Below, piece by piece: positions 1 to 45,828 of a DNA stretch of 45,828 nucleotides (position 1 is the first letter of the stretch; every line of letters starts with the position of its first letter). This stretch comes from Bacteroidales bacterium (lineage in GTDB: Bacteria; Bacteroidota; Bacteroidia; Bacteroidales; PUMT01). The notes beneath the pieces were generated by a model that saw only the letters and a program-made list of their open reading frames with translations, had not been told where the DNA came from and did not search any database. Made by a program: the position numbers and the translations under genes. The stretch spans positions 1 through 45,828 of the forward strand of contig SLPB01000143.1 of assembly GCA_007132225.1 (NCBI GenBank). The letters are read 5' to 3'.

Positions 1-15
1 TACTTTATACGAATG

Positions 16-245
16 AATCGTCCATGACGATATTTTCAATATCTTCACAAAATACAATGAAAATATTGTCATGGTAAGATCCATAAGACCAATGATTTAA
101 TATTAATATTTACTTATGAATTCCCATTATACTAAAGTCTCACAAAATAACATATATAAAACAGGGGATCCCTCGGACTCGAAGCGCTGAACATGAATTA
201 CCTCAACAATAGTTTATTAGTATAAATCGTCCATGACAATATTTT
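16..245. repeat. Three-copy direct/inverted motif upstream of the stress protein gene
   Basis: The 17-nt unit CCATGACGATATTTTCA lies at 22-38. Its reverse complement, with one difference that would still pair as G-U, lies at 58-74, so the two can form a 17-bp hairpin with a 19-nt loop. A third copy lies at 231-245 in direct orientation. The direct copies also share AATCGT just upstream (16-21 and 225-230), giving 21 nt with one mismatch. The third copy ends about 25 nt before the start codon at 271. No T tract follows the hairpin, so it does not look like a simple terminator. It may be an operator or an RNA element; the function is unknown. Confidence 0.6.
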
Positions 246-270
246 ATAACTAACAATTAACTATATCTCA

Positions 271-1164
271 ATGGAAAATAACAATAAAAAGAATATCATC
301 AACCATATTCTTGTGCCAGTAGATTTTTCAGATTATTCTCTGAACGCCTGCTATTTCGCCCTCCATCTGTCATCAAGACTGGGTGCGGACATCAAGCTTT
401 TTCATGCTTTTTTCAATCCAATGATAGATGCCATGGCTTTCCCTGATGCATACACTTACCAGTCAAATATGACGGAAATTTTCATGGAGCTCGAGCAAAA
501 TGCGGAGAAAGAAATGAAACTGTTTACCAAGAAAATTAAAAGGTATGCCACCCTGAAAGAATTAAAAGAGGTGAAAATCAATACGGAGGTCATTTCTGGT
601 CAGCCCGGTTTTGAGATTGAGAATACTATAAATTCATATCACCCTGACATTATTATCATTGGCACAAAAGGCCAGGGGAAGCAGTCCAGTGACATTTTGG
701 GGTCGGTTGCAGCAAAAGTGATTGATAGTTCAGGCATACCTGTTCTTTTAGTTACAAAGGATGCAAGGATAGATGAAGATGAAAAAATAAAAGTGCTTTA
801 TGCAACTAATTTTGATGATTCTGATTACCTGGCTATACAAAGCCTGATAACCATATTGTCAGGCTTTAGCATCATGATAAACTGCGTGCATTTTCACGGA
901 AACACAGATAAGAGTAATGATAAGGAGAAAATGAATGAAATGAAAAAGTATTTTTCAGAAAAATACAAAGAAATATCTTTGGAATGCTCCATAATAGGAA
1001 GTGAAGATATTGTTTCCGGACTAAAAAACTTTGTGCAAAGCAATGATATAGACCTTATTGCACTTACCCACAAAAAAAGAAATTTTTTTTACAGGCTTTT
1101 CAACCCTAGTTTGGCAAAGAAATTGCTGTTTAATACCAGCAAACCGGTATTTGTGTTCAATTAA
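271..1164 (+). CDS. Universal stress protein, tandem UspA domains
   Basis: This cytoplasmic protein of 297 residues carries two UspA-type alpha/beta domains in tandem, about residues 11-162 and 172-297. The first opens with ILVPVDFSDYS and ends with the family's nucleotide-binding pattern G-x2-G-x9-G-S (G131 to S145), so it probably binds ATP. The second opens with KVLYATNFDDSD, but its matching segment (THKKRNFFYRLF) lacks the glycine pattern, so it is probably non-binding. Tandem two-domain proteins of about 280-300 residues are the usual form in Bacteroidota. The gene stands alone and is preceded by the repeats at 22-245, which may control it. Its precise stress role cannot be read from sequence. 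Confidence 0.9.
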   Translation: MENNNKKNIINHILVPVDFSDYSLNACYFALHLSSRLGADIKLFHAFFNPMIDAMAFPDAYTYQSNMTEIFMELEQNAEKEMKLFTKKIKRYATLKELKEVKINTEVISGQPGFEIENTINSYHPDIIIIGTKGQGKQSSDILGSVAAKVIDSSGIPVLLVTKDARIDEDEKIKVLYATNFDDSDYLAIQSLITILSGFSIMINCVHFHGNTDKSNDKEKMNEMKKYFSEKYKEISLECSIIGSEDIVSGLKNFVQSNDIDLIALTHKKRNFFYRLFNPSLAKKLLFNTSKPVFVFN

Positions 1165-1185
1165 AATTATCAAAACTGACCGGCA

Positions 1186-1219
1186 TTTTGCAAATTACGT
1201 AAAAAAAATATTACTTTAG
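1186..1219 (+). promoter_or_regulatory. Candidate Bacteroidetes-type promoter for the TPR gene
   Basis: TTTTG at 1186-1190 and TACTTTAG at 1212-1219 are 21 nt apart. This fits the Bacteroidetes pattern TTTG-N17-23-TAnnTTTG with one mismatch in the -7 box. It would give a leader of about 70 nt before the start codon at 1299. Confidence 0.35.
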
Positions 1220-1298
1220 CAATTATAAATTTTAAATATACAATATCTGCTTAATACGAGTTACCTACATAATTACTTATAACTAAAACCTTTAATCA

Positions 1299-2276
1299 AT
1301 GAAACTCAAGTTACCACAAAAGCTCTTTTTGATTTCAAGTATGTTTCTGTTTTTAGGATTTCAGATACAGGGTCAGACATTGAATGAAGCAATTGATGCC
1401 TATAATACAGGTATCGGGTTAATTGACGATGATATTAAGGCAGCGATTGAAAGCCTTGAAAAAAGCTGGGAAATTGCCAGTCAGCTTGGAGAAGAGGGTG
1501 AGGATTTAAAAGAACAGGCAGAAATTCAAATTCCTGGTCTATATTATGACATGGCAATGAATTTTTATCGTGAAAGAAATATTGATCAGGCCGTAGAAGG
1601 CTTCGAACAGACCCTGGAAGCATCCGACGAATTCGATGATCCCGGCACCAAGCAACGTGCAGAAAATGTTCTGCACCAGCTTTATGCCATACAAGCCAAT
1701 GCAAATTTCAGGGAAAACAATAATGACGAAGCCCTAAGATTATTTGAAAAGGCACTTGAAATCAATCCGCAGCATGCCAGGTCTCACCTGGGCAAGGGAC
1801 TGGTTTACAGGAGGCTTGAGGATGCTGAAAATTTTAAAGAAGCAATGAATAGTGCTATCGAAGCCGGGTTAACTACCGGCGAGGATAACATAGTCGAAAC
1901 TGCCGAATCCACTGCCCGTGACTTTTTTCTTGTACGTGCGGTAAGGTCCAAAAGTGAAGGCAGTCATACACAGGCTATTGACTTCCTGAACTCTTCACTT
2001 GCTTACGATGAGACATTCCCGGAAACTCATTTTCTTCTGGCCTCAATTTACAATGAGCAATCCCGCTATGAAGATGCTGTAAACAGTGCAAGGAGAGCCA
2101 TAGATTTTTCAAACGGCGGCCCTGAAGATACAGCCAAGATGTATTTCCAGCTTGGAGAGGCATATGCCGGACTTGGGAACACAAGCGAAGCATGTGATGC
2201 CTTTAAGCAAGCTGCCTATGGAAGTTATGAGGCATCTGCAAAATACCAGATTGAGCACGTCCTTAAGTGTGAGTAA
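1299..2276 (+). CDS. Exported tetratricopeptide repeat protein
   Basis: The 325-residue product has an N-terminal signal peptide: basic KLKLPQK, a hydrophobic core around residues 9-22, and probable cleavage near GQT at about residue 26. It is therefore likely periplasmic. The rest is helical with several TPR units. Clear ones are near residues 76-110 (YYDMAMNFYRERNIDQAVEG), 130-165 (NNNDEALRLFEKALEINPQ) and 237-305. There is no catalytic motif. TPR proteins serve as scaffolds, and no partner is suggested by the neighbours. The gene appears monocistronic: it ends at a strong hairpin shared with the convergent pcrB. Confidence 0.85.
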   Translation: MKLKLPQKLFLISSMFLFLGFQIQGQTLNEAIDAYNTGIGLIDDDIKAAIESLEKSWEIASQLGEEGEDLKEQAEIQIPGLYYDMAMNFYRERNIDQAVEGFEQTLEASDEFDDPGTKQRAENVLHQLYAIQANANFRENNNDEALRLFEKALEINPQHARSHLGKGLVYRRLEDAENFKEAMNSAIEAGLTTGEDNIVETAESTARDFFLVRAVRSKSEGSHTQAIDFLNSSLAYDETFPETHFLLASIYNEQSRYEDAVNSARRAIDFSNGGPEDTAKMYFQLGEAYAGLGNTSEACDAFKQAAYGSYEASAKYQIEHVLKCE

Positions 2277-2291
2277 AAGATAAATTCCCTA

Positions 2292-2329
2292 AGAATAACC
2301 ACCTTGTAAAAATACAGGGTGGTTATTCT
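2292..2329. terminator. Bidirectional terminator hairpin between TPR gene and pcrB
   Basis: A 16-bp stem pairs 2292-2307 with 2314-2329 around the loop AAAAAT, with one G-U pair. ATTTTAA follows on the plus strand. The right arm reaches into the pcrB stop codon (2328-2330, minus strand), so one hairpin probably ends both convergent genes. Confidence 0.7.
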
Positions 2330-3050
2330 ATTTTAACAGGGCAGCAAATTCCTTCAGTTTGCCTGGATTATGCTGGACAGCATTACCGATAACAGCCATA
2401 TCAGCTCCGGCATCGAATACCCTTTTCAGATCACCTGCGTTTTGTATTCCTCCCCCAACAATAAGGGGTATGCTTATACTCTTCTTAACTGCTCCGATTA
2501 AATCCGGGGATATAATCCCTGCAGCACCGCTTCCGCCTTCCATATAAATTAGTTTCAATCCCAGTAACTCTCCGGCAATTGCTGTAGAGACAGCCAGATC
2601 AGGTTTATTCCGGGGCAAAGGCCGGGTATTGCTCATATACTCCACAGAGCTTGTACTGCCGTTTTCAATAAGCATATAACCCGTTGGAATAACTTCAAGT
2701 GAACTGTTTTTAAGAAACTGTGCGGCAATTACATGATTACCTATCAAAAAGTCGGGGTTGCGGCCTGAAATAAGAGACAAAAATAATAATCCATCCGCCT
2801 TGTCACTCAACTGACTGGGGTTTCCGGGAAAAATCACAACAGGCAAGGATGAGAATTCACGTATGGCGGATATAAAGGAGCCGACAGGTTGATTTACCAG
2901 GCTTCCCCCAACAAGTATAATTGATATCCCGACATTATCAGCATATTTCAGTAAAAGTGGCAGCTTATCGCTGGCTGTTTCATCCGGGTCGATAAGAAGA
3001 GCCAGCATCTTTTGTCTGCCGGAAAGATCAAGTATTGAATTATAAATCAT
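2328..3050 (-). CDS. pcrB: Geranylgeranylglyceryl/heptaprenylglyceryl phosphate synthase (PcrB/GGGPS family)
   Basis: This TIM-barrel prenyltransferase of 240 residues should join a polyprenyl diphosphate to sn-glycerol-1-phosphate. Family motifs are visible: ALLIDPDE near the N-terminus, VGGSLV, PTGYMLIENGS, the glycerol-phosphate-binding MEGGSGAAG, VGGGIQ and VIGNAVQ. The open frame extends to a TTG at 3074 that overlaps the upstream gene; the ATG at 3050 fits the family start better and lies 8 nt after the phosphopantetheinyl transferase stop. The enzyme makes ether lipids in archaea. Bacteroidota commonly carry a homologue whose end product is less clear, and prenyl chain length cannot be read here. 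It is last in the minus-strand run from gldE. Confidence 0.88.
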   Translation of the reverse strand: MIYNSILDLSGRQKMLALLIDPDETASDKLPLLLKYADNVGISIILVGGSLVNQPVGSFISAIREFSSLPVVIFPGNPSQLSDKADGLLFLSLISGRNPDFLIGNHVIAAQFLKNSSLEVIPTGYMLIENGSTSSVEYMSNTRPLPRNKPDLAVSTAIAGELLGLKLIYMEGGSGAAGIISPDLIGAVKKSISIPLIVGGGIQNAGDLKRVFDAGADMAVIGNAVQHNPGKLKEFAALLK

Positions 3051-3058
3051 ATTATGGA

Positions 3059-3691
3059 TCACTTGGAGCACCAAACAATGGTATAATTTTGATATTTGAA
3101 ATAAGTTAAAGTAAAAAATTCATGGATGGTATTGTTATATACTTTACCATTAAGTATTCCCTCACTTCCCGGGATAAAGGGGTCAATAATGATATCTTCC
3201 CGGAAATTAATATTCTGCTTATCACATATTTTATATAATGCCTCCTTGGCGCACCAATAAATATATACATGATATTTCCAGCATTTTTTATCAATTGCAT
3301 TTTCCTCAGAAGGTGTAAGAAATTTACCTGACAAATTGGCGATCTTTCCGGAGACATACTCAAGATCGATTCCCACCCTGTGTTTCCTGCTAATAAGCAC
3401 AGAAGTAAGTTTATTGGAATGAGATATGCTTATATTGAAGGTTCTGTCAGTTAAAAACGGTTTCCTTTTGCCATTATAAAAGATCCTGACCCCGGGAGCT
3501 GTCATCCTGGAAAGCAAAACCCTTACGCTCAGCCATTCAAGTTTCCGGCTATAACTTTTAAAACTGTTAAGCGTAGCCCTTTCCTCGCTGTTAAGATCAA
3601 GCAGATTATCAAGTGAAGAAAAATCCTCGGTTATCTCCCATAAGCCAAGAAGACAATCTTCGTGTACATATTTTTTCATCACCAGTCCCAT
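3059..3691 (-). CDS. 4'-phosphopantetheinyl transferase, Sfp superfamily
   Basis: The 210-residue protein should transfer the phosphopantetheine arm of CoA to a serine of carrier proteins. Family motifs appear in order: NISISHSN (residues about 86-93), VGIDLEY with the metal-binding Asp (about 106-112), and YWCAKEALYKI (about 144-154), the W-x2-KEA-x2-K signature. Length is usual for the Sfp type. ATG starts exist at 3691 and 3679; the longer form is kept, but the second (MKKYVHED) is equally plausible. It sits between gldD (46 nt away) and pcrB (8 nt away). No carrier-protein gene lies in the window, so the target is unknown; the fatty-acid acyl carrier protein is a likely one. Confidence 0.88.
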   Translation of the reverse strand: MGLVMKKYVHEDCLLGLWEITEDFSSLDNLLDLNSEERATLNSFKSYSRKLEWLSVRVLLSRMTAPGVRIFYNGKRKPFLTDRTFNISISHSNKLTSVLISRKHRVGIDLEYVSGKIANLSGKFLTPSEENAIDKKCWKYHVYIYWCAKEALYKICDKQNINFREDIIIDPFIPGSEGILNGKVYNNTIHEFFTLTYFKYQNYTIVWCSK

Positions 3692-3737
3692 AATTCCAGT
3701 TAATTTTAATGCTGAAATCGAAAAAGTTTAAAAATAA

Positions 3738-4316
3738 TTATTCCCAGGCAAAGGATTCAATCAGGTAAAGTATATCTTCCCTGAAATAATCAATAACAGG
3801 AGCTAATGAATCTTTATTGGGCTGCACATCAAAATAGAGGGCTCCCCTGAAAAAATGCCGACTGCTATCGGTAAGGAAAAACTGAAGGGCAGAAGCTGAA
3901 TTTCCTTTAATGTCATATAAAACACCATAGACATCTTTCTCTTTATTAATGAAAATCCGTTCATTAATAGCATCAGCCCTGACTGTATGCTTAAATGCAA
4001 GCTTCCTGCTATCCTCAATATACTCTACCAGGTTATTATCAACCTCCTTGTAGCTTATATGAAGACGTCCTCCGAATTCAGGAAAGTCAATATTCAACCA
4101 GCAGGGTTGATTGCCAGGGGAAACATCACTGCTTATTTTTGCAAAGGAGGGATATCCGAAAACATAGGGGCAGTCTCCCTTATAGGAGACATAAGACCTC
4201 TCGGGAAAATCAATTCTGAAGTATCCCCTGGGCTTGGGTGAATAATCGCCGGAACAGGATATTAAAAAAGCAAGCAGTAGTATTATAAAAACAGTGCCCG
4301 TTGATATTCGAATCAT
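3738..4316 (-). CDS. gldD: GldD-like gliding motility lipoprotein
   Basis: The 192-residue protein has a lipoprotein signal ending in LISC with Cys21 as the lipidation site, followed by the GldD-typical PKPRGYFRIDFP. GldD is needed for gliding in Flavobacterium, but homologues are widespread in non-gliding Bacteroidota, so motility cannot be inferred. The open frame can be extended to a TTG at 4322; the ATG at 4316 starts 2 nt after the gldE stop and is preferred. The gldE-gldD pair is a conserved arrangement and suggests that the two proteins work together in the envelope. Biochemical function is not established. Confidence 0.88.
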   Translation of the reverse strand: MIRISTGTVFIILLLAFLISCSGDYSPKPRGYFRIDFPERSYVSYKGDCPYVFGYPSFAKISSDVSPGNQPCWLNIDFPEFGGRLHISYKEVDNNLVEYIEDSRKLAFKHTVRADAINERIFINKEKDVYGVLYDIKGNSASALQFFLTDSSRHFFRGALYFDVQPNKDSLAPVIDYFREDILYLIESFAWE

Positions 4317-4318
4317 AA

Positions 4319-5659
4319 TCAAATTGTTTTTGCCTTATCATTATCACCTATGTACACCCTGATTTGTTTAATGCGTCGGTTATCAGCCGATTCTATTTTA
4401 AACTCAAATTGTTTATAAATTATTTTCTTATTCCTCTCAGGAATTTCACCCTCGTACTCCAGAATTAATCCGGCAAGTGTATCTGCATCACCTTTGATAT
4501 CATCAAAAACATATGGACTAAGGTTAAGAATTTTATAGAAGTCATTCAGAGGAGTTTTCCCTTCAAAAATATAGTTGCGGTCATCAAGTTTTGAAAAATA
4601 GAGCTCCTCAAGATCAAACTCATCACTTATCTCACCCACAATCTCTTCCAGTATATCTTCCATCGTGACAATGCCGGTGGTGCCACCGTATTCATCAACA
4701 ACGATAGCCATATGTATTTTCCTGACCTGAAATTCCTTTAAAAGATCGTTGATTTTTTTTGTTTCCGGCACAAAATAGGGAGGTCTGATAAGAGTCTGCC
4801 AGCGGAAAGAATCTCCTTTTTGATGATGGGGAAGTAGATCCTTTACATATAAAATCCCTTTTATATTATCAAATGTCTCCGAAAAAACAGGTATTCTGGA
4901 ATATCCTGATTCAATAACAACCGAAATCAGTTTATTCATTCCTGTGGAAGTATTCACGGCCATTACATCAATGCGGGGTTTCATAACTTCCGTTACATCC
5001 TTGTTGCCAAAATCAATTATACCCTCCAGCATTCTTTTATCCTCTTTGAGTGAAGATGCAGTCAGGTCGAGGGCATGCGAAAGATCATCAATAGAAAGAT
5101 TTTCCCTCTTCTGCCCCACTCTTTGATAAATTAATGATCCCGACCGCATAAGTAAAATAGCAACCGGCTTAAATATCTTTTCAAGAATGAGAAGAGGATG
5201 CGACATAAGAAGACTGAATCTCACAGGTTTGGAATTGGCATAAAGCTTTGGCACTATTTCTCCAAAAAGCAATAGCAGAAAGGTAATTACTACAACCTTA
5301 AAAGTAAATCCCAGGGTTGGTGAACCAGAAAAATCAAAAAGTGAATCAGAAATATAAGTTGACAATATTACTATAGCAACATTGACAAAATTATTGGCTA
5401 CTACAATGGTAGCCAGAAGACTCTCCGGGTTATCCAGCAACTTCATGGCTATATGGCTGGCCCGGCTGTTTTTCTGCTGAAGCTGGTTGAGGTCGACAGG
5501 AGATAATGAAAAAAAGCCAACTTCCGAACCTGAAATCATTGCTGAGGAGATCAGAAGAAATACCAGTCCAAGTAAACCTATTGCTGTTCCAAGCGTAAAA
5601 GAATGAAATACAATATCGGCTCTGGCAAAAAACCCTGAATAAAACTCAATGTCTTCCAA
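4319..5659 (-). CDS. gldE: GldE-like CNNM/CorC-family membrane protein with CBS pair
   Basis: This 446-residue inner membrane protein has an N-terminal DUF21/CNNM domain with about four membrane segments (residues 20-170, including [15 protein letters not shown] and [12 protein letters not shown]). A CBS pair follows (about 205-335, with [11 protein letters not shown] and [19 protein letters not shown]), then a C-terminal CorC/HlyC domain (about 350-435). Relatives transport or sense divalent cations. GldE is a gliding-linked member found beside gldD. The only plausible start is a TTG at 5659, because the next in-frame ATG lies inside the first membrane segment. The 226-nt gap to ssb holds a 7-bp hairpin (5702-5722) and an A8 run (5800-5807, T8 on the minus strand) that may weakly terminate ssb transcription. 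Confidence 0.88.
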
Positions 5660-5885
5660 AATGGAACTGAGATCTTTATATTTATTAATCCGAGACTCTG
5701 ACTTCTGTTTAATATACAGAAGCGATTTTCTGCAAAGCCTGCAAGTTAATAAAATATTTGCTGATAATTATACAAGCAGCCATATCCAGGCACCGGCATA
5801 AAAAAAAGACGGCTATCTTACCGGGCTATTATTATATACAGACAACTAATTCATCTTATGCAAGACTATGGAATCATATTCAGGT

Positions 5886-6302
5886 TCAAAAAGGAAGGTC
5901 ATCATTTTCGACATTGCCGGCCGGTGCTTCCTCCGCGGACCCTGCACTTTCATGCTCACCAGTTCCGGCTGGTTCGGATTTTTTACCAAGCATTTTCATC
6001 ACATCAGCAAAAACTTCGGTGGTATAGCGTTTATTTCCGTCCTTGTCATCCCAGGACCTGGTTCTGAGCCGGCCTTCGATATAAAGCAATTCCCCTTTCT
6101 TTACATACTTTTCAGCTACCTCGGCCAGACCTCTCCAGAGGACAACCCGGTGCCATTCGGTCTGGGTTACTTTCTCTCCGCTTTTGTCTTTATAAGTTTC
6201 ATTTGTTGCCAGGTTAAAATTGGCAACTGCAACACCAGATTCAAGGTGTCTTACTTCAGGATCCTGTCCTGTGTTTCCGATAAGCACAACTTTGTTAACC
6301 AT
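5886..6302 (-). CDS. ssb: Single-stranded DNA-binding protein
   Basis: The 138-residue protein binds single-stranded DNA in replication, repair and recombination. An OB fold spans residues 1-105, beginning [18 protein letters not shown] and containing TEWHRVVLW and [13 protein letters not shown] low-complexity acidic, Gly/Ala/Glu-rich linker follows, and the protein ends in DDLPF, the acidic tip that recruits partner proteins. Length is slightly short of the usual 140-180. It heads the minus-strand run ssb-gldE-gldD. A short perfect hairpin (6324-6330 with 6334-6340) lies about 22 nt upstream of the start codon, in the presumed leader. Confidence 0.95.
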
Positions 6303-6658
6303 AATATTTGATTTTTTATTAGTACTATATTAAATATAGTGAAATTTGCATCTTAAAACAACAGCTAAATTGAGAAATTTTTATCAAACCATGGTAAAAA
6401 AATTACAACTAATATTAATCCCGCGACCTTATTGCGGGGGTACATAAACAAAATATCGCTAATAGTACTGCATAACTCACTTGTAAACTATACTTTATTC
6501 AAATTATTTCTTGATATCAATCCAAAAACAGTTAACTTTATACAGTCTTTTGAAAATAAGCATCAAAGAGTTTTTTTATTTTGGTAAATAAAATTATATT
6601 TGCAGTCCAATAAAACAAAAAAACTGTACTAAATTATTGATAACTAAAGATTTTAAAA
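6303..6658. other. Divergent intergenic region between ssb and the HU gene; mutY absent
   Basis: These 356 nt are AT-rich and hold no credible reading frame. They contain the ssb leader hairpin at 6324-6340, a GC-rich hairpin CCCGC/GCGGG (6420-6424 with 6434-6438, no T tract) and the HU promoter at 6595-6602. In many Bacteroidota mutY lies between ssb and an HU gene; I see no trace of it here. Confidence 0.6.
6595..6602 (+). promoter_or_regulatory. Perfect -7 box upstream of the HU-like gene
   Basis: TATATTTG matches the Bacteroidetes -7 consensus TAnnTTTG exactly. Only a T-rich stretch (6571-6577) is present at the -33 distance. The box lies 57 nt before the start codon at 6659. Confidence 0.5.
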
Positions 6659-6946
6659 ATGACAAAGGCAGATATTGTTAACGAAATTTCCAAAAACACT
6701 GGAATTGAAAAAGTAACTGTTCAAAAAACAGTTGAAGCTTTTATGGAATCGGTCAAAGACTCCCTGGCAAAAGACAAGAACGTCTATTTAAGGGGTTTTG
6801 GAAGCTTCATTGTAAAGAAAAGAGCAGAAAAAACTGCAAGGAACATCTCCAAGAATACTACAATTATAATCCCCGAACATTATATCCCGGCCTTTAAGCC
6901 ATCCAAGACTTTTGTCAACAAGGTTAAAACGTATGTGAAAAAATAA
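6659..6946 (+). CDS. HU/IHF-family DNA-binding protein
   Basis: The 95-residue nucleoid protein bends and packages DNA as a dimer. It begins with the family's helical MTKADIVNEISKNTGI and carries the core signature LRGFGSFIVKKRAEKTARN (about 45-63). This leads into the beta-arm, whose tip is NTTIIIPEHYIPAFKPS (about 67-83). The arm normally carries a Pro for intercalation, here in the IIIPEHYIP segment. It is the first gene of the plus-strand run HU, 30-residue basic protein, ribonuclease G. It is more HU-like than IHF-like by length, but one sequence cannot settle this. Confidence 0.93.
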   Translation: MTKADIVNEISKNTGIEKVTVQKTVEAFMESVKDSLAKDKNVYLRGFGSFIVKKRAEKTARNISKNTTIIIPEHYIPAFKPSKTFVNKVKTYVKK

Positions 6947-6968
6947 TTTCGGAAAATAATAATAAACA

Positions 6969-7061
6969 ATGCCAAACGGAAAAAAAAGAAAAAGACATAA
7001 GATGGCTACTCACAAACGTAAAAAGCGTTTGAGGAAAAATCGCCATAAGAAAAGGAAATAG
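6969..7061 (+). CDS. 30-residue basic protein, AURKAIP1/COX24 (mS38/bS22-like) family
   Basis: An ATG at 6969 opens a 30-residue frame ending with TAG at 7059-7061. About 60% of residues are Lys, Arg or His, and the protein reads MPNGKKRKRHKMATHKRKKR in its first 20 residues. From memory it matches a tiny protein conserved across Bacteroidota and annotated with the AURKAIP1/COX24 domain, a homologue of mitoribosomal mS38 and actinobacterial bS22. These bind rRNA of the small subunit, so a ribosomal role is likely by family. It follows the HU gene by 22 nt and precedes a strong terminator hairpin. The size is below most gene-finder cut-offs, but composition and context make it a real gene. Confidence 0.8.
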   Translation: MPNGKKRKRHKMATHKRKKRLRKNRHKKRK

Positions 7062-7087
7062 TCTGTTTTTAGGCTCATGAACAATAT

Positions 7088-7138
7088 TTATAATATACTA
7101 AACCTAAAGAAAGCATCTTTAGGTTTAGTATATTATAA
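7088..7138. terminator. Long perfect hairpin after the basic small protein gene
   Basis: A perfect 23-bp stem pairs 7088-7110 with 7116-7138 around the loop AAGCA. The stem is AT-rich with a CCTAAAG/CTTTAGG core near the loop. No T tract follows on the plus strand. It probably ends the HU-small protein transcript or acts as a processing or stability element ahead of ribonuclease G. Confidence 0.6.
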
Positions 7139-7203
7139 CCCATATCATTAACGGCTGCCGTTCCGTGACATTCAAATTATTTTCTTAAAATACATAAGGA
7201 ATT

Positions 7204-8760
7204 GTGAGCAAAGAACTAGTTATCGATGTTGCTTCCTCGGAAATTGCCATTGCCTTACTGGATAATAAACAGCTTGTTGAACTGAACAAACAAAAAAGTG
7301 ACGTTCAGTTTACTGTTGGCAATATTTATCTGGGGAAAGTAAAAAAGATTATGCCTGGCCTTAATGCTGCCTTTGTAGATGTAGGATACGAAAAAGATGC
7401 TTTTCTCCATTATCTCGACCTTGGTCCGCAATTTCAAACCCTGAACAACTTTATAAGCCAGGCACAACAAAAAAAAGGTAAGAATCCGTTATTACAGAGA
7501 TTCAAATCTGAAAAGGATATCAACAAGAATGACAAAATAGGTAATATCCTGTCGAACGGGCAAAGCATCCTTGTCCAAATTGCAAAAGAACCTATTTCAA
7601 CAAAAGGCCCCAGGTTAAGTTCGGAAATCTCCATAGCCGGAAGAAATCTGGTTCTCATGCCCTTCTCAGACAAGGTATCGGTTTCGCAGAAAATTGATAC
7701 GGCAGAAGAAAGAAGCAGGTTAAAACGCCTTTTACAAAGTATTAAACCCAAAAATTACGGACTGATCGTAAGAACGGTTGCTGAGGGTAAACGGGTCGCC
7801 GAGCTGGATTCCGAACTCAAGACCCTGGTTAAAAAGTGGGAGTCAATTTACGATAAAATAAGAGGAGCAACTGCACCAAAGCTTGTTTTGCAGGAGCTTG
7901 ACCGCACATCTACCATCCTGCGTGATATACTTAATGTTTCCTTTAATAACATATATGTCAATGATGAGATTCTTGCCAGGGAAATTAAAGAATATATAAG
8001 TACCATAGCACCTGAAAAACAAAGAATTGTCAAGTACTATTCAGGAAGCACACCCATATTTGATCATTTTGGAGTTGAAAAACAGATCAAGGCACTTTTT
8101 GGAAAAACAGTATCATGCCGCAATGGGGCCTATCTGATAATAGAACATACCGAAGCCCTTCATGTAATTGATGTTAACAGCGGTAACAGATCAAAATCAG
8201 GTGATAATCAGGATGCTTATGCCCTGGCTGTCAATCTTATAGCAGCTCAGGAAATAGCCAGGCAGCTCCGGCTTCGTGATATGGGGGGAATAATCGTAGT
8301 AGATTTTATAGACATGCATTCACAGGAAAACAAGCAATTGCTGTTTGAAAAGATGAAAGAATGCATGGCGGAAGACCGGACTAAACATAATATCCTTCCT
8401 TTGAGTAAATTCGGGTTAATGCAGTTGACCCGCCAGAGAGTAAGGCCTGAGATGAACATACAAACCACAGAAAAGTGTCCGGCCTGCCACGGCACTGGGG
8501 AAATCAACCCCAGCATACTGCTTTTGGATGAAATAGAAGATCGTTTGCGTACAATAAAAGAAGAATTAAATCCTAAAATACTTACCTTAAAACTGCATCC
8601 ATTTATAGCTGCCTACCTGAAAAATGGTTTCATATCAACCCGGTTAAAATGGAGTCTCAAATACAAATGCCTGATTAAAATTGCACCTATGGTTTCTTAC
8701 CATTATATCGAGTACCACTTTTTCAACTCCCTTAATGAAGAAATAGGGCTGATCTTATAA
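7204..8760 (+). CDS. rng: Ribonuclease G/E family endoribonuclease
   Basis: The 518-residue enzyme cleaves single-stranded AU-rich RNA and matures rRNA and mRNA. An S1 RNA-binding domain spans about residues 36-130 (VGNIYLGKVKKIMPGLNAAF). The catalytic core shows the two metal-binding aspartates in HVIDVNSGN (Asp323) and IIVVDFIDM (Asp367). The zinc-link cysteines are in CPACHGTG (Cys425 and Cys428). Length matches RNase G rather than the longer RNase E, which has a C-terminal scaffold. The start is a GTG at 7204, giving the family's MSKELVIDV. Placement directly after an HU gene is typical for the phylum. Confidence 0.94.
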   Translation: MSKELVIDVASSEIAIALLDNKQLVELNKQKSDVQFTVGNIYLGKVKKIMPGLNAAFVDVGYEKDAFLHYLDLGPQFQTLNNFISQAQQKKGKNPLLQRFKSEKDINKNDKIGNILSNGQSILVQIAKEPISTKGPRLSSEISIAGRNLVLMPFSDKVSVSQKIDTAEERSRLKRLLQSIKPKNYGLIVRTVAEGKRVAELDSELKTLVKKWESIYDKIRGATAPKLVLQELDRTSTILRDILNVSFNNIYVNDEILAREIKEYISTIAPEKQRIVKYYSGSTPIFDHFGVEKQIKALFGKTVSCRNGAYLIIEHTEALHVIDVNSGNRSKSGDNQDAYALAVNLIAAQEIARQLRLRDMGGIIVVDFIDMHSQENKQLLFEKMKECMAEDRTKHNILPLSKFGLMQLTRQRVRPEMNIQTTEKCPACHGTGEINPSILLLDEIEDRLRTIKEELNPKILTLKLHPFIAAYLKNGFISTRLKWSLKYKCLIKIAPMVSYHYIEYHFFNSLNEEIGLIL

Positions 8761-8834
8761 TACGTATCAGTCAACTCATGTGTATTGTTATATATATTTA
8801 ACTTTATTTATAACCTTTTGTGCCGGTATTTTTA

Positions 8835-8842
8835 TAATTTTG
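8835..8842 (+). promoter_or_regulatory. Candidate -7 box upstream of dsbD
   Basis: TAATTTTG matches TAnnTTTG exactly. A TTTG at 8817-8820 lies 14 nt upstream, shorter than the usual 17-23 spacing, so the -33 element is uncertain. Confidence 0.35.
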
Positions 8843-8970
8843 TTTCCGGTACGAAATTTGCATGGTATTCAATCTGACTTTTATCTCTGGCTAAAGAATT
8901 TTGTGTGATCCGGATAAACAGGAGACATAGATTAAATCATCCATATGTGTCATTCGCTTTTTTTAAATTT

Positions 8971-11028
8971 ATGTTCAGAAAAACAATTTTATTATTAATT
9001 CTTGGAGGCTTGCTGATTCATTCCCTGCCGGGAAATTCGCAGGTACTTGAACCTGTTGAGTGGGAATTTGAAAAAGAATGGCTTGCAGAGGATGAGCTAT
9101 TGCTTACCGCAAAAGCATCAATAGAACATAACTGGTACCTTTACGGGCTTGAAATACCTGAGGGAGGTCCGGTCCCCACATCTTTCAATATAAACGATTC
9201 TGAACATTTCGAGCTAATAGGAGATGTCTGGGAGGTGACTGAACCGGAGCTAAAGCATGACCCCTTCTTTGATATGGATTTGCCTTTGTTCAGTATTGAG
9301 GCGTGGTTCAATCAAAAGGTCAGGATTCTCTCCGACAAGGAATTCAAAATAACCGGCTTTATCGAATATATGAGTTGTGATGATGAACGGTGCCTTCCAC
9401 CCCAGGAAAGACCATTTGAATATGTTATAAATCCTGGTTCACCTGCTTCGGCTAGTAAAGATGGAGCAGAAAACGAGAATGCCCCTTTACCCGGGGGGAC
9501 CTCATCCGGTATATCAGTTCCTGCCGGCACAAGAACTATTGACACGTCTGAATTTCCCATAGAAAGCCCGGACTATGAAAAATCTCTATGGTTATTCTTC
9601 TTTATTGCTTTTGCAGGTGGCCTGGCAGGGCTTCTTACTCCCTGCGTTTTCCCAATGATCCCAATGACCGTATCTTTCTTCATTCAAAAACAGTCGGGTC
9701 GGGTTAACTCTATCATAAATGCACTCATATTCGGGATCTCAGTAATTGCAATATATACAAGTCTTGGCCTGCTGGTGTCACTTACCAGTGTTGGTGCCGG
9801 ATTTGCCAATCAGCTTACTTCACACTGGCTGCCCAACATAATCTTCTTCCTGCTGTTTGTTGCTTTTGCCGCATCATTTTTTGGCATGTTTGAGATTACC
9901 CTGCCCAGCAGCCTGGCCACAAAGGCCGACAGTAAAGCAGAAAGCGGCGGATACCTCGGATCCTTCTTTATGGCCCTGACCCTGGTCATAGTTTCCCTTT
10001 CGTGTGTGGGGCCGATCGTGGGGGCACTGCTTGTGGAGGCTGCCTCCGGTGGTTCAGGATCACAGCCTGTAATTGGGATGCTCGGTTTCTCACTTGCCTT
10101 TGCCATACCATTCACACTTCTTGCCATATTTCCCTCATGGCTGAATAAACTGCCAAAATCAGGAGGCTGGCTAAATACAGTAAAGGTAGTGCTTGGATTT
10201 ATAGTACTGGCATTCAGTCTTCAGTTCCTTATGGTAGTTGACCAGAGCTATCACTGGGGAATACTTACCAGAGATGTATTTATTGCAATATGGATAGTCC
10301 TGTTCTCTCTGCTTGGCATGTACCTGCTGGGGAAAATTAAATTTGCACACGACAGCGACCTTCCACATATCGGAGTTCCAAGATTATTTCTTGCAATTGC
10401 GGTATTTTCTTTCGTTTTATATCTGATTCCGGGGATGTTCGGGGCTCCCCTGAAAGCCATTTCATCAATGCTTCCCGCCAGGCACACGCACACATTTAAC
10501 ATAGCAGCCATGCTGCGTGACGCAGAAATACAGGGAGAAAACAGACATGCCCAGCTCTGTGAAGAGCCCAAATATTCGGATTTTCTACACATGCCGCATG
10601 GATTGCAGGGCTATTTTGACCTAAAGCAGGGTCTGGAGTGTTCCCGGGAACAAAATAAACCCCTGCTTTTGAGTTTTTCAGGACACGGATGTTCCAACTG
10701 CAAAGAGATGGAGGCACGGGTATGGTCAGACCCCCGTGTATTACGTCGCCTCAGGGAGGACTACATTATAATAACCCTTTATGTCGATGACCGTACCAGG
10801 CTTTCCGAAGATGAGTGGGTCACCTCTGAATATGACGGCAGGGTTAAAAATACCATTGGCAGAAAAAACCTGGATTACCAGATATCAAATTTTAACACTA
10901 ACTCCCAGCCCTATTATGTCCTAAAGGATGGTGAGGGAAATCTTCTGAGTCAGCCTCGCGGATACAACCTGAACATTGAATCCTTTATCGATTTTCTGGA
11001 TAGCGGACTGGAAAACTACGGCAGGTAG
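8971..11028 (+). CDS. dsbD: Thiol:disulfide interchange protein DsbD
   Basis: This 685-residue membrane protein carries electrons from cytoplasmic thioredoxin to periplasmic disulfide reductases and cytochrome c maturation factors. The ATG at 8971 gives a clean signal peptide (MFRKTILLLILGG to about residue 24); an in-frame GTG at 8905 would only add a polar extension. Domains in order: N-terminal alpha domain with Cys136 and Cys141 (SCDDERC); a membrane domain of about eight segments with Cys225 in LTPCVFPM and Cys345 in LSCVGP; and a C-terminal thioredoxin domain with Cys574 and Cys577 (GCSNC). All six redox cysteines are present. It is flanked by rng and the convergent lnt, with no strong terminator seen in the 136-nt gap. 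Confidence 0.93.
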   Translation: MFRKTILLLILGGLLIHSLPGNSQVLEPVEWEFEKEWLAEDELLLTAKASIEHNWYLYGLEIPEGGPVPTSFNINDSEHFELIGDVWEVTEPELKHDPFFDMDLPLFSIEAWFNQKVRILSDKEFKITGFIEYMSCDDERCLPPQERPFEYVINPGSPASASKDGAENENAPLPGGTSSGISVPAGTRTIDTSEFPIESPDYEKSLWLFFFIAFAGGLAGLLTPCVFPMIPMTVSFFIQKQSGRVNSIINALIFGISVIAIYTSLGLLVSLTSVGAGFANQLTSHWLPNIIFFLLFVAFAASFFGMFEITLPSSLATKADSKAESGGYLGSFFMALTLVIVSLSCVGPIVGALLVEAASGGSGSQPVIGMLGFSLAFAIPFTLLAIFPSWLNKLPKSGGWLNTVKVVLGFIVLAFSLQFLMVVDQSYHWGILTRDVFIAIWIVLFSLLGMYLLGKIKFAHDSDLPHIGVPRLFLAIAVFSFVLYLIPGMFGAPLKAISSMLPARHTHTFNIAAMLRDAEIQGENRHAQLCEEPKYSDFLHMPHGLQGYFDLKQGLECSREQNKPLLLSFSGHGCSNCKEMEARVWSDPRVLRRLREDYIIITLYVDDRTRLSEDEWVTSEYDGRVKNTIGRKNLDYQISNFNTNSQPYYVLKDGEGNLLSQPRGYNLNIESFIDFLDSGLENYGR

Positions 11029-11164
11029 CGAATATTTTCTCATCACAAATAAGAAGCTGCCCGTGTAATTCTTCCAGGCACCGTGGCTGTACCCAACCTG
11101 TCAATATACATACAGGCCGTCAGAAATGGATTTTATTATTCCGAAGCCTTTCGCAGGGAGTATT

Positions 11165-12775
11165 TCATTTATTCTCAACCAACCCAGGAATGACCCGAAC
11201 AAGCAGATTGAGGATCATGAGCAACGAAAAGAACAGAGCTGTCCGTCCCGGGTAATCTCCATACTTCGTGAAAAATGTTATCCGGTCATTCCTGGTTACA
11301 TTTACGGACAAAGCGCCCCCTTCCCACCAGTCAACCTGATCAACTATTTTGCCGGTTTGTGAAATATAAGCAGACACTCCGGTGTTTGCAGACCTCACGA
11401 CACTTCTGCGCGTCTCTATTGCCCTGATCCGGGAAGCTCTTAAATGCTGACGGTATGCGCCGGTATTCCTGAACCAGCCATCGTTACTGATAACAATCAG
11501 AATTTCAGCACCTTTTTTGACCATGCCGGATGCATATTCTCCATAAACAGATTCAAAACAAATAAGTGTCCCCAATACAAGGCTGTCAGCAGCAGGCGAC
11601 CTGAAAACTCCGGGGCCGTATCCCCGTTTGAGGCTTCCGGAAATTCCGCCAAGGTCGATCGAAAGCCGCTTCATAAACCCGAATATTCTTTGAAAAGGGA
11701 TTTGCTCAACTCCGTTTGCCAGGTAGTGTTTATGGTAAGCCTGCAATTCAGCATCTTCATAATAGAAAAGGGCAGAGTTATAAATGTCAAAAAAATCACC
11801 CTCATTATTAACCCGGGTAGTAAAGGTTCTCCTTTCAGGGGAAACCTTACTAAACCCGGTCGCACCAAGGATCATGCCGGTACCGGGGTATTTACCGAGA
11901 AACTGATAAACCTGCATTGAAAATTTATCGGCGGGGTTTGTAATCCAGACACTGTCGACCGAGGTTTCGGGACTTACAATGTAACTTGTTTGGAAATCAA
12001 TATTATTCTCAGCCAGGGTAAGAAGATTACTGAGCCTTTCATAGTTCGTGACAGTTGAATATTTCTCATCATAAGGATCCAGTCCGGGTTGCAGGATAAG
12101 AAATCCTGTTTCCGCACCCCTCTCTTTATACGAGTTATATATATAAATTGAAACAGCAGGTGGCAAAATAATCAGTAAAGCCAACATGCAGGTCAACAGA
12201 TACCTGGCATATATCCTGCTGTTAAATGAAAAAAGTCTGATCACAGAGAAAAGCATTACATTGACAAGCAATACCCAAAGCGAACCACCGGTTGTTCCGG
12301 TAAACTCATACCACTGAATGAGCTTTATATTTCCTGCAAGTCCGTTTCCAAGGCTAAGCCACGGCCAGGAAAGATCACCCTTGTAATGGAGAAACTCAAA
12401 CCCGGTCCACAATATTACAAATATAAAGGCTCCTCCGCCGGTTCGCCTTTTTATAAGGGAATAGAGCAAAAAAACAATGGTCATAAACACCGAATTCAAA
12501 ACTAAAACGCTGGTGCCTCCCAAAAGATGTATTCTGATCATCCACCAGCACGCTACAAGGTTCCAGCAAAAGAAAAACAGGAAAGAATAAGGTAAAAGTG
12601 ATAAAACCGGTTCCTTCCGGCTTTGAATATCGTCTTCCACAATTAAAAGGGGAACGAACCCGGTAAGTAAAAAGATAAAAGGGGCACCCCACCAGGAAAG
12701 GGAAACAGCTATTCCACCAGATATGACAAATAACCATCGGGTCCGGTCGCTCAAATTTCTGAATATATTATTCAT
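11165..12775 (-). CDS. lnt: Apolipoprotein N-acyltransferase
   Basis: The 536-residue inner membrane enzyme adds the third acyl chain to the N-terminal Cys of lipoproteins. An N-terminal half with about six to seven membrane segments (residues 12-215) is followed by a nitrilase-fold periplasmic domain (about 222-505). This carries the catalytic Glu in SPETS (Glu270), Lys in YHKHYL (Lys349) and Cys in LICFES (Cys406). A last hydrophobic segment (about 510-530) ends the protein. All three catalytic residues align with the known enzyme. It follows the EamA gene by 23 nt and is probably cotranscribed with it. Several lipoproteins in this window (GldD, the Gfo/Idh protein, the PrcB-like protein) are possible substrates. 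Confidence 0.92.
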   Translation of the reverse strand: MNNIFRNLSDRTRWLFVISGGIAVSLSWWGAPFIFLLTGFVPLLIVEDDIQSRKEPVLSLLPYSFLFFFCWNLVACWWMIRIHLLGGTSVLVLNSVFMTIVFLLYSLIKRRTGGGAFIFVILWTGFEFLHYKGDLSWPWLSLGNGLAGNIKLIQWYEFTGTTGGSLWVLLVNVMLFSVIRLFSFNSRIYARYLLTCMLALLIILPPAVSIYIYNSYKERGAETGFLILQPGLDPYDEKYSTVTNYERLSNLLTLAENNIDFQTSYIVSPETSVDSVWITNPADKFSMQVYQFLGKYPGTGMILGATGFSKVSPERRTFTTRVNNEGDFFDIYNSALFYYEDAELQAYHKHYLANGVEQIPFQRIFGFMKRLSIDLGGISGSLKRGYGPGVFRSPAADSLVLGTLICFESVYGEYASGMVKKGAEILIVISNDGWFRNTGAYRQHLRASRIRAIETRRSVVRSANTGVSAYISQTGKIVDQVDWWEGGALSVNVTRNDRITFFTKYGDYPGRTALFFSLLMILNLLVRVIPGLVENK

Positions 12776-12798
12776 TGGGGCAAGATCGTGTACTCACT

Positions 12799-13719
12799 TC
12801 ACTCTTTTGCCCGGGTAAAAAAAAGGAACCCGGAACCTGTTGTTCTGTTTACAAGATATACTCCAATCAGGATGATTAAAGCCCAGAAACCCTGTATGAC
12901 AAGAAATTTCTCCCCATCCATCAATCCCCAGAAAACAGCAAAAACAGGAATTATGTATGTAACTGATGCAGCAAAAAGTGTGGTGGTATATTTAATAAGT
13001 ATGTTTATTAAAATCATCGCAATAAAACTGGAAAAAAAGGATAACCCCACAACAGCCAGAAGGCTTGAAGTGATATCCACTGAACCGGCGGCCATGGAAT
13101 AATCACTGAATGCAAGGTAAGCTCCGGCAAGTGGTCCGATAAATAAAAAGCCAAGAGATGCAATAGCCACACCATCGAGATCTTTAAGTCTGAATTTTAT
13201 CTCGTTGACATTTACTCCATAACATACAGTTGCGATAACAGCAAAGATTGCATACCAGTTATTATGTGCCTCGAGCTCAAGGCCTTCCATGCTCATTATC
13301 AATCCAACAGCGCCGGTCATTCCAAGGATCAGGCCGGCTATACTGAGCAATCTGACTCTATTTGCGTAAAGCATTATTCCTATCACCAGAGTGAAAATTG
13401 GTGTGAGTGAATTCAATATTCCTGCAACCGAACTGCTTATCTCTGTCTGCGCCGTGGCAAAAAGAAATGCCGGAAAGGCATTTCCAATAAATCCGACTAC
13501 AAGAAGCGACTTCAGATTGGACCGCTTAATTTTTTGAATATGCTTAATTATAAGGGGAATAAAAAAAACAAAGGAGAAAAATATCCTCATTCCACCAACC
13601 TGCAGACCGGTAAAAGACTGCAGGCCAATTTTCATAAGAATAAAGGATGCTCCCCAGATAAAAGCAAGAAAAATTAGCAGACCCCATTGCCACGATCTTT
13701 TTGCCAGATCAATCTTCAT
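12799..13719 (-). CDS. EamA-family (DMT superfamily) transporter
   Basis: This 306-residue inner membrane protein has about ten hydrophobic segments arranged as two EamA repeats (about residues 13-145 and 160-295). The first opens with LLIFLAFIWGASFILMKIG, typical of drug/metabolite transporters, and each repeat ends with the conserved Pro- and Gly-rich helix (SLTPIFTLVIGI and YIIPVFAVFWGL). Substrates of such proteins range from amino acids to nucleotides and cannot be told from sequence. It lies just upstream of lnt on the same strand with a candidate promoter 21 nt before its start. Confidence 0.88.
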   Translation of the reverse strand: MKIDLAKRSWQWGLLIFLAFIWGASFILMKIGLQSFTGLQVGGMRIFFSFVFFIPLIIKHIQKIKRSNLKSLLVVGFIGNAFPAFLFATAQTEISSSVAGILNSLTPIFTLVIGIMLYANRVRLLSIAGLILGMTGAVGLIMSMEGLELEAHNNWYAIFAVIATVCYGVNVNEIKFRLKDLDGVAIASLGFLFIGPLAGAYLAFSDYSMAAGSVDITSSLLAVVGLSFFSSFIAMILINILIKYTTTLFAASVTYIIPVFAVFWGLMDGEKFLVIQGFWALIILIGVYLVNRTTGSGFLFFTRAKE

Positions 13720-13739
13720 ATCATTAAAAATAAGACCTG

Positions 13740-13747
13740 CAAAGGTA
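13740..13747 (-). promoter_or_regulatory. Candidate -7 box for the EamA-lnt unit
   Basis: On the minus strand this reads TACCTTTG, an exact match to TAnnTTTG, 20 nt upstream of the EamA start at 13719. No clear -33 TTTG is seen. Confidence 0.35.
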
Positions 13748-13921
13748 ATAATTTTTCGGGCATTGAATCACTCCAGGCCCGGCCCGCGTACAAGGGTAAA
13801 ACCAGGATCCTGAAAAGCCTTATTACTCCTTAATAACTTATTGACAAGCAGCTTATTGAAAATGATATTATAAATCGTCCTTAAGAGGTGCGATTTAATC
13901 TAATTATTTTCTTGTAAAACT

Positions 13922-15262
13922 TTATGACGGAGCAGTTCCTGGAGTGGGAGCTACCGGAGGTATATCAACAGGGCCCATTCTATATTCGTCAGGTCCCAGA
14001 TCCATACTTGACTCCATCATTTCCCCCCATGTCACTTCCCTGCCGGTATAGGCAGATTGCCGTCCCATCATGGCAGTTATAACCGCTTCTGAAACATTCT
14101 GGGTTTCATTTAGATATTCTCCGGTTCGGATCGCATTAACAAGGTTTATGTGCGTCTGGTCATAGGGACTGACAGCAACCCTGTTAGTGGGTTCACCGTT
14201 TTCTCCAAGGGGGTACTGGTATTCCCAGATAAGATTCCCGTCATAATCCCAGATTTTGTTCTGGGCGTTGGTATAGCCCTTTGTTCCAAAAATAATCTCG
14301 GAAACATTATTGGTGCAGCCATCAATCTGTCTGCACATGGAATGCATATGACGGTTATCATCGAAAACAAAGTCAACACTAAAAAAGTCATATTGATCAC
14401 CGGTTGGCCTTCTGTGCCTGCCGCCGAATCCAACTGCACTAACCGGGTGCTTTTCAAAGAACCAGTTGACGACATCAATATTATGTACATGCTGTTCCAC
14501 TATATGATCACCGGATAACCACTGCCAGTTAACCCAGTCCCGTAACATATATTCCATGTCTGTCCAGCCCGGTTGCCGGTTTACATGCCATAGCTTGGAC
14601 TGGTTCCAGTAGCAATTGGCAGATACAAGATCTCCAATTTCGCCGTTTTTGACCATTTCAAAAGTTTTCACATAATCTCTCTGATGCCGCCTTTGTGTTC
14701 CCACTGCAACATTCAGTCCGGCTGCTTCTGCCATTTTACCTGCTGCCATAACAGACCGAATTCCCACCGGATCAACTCCAACAGGCTTTTCAGCAAAAAT
14801 GTGCTTGCGTGATTGTACAGCATACTCAAAACTAACAGGCCGGAAATGAGGTGGTTCACATAAAATAACAATATCTATATCTGTGTCGATTACCTTTTTA
14901 TAGGCATCAAAGCCTACAAAGCAATTTTCATCAGCAACTTCCACACCTTGTTTTTCACGGAGTTCATTTCTGCACCGGTCCAACCGGTGTTGAAAAACAT
15001 CACCGAGTGCTGTTATCTCAAGGTTAGGTCCTGCATTAATAAAATTTATTGCAGCACCGGTACCCCTGCCTCCACAGCCAACCACGCCGGCCTTCAGTAA
15101 AGGTCCGTCAGGTGCCTGAACCGGAAAAACGGGAGCCGTATATTCAGGTCTTCTGTTGCAGGATGAAACAACCGCACCCAGTCCAAGTGCACCCAGTGCA
15201 CCAATGGCAGCGGCATCGCCGATAAATTTGCGCCGGCTTGAAGTATTTGTTTTTTTATCCAT
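13922..15262 (-). CDS. Tat-exported lipoprotein oxidoreductase, Gfo/Idh/MocA family
   Basis: The 446-residue protein is an NAD(P)-dependent sugar or cyclitol oxidoreductase by fold. The N-terminus carries a twin-arginine motif SRRKFIG (residues 9-15), a hydrophobic stretch and a lipobox VSSC (Cys35). It is thus probably exported folded by Tat and lipid-anchored. The Rossmann domain follows with AGVVGCGGRGTG (about 58-69) and the family's EKP motif (AEKPVGVDP, about 158-166). The C-terminal alpha/beta domain includes QHVHNIDVVNWFF. Tat export fits a protein that binds its cofactor before crossing the membrane. The substrate is unknown. It lies 88 nt downstream of the cytochrome-SUMF1 fusion gene on the same strand and may share its transcript. 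Confidence 0.88.
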   Translation of the reverse strand: MDKKTNTSSRRKFIGDAAAIGALGALGLGAVVSSCNRRPEYTAPVFPVQAPDGPLLKAGVVGCGGRGTGAAINFINAGPNLEITALGDVFQHRLDRCRNELREKQGVEVADENCFVGFDAYKKVIDTDIDIVILCEPPHFRPVSFEYAVQSRKHIFAEKPVGVDPVGIRSVMAAGKMAEAAGLNVAVGTQRRHQRDYVKTFEMVKNGEIGDLVSANCYWNQSKLWHVNRQPGWTDMEYMLRDWVNWQWLSGDHIVEQHVHNIDVVNWFFEKHPVSAVGFGGRHRRPTGDQYDFFSVDFVFDDNRHMHSMCRQIDGCTNNVSEIIFGTKGYTNAQNKIWDYDGNLIWEYQYPLGENGEPTNRVAVSPYDQTHINLVNAIRTGEYLNETQNVSEAVITAMMGRQSAYTGREVTWGEMMESSMDLGPDEYRMGPVDIPPVAPTPGTAPS

Positions 15263-15350
15263 AATGGATCATAATTATATTAATATAATGGTTAAGTTAG
15301 ATAATTGAAATCCCGATTATATGTAAGTAGTCACAAAAAAAATTACAGAC

Positions 15351-16865
15351 TTAGTTATCCTGATCCCATTCACATACAACCCTGAAACCAACTTCCCGGG
15401 TATCGGTGTACCACCAGATGCTTTTTGGTATCTGGGGATCTGTCATCTGCCATTGTTCGTGCCGGGTATGACTTCTGGCTGCAACCCTTACCTCACTGGC
15501 GTCAGAATTGAAAGATCCGCCCCTGATAACCCGTTCACGCCCGGAATCAGGACCTGTCGGATCAACAACAACACCTTCGGGATACATCGAATAGGTATCG
15601 GAGGCATACCAATCGCCTGTAAACTCATAAACATTTCCCAGTATATGTTCCAGTCCGAAAGGATTGGGCTGCACGGTTCCCGGTAGCTGTGTTCGCGCCA
15701 TGCTATTTTCATTATAGATGACATATGTATTTATAACAGCTGTATCCGGGCCAAAAATACGGTTCCACAATCGGTCCCGGCTGAATTTCCTTGGATCCCC
15801 GTCGAAAAAGTATGGTCCTGTTGTCCCCCCCCTTGCAGCATACTCCCACTCAGCTTCGGTGGGTAACCTGTAGGTTTTTCCGGTGATGGCCGACAACCAT
15901 TTACAATATGTATCCGCTGCATGCCAGGTCATAGTGATAGCAGGCCTTGCCCCCATTCCCCAGCCCTGGTCAGGCAGTCCCCATGGCGGAGTAGGGCCGG
16001 TAATAGCATCAACTTCACCAAGGTTGGTCGCATATACATTATCCTGCCTGCCTTCAGCTGCAGTCTGGTTATAGAATGCAAGAAACTCATCCCAGCTTAC
16101 TTCAAGTCGTCCCATAAAGAAGGGACTAATTTCCACATCCCTTACAGGCCCTTCATCTTCCTGCCGATATGGCTCGCCGGGGGGGCTGCCCATTTGGAAA
16201 ACTCCACCCTCTATGGCAACCATCTCAAAGCTTATTGCAGTCCCCGGAATCTTCTCGGTGAAATCTTCAAATTCTTTAACTGTTGAAGGTTCGGTAAATA
16301 TCTCCCTTTCAACATCCTGGTCAACTATAAACTGTACTCCTTCCTGCACCAGATCAGAATAGTGCCCTGTAAACATATGGCAATTGAGGCAGCTTAATTC
16401 ATCCTCATTCTGGCTGTAATAAAGATGTGCCTGCTGGCCATCAGAACTAAGTTGCATCGGAAACAGGTTCTGATGGCATTTGATGCAGGATTCATCATAT
16501 GTAAAACCTACCGCAGCCTCGACAGTACGTTTAGCTTCCCAGTTTACAGTCTCAATATCCGTGAATATCTGATGATATACAGAATGGGCACCGTGTTTTG
16601 CCTTAGCCAGCAAATAGTCAAGATTCCCTGGTGGGGGAAGATGGCATTCGGTACACTGAACATATATACCGGTCCTGTTATCATAATGAGCAGATTTCCT
16701 CCATGATTCCTCAGCATGGGGATGGGCATGGCAGGCATAACAGAACTCATTTGTTGAAGTATAACGTACAATACGGTCTCCCAGAAAAAGAAACAGGGCA
16801 GTAAGTACTGCCGTCACTAATACTAAGTACTTTCGACTGCGCTTATAAGACCGTCTCCTGACCAT
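15351..16865 (-). CDS. NapC/NirT-type tetraheme cytochrome c fused to a SUMF1-fold domain
   Basis: The 504-residue protein combines two families. Residues 1-35 form a basic start and one membrane anchor. Residues 36-170 carry four CxxCH heme sites (42-46, 71-75, 127-131, 159-163), with spacing and the FCYACHAHPHAEESW context of the NrfH/NapC quinol dehydrogenases. From about 210 to 500 lies a SUMF1/formylglycine-enzyme fold: MVAIEGGVFQMGSPPGEP, then YRLPTEAEWEYAARGG, GNVYEFTGDWY and the terminal VIRGGSF and EVGFRVVCEW. The paired catalytic cysteines of true formylglycine-generating enzymes are absent after RGGSF, so it is probably not a sulfatase-activating enzyme. It likely sits on the outer face of the inner membrane and takes electrons from the quinol pool. 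The acceptor is unknown; the Tat oxidoreductase downstream is a possible partner. Confidence 0.85.
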   Translation of the reverse strand: MVRRRSYKRSRKYLVLVTAVLTALFLFLGDRIVRYTSTNEFCYACHAHPHAEESWRKSAHYDNRTGIYVQCTECHLPPPGNLDYLLAKAKHGAHSVYHQIFTDIETVNWEAKRTVEAAVGFTYDESCIKCHQNLFPMQLSSDGQQAHLYYSQNEDELSCLNCHMFTGHYSDLVQEGVQFIVDQDVEREIFTEPSTVKEFEDFTEKIPGTAISFEMVAIEGGVFQMGSPPGEPYRQEDEGPVRDVEISPFFMGRLEVSWDEFLAFYNQTAAEGRQDNVYATNLGEVDAITGPTPPWGLPDQGWGMGARPAITMTWHAADTYCKWLSAITGKTYRLPTEAEWEYAARGGTTGPYFFDGDPRKFSRDRLWNRIFGPDTAVINTYVIYNENSMARTQLPGTVQPNPFGLEHILGNVYEFTGDWYASDTYSMYPEGVVVDPTGPDSGRERVIRGGSFNSDASEVRVAARSHTRHEQWQMTDPQIPKSIWWYTDTREVGFRVVCEWDQDN

Positions 16866-16889
16866 TAAAATAAATATTTAAATATTAAA

Positions 16890-16897
16890 CAAATATA
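16890..16897 (-). promoter_or_regulatory. Perfect -7 box upstream of the cytochrome-SUMF1 gene
   Basis: On the minus strand this reads TATATTTG, exactly TAnnTTTG, 24 nt before the start codon at 16865. It lies downstream of the preceding gene's terminator, so the cytochrome gene probably starts its own transcript. The -33 region is T-rich but has no exact TTTG. Confidence 0.45.
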
Positions 16898-16994
16898 TGA
16901 ATTTTGCACCTTAATAAAATTGTAAAATGAACTTCCATTAGCATGAAAAATCGACGAAGTCAAATTTTTTCAGTACAATTTACATAGAGCGGAC

Positions 16995-17020
16995 AAAAAA
17001 GCTTTATTATATAGTAAAGC
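16995..17020 (-). terminator. Intrinsic terminator downstream of the acyltransferase gene
   Basis: On the minus strand a GCTTTA/TAAAGC stem (17015-17020 with 17001-17006, 8-nt loop) is followed at once by six T (17000-16995). It lies about 170 nt past the acyltransferase stop. Confidence 0.55.
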
Positions 17021-17187
17021 GATTCATCCTGTAAGTCAGAATTTTATTGATTTCGTAAACAAAAATTCAACTTTTTGCAATATATATTAAATACCGGGAT
17101 AAAAATGACTTGAAATAATATCCCGTATTATAAAAAAGTGATGGCAATAATAATCATTTTCCTGATAAAACCCGAATGTACCGGTAA

Positions 17188-18552
17188 TTATTTTAGCCTC
17201 GATTCTGCCATGCTGCAAACAGGTTCAAGTCCTTCAATAATCTTAGAATTGAGATCTGCAATCACCATGGCAACACTTTTATTTTCCCGGCACAACCACC
17301 TGAAACGAAAAACATCTCGCTGTTTTCGGGAGTCCCGGTAACAGTAATGAGCTGCAAAACCCAGCGGAAGAATCATAACAATAATAATTGCTGCCAGGGC
17401 CGTTGAAAAATATGTAAAAAACAACACCGCCAGGACAAAATAATTCAAAGGTATCAGCAAAAGACCAAGAGCAAATTTATATGAGCTTAAAAACTGTGAA
17501 TCCTTCAGCTTTTTAAGTGCCATATGAATAATTAACAGGGGTAAAATATGAAACAGAAACCCGGCCAAAAACATAGGGAAACAAATGATTCTTTTAAGAA
17601 TTGAAAAGAAAGAGAGGGGGTTTGGCTTATTATCTATTGAATCCAAAGGAATGTTATAAGTCTCCAAAACCCCTGCAAGCATAGTGCTTTTTGATCTCAG
17701 TTCACCTGCCTTGTCCGGGTTGTTTTCAAAATAATCATATATAGCCCTGCATAACACCCTTGACACGGTAAATTTATTGATTGAATTATCGTATCCCGGC
17801 AACCTTTTTTCAAGCATGACCTTACTGCCGATATCCAGTAAGAGCTTATCCTGCTTATAATGACTTTCATCTTTTATATCTATCATCAAACTTTTCAGTG
17901 AACCAGCCAGGTCCTGTTTCATTTTATTTATTGCCTTTTGGGAATGTTTTGAATACAGATCAAAATATTCTGAAACGATAATGGGTTCGCCGTAATTTAC
18001 TGCAAGCTCTCCAAATATCCCGTGAGTGTTACTGTAATCGAGGCCGACAGGAATAATTTTAATCCCCAATTTATTATCATACGACTTTTCAGCCCTTAGG
18101 GCAATCCTGAAAACACCCTTCTTCAATACCCGTAAACGTTTCTTGTCATCCTGATTCCCTTCAGGCATGATTCCAATGCATCCCCCTGCGGCCAGGATTT
18201 TTGATGTTTTTTCAAAAGTATCTTCATTTTGCCCCATACTATCAACTCCATCTTTAAAACGGTAGACAGGCATTATCTTGAAAAACTTCATAATCCTGGC
18301 AATCAAGGGTCTTCTAAACAAATCTGCCCTGGCAAGAAACACTAACTGGAATTTAGAGGTCATTAAAACAGCAAGAGCATCCATAAGGGCATTTTGATGG
18401 TTGGCAGCAAAAATAAGTGGGCCCTCCTGGGGAATGTTTGTCTGTCCGGACAGATAAATTCTTCGATAAAAAAAATAAAATGCTATTTTAGCGATTAATT
18501 TTACTATAGCATATTTTCCGGACCAACGGCCCATTTTGCTGTCAGGATCCAT
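17188..18552 (-). CDS. PlsC-type glycerophospholipid acyltransferase
   Basis: The membrane protein of 454 residues belongs to the 1-acylglycerol-3-phosphate acyltransferase family. The catalytic block is NHQNALMD (His52 and Asp58). The spacing is HX5D rather than the textbook HX4D, as in related Bacteroidota proteins of the NHPNSFLD type. The substrate-binding block is MPEGNQDDKKR. Two to four membrane segments lie in the C-terminal third (about 315-395), longer than plain PlsC. The open frame can be extended to 18615, but that stretch covers a terminator-like hairpin (18572-18589), so a start at ATG 18552 (MDPDSKMGRW) or 18534 is preferred. It may acylate lysophosphatidate or an unusual lipid such as an ornithine lipid. 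Neighbours do not settle this. Confidence 0.82.
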   Translation of the reverse strand: MDPDSKMGRWSGKYAIVKLIAKIAFYFFYRRIYLSGQTNIPQEGPLIFAANHQNALMDALAVLMTSKFQLVFLARADLFRRPLIARIMKFFKIMPVYRFKDGVDSMGQNEDTFEKTSKILAAGGCIGIMPEGNQDDKKRLRVLKKGVFRIALRAEKSYDNKLGIKIIPVGLDYSNTHGIFGELAVNYGEPIIVSEYFDLYSKHSQKAINKMKQDLAGSLKSLMIDIKDESHYKQDKLLLDIGSKVMLEKRLPGYDNSINKFTVSRVLCRAIYDYFENNPDKAGELRSKSTMLAGVLETYNIPLDSIDNKPNPLSFFSILKRIICFPMFLAGFLFHILPLLIIHMALKKLKDSQFLSSYKFALGLLLIPLNYFVLAVLFFTYFSTALAAIIIVMILPLGFAAHYCYRDSRKQRDVFRFRWLCRENKSVAMVIADLNSKIIEGLEPVCSMAESRLK

Positions 18553-18562
18553 AATCATCAAT

Positions 18563-18589
18563 AAATTAAAACCCGGCATCAACACCGGG
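18563..18589 (-). terminator. Terminator-like hairpin in the acyltransferase leader
   Basis: On the minus strand CCCGG (18589-18585) and CCGGG (18576-18572) pair around 8 nt and are followed by TTTTAATTT. No minus-strand gene lies immediately upstream, so this could attenuate the acyltransferase leader transcript rather than end another gene. Confidence 0.3.
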
Positions 18590-18780
18590 CTAATAGTCAA
18601 TCCCTTTAGGGGCAAGTTGAAGCAGCAAGATAATTATTAATTATAAAATAGCAATTATTTATTTTAATGCACAACAATGAAAAATTGATGCCATAAAATA
18701 TAAAATTATTAGTTTTACACTGTTCCAGGATCGCTAATTCCTGGTGGTGTATAAAAAATTACATTTATAAATCCTTGCCA

Positions 18781-19296
18781 ATGAAAGATTTATTTTCACC
18801 GGTTATTGTTAAATCTCTTACCAGAAATATTTTTTCATTGCTTGACGATGAGTGGATGTTAATCACAGCAGGGGATATCAAGTACTTTAACACTATGACA
18901 GCCAGCTGGGGAGGATTTGGAATTTTATGGAATAAGCCGGTCGCCTTTATATTTATAAGGCCCCAAAGGTACACACTGGGTTTTGTCGATAACAGAGATT
19001 ATTTCACACTCTCTTTTTTTAATGAACAGTTCAGGGATATTCTCAACTTCTGCGGGTCCAGATCAGGGAAGGAGGTGGATAAAATAGCTGAGACAGGCCT
19101 TAAACCAGTGGAAACAGATAACGGGGGTGTTTTCTTTGAACAGGCATCATTGATGATGGAATGCCGCAAGCTCTACACAGACAATATCAAGCCGGAAAAT
19201 TTCAGCACAAATGAAATAGATAAGAAGATATATAAGAATAAAGATTATCACTATATGTTTGTAGCTGAGATTACCAAATGTTTAAAAAGAAACTGA
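18781..19296 (+). CDS. Flavin reductase-like FMN-binding protein
   Basis: The 171-residue protein resembles the flavin reductase/flavoredoxin family with a split-barrel FMN-binding fold. Visible landmarks are WMLITAGDIKYFNTMTASWG (about 24-43), in which the family's TAxS segment contacts flavin, FIFIRPQRYT (about 56-65) and YFTLSFF (about 74-80). The latter is followed by the Cys-containing ILNFCGSRSGKEVDK. It is probably cytoplasmic, as no signal peptide is seen. The frame also has a TTG at 18775; the ATG at 18781 is the natural start. It reads divergently from the acyltransferase and is alone on its strand. Its electron partner is not identifiable. Confidence 0.82.
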   Translation: MKDLFSPVIVKSLTRNIFSLLDDEWMLITAGDIKYFNTMTASWGGFGILWNKPVAFIFIRPQRYTLGFVDNRDYFTLSFFNEQFRDILNFCGSRSGKEVDKIAETGLKPVETDNGGVFFEQASLMMECRKLYTDNIKPENFSTNEIDKKIYKNKDYHYMFVAEITKCLKRN

Positions 19297-19415
19297 ATTT
19301 TTGCACTTTACCCTGTTACAATAAGATAAATATCAGCTTACATATAACCTGAGCAATTCACAATTAAGTCCGTTTACCTGTTCCCGGCAAGCAATATATT
19401 AACAAATTGTATATT

Positions 19416-20525
19416 ATGAACAAGATCAGATACACACTCCCATTATTATTCTTCACCCTGACAATGTGCACATTTCAGGCTTATTCAGCCGGCAATTATT
19501 TTTCAGTATTTTCCGGATCAGGAATGATGCATGCCAGAGATACTATCACATTAAATGATACCATTTCAAGGAAAACTGGCATAGAATTATCAGATACACT
19601 TATGCTGAATGATACCATAGCCATAAGCGACACCATCCCAGAGGCTGCAAGGGATGAAATAATTGAAAAAGAAGCTATTGAAGAAGTTATTGATGAGCAT
19701 GTCGAAGAAAAACCGGTACCTTCAAACTGGACAACCGGTGGTCAGACCTCAGTTACTTTTTCACAAATTTCCCTCTCAAACTGGACCGGTGGGGGACAAA
19801 ACTCTGCTTCGTTTTCCTCTTATTTCAACACCTTTTTAAAATATGATTCACCTGATGGAAGGTTTAATTGGGAAAACACCCTGGATATTGGCTATGGATT
19901 AGTTAACCAGGAACACAGAAGGACGGTCAAGAGTGATGACAAGTTTGATTTCTCAACAAAAGTGGACCTAGAAGCTTCTGAATCATGGTCCTACAGCTCA
20001 TTGATCAATTTCCGGACTCAAATGGCACCCGGATACAAATCTCCCGGTGATACCCTTAAAATATCGAATTTAATGGCCCCTGCATTTTTAAACATTTCCG
20101 TAGGTATGGACCACAAGTTCGATGATAATATCAGTTTTTATATTTCGCCTGTTGCCGGCAGGGTGATCTATGTATTGGATAGCGAGCTCTCAGAGAGAGG
20201 AGCATTTGGAGTAGAGCCGGGGGAAACAAAAAGATATGAGTTTGGTGGTTTTATTAGAATAAGGTTCCAGGCAACATTGATGGAAAATATCTCGGTTAAC
20301 TCCAGGCTTGAATTATTCTCAAATTATCTCGATAAACCACAAAATCTTAACGTCAACTCAGATACGAGAATAAATATGCAAATAAACGATCATATTTCAG
20401 CCAACCTGGTACTGCACATGATATATAATGAAAAAAGCAAAATCAAGCTTGAAGACGGAACCGAAATAGGTCCCCGGCTGGAAATAAAACAGGTGTTTGG
20501 ACTTGGGATTTCATACAGATTTTAA
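19416..20525 (+). CDS. DUF3078 family outer membrane protein
   Basis: The 369-residue protein starts with a signal peptide (MNKIRYTLPLLFF to about residue 24, after YSA). A Thr/Asp-rich linker follows with repeated LNDT/SDT steps (about residues 40-75), then an acidic stretch. From about 105 the typical DUF3078 opening appears, NWTTGGQTSVTFSQISLSNW. Alternating beta strands run to the terminal FGLGISYRF, ending in an aromatic residue like an outer membrane beta-barrel. The function of DUF3078 proteins is not known. The frame could start at TTG 19407, but ATG 19416 gives the cleaner signal. It is convergent with the DUF4924 gene. Confidence 0.82.
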   Translation: MNKIRYTLPLLFFTLTMCTFQAYSAGNYFSVFSGSGMMHARDTITLNDTISRKTGIELSDTLMLNDTIAISDTIPEAARDEIIEKEAIEEVIDEHVEEKPVPSNWTTGGQTSVTFSQISLSNWTGGGQNSASFSSYFNTFLKYDSPDGRFNWENTLDIGYGLVNQEHRRTVKSDDKFDFSTKVDLEASESWSYSSLINFRTQMAPGYKSPGDTLKISNLMAPAFLNISVGMDHKFDDNISFYISPVAGRVIYVLDSELSERGAFGVEPGETKRYEFGGFIRIRFQATLMENISVNSRLELFSNYLDKPQNLNVNSDTRINMQINDHISANLVLHMIYNEKSKIKLEDGTEIGPRLEIKQVFGLGISYRF

Positions 20526-20567
20526 TCCCCTGCGCAAACAAATTTCTTAAAACGTTGGTGACCCGGC

Positions 20568-20584
20568 AAAAAAGCATACTGCTT
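20568..20584 (-). terminator. Candidate terminator after the DUF4924 gene
   Basis: On the minus strand AAGCA (20584-20580) pairs with TGCTT (20576-20572) across a 3-nt loop and runs into a six-T tract (20573-20568). It lies about 50 nt after the DUF4924 stop at 20635. The stem is short. Confidence 0.4.
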
Positions 20585-20634
20585 CATCATCATATCACCC
20601 CCGAATATCCTTGTTCAGGAAATCCTGCCCGTGC

Positions 20635-21171
20635 TTACTGTTTTGCCTCCTCGAAGGCCCTGAACTTTGAACTCAGCAGTGCCAGAAACCGGATAAACAT
20701 ATTGATGGCTTCTTTGGTTTCCGGACCTATGGGATCTTTTTTTAATCGCATCATCATGTAGATATAAACGGCATTCAGGCAGATCTCTATTTCATTGTCA
20801 CAACTCCACGCCTGTTTTACGTTCATTTCACGGATAAGAGGAAGAACCTGCAAATACATCTTTTGGTAATTCAATTCTCCGGGTTCCTGAAGCAAAAACA
20901 GATGATGTTTATAAAGATCAAGAATATTGTTCTTTATAAACTGGACATGGCCGGAGCGCTCAACTTTCTCATTCTTCATGTGACTGGCAATATTATCATA
21001 CCAATTAAGCATCTCCAGCTTAACATCCTCAGGCTGATCATATTTCCGGATCAATTCCCGGTCCAGTCTCTCCATATCAAAATCAAAAGCCCTGATTGTG
21101 TCTTCAATCTGCCACATGTATAAAATATACTCGGCCATATTGGTCTTTCTTTTCTCCCTGGATATAAGCAT
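20635..21171 (-). CDS. DUF4924 family protein
   Basis: The 178-residue, mostly helical cytoplasmic protein is found across Bacteroidota and has no assigned function. The opening MLISREKRKTNMAEYILYMW matches the family's N-terminal pattern, which supports the ATG at 21171 over the internal Met at 21138. The rest is amphipathic helix without catalytic motifs or membrane segments. It is the last gene of the minus-strand run pth, hslR-like, DUF4924 and lies 22 nt after the RNA-binding S4 gene. The company of translation genes hints at a role near ribosomes, but this is only context. Confidence 0.78.
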   Translation of the reverse strand: MLISREKRKTNMAEYILYMWQIEDTIRAFDFDMERLDRELIRKYDQPEDVKLEMLNWYDNIASHMKNEKVERSGHVQFIKNNILDLYKHHLFLLQEPGELNYQKMYLQVLPLIREMNVKQAWSCDNEIEICLNAVYIYMMMRLKKDPIGPETKEAINMFIRFLALLSSKFRAFEEAKQ

Positions 21172-21193
21172 AGGTTTAAGCTTTCAAAGATTT

Positions 21194-21592
21194 CTAACCA
21201 TTATTCCTTATCTTATCAATGATTCTCCTCTCCTTTTTGGTGGGGCGCCCCGAACCCTGGTCACGTCTTGAAAACACAACAAGGTTATTATGAAGTGATT
21301 TGTCTCTTTCTGCTTCCGGTGTAAGGTCTTCCAGGTAGTGATCAACCATTTTGGCAGGCTGACGCTTATCAACAAGGCCCTTTACCCGGTAAGTGAAGAG
21401 CGCAGGGGTACGTCTGAACTTAATAATGTCACCGGCTTTCACCACCCTTGATGGTTTAACCGGCATATCATCAATGGTTATCCTTCCTTTTCTGCAGGCT
21501 TCAGACGACAAGCTCCGGGTTTTAAATAATCTCACAGCCCAAAGCCATTTATCAATCCTTATTTCAGACAGATCACAAATTTCCTTTTTCAT
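21194..21592 (-). CDS. S4-domain RNA-binding protein, Hsp15 family
   Basis: The 132-residue basic protein carries an S4 RNA-binding domain at residues 11-75 (RIDKWLWAVRLFKTRSLSSE, then GRITIDDMPVKPSRVVKAGD). A Lys/Arg-rich tail follows (GRPTKKERRIIDKIR). In E. coli Hsp15 binds 50S subunits carrying a stalled peptidyl-tRNA and helps rescue them. That would fit its place next to peptidyl-tRNA hydrolase, 69 nt upstream on the same strand. Length is typical. The symbol hslR would be reasonable, but heat regulation is not visible here. Confidence 0.9.
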   Translation of the reverse strand: MKKEICDLSEIRIDKWLWAVRLFKTRSLSSEACRKGRITIDDMPVKPSRVVKAGDIIKFRRTPALFTYRVKGLVDKRQPAKMVDHYLEDLTPEAERDKSLHNNLVVFSRRDQGSGRPTKKERRIIDKIRNNG

Positions 21593-21661
21593 GGCTGTTC
21601 AAATTAATCCGAACAGGAATAATAAAGCAAAAACTTATTGATATTCCTGATGCAATATTTT

Positions 21662-22225
21662 CTATTTATTATTATAAAGATTCATTGTTCTCCCAATGCC
21701 TGCAGTTACAAAACTTTGAATTGCGGCAATAACTTTATCTATTCTCTCTGGTAAAACAAGTTTCTCCTCCCTTGTTAATTCACCTAAAACATAATCAACC
21801 TGTCCCCCCTTGCCGTAATCTCCCCCGATACCAAAACGAAGGCGGGGGTAATCCTGCCGCCCGAGTACCTGGTTGATATTAAACAGACCATTATGACCGC
21901 CGTCGCTCCCTTTTGACCTGATTCTGATAGTCCCAAAAGGAAGAGCAAGATCATCTACTATTACAAACAAGTTTCCCAGGGGGATCTTCTCTTTCTGGAG
22001 CCAGTAATTAACAGCACGACCGCTAAGGTTCATGTAAGTTGTTGGTTTAAGCAAAATACAACTGCGGGCGCGATAACGGTAATTTGCGACAAAACCATAT
22101 CGCTTGTCCTGAAAAGAAATATTGGATGCAACTGCCATTGCATCCAATACCATATATCCAATATTATGCCGGGTGTTGGTGTATTTTTCACCAAAATTTC
22201 CAAGTCCGGCGATCAGGTACTTCAT
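21662..22225 (-). CDS. pth: Peptidyl-tRNA hydrolase
   Basis: The 187-residue enzyme frees tRNA from dropped peptidyl-tRNA. It shows the bacterial Pth signature: LIAGLGNFGEKYTNTRHNIG with the catalytic His20, TYMNLSGRAV (substrate-binding Asn), IVVDDLALPFGTIRIR with the catalytic Asp, and GSDGGHNGL. The frame extends to a TTG at 22234, but ATG 22225 gives the standard MKYLIAGLGN start. It follows rplY by 163 nt. The rplY-pth pairing is common in bacteria and couples two translation functions. Confidence 0.95.
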   Translation of the reverse strand: MKYLIAGLGNFGEKYTNTRHNIGYMVLDAMAVASNISFQDKRYGFVANYRYRARSCILLKPTTYMNLSGRAVNYWLQKEKIPLGNLFVIVDDLALPFGTIRIRSKGSDGGHNGLFNINQVLGRQDYPRLRFGIGGDYGKGGQVDYVLGELTREEKLVLPERIDKVIAAIQSFVTAGIGRTMNLYNNK

Positions 22226-22388
22226 CCGAACCAATCAGATTTAGAGAATTAATCATTAACTATAGTCCTGCCTGCTCCCTTTTCACAACTATCCCAGTGG
22301 TGCGAAATGAACAGACTATTCAAAGTCAGACGCAATTTTTTTCCCGGCCTTTGCCCCTGTTGGGGAAAAGTGAACCAGGATAATACAA

Positions 22389-23048
22389 TTACTGGGTATC
22401 CTTTTCTCCTTCTTCAGCAGCTGGTGCATCTACGCCTTTGGCTTCTTCTCCCTCCTTCTCAGCGCCTTCAGCTTCTTCCTCGTCTTCAGGCAATACACCA
22501 CGTGCAGCCCTTGTTAGCTTGACAGATGCAATCACCAGGTTAGGCGAATCAAGCAGTTGTATATTAGGAAAATCCAACTCCCCAACCTTGATTGATTTTC
22601 CAAGTCCGAGCCCGCTGATATCTATCTCCAGAATATCCGGCATATCGCCAGGTAAAGCACGTGACCTGAGTCTTCTTGTTTCAAGAGCAAGCTTACCCCC
22701 CTGTTTGATGCCTTCAGGAACACCATTAAGCTGAACAGGTATATCAATGGACACGGGTTTATCCTCGAAAACCTGGTAAAAATCCATGTGCAATATTCTA
22801 TCCGTTACCGGGTGGAAATGAATATCATGTAACACTGCATCATATTTTTTATCTTCAATGATAATCTTAACCAGATATACATTGGGCGAGTAAACAAGGT
22901 GCCTGAAATCATTTTCGGGAGCAAAAAAATGAATATTTTCACCTCCCCCGTATAAAACACAGGGAACATTACCCTGATTTCTCAGCTTCCTTGAATCTTT
23001 CTTGCCAACCGCTTCACGCTGGCTGCATTTAACTTCTAACAACTTCAT
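22389..23048 (-). CDS. rplY: Ribosomal protein bL25, CTC-type with acidic tail
   Basis: The 219-residue protein is the long (CTC/TL5) form of bL25, which binds 5S rRNA in the large subunit. The L25 beta-barrel spans about residues 3-92 (SQREAVGKKDSRKLRNQG, VPCVLYGG, LHDIHFHPVTDRILHMDFYQ). The beta-type C-terminal domain runs from about 95 to 185. The last 35 residues are an acidic Glu/Ala-rich tail. A TTG at 23051 extends the frame by one codon; ATG 23048 is the start. It has its own promoter candidate and a perfect leader hairpin, and is followed by pth. Confidence 0.94.
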   Translation of the reverse strand: MKLLEVKCSQREAVGKKDSRKLRNQGNVPCVLYGGGENIHFFAPENDFRHLVYSPNVYLVKIIIEDKKYDAVLHDIHFHPVTDRILHMDFYQVFEDKPVSIDIPVQLNGVPEGIKQGGKLALETRRLRSRALPGDMPDILEIDISGLGLGKSIKVGELDFPNIQLLDSPNLVIASVKLTRAARGVLPEDEEEAEGAEKEGEEAKGVDAPAAEEGEKDTQ

Positions 23049-23084
23049 CAATACAAATTTAACAATTAATAATGGGTGCTACTT

Positions 23085-23104
23085 AGTTTTGGAGTACCAA
23101 AACT
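23085..23104 (-). promoter_or_regulatory. Perfect hairpin in the rplY leader
   Basis: An 8-bp perfect stem (AGTTTTGG with CCAAAACT) closes a 4-nt loop, 37 nt before the rplY start and downstream of its promoter candidate. No T tract follows on either strand, so it is not a simple terminator. It could be an RNA element for ribosomal protein feedback, or it may merely stabilise the message. Confidence 0.4.
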
Positions 23105-23137
23105 CCATCACACCATTGGCTGTAAATTTTTGAGGTG

Positions 23138-23145
23138 CAAATATA
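23138..23145 (-). promoter_or_regulatory. Perfect -7 box for rplY
   Basis: On the minus strand this reads TATATTTG, exactly TAnnTTTG, just beyond the prs stop codon (23154) and about 90 nt before the rplY start. A TTG lies 13 nt upstream, closer than the usual -33 spacing. Confidence 0.45.
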
Positions 23146-23153
23146 CTAAATTA

Positions 23154-24092
23154 TCAGACAATAAATGTGGAACTGATTGACTGATAATTATAAACTTTAC
23201 CTATAACATCGGCAAAAAGGTCCGCAACTGTAAGAACTTTAATTTTGTCCGATTGCCGGCTCAGAGGGATTGTGTCTGTAACCACAACCTGGGTGATAGC
23301 GGATTTTTCTATTTTATCTACTGCATCACCAGATAAGACAGGATGTGTGGCTACCGCATGAACGGACCTGGCCCCGGACTTCATCATCAGGTCTGCCGCC
23401 AGAAGGAGGGTGCCGGCAGTATCTATCATATCATCCACGATTACTACATTTTTGTTATTAACATCGCCGATAATAGTAATCTCATCTACATAATTTGCTT
23501 TTTTACGGAGTTTATAGCAAATAACCATTTCGCAATTAAGAAACCGGGAGTAGGCATTGGCGCGTTTGGTACCCCCCATATCGGGAGCTGCAATTACCAG
23601 ATCATCCAGTTCCAGGTTTTTTATATGGGGCACAAAAATGGAAGAAGCATACAAATGATCTACAGGCACATCAAAAAATCCCTGTAGCTGATCAGCATGC
23701 AAATCCATGGTCATCACCCTGGAAACACCGGCTTTAGATAACAAATCAGCAACAAGCTTTGCCCCGATTGAAACCCTGGGCTTATCTTTTCTGTCCTGCC
23801 TGCCGAAACCAAGGTATGGTATCACGGCAACCACGTTATAGGCAGAAGCCCGCTTGGCTGCATCAATCATTAGCAACAACTCAAACAGATTATCGGTTGG
23901 AGGAAAAGTAGATTGTACGATAAAAGTTACGCATCCTCTTACAGATTCCTCAAAACATGGCTGGAATTCTCCGTCACTGAATTTGGTGACCGAGGATTTT
24001 CCCAGACTCATACCATAACTTCTGGCAATTTTATCGGCAAGATATTCTGATGCTTCACAGGAAAAAAATTTAATAGGTGCTTTATCTGGCAT
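23154..24092 (-). CDS. prs: Ribose-phosphate pyrophosphokinase (PRPP synthetase)
   Basis: The 312-residue enzyme makes PRPP from ribose-5-phosphate and ATP for nucleotide, His and Trp synthesis. Motifs in order: SDGEFQPCFEESVRG (about 40-54), the ATP-site YLGFGRQDRK (about 93-102), the metal-binding DLHADQLQGFF (about 129-139), and the PRPP loop VVIVDDMIDTAGTL (about 216-229). Length is standard for class I enzymes. The typical Bacteroidota APDSGG reads APDMGG here, a mild change near the ribose site. It lies 91 nt downstream of engB and 105 nt upstream of rplY. Confidence 0.95.
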   Translation of the reverse strand: MPDKAPIKFFSCEASEYLADKIARSYGMSLGKSSVTKFSDGEFQPCFEESVRGCVTFIVQSTFPPTDNLFELLLMIDAAKRASAYNVVAVIPYLGFGRQDRKDKPRVSIGAKLVADLLSKAGVSRVMTMDLHADQLQGFFDVPVDHLYASSIFVPHIKNLELDDLVIAAPDMGGTKRANAYSRFLNCEMVICYKLRKKANYVDEITIIGDVNNKNVVIVDDMIDTAGTLLLAADLMMKSGARSVHAVATHPVLSGDAVDKIEKSAITQVVVTDTIPLSRQSDKIKVLTVADLFADVIGKVYNYQSISSTFIV

Positions 24093-24128
24093 GTCAGGAT
24101 TTGTAAATTAATATTTTATTCAAGTATG

Positions 24129-24136
24129 CAAAAGTA
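24129..24136 (-). promoter_or_regulatory. Candidate -7 box for prs
   Basis: On the minus strand this reads TACTTTTG, exactly TAnnTTTG, 36 nt before the prs start and after the engB stop. No TTTG is found at the usual -33 spacing. Confidence 0.35.
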
Positions 24137-24183
24137 ACTATTAACAAACCAATCTAAAAATTTAAGCTGATAAAAAAACGGGA

Positions 24184-24789
24184 TTATCTCATTTTTAATT
24201 CAGCATTGGTTTGACTGATAAACGAAAGTATATCATCTTTACCGGTTTGGTTGAGGGCAGATGTGCAAAAATATCCTGGCAGGGTCTCCCACTCCTTTTT
24301 CAGGTGGTTGAAATAAACATTGAGATTACGGTCAAGTTGCCCGCCCGATAATTTGTCACATTTGGTGAACACCAGCATAAAGGGGACCTGGTTTTCACCC
24401 AGCAGATTTATAAATGCGATATCTGATGACAGGGGGGCATGACGGGAATCGATCAAAAGAAACAGGCAAACAAGATTATTCCTGTTTGCAATATACTGAC
24501 TGATGAGCTGGCCCAGCCCTTTCCTCATTTTTTTGGGCACCCTGGCATAACCATACCCGGGCAAATCAACAAGATACCATTGATTGTTTATCAAAAAATG
24601 ATTGACAAGGCGGGTTTTCCCGGGGGTTGAAGAAGTTTTGGCCAGGCTTTTTTTCCCGGTGAGCAGATTGATTAAAGAAGACTTACCAACATTTGACCTT
24701 CCGGTAAAAGCATATTCAGGATAATCCGGAGCAGGACAATGCTTAACATTCGCTGAGCTTTTTATAAATTCAGTACTTTTTATCAACAT
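24184..24789 (-). CDS. engB: Ribosome biogenesis GTPase EngB/YsxC
   Basis: The 201-residue TrmE-Era-EngA-EngB-type GTPase acts in assembly of the large ribosomal subunit. All G motifs are visible: G1 GRSNVGKSSLIN (about 30-41), G2 TPGKTRL, G3 DLPGYGYA (about 74-81), G4 TKCDK (about 141-145) and G5 TSAL. The YGYA after the G3 box is characteristic of EngB. Start at ATG 24789. It follows manA by 12 nt and is probably cotranscribed with it. Confidence 0.95.
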   Translation of the reverse strand: MLIKSTEFIKSSANVKHCPAPDYPEYAFTGRSNVGKSSLINLLTGKKSLAKTSSTPGKTRLVNHFLINNQWYLVDLPGYGYARVPKKMRKGLGQLISQYIANRNNLVCLFLLIDSRHAPLSSDIAFINLLGENQVPFMLVFTKCDKLSGGQLDRNLNVYFNHLKKEWETLPGYFCTSALNQTGKDDILSFISQTNAELKMR

Positions 24790-24801
24790 AACAGGGGTAA
24801 T

Positions 24802-25797
24802 TTATAAAAGTCCAACTTGCCTGATATACACTTCCAGCAAATCAGATTCAACCTTGCCGGTAAGTTTCACATCCTGAATGGATGAAGGGATAAGCACAGT
24901 TTCACCTTTTTGCACCGTAAGGGGACCTCCGTTACATTCAATAATAAATTCACCTTTTGTACATAAATATATTACAAAAGAATCAATAAGACTGTAATCT
25001 CTTACAAGGTCTTTGCGGAAAGTAAGTAATTGTGTTGTAAAATATTCACAATCGGCCAGCAAAACAGGAAAGTTTTGTTTTCTTTTTACAGTGGTTTTAA
25101 AATCACTGCAATCTTCAAAATCTATTGCCTCCATAGCCAGGTCAATGTGCAGTTCTCTGGGTTTTCCTTTTTCATCAACCCTGTCCCAGTCATATATCCG
25201 GTATGTGATATCCGATGTTTGCTGAATCTCTGCAAGGATGATCCCTTTTCCTATAGCATGAACCCTGCCTGAAGGTATAAAAAACACATCTCCTTCCCTG
25301 ACCTTTTCCACATTAAGGATATCAAGCAACCTTCCGCTGTTTAACTTTTCCATAAATATGCCTGAAGAAACCTTTCTGTTAAACCCGGAAATAAGCTCCG
25401 GCTCATTTTCAGCAGCCAGAACATACCACATCTCGGTTTTGCCATTGCCGTTATGCCTTCGGGCAGATAGTTCATCGCCGGGATGTACCTGGACAGACAA
25501 TTTATCACGCGCATCAATTAGCTTGATAAGTAGGGGGAACTCAACACCGAAACGATTAAAAACTTCTTCTCCGACCAGCTCATCCATATATACCTCGATA
25601 AGCTCCTTCAGGTTGTTTCCCTTGAGATGTCCGTTTGCAACAACAGAAATATTGCCGGGAACAGCAGATATTTCCCAGCTTTCACCAATATTCTTTCCTC
25701 CGGGAAAGGGTTTGTTATAATACTTCTGTAAACTATTACCACCCCATATCATCTCATGCGGTATTGGCTCAAACTTTAATGGATATAACTGCCCCAT
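24802..25797 (-). CDS. manA: Mannose-6-phosphate isomerase, type I
   Basis: The 331-residue cupin-fold zinc enzyme interconverts mannose-6-phosphate and fructose-6-phosphate, feeding GDP-sugar synthesis for surface polysaccharides. The zinc site is visible in SVQVHPGD (Gln and His ligands, about 99-106) with KTEMWYVL (Glu ligand, about 119-126), plus the later GRVHAIGKG (His). The signature GNSLQKYYNKPFPG sits near the N-terminus and YRIYDWDR in the middle. Length matches the short bacterial form. It starts 85 nt downstream of the hydrolase stop, past a terminator, so the manA-engB pair likely has its own promoter, not identified here. Confidence 0.93.
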   Translation of the reverse strand: MGQLYPLKFEPIPHEMIWGGNSLQKYYNKPFPGGKNIGESWEISAVPGNISVVANGHLKGNNLKELIEVYMDELVGEEVFNRFGVEFPLLIKLIDARDKLSVQVHPGDELSARRHNGNGKTEMWYVLAAENEPELISGFNRKVSSGIFMEKLNSGRLLDILNVEKVREGDVFFIPSGRVHAIGKGIILAEIQQTSDITYRIYDWDRVDEKGKPRELHIDLAMEAIDFEDCSDFKTTVKRKQNFPVLLADCEYFTTQLLTFRKDLVRDYSLIDSFVIYLCTKGEFIIECNGGPLTVQKGETVLIPSSIQDVKLTGKVESDLLEVYIRQVGLL

Positions 25798-25854
25798 AAT
25801 TATGTTTTCTTAATAAAGTAACGCATTTTTCAGCACACCATTGTCCAAATTACA

Positions 25855-25877
25855 AAATACGGGTTTCCCCGTTATTT
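25855..25877 (-). terminator. GNRA-loop terminator after the alpha/beta hydrolase gene
   Basis: On the minus strand a CGGG-GAAA-CCCG core (25871-25860) is extended by A-T pairs with one bulge and leads into TATTTTGTAATTT. It starts 6 nt past the hydrolase stop at 25883. The stable GAAA tetraloop makes this a good terminator candidate. Confidence 0.55.
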
Positions 25878-25882
25878 GGGAT

Positions 25883-26686
25883 TCAGTCAACAGCAAATTC
25901 AGTAACTGTTTTAATAAAAGTACCGGGTTGTTCAGCATGCAACCAATGACCTGCTCCGGATATTGTTTTCAATTTGGCTGCTGGAAAAATATTTTTAATT
26001 ACTTGCATATCACCATCCGCAATATAAGGTGAGTATTCCCCCCTGATAAACAAAACGGGAAACCTTCCGGGTGGCTGTTCCGGATTAAAGCAATTCTCAT
26101 TTACTCCATCCATTATATTGTCCAGTTCCCTTAGAAGCACCTTAACATTAAGTCTCCAATAATACCTTTTATCTTTATCCTGCCTGAGATTTTTCATCAG
26201 GAACCCCCGTATTCTTTCATTAGTGATGGTATCTGACAATGCCCTGTCAACATCCCTGCGGGAGGAAACAGATGAAAAATCAATATTATTCATAACATTA
26301 AGTATATCAGCATGGCTAAGCGCCTCCTGCCGGTATAGATCCCTATATGATTTAGGGGCGATATCAACAACTATCAGCTTATCAACACGGTCCGGGTAAT
26401 GGGTGGCAAAGCACATAGCTGCTTTGCCACCCATGGAATGCCCCATAAGTACAGCTTTTTCCAAACCGGTGTTACCCATAAATGCAAGAAGGTCATCGCG
26501 CATTAGTTCATAGCTATGATTTTCACTATGCGGTGACCGTCCGTGATTTCGCAAGTCAACAAGAAAAACCTCCAGGCGTCCTGCCAGCTTTTTGGCTATA
26601 CCAAGCCAGTTATCGGATGAGCCAAACAATCCGTGCAATATGATAATAGGTGCACCGGCCCCAAACTTTCTGTAATACAACTGCAT
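25883..26686 (-). CDS. Alpha/beta-fold hydrolase, YbfF-like
   Basis: The 267-residue cytoplasmic hydrolase shows the fold's landmarks: oxyanion strand IILHGLFGSSDNW (about 16-28), DLRNHGRSPHS (about 45-55), and nucleophile elbow GHSMGGKAAM (about 82-91, with the Ser as nucleophile). The acid region is at LFIRGEYSPYI, and the His is in SGAGHWLHAEQP (about 244-255). The layout matches the YbfF/acyl-CoA esterase branch. The physiological substrate is unknown. It lies 81 nt downstream of pdxJ on the same strand and ends at the GAAA-loop terminator. Confidence 0.88.
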   Translation of the reverse strand: MQLYYRKFGAGAPIIILHGLFGSSDNWLGIAKKLAGRLEVFLVDLRNHGRSPHSENHSYELMRDDLLAFMGNTGLEKAVLMGHSMGGKAAMCFATHYPDRVDKLIVVDIAPKSYRDLYRQEALSHADILNVMNNIDFSSVSSRRDVDRALSDTITNERIRGFLMKNLRQDKDKRYYWRLNVKVLLRELDNIMDGVNENCFNPEQPPGRFPVLFIRGEYSPYIADGDMQVIKNIFPAAKLKTISGAGHWLHAEQPGTFIKTVTEFAVD

Positions 26687-26767
26687 TTTAAATAACTAAA
26701 GAACATAATGACTGTCGGAAATAATTATACTTCTCCTGCAATAACATCTATCCATAACCGGGAATAG

Positions 26768-27481
26768 CTAACGGAGCCTTTTCAGGTACATCTGAATACT
26801 GTTTTCAAGTCCGTAATACAAAGCATCGGAAATAAGGGCATGTCCAATTGACACCTCCAGTAATCCGGGTAAATTATCGGAAAAAAATTTAAGATTATCC
26901 AGATTAAGATCATGTCCGGCATTCAGGCCAATCCCCAGCTGTGCTGCTATTTCTGCTGCCTTTACAAACGGTGCAATTGCCATATCCCTGTCAGTTGAAT
27001 ATTGGCTGGCGTAGGGTTCAGTGTAAAGCTCTATTCTATCTGTACCGGTCATTTTGGCATGTTCAATATGATCAGGTTCCGTGCCGGTAAAAACAGAGGT
27101 CCTTATATTATGAGAATGAAAAACAGCAATTACATCAAATAAAAACGATCTCTCAGATACAGTATCCCATCCCCTGTTTGAGGTAATCGCATCGGGAGGG
27201 TCAGGGACCAGTGTTACCTGTTCAGGCAATACTGATAATACAAGATCAATAAATGATTGTGAAGGATACCCCTCTATGTTGAACTCTGTTGTAATGATTT
27301 TTTTTATACCCCTCACATCCTGGCGGGTTATATGCCTCTCATCAGGACGGGGATGAACTGTTATCCCCTCAGCCCCGAATCGCTGACAATCTATGGCTGC
27401 TTTGACAACATCGGGAATATTTCCACCTCTTGCATTTCTGAGTGTTGCAATTTTATTTATATTTACACTTAATCGGGTCAT
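26768..27481 (-). CDS. pdxJ: Pyridoxine 5'-phosphate synthase
   Basis: The 237-residue TIM-barrel enzyme condenses 1-deoxyxylulose-5-phosphate with 3-amino-2-oxopropyl phosphate to make pyridoxine phosphate. Family motifs: [17 protein letters not shown] (4-20), [16 protein letters not shown] with active-site His residues (about 35-50), the catalytic-Glu segment FNIEGYPS, and [11 protein letters not shown] (about 185-195). A longer in-frame extension exists upstream, but it overlaps the promoter region and the divergent CBS gene. ATG 27481 gives the canonical [10 protein letters not shown]. Confidence 0.95.
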
Positions 27482-27514
27482 GGCATATTCTTTGTTATCT
27501 TTTATTAAAGAATA

Positions 27515-27522
27515 CAAAAATA
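27515..27522 (-). promoter_or_regulatory. Candidate -7 box for pdxJ
   Basis: On the minus strand this reads TATTTTTG, exactly TAnnTTTG, 33 nt before the pdxJ start in the 71-nt divergent gap shared with the CBS gene. No TTTG is found at the -33 spacing. Confidence 0.4.
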
Positions 27523-27552
27523 ATCCTAATTTACAACAATATAAAATTATAT

Positions 27553-28218
27553 ATGCTTGCAAAAGACCTTTTATCAGAAGTAATACCCGCATTAAACAAA
27601 TCAGATACAGGGGCCAAGGCTTTAAACTGGATGGAGGTATTCAGGATATCGCACCTGCCGGTTGTGGATAACAAGGAATACCTGGGGCTCATTTCTCATA
27701 AGGATATTTATAAAATGGGGAAACTGGATGAGGCCATCGGCAATCCTAAGCTATCCCTTTTCAGTCCCTTTGTTTATGATGGCCAGCACATTTATGAATT
27801 AATTGAGACCGCTTCACGGTTGAAGCTTACTGTTGTCCCGGTACTGGATAAAAACAAGAATTATATCGGTCTGGTCGCACAAAATGAGTTAATTGAACAG
27901 TTTGCCAGACTTACGGCAATTAGTGAACCAGGTGGAATAATTGTACTTGAGATGCACAATCATGATTATTCCCTGAGCCAGATTTCACAAATTGTTGAAA
28001 GCAATAATGCCAATGTCTTAAGCCTTTTCATCACAAGTCCCCGGGACAGTGCCATGATGGATGTAACAATTAAAGTCACAAGTACCGATCTGACTTCAAT
28101 TATAAAAACCTTTGAACGCTATAACTATCAGATTAAGTCCTCATTCATGGATAACCAGCACCTTGACAACTTTTACAAAAACCGGTATGAAGAGTTCATG
28201 CGTTACCTGGATGTCTGA
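27553..28218 (+). CDS. CBS-pair and ACT-like domain protein
   Basis: The 221-residue cytoplasmic protein has two CBS motifs (about residues 5-55, with [20 protein letters not shown], and about 70-130, with [21 protein letters not shown]). CBS pairs usually bind adenine nucleotides. The C-terminal part (about 140-215, [20 protein letters not shown] onward) reads like an ACT-type regulatory fold. The ORF can be stretched upstream to 27442, across the pdxJ start; ATG 27553 is the sensible start. The arrangement pdxJ divergent from CBS-nadK is common in Bacteroidota. Lying 21 nt before nadK, it may sense nucleotides for that pathway, but this is inference. Confidence 0.87.
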
Positions 28219-28239
28219 AGCTCCTAAAGATTATTCAAA

Positions 28240-29118
28240 ATGCAAATAGCAATATATGGCCGGAAATTTGGCAACCAGTTTACTGTTTTTGCTGACAGGT
28301 TTTTTGACCAGCTTAAAAAAAACAAGATTCAAATCAGCATATATGAACCTTTCTACAATTTCATTCTCAGCAATACAGACATTGCTCCCGGCCCGGTGAA
28401 ACTTTTTAATTCACATAATGATCTTGGCAAAGATCTGGATTTTGTTTTTTCAATTGGAGGAGACGGGACAATATTGGAAACCATTACTTTTGTGCGTGAT
28501 TCGGGAATACCAGTACTCGGAATTAACAGCGGCAGGCTTGGATTTTTGGCAAATATTTCCAGGGAAGATATTGACAATGCAGTCAACAACCTGCTTTCCG
28601 GAAAGTACAGCATTGAAAAAAGAAGTATGCTGCAGCTTAATGCCCCTGAAGGGTTGTTTCATGATTTTAACTTTGCTCTCAATGAGCTTACCATACAAAA
28701 AAAGGATTACACCATGATAACAATCCAGGTCTGGTTAAATGAAAAATTTTTAAATTCATACTGGGCTGATGGATTGATAATATCAACACCAACCGGGTCC
28801 ACAGCCTATTCTTTGAGTGCCGGAGGTCCCATCCTTTCTTTTGACACCAGGGGATTCATAATATCACCCATAGCTCCGCATAATCTTACGGTCAGACCCA
28901 TAATCATACCTGACTGGAATACTATACGGCTGAAGGTTCAGAGCAGGAATAATGAGTTCCTTGTTTCAATGGACAGGCAGTACGCGACTATGCCGGTTGA
29001 AAAAGAAATAATACTCAAAAAATCGGATTTTGACATATCTTTTGTGAGGCTCGACAATCAGGATTTCTATACAACACTGCGAAGCAAATTAATGTGGGGT
29101 GCTGATAAAAGAAATTGA
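28240..29118 (+). CDS. nadK: NAD kinase
   Basis: The 292-residue enzyme phosphorylates NAD to NADP. The diagnostic GGDGT motif is in FSIGGDGTILE (about 70-80, with the catalytic Asp), followed by LGINSGRLGFLAN (about 91-103). The NAD-binding block is ISTPTGSTAYSLSAGGPI (about 184-201), followed by ISPIAPHNLTVRP. Length is typical. It sits 21 nt after the CBS gene, suggesting one transcript. A 212-nt gap with a new promoter candidate separates it from the next genes. Confidence 0.95.
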   Translation: MQIAIYGRKFGNQFTVFADRFFDQLKKNKIQISIYEPFYNFILSNTDIAPGPVKLFNSHNDLGKDLDFVFSIGGDGTILETITFVRDSGIPVLGINSGRLGFLANISREDIDNAVNNLLSGKYSIEKRSMLQLNAPEGLFHDFNFALNELTIQKKDYTMITIQVWLNEKFLNSYWADGLIISTPTGSTAYSLSAGGPILSFDTRGFIISPIAPHNLTVRPIIIPDWNTIRLKVQSRNNEFLVSMDRQYATMPVEKEIILKKSDFDISFVRLDNQDFYTTLRSKLMWGADKRN

Positions 29119-29278
29119 ATTGCCTGGGTTGATTAACAAATTGATCCTGCTCCGTTTACCTTATTCGCGGATCATAATTGATTAAAATTAAGTAAAAGCA
29201 CAAAACTGTGATGATTACCGGGTCAACCCACATCCTGTTAAATAATGCTTTTTTATGTCCTTCTCTTAACATTTTAAT

Positions 29279-29286
29279 TATATTTG
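29279..29286 (+). promoter_or_regulatory. Perfect -7 box ahead of the DUF6089-uppS-bamA run
   Basis: TATATTTG matches TAnnTTTG exactly, 44 nt before the start at 29331. The -33 distance holds only a T run (29249-29254). It may drive the envelope-biogenesis genes that follow. Confidence 0.45.
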
Positions 29287-29330
29287 GGTACCATTTTTTT
29301 ATTTAAATTTACAGTTCTAAAAAAAAAAAG

Positions 29331-30056
29331 ATGCGCACTAAAGTATTATTGTCTTTTTTGCCTTTGCTTATCTTTGCACTGCCCGTGTTGGGGCAAAACT
29401 GGAGAACATCCACTTATGAAGTAAATCTGGGTATTGGCGCAGCCAGCTATTTTGGCGATATAGGAGGCTCATCCGATGTAAACACATGGTATGGTATTAA
29501 AGACTTAGATATAAAGAGATCACGTCCGGTGATGTCGGGAGGTATCAGGTATATGATAAGGAGGAACCTGGCGGTCAATGGGGGATTGCATTATGCATGG
29601 CTCAGTGGTTCAGATGCAGGAGGGAGAAACGATCAAAGAGGATATGTTTTTAACACCATCATATTCGAGCCTTCAGCCAGAATTGAGTTTTTCCCTATAG
29701 TAGACTACCGGGTATTGGACGGGGTAAACCGGCGCGGACTGGTACGGAGATACGGAACCCTCTCCGTTTATCTGTACGGGGGAGCAGGAGCACTGGTATA
29801 TCATGTGATGCCAAATGAAAATCTTGAAGCCAGGCAGGAGAGGGATAATATTGACTATAGCCCCGTTACACTTGTCCTGCCCGCTGGAATCGGAATGAAA
29901 GTCGGGATAAGCAATACCATGGATATTGGGTTTGACCTCGGGGGAAGATATGTTCTGAATGATTACCTTGACGGTTTTACCAGTCCCGCTTCGACCTCAA
30001 ATGACATCTATTACCTGACCACTGTCCAGCTCACATACAGGTTACCCAGGCTCTGA
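29331..30056 (+). CDS. DUF6089-like outer membrane beta-barrel protein (first copy)
   Basis: The 241-residue protein has a signal peptide (MRTKVLLSFLPLLIFALPVL, cleaved near GQN) and a beta-rich body with alternating polar and hydrophobic residues typical of a small outer membrane barrel. The first strand pair reads YEVNLGIGAASYFGDIGGSS, like DUF6089 proteins. The final strand YLTTVQLTYRLPRL closes the barrel. No enzymatic motif is seen. A related gene follows 49 nt later, and the pair precedes uppS and bamA, an arrangement common in Bacteroidota. A role in envelope assembly is suggested by context only. Confidence 0.75.
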   Translation: MRTKVLLSFLPLLIFALPVLGQNWRTSTYEVNLGIGAASYFGDIGGSSDVNTWYGIKDLDIKRSRPVMSGGIRYMIRRNLAVNGGLHYAWLSGSDAGGRNDQRGYVFNTIIFEPSARIEFFPIVDYRVLDGVNRRGLVRRYGTLSVYLYGGAGALVYHVMPNENLEARQERDNIDYSPVTLVLPAGIGMKVGISNTMDIGFDLGGRYVLNDYLDGFTSPASTSNDIYYLTTVQLTYRLPRL

Positions 30057-30105
30057 GCGATATAATACTTAACACAAACACAATAATAAACAGGAGAAAC
30101 AAAAA

Positions 30106-30768
30106 ATGAAAACTGCAGCCATATTTTTTTTTCTGGTTGTTTTTATCAACCCTGTCTATACGGGGACAAACCTGGAATTTGGAGCCTTTGCCGGCACCTC
30201 ATATTATCTTGGCAATATTAACACCTCTCAACATTTTTACAACCTGTCACCCGCTTTTGGAGTTTTATCAAAATACAACATTGATGAACATTATACCTTA
30301 AGAGCAAGCCTGAACTACGGACAGATCAAAGCCAGCGACCTTGATTTTAACAATATATTACATCAAACAAGATCGGCCGGATTTATTAACAATTTTTATG
30401 ATCTCTCCCTTCAGGGGGAATTCAGCTTCAGGCCTTTCAGGACAACTATTTTCGCAAAACCCTTCAGCACCTTCATTACCACAGGCATATCATACACATT
30501 TGTTCAGGAATCCAATGGAACTGTTTCAGATTATTTTAACATTCCCTTTGGAGGAGGAATTAAATATGGGTTAAGCAGAAGAGTCACGCTCGGAATGGAA
30601 TGGATTTTGAAGAAGAACTTTTCGGATAATATTGATGGCATAAAAAGTTTTGGACAATTTCAATCACGCTCTTTGGTTCATAACAATGATTGGGTATCTT
30701 TGGCCGGATTTTTTATTACAATTAAACCGTTTGACCGAAGGGGGGATTGCCCGGCTTACTGGAACTAA
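30106..30768 (+). CDS. DUF6089 family outer membrane beta-barrel protein (second copy)
   Basis: The 220-residue protein has a signal peptide (MKTAAIFFFLVVFINPVYT) and the DUF6089 opening LEFGAFAGTSYYLGNINTSQ. A C-terminal strand block follows with VSLAGFFITIKPFDRRGDCP. The NNDW segment near the end and the Cys-Pro close to the C-terminus also fit the family as I recall it. An AGGAG sequence lies about 9 nt before the ATG, a rare Shine-Dalgarno-like feature in this window. It is 9 nt upstream of uppS, so the two are almost certainly cotranscribed. Confidence 0.8.
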   Translation: MKTAAIFFFLVVFINPVYTGTNLEFGAFAGTSYYLGNINTSQHFYNLSPAFGVLSKYNIDEHYTLRASLNYGQIKASDLDFNNILHQTRSAGFINNFYDLSLQGEFSFRPFRTTIFAKPFSTFITTGISYTFVQESNGTVSDYFNIPFGGGIKYGLSRRVTLGMEWILKKNFSDNIDGIKSFGQFQSRSLVHNNDWVSLAGFFITIKPFDRRGDCPAYWN

Positions 30769-30777
30769 CAAACATTT

Positions 30778-31527
30778 ATGACTTTACTTAAGGATAAGAT
30801 TAATTATTCAAAACTGCCCTGCCATGTTGCGGTAATAATGGATGGCAACGGCAGGTGGGCACGGGAAAGAGGTTCCCACCGTATATTTGGACACCAGAAC
30901 GGCGTTAAAGCAGTCAAAGAAACTGTAGAAGGCGCTGGTGAACTGGGCATAAAGTATCTTACTTTATACGCCTTTTCCAAAGAAAACTGGCTCAGGCCGC
31001 ACGAAGAGATTGAAGCACTCATGAATCTTATGGTTTCTACAATTAATTCGGAAACAGAAACACTAATTAAAAATAATGTCCGTTTAATGGTTATCGGAGA
31101 TATGCAAAATCTGCCCGGTTATATTGTAGAAAAATTAAATAAGGTAATTGAACGAACTTGTGAGAACAGCGGACTGACTTTGATAATAGCTTTGAGTTAC
31201 GGAGCAAGATGGGAGATTGCTCAGGCAGCAAGGCGTATCTCGGGGGATGTTGTGTCGGGTAAACTAAAAGCAGAGGAGATAGATGAGGCTACTTTCTCAG
31301 GCTATCTATTAACCAGGGGAATACCTGACCCTGAATTGCTAATCAGAACAAGCGGAGAATTCAGGCTGAGCAACTTCCTTCTTTGGCAACTTGCATATAC
31401 AGAAATGATTTTCTCAAAGACTCTTTGGCCCGATTTCAGGAAAGAGCATCTTTATAAGGCAATTATTGATTTTCAGGAAAGGGAAAGACGTTTTGGAAAA
31501 ACAAGCGAACAATTAAAATGTGATTAA
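30778..31527 (+). CDS. uppS: Undecaprenyl diphosphate synthase (isoprenyl transferase)
   Basis: The 249-residue cis-prenyltransferase makes the C55 lipid carrier for peptidoglycan and surface glycans. It carries VAVIMDGNGRWARERG with the catalytic Asp22, GHQNGVKAVKE, YAFSKENWLRP, and the diphosphate-binding block LIRTSGEFRLSNFLLWQ with two essential arginines. Length is standard. The stop overlaps a possible GTG start of bamA and lies 7 nt before its more likely ATG, so translation may be coupled. Confidence 0.95.
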   Translation: MTLLKDKINYSKLPCHVAVIMDGNGRWARERGSHRIFGHQNGVKAVKETVEGAGELGIKYLTLYAFSKENWLRPHEEIEALMNLMVSTINSETETLIKNNVRLMVIGDMQNLPGYIVEKLNKVIERTCENSGLTLIIALSYGARWEIAQAARRISGDVVSGKLKAEEIDEATFSGYLLTRGIPDPELLIRTSGEFRLSNFLLWQLAYTEMIFSKTLWPDFRKEHLYKAIIDFQERERRFGKTSEQLKCD

Positions 31528-31534
31528 TAAATTT

Positions 31535-34030
31535 ATGCTGACAAAAAATATTTCATCAGTTTTCATCTTCGTTTTTATATTTTTTCATTATGTTCCGGAT
31601 GCTGCTGCGCAGATAGATTATGAATCTCTGCCAATTATTGACTATTCCAGGCCGGCAGATTATGTAATTAATGAAGTTACAGTTTCCGGACTTGAACATC
31701 TTGATCCCAATGTAGTCAGAAACCTGTCCGGGCTGCAGCCCGGAACAAGGATTACCATCCCGGGTGACGATATTACCGATGCCATAAATAAATTATGGGG
31801 ACAAGGTCTTTTTTCTGACGTAAAGATAACCGCTACCAGAATTGAAAGAACAGAGATAGATCTTGATATTTGGCTTCAGGAGCCCCCAAGATTATCAATT
31901 CTTAATATTGAGGGAGTAAGAAGATCGGAGTTAAATGATATCGAAGAGAGGCTCAAACTCAGGAGCGGAAGCCTTGTAACGGAAAATACAATAAACAATT
32001 CAAAGCAGATAATATCTGACTATTTTATCGACAAGGGATTTTTCAATGTTGAAACAGAAGTGCGGAAAGAAGCTGATCCCTCGGTTCCAAACCGGGTAAT
32101 GCTTAATTTTGATATTGACAAAAACGAAAGAGTGCGGATTTCGGAGATATATTTCAGGGGAAATGAAGCTTTTACCGACAGGCAACTGCAAAGGGTAATG
32201 CAGCACACAAAAAAAAGGAGCCTGCGTAATATATTCTCTTCGTCCAAATATATAGGGGAAGACTTCCGGGAAGACAAGGAAATCCTCCTGAGACACTACA
32301 ATGATCACGGATTTCGAGATGCAGCTATACTTTCCGATACAGTTTACGCCGTAAGGGAAAACCGCATCAAAATTGAAATTGAGCTTGAAGAAGGCAACCA
32401 GTATTATTTCAGGGATATAAACTGGGTGGGCAACACCAAATATCCCTCTGAATTTCTTTCTGCCGTTCTTGGCATAGAAAAAGGGGAAATATATAATCAA
32501 TCCAAACTGGAAAAAAGGCTCCGGATGGATGACGATGCTGTAAGCTCACTCTACCTTGACGACGGCTACCTTTTCTTCAGCGTTACCCCGGTAGAAACAG
32601 CTCTTGATAATGACTCCATAGATCTGGAGATGAGAGTTCGCGAAGGAGAACAGGCTACCATAAACAGGATCCTGATCTCCGGGAACACAAAAACAAATGA
32701 ACGGGTGATTCGCAGAGAACTAAGAACCAAGCCCGGACAGCTCTTCAGCAAGACCAATCTGATTCGGTCCCAGAGGGAACTTGCCAACCTTGGGCATTTT
32801 GATCCGGAACGGATCGTTATTAATCCAATACCAAACCCCAACGACGGAACTGTGGATATTGAGTATCAGGTAGAGGAAAAAGGCTCCGATCAGCTTGAAA
32901 TTTCAGGAGGCTGGGGAGCAGGCATGCTTATTGGTACCCTTGGTGTAAGATTTTCCAATTTTTCCACGCGTAATATATTAAACAGGGATGCATGGAGACC
33001 TTTGCCTTCAGGAGACGGACAGACTCTCAGCCTGCGGGCCCAGACAAACGGTACCTATTACCAGGCTTATAACATGACCTTTATTGAACCTTATGTAGGA
33101 GGCACCAAACCAAACTCACTTAATTTCTCCATTTTCCATACAATTCAGACTAACCGTTATAACAGGCAGATAGAAGATTATTCATCACTGAAAATTTCGG
33201 GAGCATCACTGGGAATGGGCAGAAGGCTTAACTGGCCGGATGATTTCTTCACATTGTATAATGAAATAAGTTTTCAGAATTATAACCTGGATGACTGGTT
33301 CGGGCAATTTATGTTTCAGGACGGAAGATCAAACAATCTTAGCTTCAGAACAAGTTTTGGCAGAAATTCCATTGACCAGCCAATATTCCCAAGAAGGGGT
33401 AATTCCTTCAATCTAACCCTGCAGGTCACTCCGCCGTACTCACTTTTAAGCGACCGGGATTACAAGGATATGCCGGCACAAGAAAAGTACCAGTGGATAG
33501 AATATCATAAATGGACATTTAGCGGAGAATGGTATACAAGTTTGGTAGGAGATTTGGTGTTAAGTACTTCAGCAAGGTTTGGCTTACTGGGCTACTTTAA
33601 TGAAGATATTGGACCCTCGCCCTTTGAAAGCTTTGATCTTGGTGGAGACGGCATGTCAGGGTACAACCTTTACGGACGGGAAACCATAGGCCTGAGAGGT
33701 TATGAAAACGGCTCCCTTACACCAATAGTAGGTGGCAACAAAGCAGGGAACATCTATAATAAATTTAATATGGAATTGAGATATCCTGTTTCTACTAATC
33801 CCAATGCCTTTATTTACCCCCTGGTGTTTGTTGAAGCGGGCAACGCATGGTATGATTTCGATGATTTTAATCCATTTGTAGTCAGACGCTCGGCAGGTGT
33901 CGGACTACGGGCATTTCTTCCCATGTTTGGTATGCTTGGAATAGACTGGGCCTACGGTTTCGATGAAATACCCGGCAGGCCCGGAGCCAATAAGGGACAA
34001 TTCCACTTTGTACTTGGACAGCAATTTTAA
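31535..34030 (+). CDS. bamA: Outer membrane protein assembly factor BamA
   Basis: The 831-residue protein is the core of the outer membrane protein insertion machine. A signal peptide (MLTKNISSVFIFVFIFFHYV, cleaved near AAAQ) is followed by five POTRA domains over about residues 40-445. Examples are VINEVTVSGLEHLDPNVVRN, LSILNIEGVRRSELNDIEE and INRILISGNTKTNERVIRRE. The Omp85 barrel runs from about 450 to the C-terminal aromatic HFVLGQQF. The conserved barrel-loop motif appears in GLRGYENGS (about 718-726). A GTG at 31520 overlapping uppS could add five residues; ATG 31535 is preferred. It is followed by two Skp-like chaperone genes, the usual order. Confidence 0.94.
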   Translation: MLTKNISSVFIFVFIFFHYVPDAAAQIDYESLPIIDYSRPADYVINEVTVSGLEHLDPNVVRNLSGLQPGTRITIPGDDITDAINKLWGQGLFSDVKITATRIERTEIDLDIWLQEPPRLSILNIEGVRRSELNDIEERLKLRSGSLVTENTINNSKQIISDYFIDKGFFNVETEVRKEADPSVPNRVMLNFDIDKNERVRISEIYFRGNEAFTDRQLQRVMQHTKKRSLRNIFSSSKYIGEDFREDKEILLRHYNDHGFRDAAILSDTVYAVRENRIKIEIELEEGNQYYFRDINWVGNTKYPSEFLSAVLGIEKGEIYNQSKLEKRLRMDDDAVSSLYLDDGYLFFSVTPVETALDNDSIDLEMRVREGEQATINRILISGNTKTNERVIRRELRTKPGQLFSKTNLIRSQRELANLGHFDPERIVINPIPNPNDGTVDIEYQVEEKGSDQLEISGGWGAGMLIGTLGVRFSNFSTRNILNRDAWRPLPSGDGQTLSLRAQTNGTYYQAYNMTFIEPYVGGTKPNSLNFSIFHTIQTNRYNRQIEDYSSLKISGASLGMGRRLNWPDDFFTLYNEISFQNYNLDDWFGQFMFQDGRSNNLSFRTSFGRNSIDQPIFPRRGNSFNLTLQVTPPYSLLSDRDYKDMPAQEKYQWIEYHKWTFSGEWYTSLVGDLVLSTSARFGLLGYFNEDIGPSPFESFDLGGDGMSGYNLYGRETIGLRGYENGSLTPIVGGNKAGNIYNKFNMELRYPVSTNPNAFIYPLVFVEAGNAWYDFDDFNPFVVRRSAGVGLRAFLPMFGMLGIDWAYGFDEIPGRPGANKGQFHFVLGQQF

Positions 34031-34050
34031 TCTTTATTAAATTGAGAGAT

Positions 34051-34656
34051 ATGGCAGATCATAATAATTATTCACCAAACAACCTCTTAGGAAAGAGGAT
34101 GAAAGCTGGAGCCATGAAATTAACGGGCACGGGATCAGGTTTCCCCAAAGTGATTATGGTTTTCCTGCTGATACTTTTTTCACTTCAATCCGGCTTTGCC
34201 CAGCGCTTTGCATATGTTGACAGTGAATATGTACTAAATAATATCCCTGAATACAGAGCTGCACAGGAGCAACTTGACAAGCTTGCAGAGGAGTGGCAGG
34301 AAGAAATAGAGGCTGCCTACGAGGAGGTTGAATCCCTCTACCGCCAGTATCAGAGCGACAGGGTTCTGATGAGTGAAGATATGCGAAGGAAAAGGGAAGA
34401 TGAGATAGTAGCCAGGGAAGCTGAAGCCGCTAATCTTCAACAAAAGTTTTTTGGCCCTGAAGGCGAACTTTTTGAAAGTCAGCAGGAATTGATCAGGCCA
34501 ATACAGGACAGGGTATATAAGGCAGTAGAGAAAATGGCAAACGAGGGAAATTATGCAGTTATCTTTGACACTGCCAATGCTGCCTCAATGCTTTATACCA
34601 ATCCGCGCAACGACTTAAGTGACGACTTGCTTAAGATGCTGGGATACAGTAATTAA
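34051..34656 (+). CDS. OmpH/Skp family periplasmic chaperone (first copy)
   Basis: The protein of up to 201 residues has a hydrophobic export segment (VIMVFLLILFSLQSGFA) followed by RFAYVDSEYVLNNIPEYRAA, the OmpH family start. A long charged coiled coil then spans about residues 70-145 of the mature region. Skp-like chaperones hold unfolded outer membrane proteins for BamA. The start is uncertain: ATG codons at 34051, 34099 and 34114 all precede the signal segment, and the shorter ones give a more usual signal peptide. It sits 20 nt after bamA and 29 nt before a second OmpH gene, the normal tandem arrangement in Bacteroidota. Confidence 0.88.
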   Translation: MADHNNYSPNNLLGKRMKAGAMKLTGTGSGFPKVIMVFLLILFSLQSGFAQRFAYVDSEYVLNNIPEYRAAQEQLDKLAEEWQEEIEAAYEEVESLYRQYQSDRVLMSEDMRRKREDEIVAREAEAANLQQKFFGPEGELFESQQELIRPIQDRVYKAVEKMANEGNYAVIFDTANAASMLYTNPRNDLSDDLLKMLGYSN

Positions 34657-34685
34657 CAATTTAACAATAACCAAATATTTAAAAA

Positions 34686-35201
34686 ATGAAGAATGTAATA
34701 AAACTACTTTTTATCTCTGCACTTCTTGTTGCAGGCCCGGTTGTTAATGCACAACAGGCATCTAAGTTCGGGCATATTAATTCATCCAGGCTGTTAAGCA
34801 TTATGCCTGAGAGGGAGGCTGCTCAGAGGCAAATACAACGTGAGGCACAAAGTCTTCAGGAAGAACTCGAGAAGATGCAGGTTGAATACAACAACAAGCT
34901 GCAAGTCTATATTGAAGCACAGGATACCCTATCCCAGGCAGTAAGGCAACTCCGGGAGAGGGAACTAAGAGAACTGCAAACAAGGATACAGGAGTTTCAG
35001 GCGGGTGCACAGGAAGACCTTCAGCAAAGGGAGATGGAACTCATACAGCCCATTTTTGAGAAAATTGAACAAGCTATAGCACAGGTAGCAAGGGAAAGAG
35101 GCTATATTTACGTGTTTGACATAGATGCCAACTCCATTCTCTATTTCAGTGATGAAAGCGAGGATGTTCTTCCACACGTCAGGGCTCAACTTGGTTTATA
35201 G
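34686..35201 (+). CDS. OmpH/Skp family periplasmic chaperone (second copy)
   Basis: The 171-residue protein has a signal peptide (MKNVIKLLFISALLVAGPVV, cleaved near NAQ). The Skp/OmpH body opens with KFGHINSSRLLSIMPEREAA and continues as a Gln/Glu/Arg-rich coiled coil (about 40-130), ending with a short beta segment (YIYVFDIDANSILYFSDES). The fold forms a trimeric jellyfish-like cage around outer membrane protein clients. It differs clearly from the first copy, so the duplication is old. It is the last gene before a strong terminator hairpin. Confidence 0.9.
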   Translation: MKNVIKLLFISALLVAGPVVNAQQASKFGHINSSRLLSIMPEREAAQRQIQREAQSLQEELEKMQVEYNNKLQVYIEAQDTLSQAVRQLRERELRELQTRIQEFQAGAQEDLQQREMELIQPIFEKIEQAIAQVARERGYIYVFDIDANSILYFSDESEDVLPHVRAQLGL

Positions 35202-35228
35202 CCCTGTAATGCTGCGTATTAGAATCTT

Positions 35229-35275
35229 TATATCATAAAACCACCATCAAAATATTATGGTGGTTTTATGATATA
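35229..35275. terminator. Strong hairpin terminator after the bamA-ompH genes
   Basis: A perfect 19-bp stem pairs 35229-35247 with 35257-35275 around a 9-nt loop. The core is ACCACCAT/ATGGTGGT. The plus-strand T tract is weak, but the stem is very stable. It separates the second ompH from murI. Confidence 0.65.
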
Positions 35276-35327
35276 ACAGACAGGGCCTGCGTGGTTAAAA
35301 TCAGGTTTTAATTATTATATCATATCT

Positions 35328-36146
35328 ATGGTTATTCAGACATCCGATCCAATTGGCATATTTGACTCAGGTGTCGGGGGACTAACGGTGGCGGCAGCAG
35401 TGAAGCAACTTCTGCCTGACCATCCCATTGTATATTTTGGGGATACGGCTCATCTGCCATACGGAGACAAGTCCCCCGAAGCAATTTTGCACTACAGCAA
35501 AAAAATAACCGACTTCCTGGTGCAGCACAATTGCAAAATAATCCTCGCCGCCTGTAATACTGTATCTGCTGCAGTATGGGATGATTTGAGCAGCTATACT
35601 TATGCCCGGCAGGCATTACCTGTGAATGTAATAGATCCCGTGGCAGAACAGGTTGGAAGGCAATATCCTGATTCAGCTATAGGTGTTATTGGAACAAAAA
35701 ACACCATCCGCTCCGGGGCATATCCCCTTAAAATAAAAAGTATCGCACCCAAAGCAAGAGTATCCTCGCTGGCAACTCCGCTGCTGGCACCTATGATCGA
35801 AGAAGGTTTTGTTTATGATGATATAAGCAATGCAATAATAAAAACATATCTCTCAGGCAGAGCTCTTCGGGACATAGACATACTGATCCTTGGCTGCACA
35901 CATTATCCGATAATCAGGAACCAGATCCTGGAATACTATAATTACAGGGTGGAAGTGGTGGATTCGGCAAAAATTGTCGCCAGCCATCTTTGCACCATTA
36001 TCAAATCGGAAAACCTTCCGGGCAGGGTATATTCCGGTAATGCTGATAAGTTCTTTATTTCTGATCATACAGACTATTTTGAAAAAATTGCAGAAACATT
36101 CTTTGAAAAAAAAATAGTCCTTGAAAAAATTGATTTATGGAAATAA
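35328..36146 (+). CDS. murI: Glutamate racemase
   Basis: The 272-residue cytoplasmic enzyme converts L- to D-glutamate for peptidoglycan. Both catalytic cysteines are present, Cys76 in LAACNTVSAA and Cys190 in LILGCTHYPII, together with Asp13 in GIFDSGVGGLT and the YFGDTAHLPYG block. Length is standard. It lies behind the ompH terminator, so it probably starts its own transcript; no exact TAnnTTTG box was found in the 126-nt gap. Grouping with uppS and bamA fits a cell-envelope cluster. Confidence 0.95.
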   Translation: MVIQTSDPIGIFDSGVGGLTVAAAVKQLLPDHPIVYFGDTAHLPYGDKSPEAILHYSKKITDFLVQHNCKIILAACNTVSAAVWDDLSSYTYARQALPVNVIDPVAEQVGRQYPDSAIGVIGTKNTIRSGAYPLKIKSIAPKARVSSLATPLLAPMIEEGFVYDDISNAIIKTYLSGRALRDIDILILGCTHYPIIRNQILEYYNYRVEVVDSAKIVASHLCTIIKSENLPGRVYSGNADKFFISDHTDYFEKIAETFFEKKIVLEKIDLWK

Positions 36147-36496
36147 TTCTGTGCAGATACCTCTCACACCAATTAGAATAGTTACCCAGGCTCCAGGTTC
36201 ACCCGTAAGTCAATCAGTCTTCAAATTCACATCAAAGTTAATCAACCTTTTAGTTCATCCATACTTACCCGGTCTTTGGGTTCACCCTATCAGGGGCTCA
36301 GTGGAATTATGCAGCATGAAAAAAATCATGTTTGTTTCATAAGTTAATACCCTATAAAATAGTATTTTTGTAAAATATATTTAAATGTTTATATCCCAAT
36401 ATTTATCTGATAATATATGATTGATTAGTTGAATTTATCAGATCGAAGGTTTCCGGTGCCAGGACCCATAATATGCTTTTCAAATAATCCTCATAT
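36147..36496. other. Intergenic region between murI and korA
   Basis: These 350 nt hold no convincing gene; a 73-codon frame at 36121-36342 overlaps the end of murI and has no recognisable features. The region contains a short CATGA-A6-TCATG hairpin (36315-36330) and the korA promoter candidate (36363-36370). The stretch 36180-36300 is unusually rich in TTCA/ATCA steps but has no clear repeat unit. Confidence 0.45.
36363..36370 (+). promoter_or_regulatory. Perfect -7 box upstream of korA
   Basis: TATTTTTG matches TAnnTTTG exactly. A TTTG at 36331-36334 lies 28 nt upstream, slightly beyond the usual spacing. The leader would be about 120 nt long. Confidence 0.45.
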
Positions 36497-38350
36497 ATGG
36501 AAAAACAGCTTACCATTAAAGAAAAGAAATCGCTGGTAATCAAATTTGTTGGCGACTCGGGTGACGGGATGCAACTTGCAGGCAATCTTTTTTCAGATAC
36601 TGCAGCGGTTCTAGGTAATGACCTTTTCACCTTTCCGGATTACCCTGCTGAAATAAGAGCTCCACACAACACACTGGCTGGTGTATCGGGCTTTCAGGTA
36701 CAAATTGGCAAAGAGAAAATCTTCTCTTCAGGGGATCTGTGTGATATTCTTGTTGCTATGAACCCGGCGTCACTTAAAACAAATCTTAAATGGATCAGGC
36801 CAGGCGGGATGATAATTACTGATTCCGATGCTTTCAATGAAAAAGCTCTGGAGAAGTCAGGCTATCAGTCAAATCCGCTTACAGATGGAAGTCTTGATGT
36901 CTACAAGCTCATTAAGGCACCAGTAAGCTCCCTTACAAGGGAAAGTGTTTCACATCTGAATGTAAGTGCCAGGGCTGCCGACCGGTGCAGAAATATGTTT
37001 GCATTAGGAATTGTAACTTACATCCTCAACCAAAGTAAAGAGACAACCTTCAAATTTCTTGACAGAAAATTCGGTTCTGTTGTTACTGTACTGGAAATGA
37101 ATAAAACAGCAATGTCTGCCGGATATACGTTTGCTGAAAATATTGAAAATCTGGAATTCACCTATAAAGTACCCAAAGCAACCCTGAAAAAGGGTGTATA
37201 CCGTAACATTTCGGGAAATGTGGCTACTGCATGGGGATTGCTGGCTGCATCGGAACGTTCGGGTCGTCCCCTTTTCCTGGGCTCCTATCCCATCACACCG
37301 GCAACAGAGATCCTGATGGAACTGACAAAGAATAAATCTCTTGGTGCTAAAGTGTTTCAGGCGGAAGACGAAATTGCAGGTATATGCTCAGCACTTGGAG
37401 CAAGCTTTGCCGGGTCCCTGGCAGTGACTACTACATCGGGGCCCGGCTTGTCACTTAAATCAGAGGCAATAGGCCTGGCAGTAATGACAGAACTTCCCCT
37501 GGTAATAGTTAATGTTCAGAGAGCGGGCCCGTCAACCGGGATGCCCACTAAATCAGAACAATCAGATTTACTGCAGGCACTTTACGGTCGAAATGGAGCA
37601 TGCCCGGTAATAGTTATGGCGGCATCCACACCCGCCAACTGTTTTTACTATGCATACGAAGCTGCAAAGATAAGTATGGAGCATATGACCCCTTTAATAT
37701 TGCTCACAGACGGGTACCTGGGGAATGGCTCCGAACTTTTCAGGATTCCCAAAGTGTCTGAGCTTCCGGATATCTCTCCCCCCTTAGCCAGGGCAAATGA
37801 CAAGAACTACAAACCCTATAAACGCAATCCTGAAACTCTTGCAAGGCAATGGGCCCTGCCGGGAACCGAAGGTTTAAGACACAGAATAGGGGGACTTGAG
37901 AAAACAGATATAGATGGCACAGTCTCAACAGATCCCCAGAACCACCAGATCATGGTTAAAATCAGGGAAGAAAAGGTCAAAAAAGTAGCAGAATCTATTC
38001 CCCTGCAGAAAGTAGAGGGAGAAAAAACGGGCGACCTCCTGGTGGTAAGCTGGGGGGGTACCGAGGGTTCAATTAAAACAGCAATACGGGAAATGCAAAG
38101 AGTGGGAAAAAGCATAAGCCATGCACACTTTAATCATATAATGCCCCTGCCAAGAAATACGGGAAAAATCCTGGGAAGCTACAAAAAAGTTGTTGTGTGC
38201 GAACTTAATGAAGGGCAATTTATTAAATATCTGCGTATTGAGCACCCTGGGATAAAATATCTGCAATACAATAAAATTCAGGGCCTGCCATTTTTCACAG
38301 ATGAGCTTATTGATAAGTTTAACCAGTTAATCGAGGAGGATCAGTCATGA
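36497..38350 (+). CDS. korA: 2-oxoacid:ferredoxin oxidoreductase, alpha subunit (gamma-alpha fusion)
   Basis: The 617-residue subunit works with KorB to oxidise a 2-oxoacid, probably 2-oxoglutarate, to acyl-CoA while reducing ferredoxin. The N-terminal third (about 12-190) is the gamma domain (KFVGDSGDGMQLAGNLFSDT, FPDYPAEIRAP). The pyrimidine-binding alpha domain starts near 235 (GSYPITPATEILMEL, QAEDEIAGICSALGASFAGS, TTTSGPGLSLKSEAIGLA). The C-terminal domain II follows from about 515 (GDLLVVSWGGTEGSI). The gamma-alpha fusion is the common two-gene KorAB layout. Its stop overlaps the korB start by 4 nt, so translation is coupled. Substrate preference (2-oxoglutarate or another 2-oxoacid) is by family, not proven. 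Confidence 0.92.
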   Translation: MEKQLTIKEKKSLVIKFVGDSGDGMQLAGNLFSDTAAVLGNDLFTFPDYPAEIRAPHNTLAGVSGFQVQIGKEKIFSSGDLCDILVAMNPASLKTNLKWIRPGGMIITDSDAFNEKALEKSGYQSNPLTDGSLDVYKLIKAPVSSLTRESVSHLNVSARAADRCRNMFALGIVTYILNQSKETTFKFLDRKFGSVVTVLEMNKTAMSAGYTFAENIENLEFTYKVPKATLKKGVYRNISGNVATAWGLLAASERSGRPLFLGSYPITPATEILMELTKNKSLGAKVFQAEDEIAGICSALGASFAGSLAVTTTSGPGLSLKSEAIGLAVMTELPLVIVNVQRAGPSTGMPTKSEQSDLLQALYGRNGACPVIVMAASTPANCFYYAYEAAKISMEHMTPLILLTDGYLGNGSELFRIPKVSELPDISPPLARANDKNYKPYKRNPETLARQWALPGTEGLRHRIGGLEKTDIDGTVSTDPQNHQIMVKIREEKVKKVAESIPLQKVEGEKTGDLLVVSWGGTEGSIKTAIREMQRVGKSISHAHFNHIMPLPRNTGKILGSYKKVVVCELNEGQFIKYLRIEHPGIKYLQYNKIQGLPFFTDELIDKFNQLIEEDQS

Positions 38351-39381
38351 TCAATAACCGTATATCACCTTCGGAAATATCGCTTACAAAAAAAGATTTT
38401 ATGAGCGACCAAATGGTAAAATGGTGTCCCGGCTGCGGAGCACATGCCATATTGAAAGCGGTTGAAAATGTCTTTCCGGAAATTGGATACAAAAAGGAAA
38501 ATTTCATGTTTGTTTCCGGGATAGGATGCTCATCCCGTTTCCCATACTATTTAAACACTTACGGAATCCATGGTATACATGGAAGAGCTGCTGCCATTGC
38601 CACCGGTGTTAAAGTTTCCAACCCCGGACTGAGTGTGTGGATAGCTACTGGTGACGGTGATTCAATGGCAATTGGAGGAAACCATTTTATACATGTGATA
38701 AGAAGGAATTTGGATGTAAATATCCTTTTATTCAATAACCGGATATATGGCCTTACCAAGGGGCAATACTCACCGACCACACCAATAGGCAGTATTACAA
38801 AAACATCCCCCCATGGCACAATTGAACATCCATTTGTCACTGCGGGTCTTGTAATGGGGGCTCAGGGTACATTTTTTGCACGGGTCCTTGATTCAGATAT
38901 AAAAATGATGTCAGAGGTTATGTCTGAAGCTGCAAGGCATGACGGAACATCAGTTGTGGAAATACTGCAAAATTGCATAATTTTTGCAGATAAAGCACAC
39001 TCCCTTGTTACAGACAGGGAACTCAAGGAGGACTACCAGGTGCATCTGAAGCATGGTGAGCCTATGCTTTATGGCAAGAACAGGGAAAAAGGCATACAAC
39101 TCAAGGGAACCAAACTACAGGGTGTGGTTGTCGGACTTAATGGAGTTGAAATGGAAGATATACTTATACATGATCAGTACGAAAAAAATCCCGGTATCCA
39201 CCGCATGCTCGGCAAAATGGAGCCGCCCGATCTTCCGATGGCACTGGGAGTAATAAGATCAGCAGAATATGAAACATATGATGATATGGTTGAAATACAG
39301 GTTGAGTCAGCTAAAGAGACCTCGGAAATTAAATGCATGGATGACCTTCTTAACAGCGAAGAGACCTTTGAAATCAAATAG
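38347..39381 (+). CDS. korB: 2-oxoacid:ferredoxin oxidoreductase, beta subunit (thiamine diphosphate-binding)
   Basis: The 344-residue subunit binds thiamine diphosphate and completes the KorAB enzyme. Landmarks are KWCPGCGAHAILKAV (about 22-36), GIGCSSRFPYYL, HGRAAAIATGVK, and the cofactor motif GDGDSMAIGGNHF continuing to LLFNNRIYGLTKGQYSPTT. The gene overlaps korA by ATGA. No separate ferredoxin-type delta subunit gene is present, as is usual for this two-subunit type. Such enzymes run a reductive or anaerobic TCA cycle and are oxygen-sensitive, which supports a low-oxygen lifestyle. A lipoprotein gene begins within or just after its 3' end. Confidence 0.92.
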   Translation: MINNRISPSEISLTKKDFMSDQMVKWCPGCGAHAILKAVENVFPEIGYKKENFMFVSGIGCSSRFPYYLNTYGIHGIHGRAAAIATGVKVSNPGLSVWIATGDGDSMAIGGNHFIHVIRRNLDVNILLFNNRIYGLTKGQYSPTTPIGSITKTSPHGTIEHPFVTAGLVMGAQGTFFARVLDSDIKMMSEVMSEAARHDGTSVVEILQNCIIFADKAHSLVTDRELKEDYQVHLKHGEPMLYGKNREKGIQLKGTKLQGVVVGLNGVEMEDILIHDQYEKNPGIHRMLGKMEPPDLPMALGVIRSAEYETYDDMVEIQVESAKETSEIKCMDDLLNSEETFEIK

Positions 39382-39850
39382 GAACGATCTCCGAATATTG
39401 ATCACGGTCTTATGCTGCTCCTTATTGTTTTATTCCTGCCTCCACAAGAGGACCGGGACATTAAACAAAAACAATGCAGACATGATGATTACCACCCTGG
39501 CCAAAGGAAGCTATTGCCCGATTGAACCGGGCAAAGACATTGTTATCAGCTCAAATGATAAATGGGTAAGGGTTTGGGATTCAATTCACAAGGACACCTG
39601 TCCGCGTCCCTCACTCCCTGAAGTTGATTTTAACCACCAGACTGTTCTGGCTTCTTTTATGGGAACCAGGCCAACTGGAGGGTACAGCATTGAAATACAC
39701 CAGGTAAAAAAAGAAGGTGAGAAAATTGTGGCTACTATAAAAACACAATCTCCTGAACCGGGTGAAATGGTTACCATGGCAATAACCCGGCCTTTTCATG
39801 TTGTAATGGTGGATGTAGCGGACAAAGAGATTGAATTTAAAAGAAAATAA
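39341..39850 (+). CDS. PrcB-like lipoprotein (PrcB_C domain)
   Basis: The protein of about 169 residues has a basic N-terminus, a hydrophobic stretch and the lipobox LFYSC (Cys33), so it is a probable lipoprotein. The C-terminal domain (about 95-165) includes QTVLASFMGTRPTGGYSIEI and PFHVVMVD, which resemble the PrcB C-terminal domain of the Treponema dentilisin (PrtP) protease complex. The start is uncertain: ATG 39341 lies within korB's 3' end (41-nt overlap), while TTG 39398 would give a minimal signal; an ATG further upstream at 39269 seems too early. Family members are widespread and mostly uncharacterised. Position suggests cotranscription with korAB without obvious functional sense. 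Confidence 0.75.
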   Translation: MTFLTAKRPLKSNRNDLRILITVLCCSLLFYSCLHKRTGTLNKNNADMMITTLAKGSYCPIEPGKDIVISSNDKWVRVWDSIHKDTCPRPSLPEVDFNHQTVLASFMGTRPTGGYSIEIHQVKKEGEKIVATIKTQSPEPGEMVTMAITRPFHVVMVDVADKEIEFKRK

Positions 39851-40119
39851 TCTGTCTGCAAACAGCAACCTGCCCAATTATTACAGGGCATACCGGTATT
39901 CTTATGCAGTGGATAATTTTTTAAGTTTTTTTAAGTTTTAAATAGACCTGATTATTAACCCGGACTGTTTGTGATTAAGTAAATAAGGCTGTCCGGTTAC
40001 AGGATTTTTTGGCATACTATTTGGTCTGCCATTATTAAATAATTAAAAGCTTCCACCTTGATTCAAAAAAGTATTATTTATTTATATATTAATATTTATT
40101 TTAATATAATACCCAACAA

Positions 40120-43100
40120 ATGAAAGCCTTAAAAAATGCAATGCCGGGTATGTGTCAAATTATACGGACTGGAGTATTTCTGGCTTTTATTTTATTACTC
40201 TCCGGCAATGATTTGATGGCTCAGGGTTTCGGGCGTACAAAACCCGGATACAAAACATTCAATTTCGAAGTTTACAAAACTCCTAATTTCGAAATATACC
40301 ACTATTTTGAAGACGACTCTGTGCTTCATGAGATAGCCCAGATGAGTGAAAAGTGGTATTACAGGCATGCCCGGGTGCTTAATGATACAATAAAGGAGCT
40401 CAACCCCCTTATTATTTATGAAAATCATCCGGACTTTCAGCAAACCACTGCTATCAGCAGTATGATTGGAATTGGTACAGGCGGAGTGACAGAATCACTA
40501 AAAAACAGGGTTATCATGCCTGTTCTGGAGACAAACGCCCAGACAGACCATGTACTTGGTCACGAACTGGTACATGCCTTCCAGTTTAACCAGCTCCTGA
40601 GAGGAGATACACTTAATAATTACTCACTCAGGGATATCCCCTTATGGATGATCGAGGGCATGGCAGAGTATCTGTCCATAGGCAGCATAGATGCAAATAC
40701 AGCCATGTGGATGCGTGATGCAATTATTAATGACGATTTCCCAACCTTGAAAGAGATGTCCCGCGGATTTACATATTTTCCATACAGGTGGGGTCATGCT
40801 TTCTGGGCTTTTGTCGGAAGGACATGGGGAGACGATATGATCAACCCCCTGTTTCTTGCAACAGCAAGAGTTGGATATGAAAGGGCAATTGAGAATATGC
40901 TGGGAATGAAGGCCAGCGAATTTTCAGAGCTCTGGAAAAATTCCTACAAGATGCACTATGAGGAGTTGCTGAAAAACACGGACAGTGAAATGTCCGGCAC
41001 AAAACTAATTTTCGGTGAAACTGCAGGTAACATGAATGTGTCGCCATCCATCAGTCCAAGTGGTGAATATGTAGCTTTTTTTTCGGAAAAAAATGTTTTC
41101 ACCCTGGATCTTTTCATAGCCAGCACAAAAGACGGTAAAGTCCACAGATCATTGACAAGCTCATCACGGGATTCGGACATAGATGGTTATAATTTTCTTG
41201 AATCCATTGGCACATGGTCACCTGACAGCCGTTATTTTGCATATGTTGCAGAAAAGAAAGGCAAGAGCCACATCCTTATAGCGGACATAGACCGCCCTAG
41301 AAGAACCAGGGAGATAGCAATTCCGGGAGTTCCCTTTGTAAATAATCCCTCATGGTCACCCGATGGCAGATACCTGGTAATGACAGGCCTTGTCAGGGGC
41401 AGAAACAACCTCTATATCTATGACATGGAGACCAGGGAAGTGAGTCAGCTGACAAACGACAGGTATTCATACGTACACCCCTCCTGGTCACCCGATGGCC
41501 GGCATATAGTGTTTGCAACTGACAGAAAGCAGCCCGGTGACGATACAAAAGCTGTAAGCTATAAGTTCAACATAGGGCTTATTGATATTCAAAATAATAA
41601 TGAGCTTAGGGTACTGCCTTTGTTCAGAGGTGCAGATAACGTCAACCCGGTTTTTTCAGCAGATGGTGAATCAATCTTTTTTCTTTCAAACAGTGATGGA
41701 TTCAGAAACCTTTACAGATATAAACTGGATAACAGTAATTTGTACCGAACAACAAATTATCCGACAGGAATAAGCGGTATAACCTCCCTCTCACCGGCCA
41801 TAAGTATTGCCAGAGAAACAGGCATGCTTGTATATTCATATTACATGAATGGAAATCATACCATCTATTCGGCATTTCAGGAAGATTTCAATGAAGAGCC
41901 GGTTGATCCTGAAAAGGTTGACATGCTTGCAGCTACACTTGCACCTTTTCAACGTGTTGCTGTTAACATTGTGGACAGGCACATTGCAGACAATGAAAAA
42001 TTTATTAAGTACCCTTCCGATTCATTTACAGTGGAGCAGTATAAACCCAGGTTTCAACTTGATTATATCGGTAACACAGGCGGTGTAGGAGTTTCAGTAA
42101 ACACCTATTACGGAACAGGAATGGCAGGGGGAGTGAATATGCTTTTTTCTGATATGCTCGGTGATAATAGCCTCTTTGCAGCTGTTGCTGTGAACGGTGA
42201 AATTTATGATTTTGGGGGCATGGTATCCTACCTGAACCAGAAAAGGAAAATTAACTGGGGAGGGACTATTTCACACATTCCTTACCGCTCTGCATCGATT
42301 GGGATGGAGCCGGATACATTATGGTTAAATGATCAGGAATTTATACCGGGTATTAACTATAAGCTATATAATATCAGAACCTTTGAAGACCAGGCCGCCC
42401 TGTTTGCATATTATCCATTCTCCACCTCCAGGAGAATGGAGATCGGAGGTTCATTTGCACGTTACTATTACAGAATAGATGCTTTTAATAATTTTTACGA
42501 TAATTTCGGAAGATACATGGGAGAATCAATAGACCGGAACCTCGATGCCCCGTCCGGTTTTAACCTGGGTAAAACAACCCTGGCCTATGTTGGAGACAAT
42601 TCATATTTTGGAATGGCTTCACCCATGAGGGGGCACAGGTACCGGATACAGGGAGAAAAATATTTTGGCAGACTTGAGTTTTATCAGTTCCTGGCTGACT
42701 ACAGGCAATACTATTTCCAAAATCCTCTGAGTTTTGCATTCAGATTATATCATAGTGGCCGCTACGGGCCAACTGCCCAGAATAACCTATTTTATCCTAT
42801 GTACCTTGGTTATCCCGGCCTGGTAAGAGGATACGGCTCACAACAGTTTTATCAGCTTCATTCATTCCAGAATACCGATTTCTCAATTAATGAACTGATT
42901 GGTACAAGGATGGCACTTGCAAATTTTGAAGTCAGGCTGCCATTTACCGGTCCCGAACAGCTGGCAGTTATAAAATCAGGATTCCTTTTTACCGAATTGG
43001 CACTGTTTTTGGATGCCGGTGTCGCATGGACCAGTACAACGAGGCCAACCCTCGATATCAAGGATATGTCAGCAGATACAAGGTTCCCGGTATTCAGCAC

Positions 43101-43224
43101 AGGATTATCTCTCAGGGTCAATCTTTTCGGAGCAATGATAATTGAGCCATACTATGCTTTTCCCTTCCAGAGAGAAGGGATAAAAGGAGGAATCCTTGGT
43201 GTTAACTTTATTCCCGGCTGGTAG
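40120..43224 (+). CDS. HExxH metallopeptidase / TolB-like beta-propeller / Omp85-like barrel fusion protein
   Basis: The 1034-residue protein carries a signal peptide (hydrophobic core about 17-30, cleavage near MAQG). A peptidase-MA-like domain follows with the zinc motif HELVH (His148, Glu149, His152) and a downstream WMIEGMAEYLS (Glu179/Glu183) as third-ligand candidates. Residues about 300-600 hold a WD40-like/TolB propeller with blade motifs SISPSGEYVAF, WSPDSRYFAY, SWSPDGRYLVM, SWSPDGRHIVF and FSADGESIFFL. From about 660 the protein is beta-strand rich. It contains the Omp85 loop signature LVRGYGS (901-907) and the late-strand pattern ANFEVRLPF with LFLDAGVAW, as in surface antigen (D15) barrels. 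It is thus probably an outer membrane protein carrying a periplasmic protease and propeller. The C-terminus ends in Trp. Function is unknown; it may process or secrete a substrate. Confidence 0.85.
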   Translation: MKALKNAMPGMCQIIRTGVFLAFILLLSGNDLMAQGFGRTKPGYKTFNFEVYKTPNFEIYHYFEDDSVLHEIAQMSEKWYYRHARVLNDTIKELNPLIIYENHPDFQQTTAISSMIGIGTGGVTESLKNRVIMPVLETNAQTDHVLGHELVHAFQFNQLLRGDTLNNYSLRDIPLWMIEGMAEYLSIGSIDANTAMWMRDAIINDDFPTLKEMSRGFTYFPYRWGHAFWAFVGRTWGDDMINPLFLATARVGYERAIENMLGMKASEFSELWKNSYKMHYEELLKNTDSEMSGTKLIFGETAGNMNVSPSISPSGEYVAFFSEKNVFTLDLFIASTKDGKVHRSLTSSSRDSDIDGYNFLESIGTWSPDSRYFAYVAEKKGKSHILIADIDRPRRTREIAIPGVPFVNNPSWSPDGRYLVMTGLVRGRNNLYIYDMETREVSQLTNDRYSYVHPSWSPDGRHIVFATDRKQPGDDTKAVSYKFNIGLIDIQNNNELRVLPLFRGADNVNPVFSADGESIFFLSNSDGFRNLYRYKLDNSNLYRTTNYPTGISGITSLSPAISIARETGMLVYSYYMNGNHTIYSAFQEDFNEEPVDPEKVDMLAATLAPFQRVAVNIVDRHIADNEKFIKYPSDSFTVEQYKPRFQLDYIGNTGGVGVSVNTYYGTGMAGGVNMLFSDMLGDNSLFAAVAVNGEIYDFGGMVSYLNQKRKINWGGTISHIPYRSASIGMEPDTLWLNDQEFIPGINYKLYNIRTFEDQAALFAYYPFSTSRRMEIGGSFARYYYRIDAFNNFYDNFGRYMGESIDRNLDAPSGFNLGKTTLAYVGDNSYFGMASPMRGHRYRIQGEKYFGRLEFYQFLADYRQYYFQNPLSFAFRLYHSGRYGPTAQNNLFYPMYLGYPGLVRGYGSQQFYQLHSFQNTDFSINELIGTRMALANFEVRLPFTGPEQLAVIKSGFLFTELALFLDAGVAWTSTTRPTLDIKDMSADTRFPVFSTGLSLRVNLFGAMIIEPYYAFPFQREGIKGGILGVNFIPGW

Positions 43225-43228
43225 TCCT

Positions 43229-44866
43229 TTATTCTCCCAGTAGCTCCATTACAGGTTCTCCGGTGGCAAACGGGGGCGCCGGAATATTCAACAAACGGGA
43301 TATTGTAGGTGCAATATCAGTCACACTAACCTTCCTGTTTATGCTTTTATTTTCCGTATTCCAGCCATAAAAAACCAGGGGTACATGCTGATCATATGAA
43401 ATAAGCTTTAGCTGATCATCAATAAAGCTTCTTTCATACCAACCCTGCTGTAAATAAATCATTACATCACCGGAACGCATCGGATGATAGCCTGCCTGGA
43501 TTCTTGCAGATATTCCATCTCTGAAATAGTTTCTTGATAGTACATCATCGGTCACACTTCCTGCAATTCCGGTAAACTGGTTTAAAAACCTGGATACCCT
43601 GCCCTGTATTTCACTAAATGGTATATTATTATCTTCAATAAACTTGTGATTCAGGTAAATCATACCTGCATTATAGTGACTAATCCAGTCTCCCGGACCA
43701 TAAAAAATATTAAGATAACTTCTAAGCAACGATATGGCCATAGCCGGGCTGAAGGTTCCACCAGGTATCCTGGCATATTCATTGTATGATGATGGATAAG
43801 AAACAGCAGAATCAGATGTCAGAAAAACAAGAACCTGGGATTTTCCGTAATGTCTGTCAAGAAAATCCAGAAAATAAGCTATATCTTCATCAAGCCTTAA
43901 ATAGGCATCCTGAAGCTCCGGTGAAAAGGTCCCATACTGGCTGTCTATTTCACCGGTAGCTGAAAAACCTATATTAAGCATATCAGTATGGCTACCTGCA
44001 CCAAGTTTTTCATTAATAATAAGGCTTATGGCAAAATCCTTTGTAATGGTATTGCTGTAAGGAGTGGCCCTGATTAGTCCGTAATCTTCTTTCCTTCGGC
44101 TAAGCCGTTTAAAATTATAACTGAAAGGTTGATCGTCCTTACCCTTGTTTATGCCGAAATATGAAGAAGCCTCCAGCAGTGGTTCCCATGTGCGATCCAG
44201 GTAAGTATCGGGAAGCCTGACTGAATTAAACTCAGTTACCCATTCAGGCAGGGAATCAAGATAAAAACTACTGCTCATCCATAAGCCGTTAGTATCATCA
44301 AACCACCATGCTGCATTAGCTGAAAAGCCACCTGACAGTACAGCGGCACCATCATTCATGGCCACTGAATATACCCGGGATTTGAAATTGCTTGCCTTTC
44401 GGAGTTCATCACCAACGGTAGAATTTAACATTCCCGAAGGTGATCTCCTGCCATTCACAAATGAACCGCCTATGGCAGCTGCATCCTGATCAACTGTAGC
44501 GGACCGGATATCATTTTTACCCCTGTCATACCAGTGATCGGCTATTATACCATGGGAAGAGGGATTTGCGCCCGTAAAGATAGTAGCATAACCGGGAGAT
44601 GATTGATTGATAAGATAATCATACCTCAAATTATTAAAGGTGCTGCCTTCAGTAACGAGCCTTTTGAATCCGTCATCGCCAAACATGTTCCACATCCGCG
44701 TAATATAGTCATAACGCATTTTATCTACCACAATGCCAACAACAAGATCCGGGCCAGGGGACAAAGGAAAGGTGCCGGCACATATGGGCCGGGTAAATAA
44801 GGAGCAACTTAAAAAGCACAAAAAGGCAACTTTCACAAATGGATTGAAGAGGTTTTTAATAAACAT
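43229..44866 (-). CDS. Alkaline phosphatase-fold protein (PafA-like) with altered metal site
   Basis: The 545-residue exported protein (signal peptide to about residue 30) follows the Bacteroidota PafA family from VVGIVVDKMRYDY (Asp48) through SSPGYATIFTGANPSSHGII to YDQHVPLVFYGW (His494) and the closing VTDIAPTISRLLNIPAP. Several positions that bind the two metals in PafA are changed. The usual STDxVGH segment reads SATGEIDS (Gly305, Ser309), and the usual TADHG reads TSDSA (Ser353). The nucleophile region has Ser89/Ser90 where PafA has Thr. Only Asp48, Asp352 and His494 remain as likely ligands, so normal phosphatase activity is doubtful. It is convergent with the Omp85 fusion gene across 4 nt. 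It could be a binding protein or have a different metal chemistry. Confidence 0.82.
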   Translation of the reverse strand: MFIKNLFNPFVKVAFLCFLSCSLFTRPICAGTFPLSPGPDLVVGIVVDKMRYDYITRMWNMFGDDGFKRLVTEGSTFNNLRYDYLINQSSPGYATIFTGANPSSHGIIADHWYDRGKNDIRSATVDQDAAAIGGSFVNGRRSPSGMLNSTVGDELRKASNFKSRVYSVAMNDGAAVLSGGFSANAAWWFDDTNGLWMSSSFYLDSLPEWVTEFNSVRLPDTYLDRTWEPLLEASSYFGINKGKDDQPFSYNFKRLSRRKEDYGLIRATPYSNTITKDFAISLIINEKLGAGSHTDMLNIGFSATGEIDSQYGTFSPELQDAYLRLDEDIAYFLDFLDRHYGKSQVLVFLTSDSAVSYPSSYNEYARIPGGTFSPAMAISLLRSYLNIFYGPGDWISHYNAGMIYLNHKFIEDNNIPFSEIQGRVSRFLNQFTGIAGSVTDDVLSRNYFRDGISARIQAGYHPMRSGDVMIYLQQGWYERSFIDDQLKLISYDQHVPLVFYGWNTENKSINRKVSVTDIAPTISRLLNIPAPPFATGEPVMELLGE

Positions 44867-44914
44867 ATTAAATTTAAGTTTTTATTTATCTTAAGATATA
44901 CAAATTTCGATTCA

Positions 44915-45828
44915 CTAAAGATCGGAAATAATAATTTGCCTGCTGGTAAAGTCACCGCCAATCTTCATAACAACCATATATAGACCGGGTTTGACATCTT
45001 CAATATTAAAGGTCATCAAAGCATCACCCTGTTCAATCCTTCCTTCAAATAGCAGCTTAACCTTACGTCCTGCGGAGTCATAGAGACTAATACGGGCAAA
45101 ACCTGCAGCGGCAAGAAAAATTTCCAAATTGATTATTTCACCTGCAGGCACCGGAAAAACATTTAGGACGGGTTCATTGTTGATGACAGGGTTCGTTGAA
45201 CTTGTATCAAGAGGAACCAATTCGGCATCAAGCCTCAGGAGGTCGCGATTTTGCACTGTGTATCCCTTTACTGTTTTACTATAATACCCACGGCCCGAAA
45301 ACTTCAAATCATAGGTTCCCTGCTCAATAAGTCTGAAATATGTTCCATTTAGTGAATCCGTATTTATAAATGAATTATCAGTATCATGTGACAGCAACTC
45401 AACTTTAGCCAAAACAGGTTCTCCCGTATTAGCATCCGTTACTTTTCCTCTTATTCCAAACATTGCCTGCTCCATAAAATTCAACAAAGACCTCCGGTTA
45501 TATTCCCAGTAACCGGACAGTGTTTCAGGAGGGGGATGCTTTTTATTGCTTATCTCCATTGTCACTTCTCTGCCGGAAGCAAAATATGTAACAAAGTCCT
45601 GCCTCCCTCCCGATATTGGATACCATTGATAGCCATTTGTAACACCTCCCAGAAACGTCATGTAGCCTTGCGGACTATAATGCATGGCAGTGTCGGCATA
45701 TTCCCGGCAAATATATTCAAACCACCCGTCATCGGGATGTCTTCTTTCCCAAAAATCCCACGGATAATTAATTACTTCCTGGCCTCCATGTATATTGGCA
45801 GACAGGACAAACTGATTTTCATTCATAA
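44915..45828 (-). CDS. M14 zinc carboxypeptidase with T9SS sorting tail, 5' part outside the window
   Basis: Only the C-terminal part of at least 303 residues is visible; the frame continues past the window edge, and its first Met here is internal. It shows the end of an M14 carboxypeptidase domain: SANIHGGQEVINYPWD with the third zinc ligand His (visible residue 13) and VTMEISNKKHPP with the catalytic Glu (visible residue 91). A carboxypeptidase regulatory-like beta-sandwich follows (about 123-215, GIRGKVTDANTGEP). The last 80 residues form a type A T9SS sorting domain (NVFPVPAGEIINLEI, LYDSAGRKV, KPGLYMVVM). It is therefore probably secreted to the cell surface or outside to digest peptides. 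It implies that a T9SS is encoded elsewhere in the genome. Confidence 0.9.
   Translation of the reverse strand, partial: MNENQFVLSANIHGGQEVINYPWDFWERRHPDDGWFEYICREYADTAMHYSPQGYMTFLGGVTNGYQWYPISGGRQDFVTYFASGREVTMEISNKKHPPPETLSGYWEYNRRSLLNFMEQAMFGIRGKVTDANTGEPVLAKVELLSHDTDNSFINTDSLNGTYFRLIEQGTYDLKFSGRGYYSKTVKGYTVQNRDLLRLDAELVPLDTSSTNPVINNEPVLNVFPVPAGEIINLEIFLAAAGFARISLYDSAGRKVKLLFEGRIEQGDALMTFNIEDVKPGLYMVVMKIGGDFTSRQIIISDL

Follow-up and report, generated by a model that had tools for sequence, protein, structure and literature searches.

What is a tetraheme cytochrome of the quinone-linked NapC/NirT type doing in one polypeptide with a SUMF1 fold? The question is raised by a single gene in the window (i.e., the whole 45,828-nucleotide stretch of Bacteroidales DNA that was analysed), which encodes an intact, ATG-initiated protein of 504 aa without an internal stop. 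As the initial annotation had read from the letters, a membrane anchor and a tetraheme cytochrome are covalently joined to a SUMF1 fold (Table 1); profile searching places both domains in this one protein, with scores that assign it to the NapC/NirT family (PF03264, E = 1.4e-27, 97.0 bits against a cut-off of 24.1) and to the SUMF1 superfamily (PF03781, E = 3.4e-43, 148.6 bits against 23.3), and identifies the product of the neighbouring gene as a Gfo/Idh dehydrogenase that carries a Tat signal. The AlphaFold model of the fused protein is poor (mean pLDDT of 49.8), although residues 2–36 form a helix in this low-confidence model, and the heme domain alone had no sequence match in the PDB at E = 0.01. 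The reading proposed here, at a rough probability of 0.5, is that the fused protein sits in the membrane by its anchor as electron-transfer partner to the dehydrogenase that is encoded directly downstream and exported by Tat, carrying electrons from sugar to menaquinone.

Table 1. Positions of the fused gene, its domains and motifs, and the adjoining dehydrogenase gene within the window.
Feature	Position	Strand	Basis
Fused gene (anchor, tetraheme NapC/NirT and SUMF1)	15351..16865	-	Single ORF, Pfam and homologues
Membrane anchor, hydrophobic, about residues 13–35	16761..16829	-	Judged by eye from sequence
Cytochrom_NNT (NapC/NirT) domain, residues 10–168	16362..16838	-	Pfam PF03264
SUMF1/FGE-sulfatase domain, residues 214–469	15459..16226	-	Pfam PF03781
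Heme motif 1, CYACH (residues 42–46), then H48: CxxCHxH	16728..16742	-	70/70 fused proteins
Heme motif 2, CTECH (71–75)	16641..16655	-	Alignment of fused proteins
Heme motif 3, CIKCH (127–131)	16473..16487	-	Alignment of fused proteins
Heme motif 4, CLNCH (159–163)	16377..16391	-	Alignment of fused proteins
D286-A-I-T-G-P-T292, ApbE-flavinylation-like motif (speculative)	15990..16010	-	D, G, T invariant 70/70
Gfo/Idh/MocA dehydrogenase with Tat signal, 446 aa, proposed redox partner	13922..15262	-	PF01408/PF22725/PF02894, TAT signal
Twin-arginine pair R10 R11 of the partner's Tat signal	15230..15235	-	Both R in 60/60 partners

The fusion recurs well beyond the window, in many Bacteroidota. A sequence search returned 20 loci, of which 19 (L006–L024) carry the fusion at 52–83% identity in other assemblies, two of them (L012 and L021) being cut by contig ends; a further copy was found in the gut bacterium Parabacteroides distasonis, where it is annotated only as a 'SUMF1/EgtB/PvdO family nonheme iron enzyme'. 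Some names of the MAGs that hold the fusion suggest sediment. Profile searches matched heme and SUMF1 domains together in 3 of 395 genomes phylum-wide and, at E ≤ 1e-120, in 51 of 393 genomes order-wide; the genome of the window is itself included in each count, G347 belongs to both samples, and in G759, one of the 51, the match lies at a contig edge and begins only at profile position 159. The order-wide search gave 59 matching places: the window and G347, which had been fetched before, 50 that were then fetched, and 7 that were left out (G709, G408, G523, G697, G720:C177, G624:C197 and G759; four with internal stops). Altogether, 73 loci were taken as fused; pattern matching recovered no ORF from L140 or from L021, which a contig end cuts, and this leaves 71 ORFs and 70 distinct proteins, with L009 and L104 appearing to be one contig, and L012 is cut inside the SUMF1 domain, so that n = 69 for residues near the C-terminus. 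All ORFs were called by our own longest-ORF script, with no gene finder. The protein is therefore composed of known domains in a conserved combination, and the literature searched held no description of a cytochrome–SUMF1 combination among the matches listed. Since this covalent joining is conserved, the periplasmic redox function that had been suggested from the sequence is likely to be real.

The adjoining gene points to what that function may be. It lies 88 bp downstream on the same strand, and a Gfo/Idh gene comes next on the same strand for 62 of the 71 fused ORFs, as compared with 20 of 592 gene positions at other offsets around the fused genes; the intervening gap has a median of 39 bp over 60 pairs and stays within 100 bp in 56 of them. 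This adjacency holds while the wider neighbourhood differs between locus groups (neighbour families being single-linkage BLAST clusters, named from scanned examples). With PF01408 at 39.7 bits against a cut-off of 24, the window's partner belongs to the Gfo/Idh/MocA family, and it retains the NAD-binding glycines and the EKP/His/Asp residues; E158, K159, H253, H260 and D263 are present in all 60 aligned partners of fused proteins. Its structure model (mean pLDDT of 67.2) resembles inositol dehydrogenases, aldose-aldose oxidoreductase, and glucuronide-3-dehydrogenase, and the PDB matches confirm the Gfo/Idh fold only. A lipobox count made for the partners is set aside, since its loose pattern may also match the NAD site.

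Because the fused gene nearly always directly precedes a Gfo/Idh gene, the cytochrome probably wires this sugar-dehydrogenase-like enzyme to the respiratory quinone pool. In such a pathway, the enzyme, holding its NAD(P) tightly, would act in the periplasm and oxidise a sugar or glycoside at one of its hydroxyl groups, and the SUMF1 domain would dock the enzyme or its sugar, as the pairing of heme-free sister proteins with the same enzyme family suggests; electrons would then pass through the tetraheme domain to menaquinone, the reverse of the direction in NrfH, and the net oxidation would be tied to anaerobic respiration, e.g., fumarate reduction. The genome encodes a succinate dehydrogenase/fumarate reductase flavoprotein, a ResB match barely over its cut-off (24.8 against 24.6 bits) with a CcsA-like ORF adjoining (by eye), and a match to menA only below its cut-off. 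We infer the electron direction, the substrate, and any hydride-to-heme converter. Direct flow from the Gfo/Idh enzyme to heme would be chemically awkward, as no converter of hydride (NADH) to one-electron heme chemistry is known here. BT2158-type cycles, moreover, may be redox-neutral.

The heme-free sisters, SUMF1 genes of a related family, bear on the role of the SUMF1 domain. Of their 27 loci, 21 have a Gfo/Idh gene 3' of the SUMF1 gene in the same orientation, and six show no such gene, L045 being counted among these because it yielded no SUMF1 ORF by pattern (26 sisters were aligned). As these sisters manage without a cytochrome, the latter is not needed for the SUMF1–Gfo/Idh pair as such. 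SUMF1 distances and Gfo/Idh distances are correlated (r = 0.77 for 66 pairs, 0.41 for 47 fused, and 0.57 for 19 unfused pairs, with none of 2000 permutations reaching the observed value in any of the three sets; 81 pairs, 60 of them fused, had been reduced to 66, and a tree was built with 24 of the 47 fused rows), but shared descent alone could yield such a correlation and it is not relied on. Further out, a TIM-barrel cluster occurs within six genes in 23 of the 71 fused loci, all 23 of its proteins matching an RR/RK-type Tat pattern, and a ThuA cluster in 10; neighbours of keto-sugar type, namely AP_endonuc_2 TIM barrels, ThuA proteins, a second Gfo/Idh protein (where present, closest to the model for the glycoside 3-dehydrogenase BT2158), and SusC-type TonB-dependent receptors, are found at part of the fused loci. 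GMC and Gluconate_2-dh3 genes, for which two of the 12 wide sister loci were checked, were seen in both and are presumably of the LacA/LacC type of lactose 3-dehydrogenase.

Alternatively, the SUMF1 domain might be a carbohydrate- or surface-binding module, with the cytochrome serving some other, unlinked acceptor and the Gfo/Idh adjacency reflecting co-regulation only. SUMF1 and C-type-lectin-like folds do bind ligands, and the next gene is of SusC type at four of the 71 loci (L014, L018, L022, L107) and a GH43 gene at one (L132). Such an arrangement is rather unlikely, however, in view of the short gaps at the 62 loci where a Gfo/Idh gene does adjoin and of the same partner beside most members of the sister family. 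A passively binding SUMF1 domain, which the initial annotation had named as an outcome that would refute its proposal, may nevertheless come true, and the system would stay interesting.

A second alternative keeps the Gfo/Idh partnership and reverses the flow, such that menaquinol would feed the enzyme and keto-sugars would be reduced. The known members of the NapC/NrfH/CymA group are mostly quinol-oxidising, according to the available portions of two reports (PMC12285233, PMC6295460). The 70 distinct fused proteins never vary in the Cys and His residues of their four heme motifs, and none has the NrfH-type CxxCHxM at heme 1, where the genome's own NrfH reads CINCHVM. Menaquinol, at about −0.07 V, would lack the reducing power for NAD or keto-sugars, at about −0.2 to −0.3 V. 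The residue replaced by His in the fused proteins corresponds to Met49 of NrfH, which is essential for menaquinol oxidation there (PMC10654088); the replacement also counts against the main reading. The potentials and the heme-1 motif make the reversed flow unlikely, and the latter casts doubt on the menaquinol-to-acceptor direction that had been assumed at first, the more so because sugar-type donors would drive the chain toward quinone.

Two further residues could correspond to the quinone-site Lys and Asp of NrfH. K88 (70/70) and D95 (69/70, the window protein with Ser being the sole exception) are spaced like Lys82 and Asp89, two NrfH residues named in the accessible part of PMC4683180; the Asp position is a weak marker, as the genome's own NrfH has His aligned there. 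The fused protein reaches neither the NCBIfam NrfH equivalog (62.5 bits, cut-off 134.2) nor the NapC/NirT subfamily TIGR02161 (57.3 bits, cut-off 310.6), and its gene neighbours Gfo/Idh rather than nrfA. An NrfH-like role in nitrite respiration was rejected as the main reading: the genome's CxxCHxM NrfH stands at a separate locus on contig C84 beside an NrfA-like ORF (likeness judged by eye), and therefore the fused cytochrome is probably not a nitrite-reductase partner.

The missing converter could conceivably be a flavin. On this account, the SUMF1 domain would represent a new class of ApbE-flavinylated carrier, in which FMN attached covalently at T292 takes hydride from the NAD(P)H of the Gfo/Idh enzyme and hands single electrons to the hemes and on to menaquinone, making a self-contained extracytoplasmic relay. 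We know of no SUMF1 fold that carries flavin. In the available text of PMC12052999, the ApbE motif is defined as D-x-x-[S/T]-G-A-[S/T], and about 50% of flavinylation remains after an Ala-to-Val change within it. Among the 70 fused proteins, D286, G290, and T292 are invariant and S/T occupies position 289 in 66; the strict motif is present in 13, the window's D-A-I-T-G-P-T not among them, and in only one other ORF of the fused loci (in L108). The genome contains ApbE, and G290 goes with the hemes, as it is missing from all 26 aligned sisters. However, position 291 is Pro in 53 of the 70 (window included) and Ala in 17, and ApbE was found in none of the 73 fused loci, which span 3.4 to 31 kb (window apart), so that short ones could miss it; for these reasons flavinylation is kept as a low-probability reading only. 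The sisters mostly read [D/E]-x-x-[S/T/A]-R-P-[S/T] at this site, so there the D and S/T are kept for some other reason. Among the 12 wide sister loci, whose lengths run from 12 to 19 kb, ApbE does occur in 5. That it replaces the cytochrome in heme-free loci was considered and rejected, as the ORFs called in these 12 loci include none with the strict motif as its target, two looser ones having been seen.

Still less probable is SUMF1 catalysis, in which menaquinol electrons would travel through the hemes to a SUMF1 domain performing oxygen- or metal-dependent chemistry like that of FGE, EgtB, or PvdO. The hemes are covalently joined to the domain, and its best solved-structure matches by sequence are FGE chains followed by PvdO. 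Nonetheless, in alignment to solved FGE, none of the 69 fused proteins that cover this region has the active-site Cys pair, and 20 of them have one Cys only. L001, an FGE-like protein encoded in the window's genome, does retain CxxxxC. Pfam detected no DinB domain in the fused protein, and the NCBIfam models for EgtB (59.1 bits against 360), SenA (58.9 against 420), PvdO (103.4 against 500), and GldK all stayed below their cut-offs. The hosts include a gut Parabacteroides and MAGs with sediment-suggesting names, where oxygen would be scarce. With catalysis of the FGE, EgtB, or PvdO kind rejected on these residues and scores, and with heme-free sisters keeping the same genomic partner, the suggestion that SUMF1 itself is the catalytic electron acceptor loses ground, and the Tat-exported Gfo/Idh dehydrogenase of the next gene, which the initial annotation had not mentioned, is the likelier catalytic partner. 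Lastly, an artefact of assembly that joined two genes, which had been raised as a possible refutation, or a chance ORF is rejected, as many assemblies carry the same fusion and the proteins number 70 even when only distinct ones are counted.

If the proposed electron transfer from the Gfo/Idh enzyme to menaquinone holds, it addresses a wider question. Bacteroidota commonly encode Gfo/Idh dehydrogenases for export. No pool of free NAD is known in the periplasm, and how such enzymes dispose of their electrons is therefore a question. Many exported Gfo/Idh dehydrogenases also appear in the fetched loci. A conserved gene pair that links one of them to a quinone-type cytochrome via SUMF1 would be a concrete and testable answer, one that would extend to the gut species Parabacteroides distasonis and would give a SUMF1 subfamily a partner-binding, non-catalytic role.

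Each component has well-known relatives. With FGE, PvdO, and GldK/PorK, the fused protein shares the SUMF1 core (LPTEAEWEYA, GN(V)xE, RGG), whereas it lacks the FGE Cys pair and ends in a DPQxPKSxWW tail common to the Gfo-linked sister family. It resembles NapC/NirT/NrfH/CymA (PF03264) in its N-terminal anchor, four CxxCH motifs, and the conserved Lys and nearly invariant Asp with NrfH-like spacing, but differs in the His after heme motif 1, in the SUMF1 fusion, and in its usual Gfo/Idh neighbour. BT2158 is a periplasmic glycoside 3-dehydrogenase, as stated in the excerpt available of PMC11300592. The BT2158/BT2157 system of Bacteroides thetaiotaomicron likewise employs an exported Gfo/Idh enzyme, and some fused loci hold TIM-barrel, ThuA, or BT2158-like proteins; in contrast, the fused loci have a dedicated membrane cytochrome, and their direct partner is only a distant BT2158 relative (31.5 bits in the window against a cut-off of 750 for the BT_2158_fam glycoside 3-dehydrogenase NCBIfam). 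The accessible part of PMC9007349 reports that LacABC is required for lactose use. Genes of the kinds seen at the two tested heme-free sister loci, the only ones where this pair is confirmed, recall that system. Glucoside 3-dehydrogenases of the LacABC type combine an FAD-dependent GMC subunit, Gluconate_2-dh3, and a cytochrome c. Sugar oxidation with a cytochrome passing the electrons on would be common to both; the proposed roles would here be held, however, by an NAD(P)-type Gfo/Idh dehydrogenase and a NapC-type tetraheme protein.

The best explanation for the fused tetraheme-SUMF1 protein is that it is the quinone-linked redox partner of a sugar dehydrogenase of the Gfo/Idh/MocA family, which is exported by the Tat pathway. 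The initial annotation, which gave no strand, had placed four CxxCH motifs, a membrane anchor and a SUMF1 fold in one chain, and Pfam and the sequence bear this out: in the window, a hydrophobic N-terminus precedes four CxxCH motifs, Cytochrom_NNT covers residues 10–168 (97.0 bits, cut-off 24.1) and FGE-sulfatase covers residues 214–469 (148.6 bits, cut-off 23.3). The component domains (NapC/NirT and SUMF1) are already known; none of the papers listed by literature searches described the heme-SUMF1 combination with its conserved Gfo/Idh partner.

Positions of the genes and loci discussed
Feature	Location	Strand	Remarks
Fused tetraheme-SUMF1 gene	window, 15351-16865	minus	one uninterrupted 504-aa frame
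Gfo/Idh partner gene	window, 13922-15262	minus	88 bp downstream of fused gene; PF01408, PF22725, PF02894, TAT signal
Two ORFs side by side	window, 36497-39381		on visual inspection, resemble the paired genes of a 2-oxoacid:ferredoxin oxidoreductase
NrfH-type tetraheme gene (L153)	G000:C84:10355-10798, window's genome		adjoins NrfA-like ORF (by eye four CxxCH, one CxxCK)
Parabacteroides distasonis locus (L026)	NZ_OY725790.1, 48351-79781		also TonB-dependent receptor and two LuxR-type regulator genes
Heme-free locus L065	2-9359		genes for heme-free SUMF1, Gfo/Idh, GMC oxidoreductase, Gluconate_2-dh3 and a TIM-barrel-like protein; ApbE also at this locus
Heme-free locus L070	3164-11043		the same five gene types
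Heme-free locus L059	11905-15716		SUMF1 gene near planctomycete-type PSCyt1/PSCyt2/PSD1 and DUF1501 genes; no Gfo/Idh gene adjacent

A scan of genome contigs found the fusion, at 52–83% identity, in 19 of 20 loci (L006–L024; 10 titled Bacteroidales MAGs, with Tangfeifania and Draconibacterium among the others), the twentieth (L025) encoding a NapC-like protein without the fusion. Among plasmid records, a protein search found a single nearly full-length match, in P. distasonis (50.1% identity, 92% of the query); the 277-kb record, named plasmid 45, bears O-antigen and housekeeping-type genes and so may be chromosomal sequence. In profile searches, 3 of 395 genomes sampled across the phylum had matches spanning the heme region, and matches reached E ≤ 1e-120 in 51 of 393 genomes and 26 of 206 genera sampled across the order; both genome counts include the window's own genome and G347, and one of the 51, G759, matches only from profile position 159 onward. 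All heme cysteines and histidines are invariant across 70 distinct fused proteins. An assembly join of two genes is excluded by the same fusion in other assemblies. In a quick SUMF1-domain tree of 49 rows, assessed by SH-aLRT and not by bootstrap, a branch with support 98 separates the 24 fused rows from all others; the family may therefore go back to one fusion event.

Open reading frames were called around 71 fused ORFs, a set of related, non-independent sequences including one duplicate locus pair, and the neighboring genes were clustered. In 62 of the 71, the fused gene is directly followed on its own strand by a member of a single Gfo/Idh/MocA cluster, at a median gap of 39 bp (60 pairs; ≤ 100 bp in 56). 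On either strand, Gfo/Idh genes fill 64 of 70 slots at +1 versus 20 of 592 at the remaining positions between -6 and +6, where gene families vary between locus groups while the fused-Gfo/Idh pair stays constant. The nine exceptions comprise a nearby contig end (L010), a cut locus (L012), a SusC-type gene next (L014, L018, L022, L107), a GH43 gene next (L132) and Gfo/Idh on the opposite strand (L133, L134). Both twin arginines, E158, K159, H253, H260 and D263 occur in 60/60 fused-type partners. Among PDB structures, the partner model (mean pLDDT 67.2) resembles inositol dehydrogenases, aldose-aldose oxidoreductase and glucuronide-3-dehydrogenase; in profile comparisons the window's partner reaches only 31.5 bits for BT2158 and 70.8 bits for inositol 2-dehydrogenase (cut-off 355). 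The analysis demonstrates the fusion, its conservation and the pairing of the two genes, whereas for interaction of the two proteins, electron direction, substrate and cofactor path we rely on inference.

Within six genes of the fused gene, an AP_endonuc_2 TIM-barrel cluster occurs in 23 of 71 loci (Tat-type pattern in 23/23), ThuA in 10, a SusC-type cluster in 6 and SusD-like genes in 5, families being named from scanned examples and SusD-like by eye; in the window, neither a TIM-barrel nor a ThuA gene adjoins the fused gene. Four scanned second Gfo/Idh proteins have as best model the glycoside 3-dehydrogenase BT_2158_fam, all below its cut-off (E = 1.6e-47, 2.7e-45, 4.5e-53 and 2.8e-36). BT2158 has been described as a periplasmic glycoside 3-dehydrogenase (PMC11300592) and BT2157 as a 3-ketotrehalose hydrolase (PMC9007349). 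Neighbors of these types therefore give a genomic picture of extracytoplasmic keto-sugar or glycoside metabolism. A protein of about 850 residues (cluster 21) lies 5' of the fused gene at L109, L114, L116, L120 and L125, its L109 copy carrying Laminin_G_3.

The heme-free SUMF1 proteins closest to the fused domain (273 bits and below) retain most of the TDPQ-PKS-WW tail, which is invariant in 69/69 fused proteins. A Tat-type Gfo/Idh gene follows 3' on the same strand in 21 of 27 such loci (twin-arginine-type pattern 21/21); the SUMF1-Gfo/Idh pairing is therefore broader than the fusion, and the cytochrome looks like an extra electron outlet added to it. GMC and Gluconate_2-dh3 genes occur at both tested loci of the 12 wide heme-free ones.

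In sequence searches, the SUMF1 domain matches FGE and PvdO structures. The FGE cysteine pair is absent from all 69 fused proteins with sequence in that region, and the domain misses the NCBIfam cut-offs for PvdO, EgtB, SenA and GldK; the window genome's own FGE-like protein retains the pair. Residues D286, G290, T292, P294 and W302-G303 are invariant (70/70), and we take the domain to serve the Gfo/Idh system by docking or by binding a ligand. Alternatively, covalent FMN on this domain, an unlikely candidate suggested by a motif, would solve the hydride-to-heme problem: D286-x-x-[S/T]-G-[A/P]-T292 is reminiscent of the ApbE target D-x-x-[S/T]-G-A-[S/T] (PMC12052999). The strict motif occurs there in 13 of 70 fused proteins, proline replacing its alanine in 53, the window's included; elsewhere in fused loci it occurs in one ORF (L108, glycerol-kinase-like by eye). 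All 26 aligned heme-free proteins differ in lacking G290, mostly having [D/E]-x-x-[S/T/A]-R-P-[S/T]. Of the 12 wide heme-free loci, five (L063, L065, L066, L068, L059) carry ApbE close to the SUMF1 gene, versus 0 of 73 fused loci, and no ORF called at these five bears the strict motif. Flavinylated proteins and cytochromes have been noted to be able to substitute for one another in such systems (PMC8238504).

Compared with NrfH, whose Met49 (CxxCHxM, heme 1) and Asp89 are both described as essential for menaquinol oxidation (PMC10654088) and for which Lys82 and Asp89 have been listed as conserved residues (PMC4683180), the fused family has CxxCHxH at heme 1 in 70/70, a lysine (K88) in 70/70 and an aspartate seven residues later (D95) in 69/70, the window's protein alone having serine. 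The window genome's own NrfH has CINCHVM and the lysine but histidine at the aspartate position. We infer that heme 1 of the fused family is bis-His and of lower potential, in keeping with electron uptake from a sugar-type donor; CymA of Sideroxydans, a member of the NapC/NirT family, is a proposed quinone reductase (PMC6295460).
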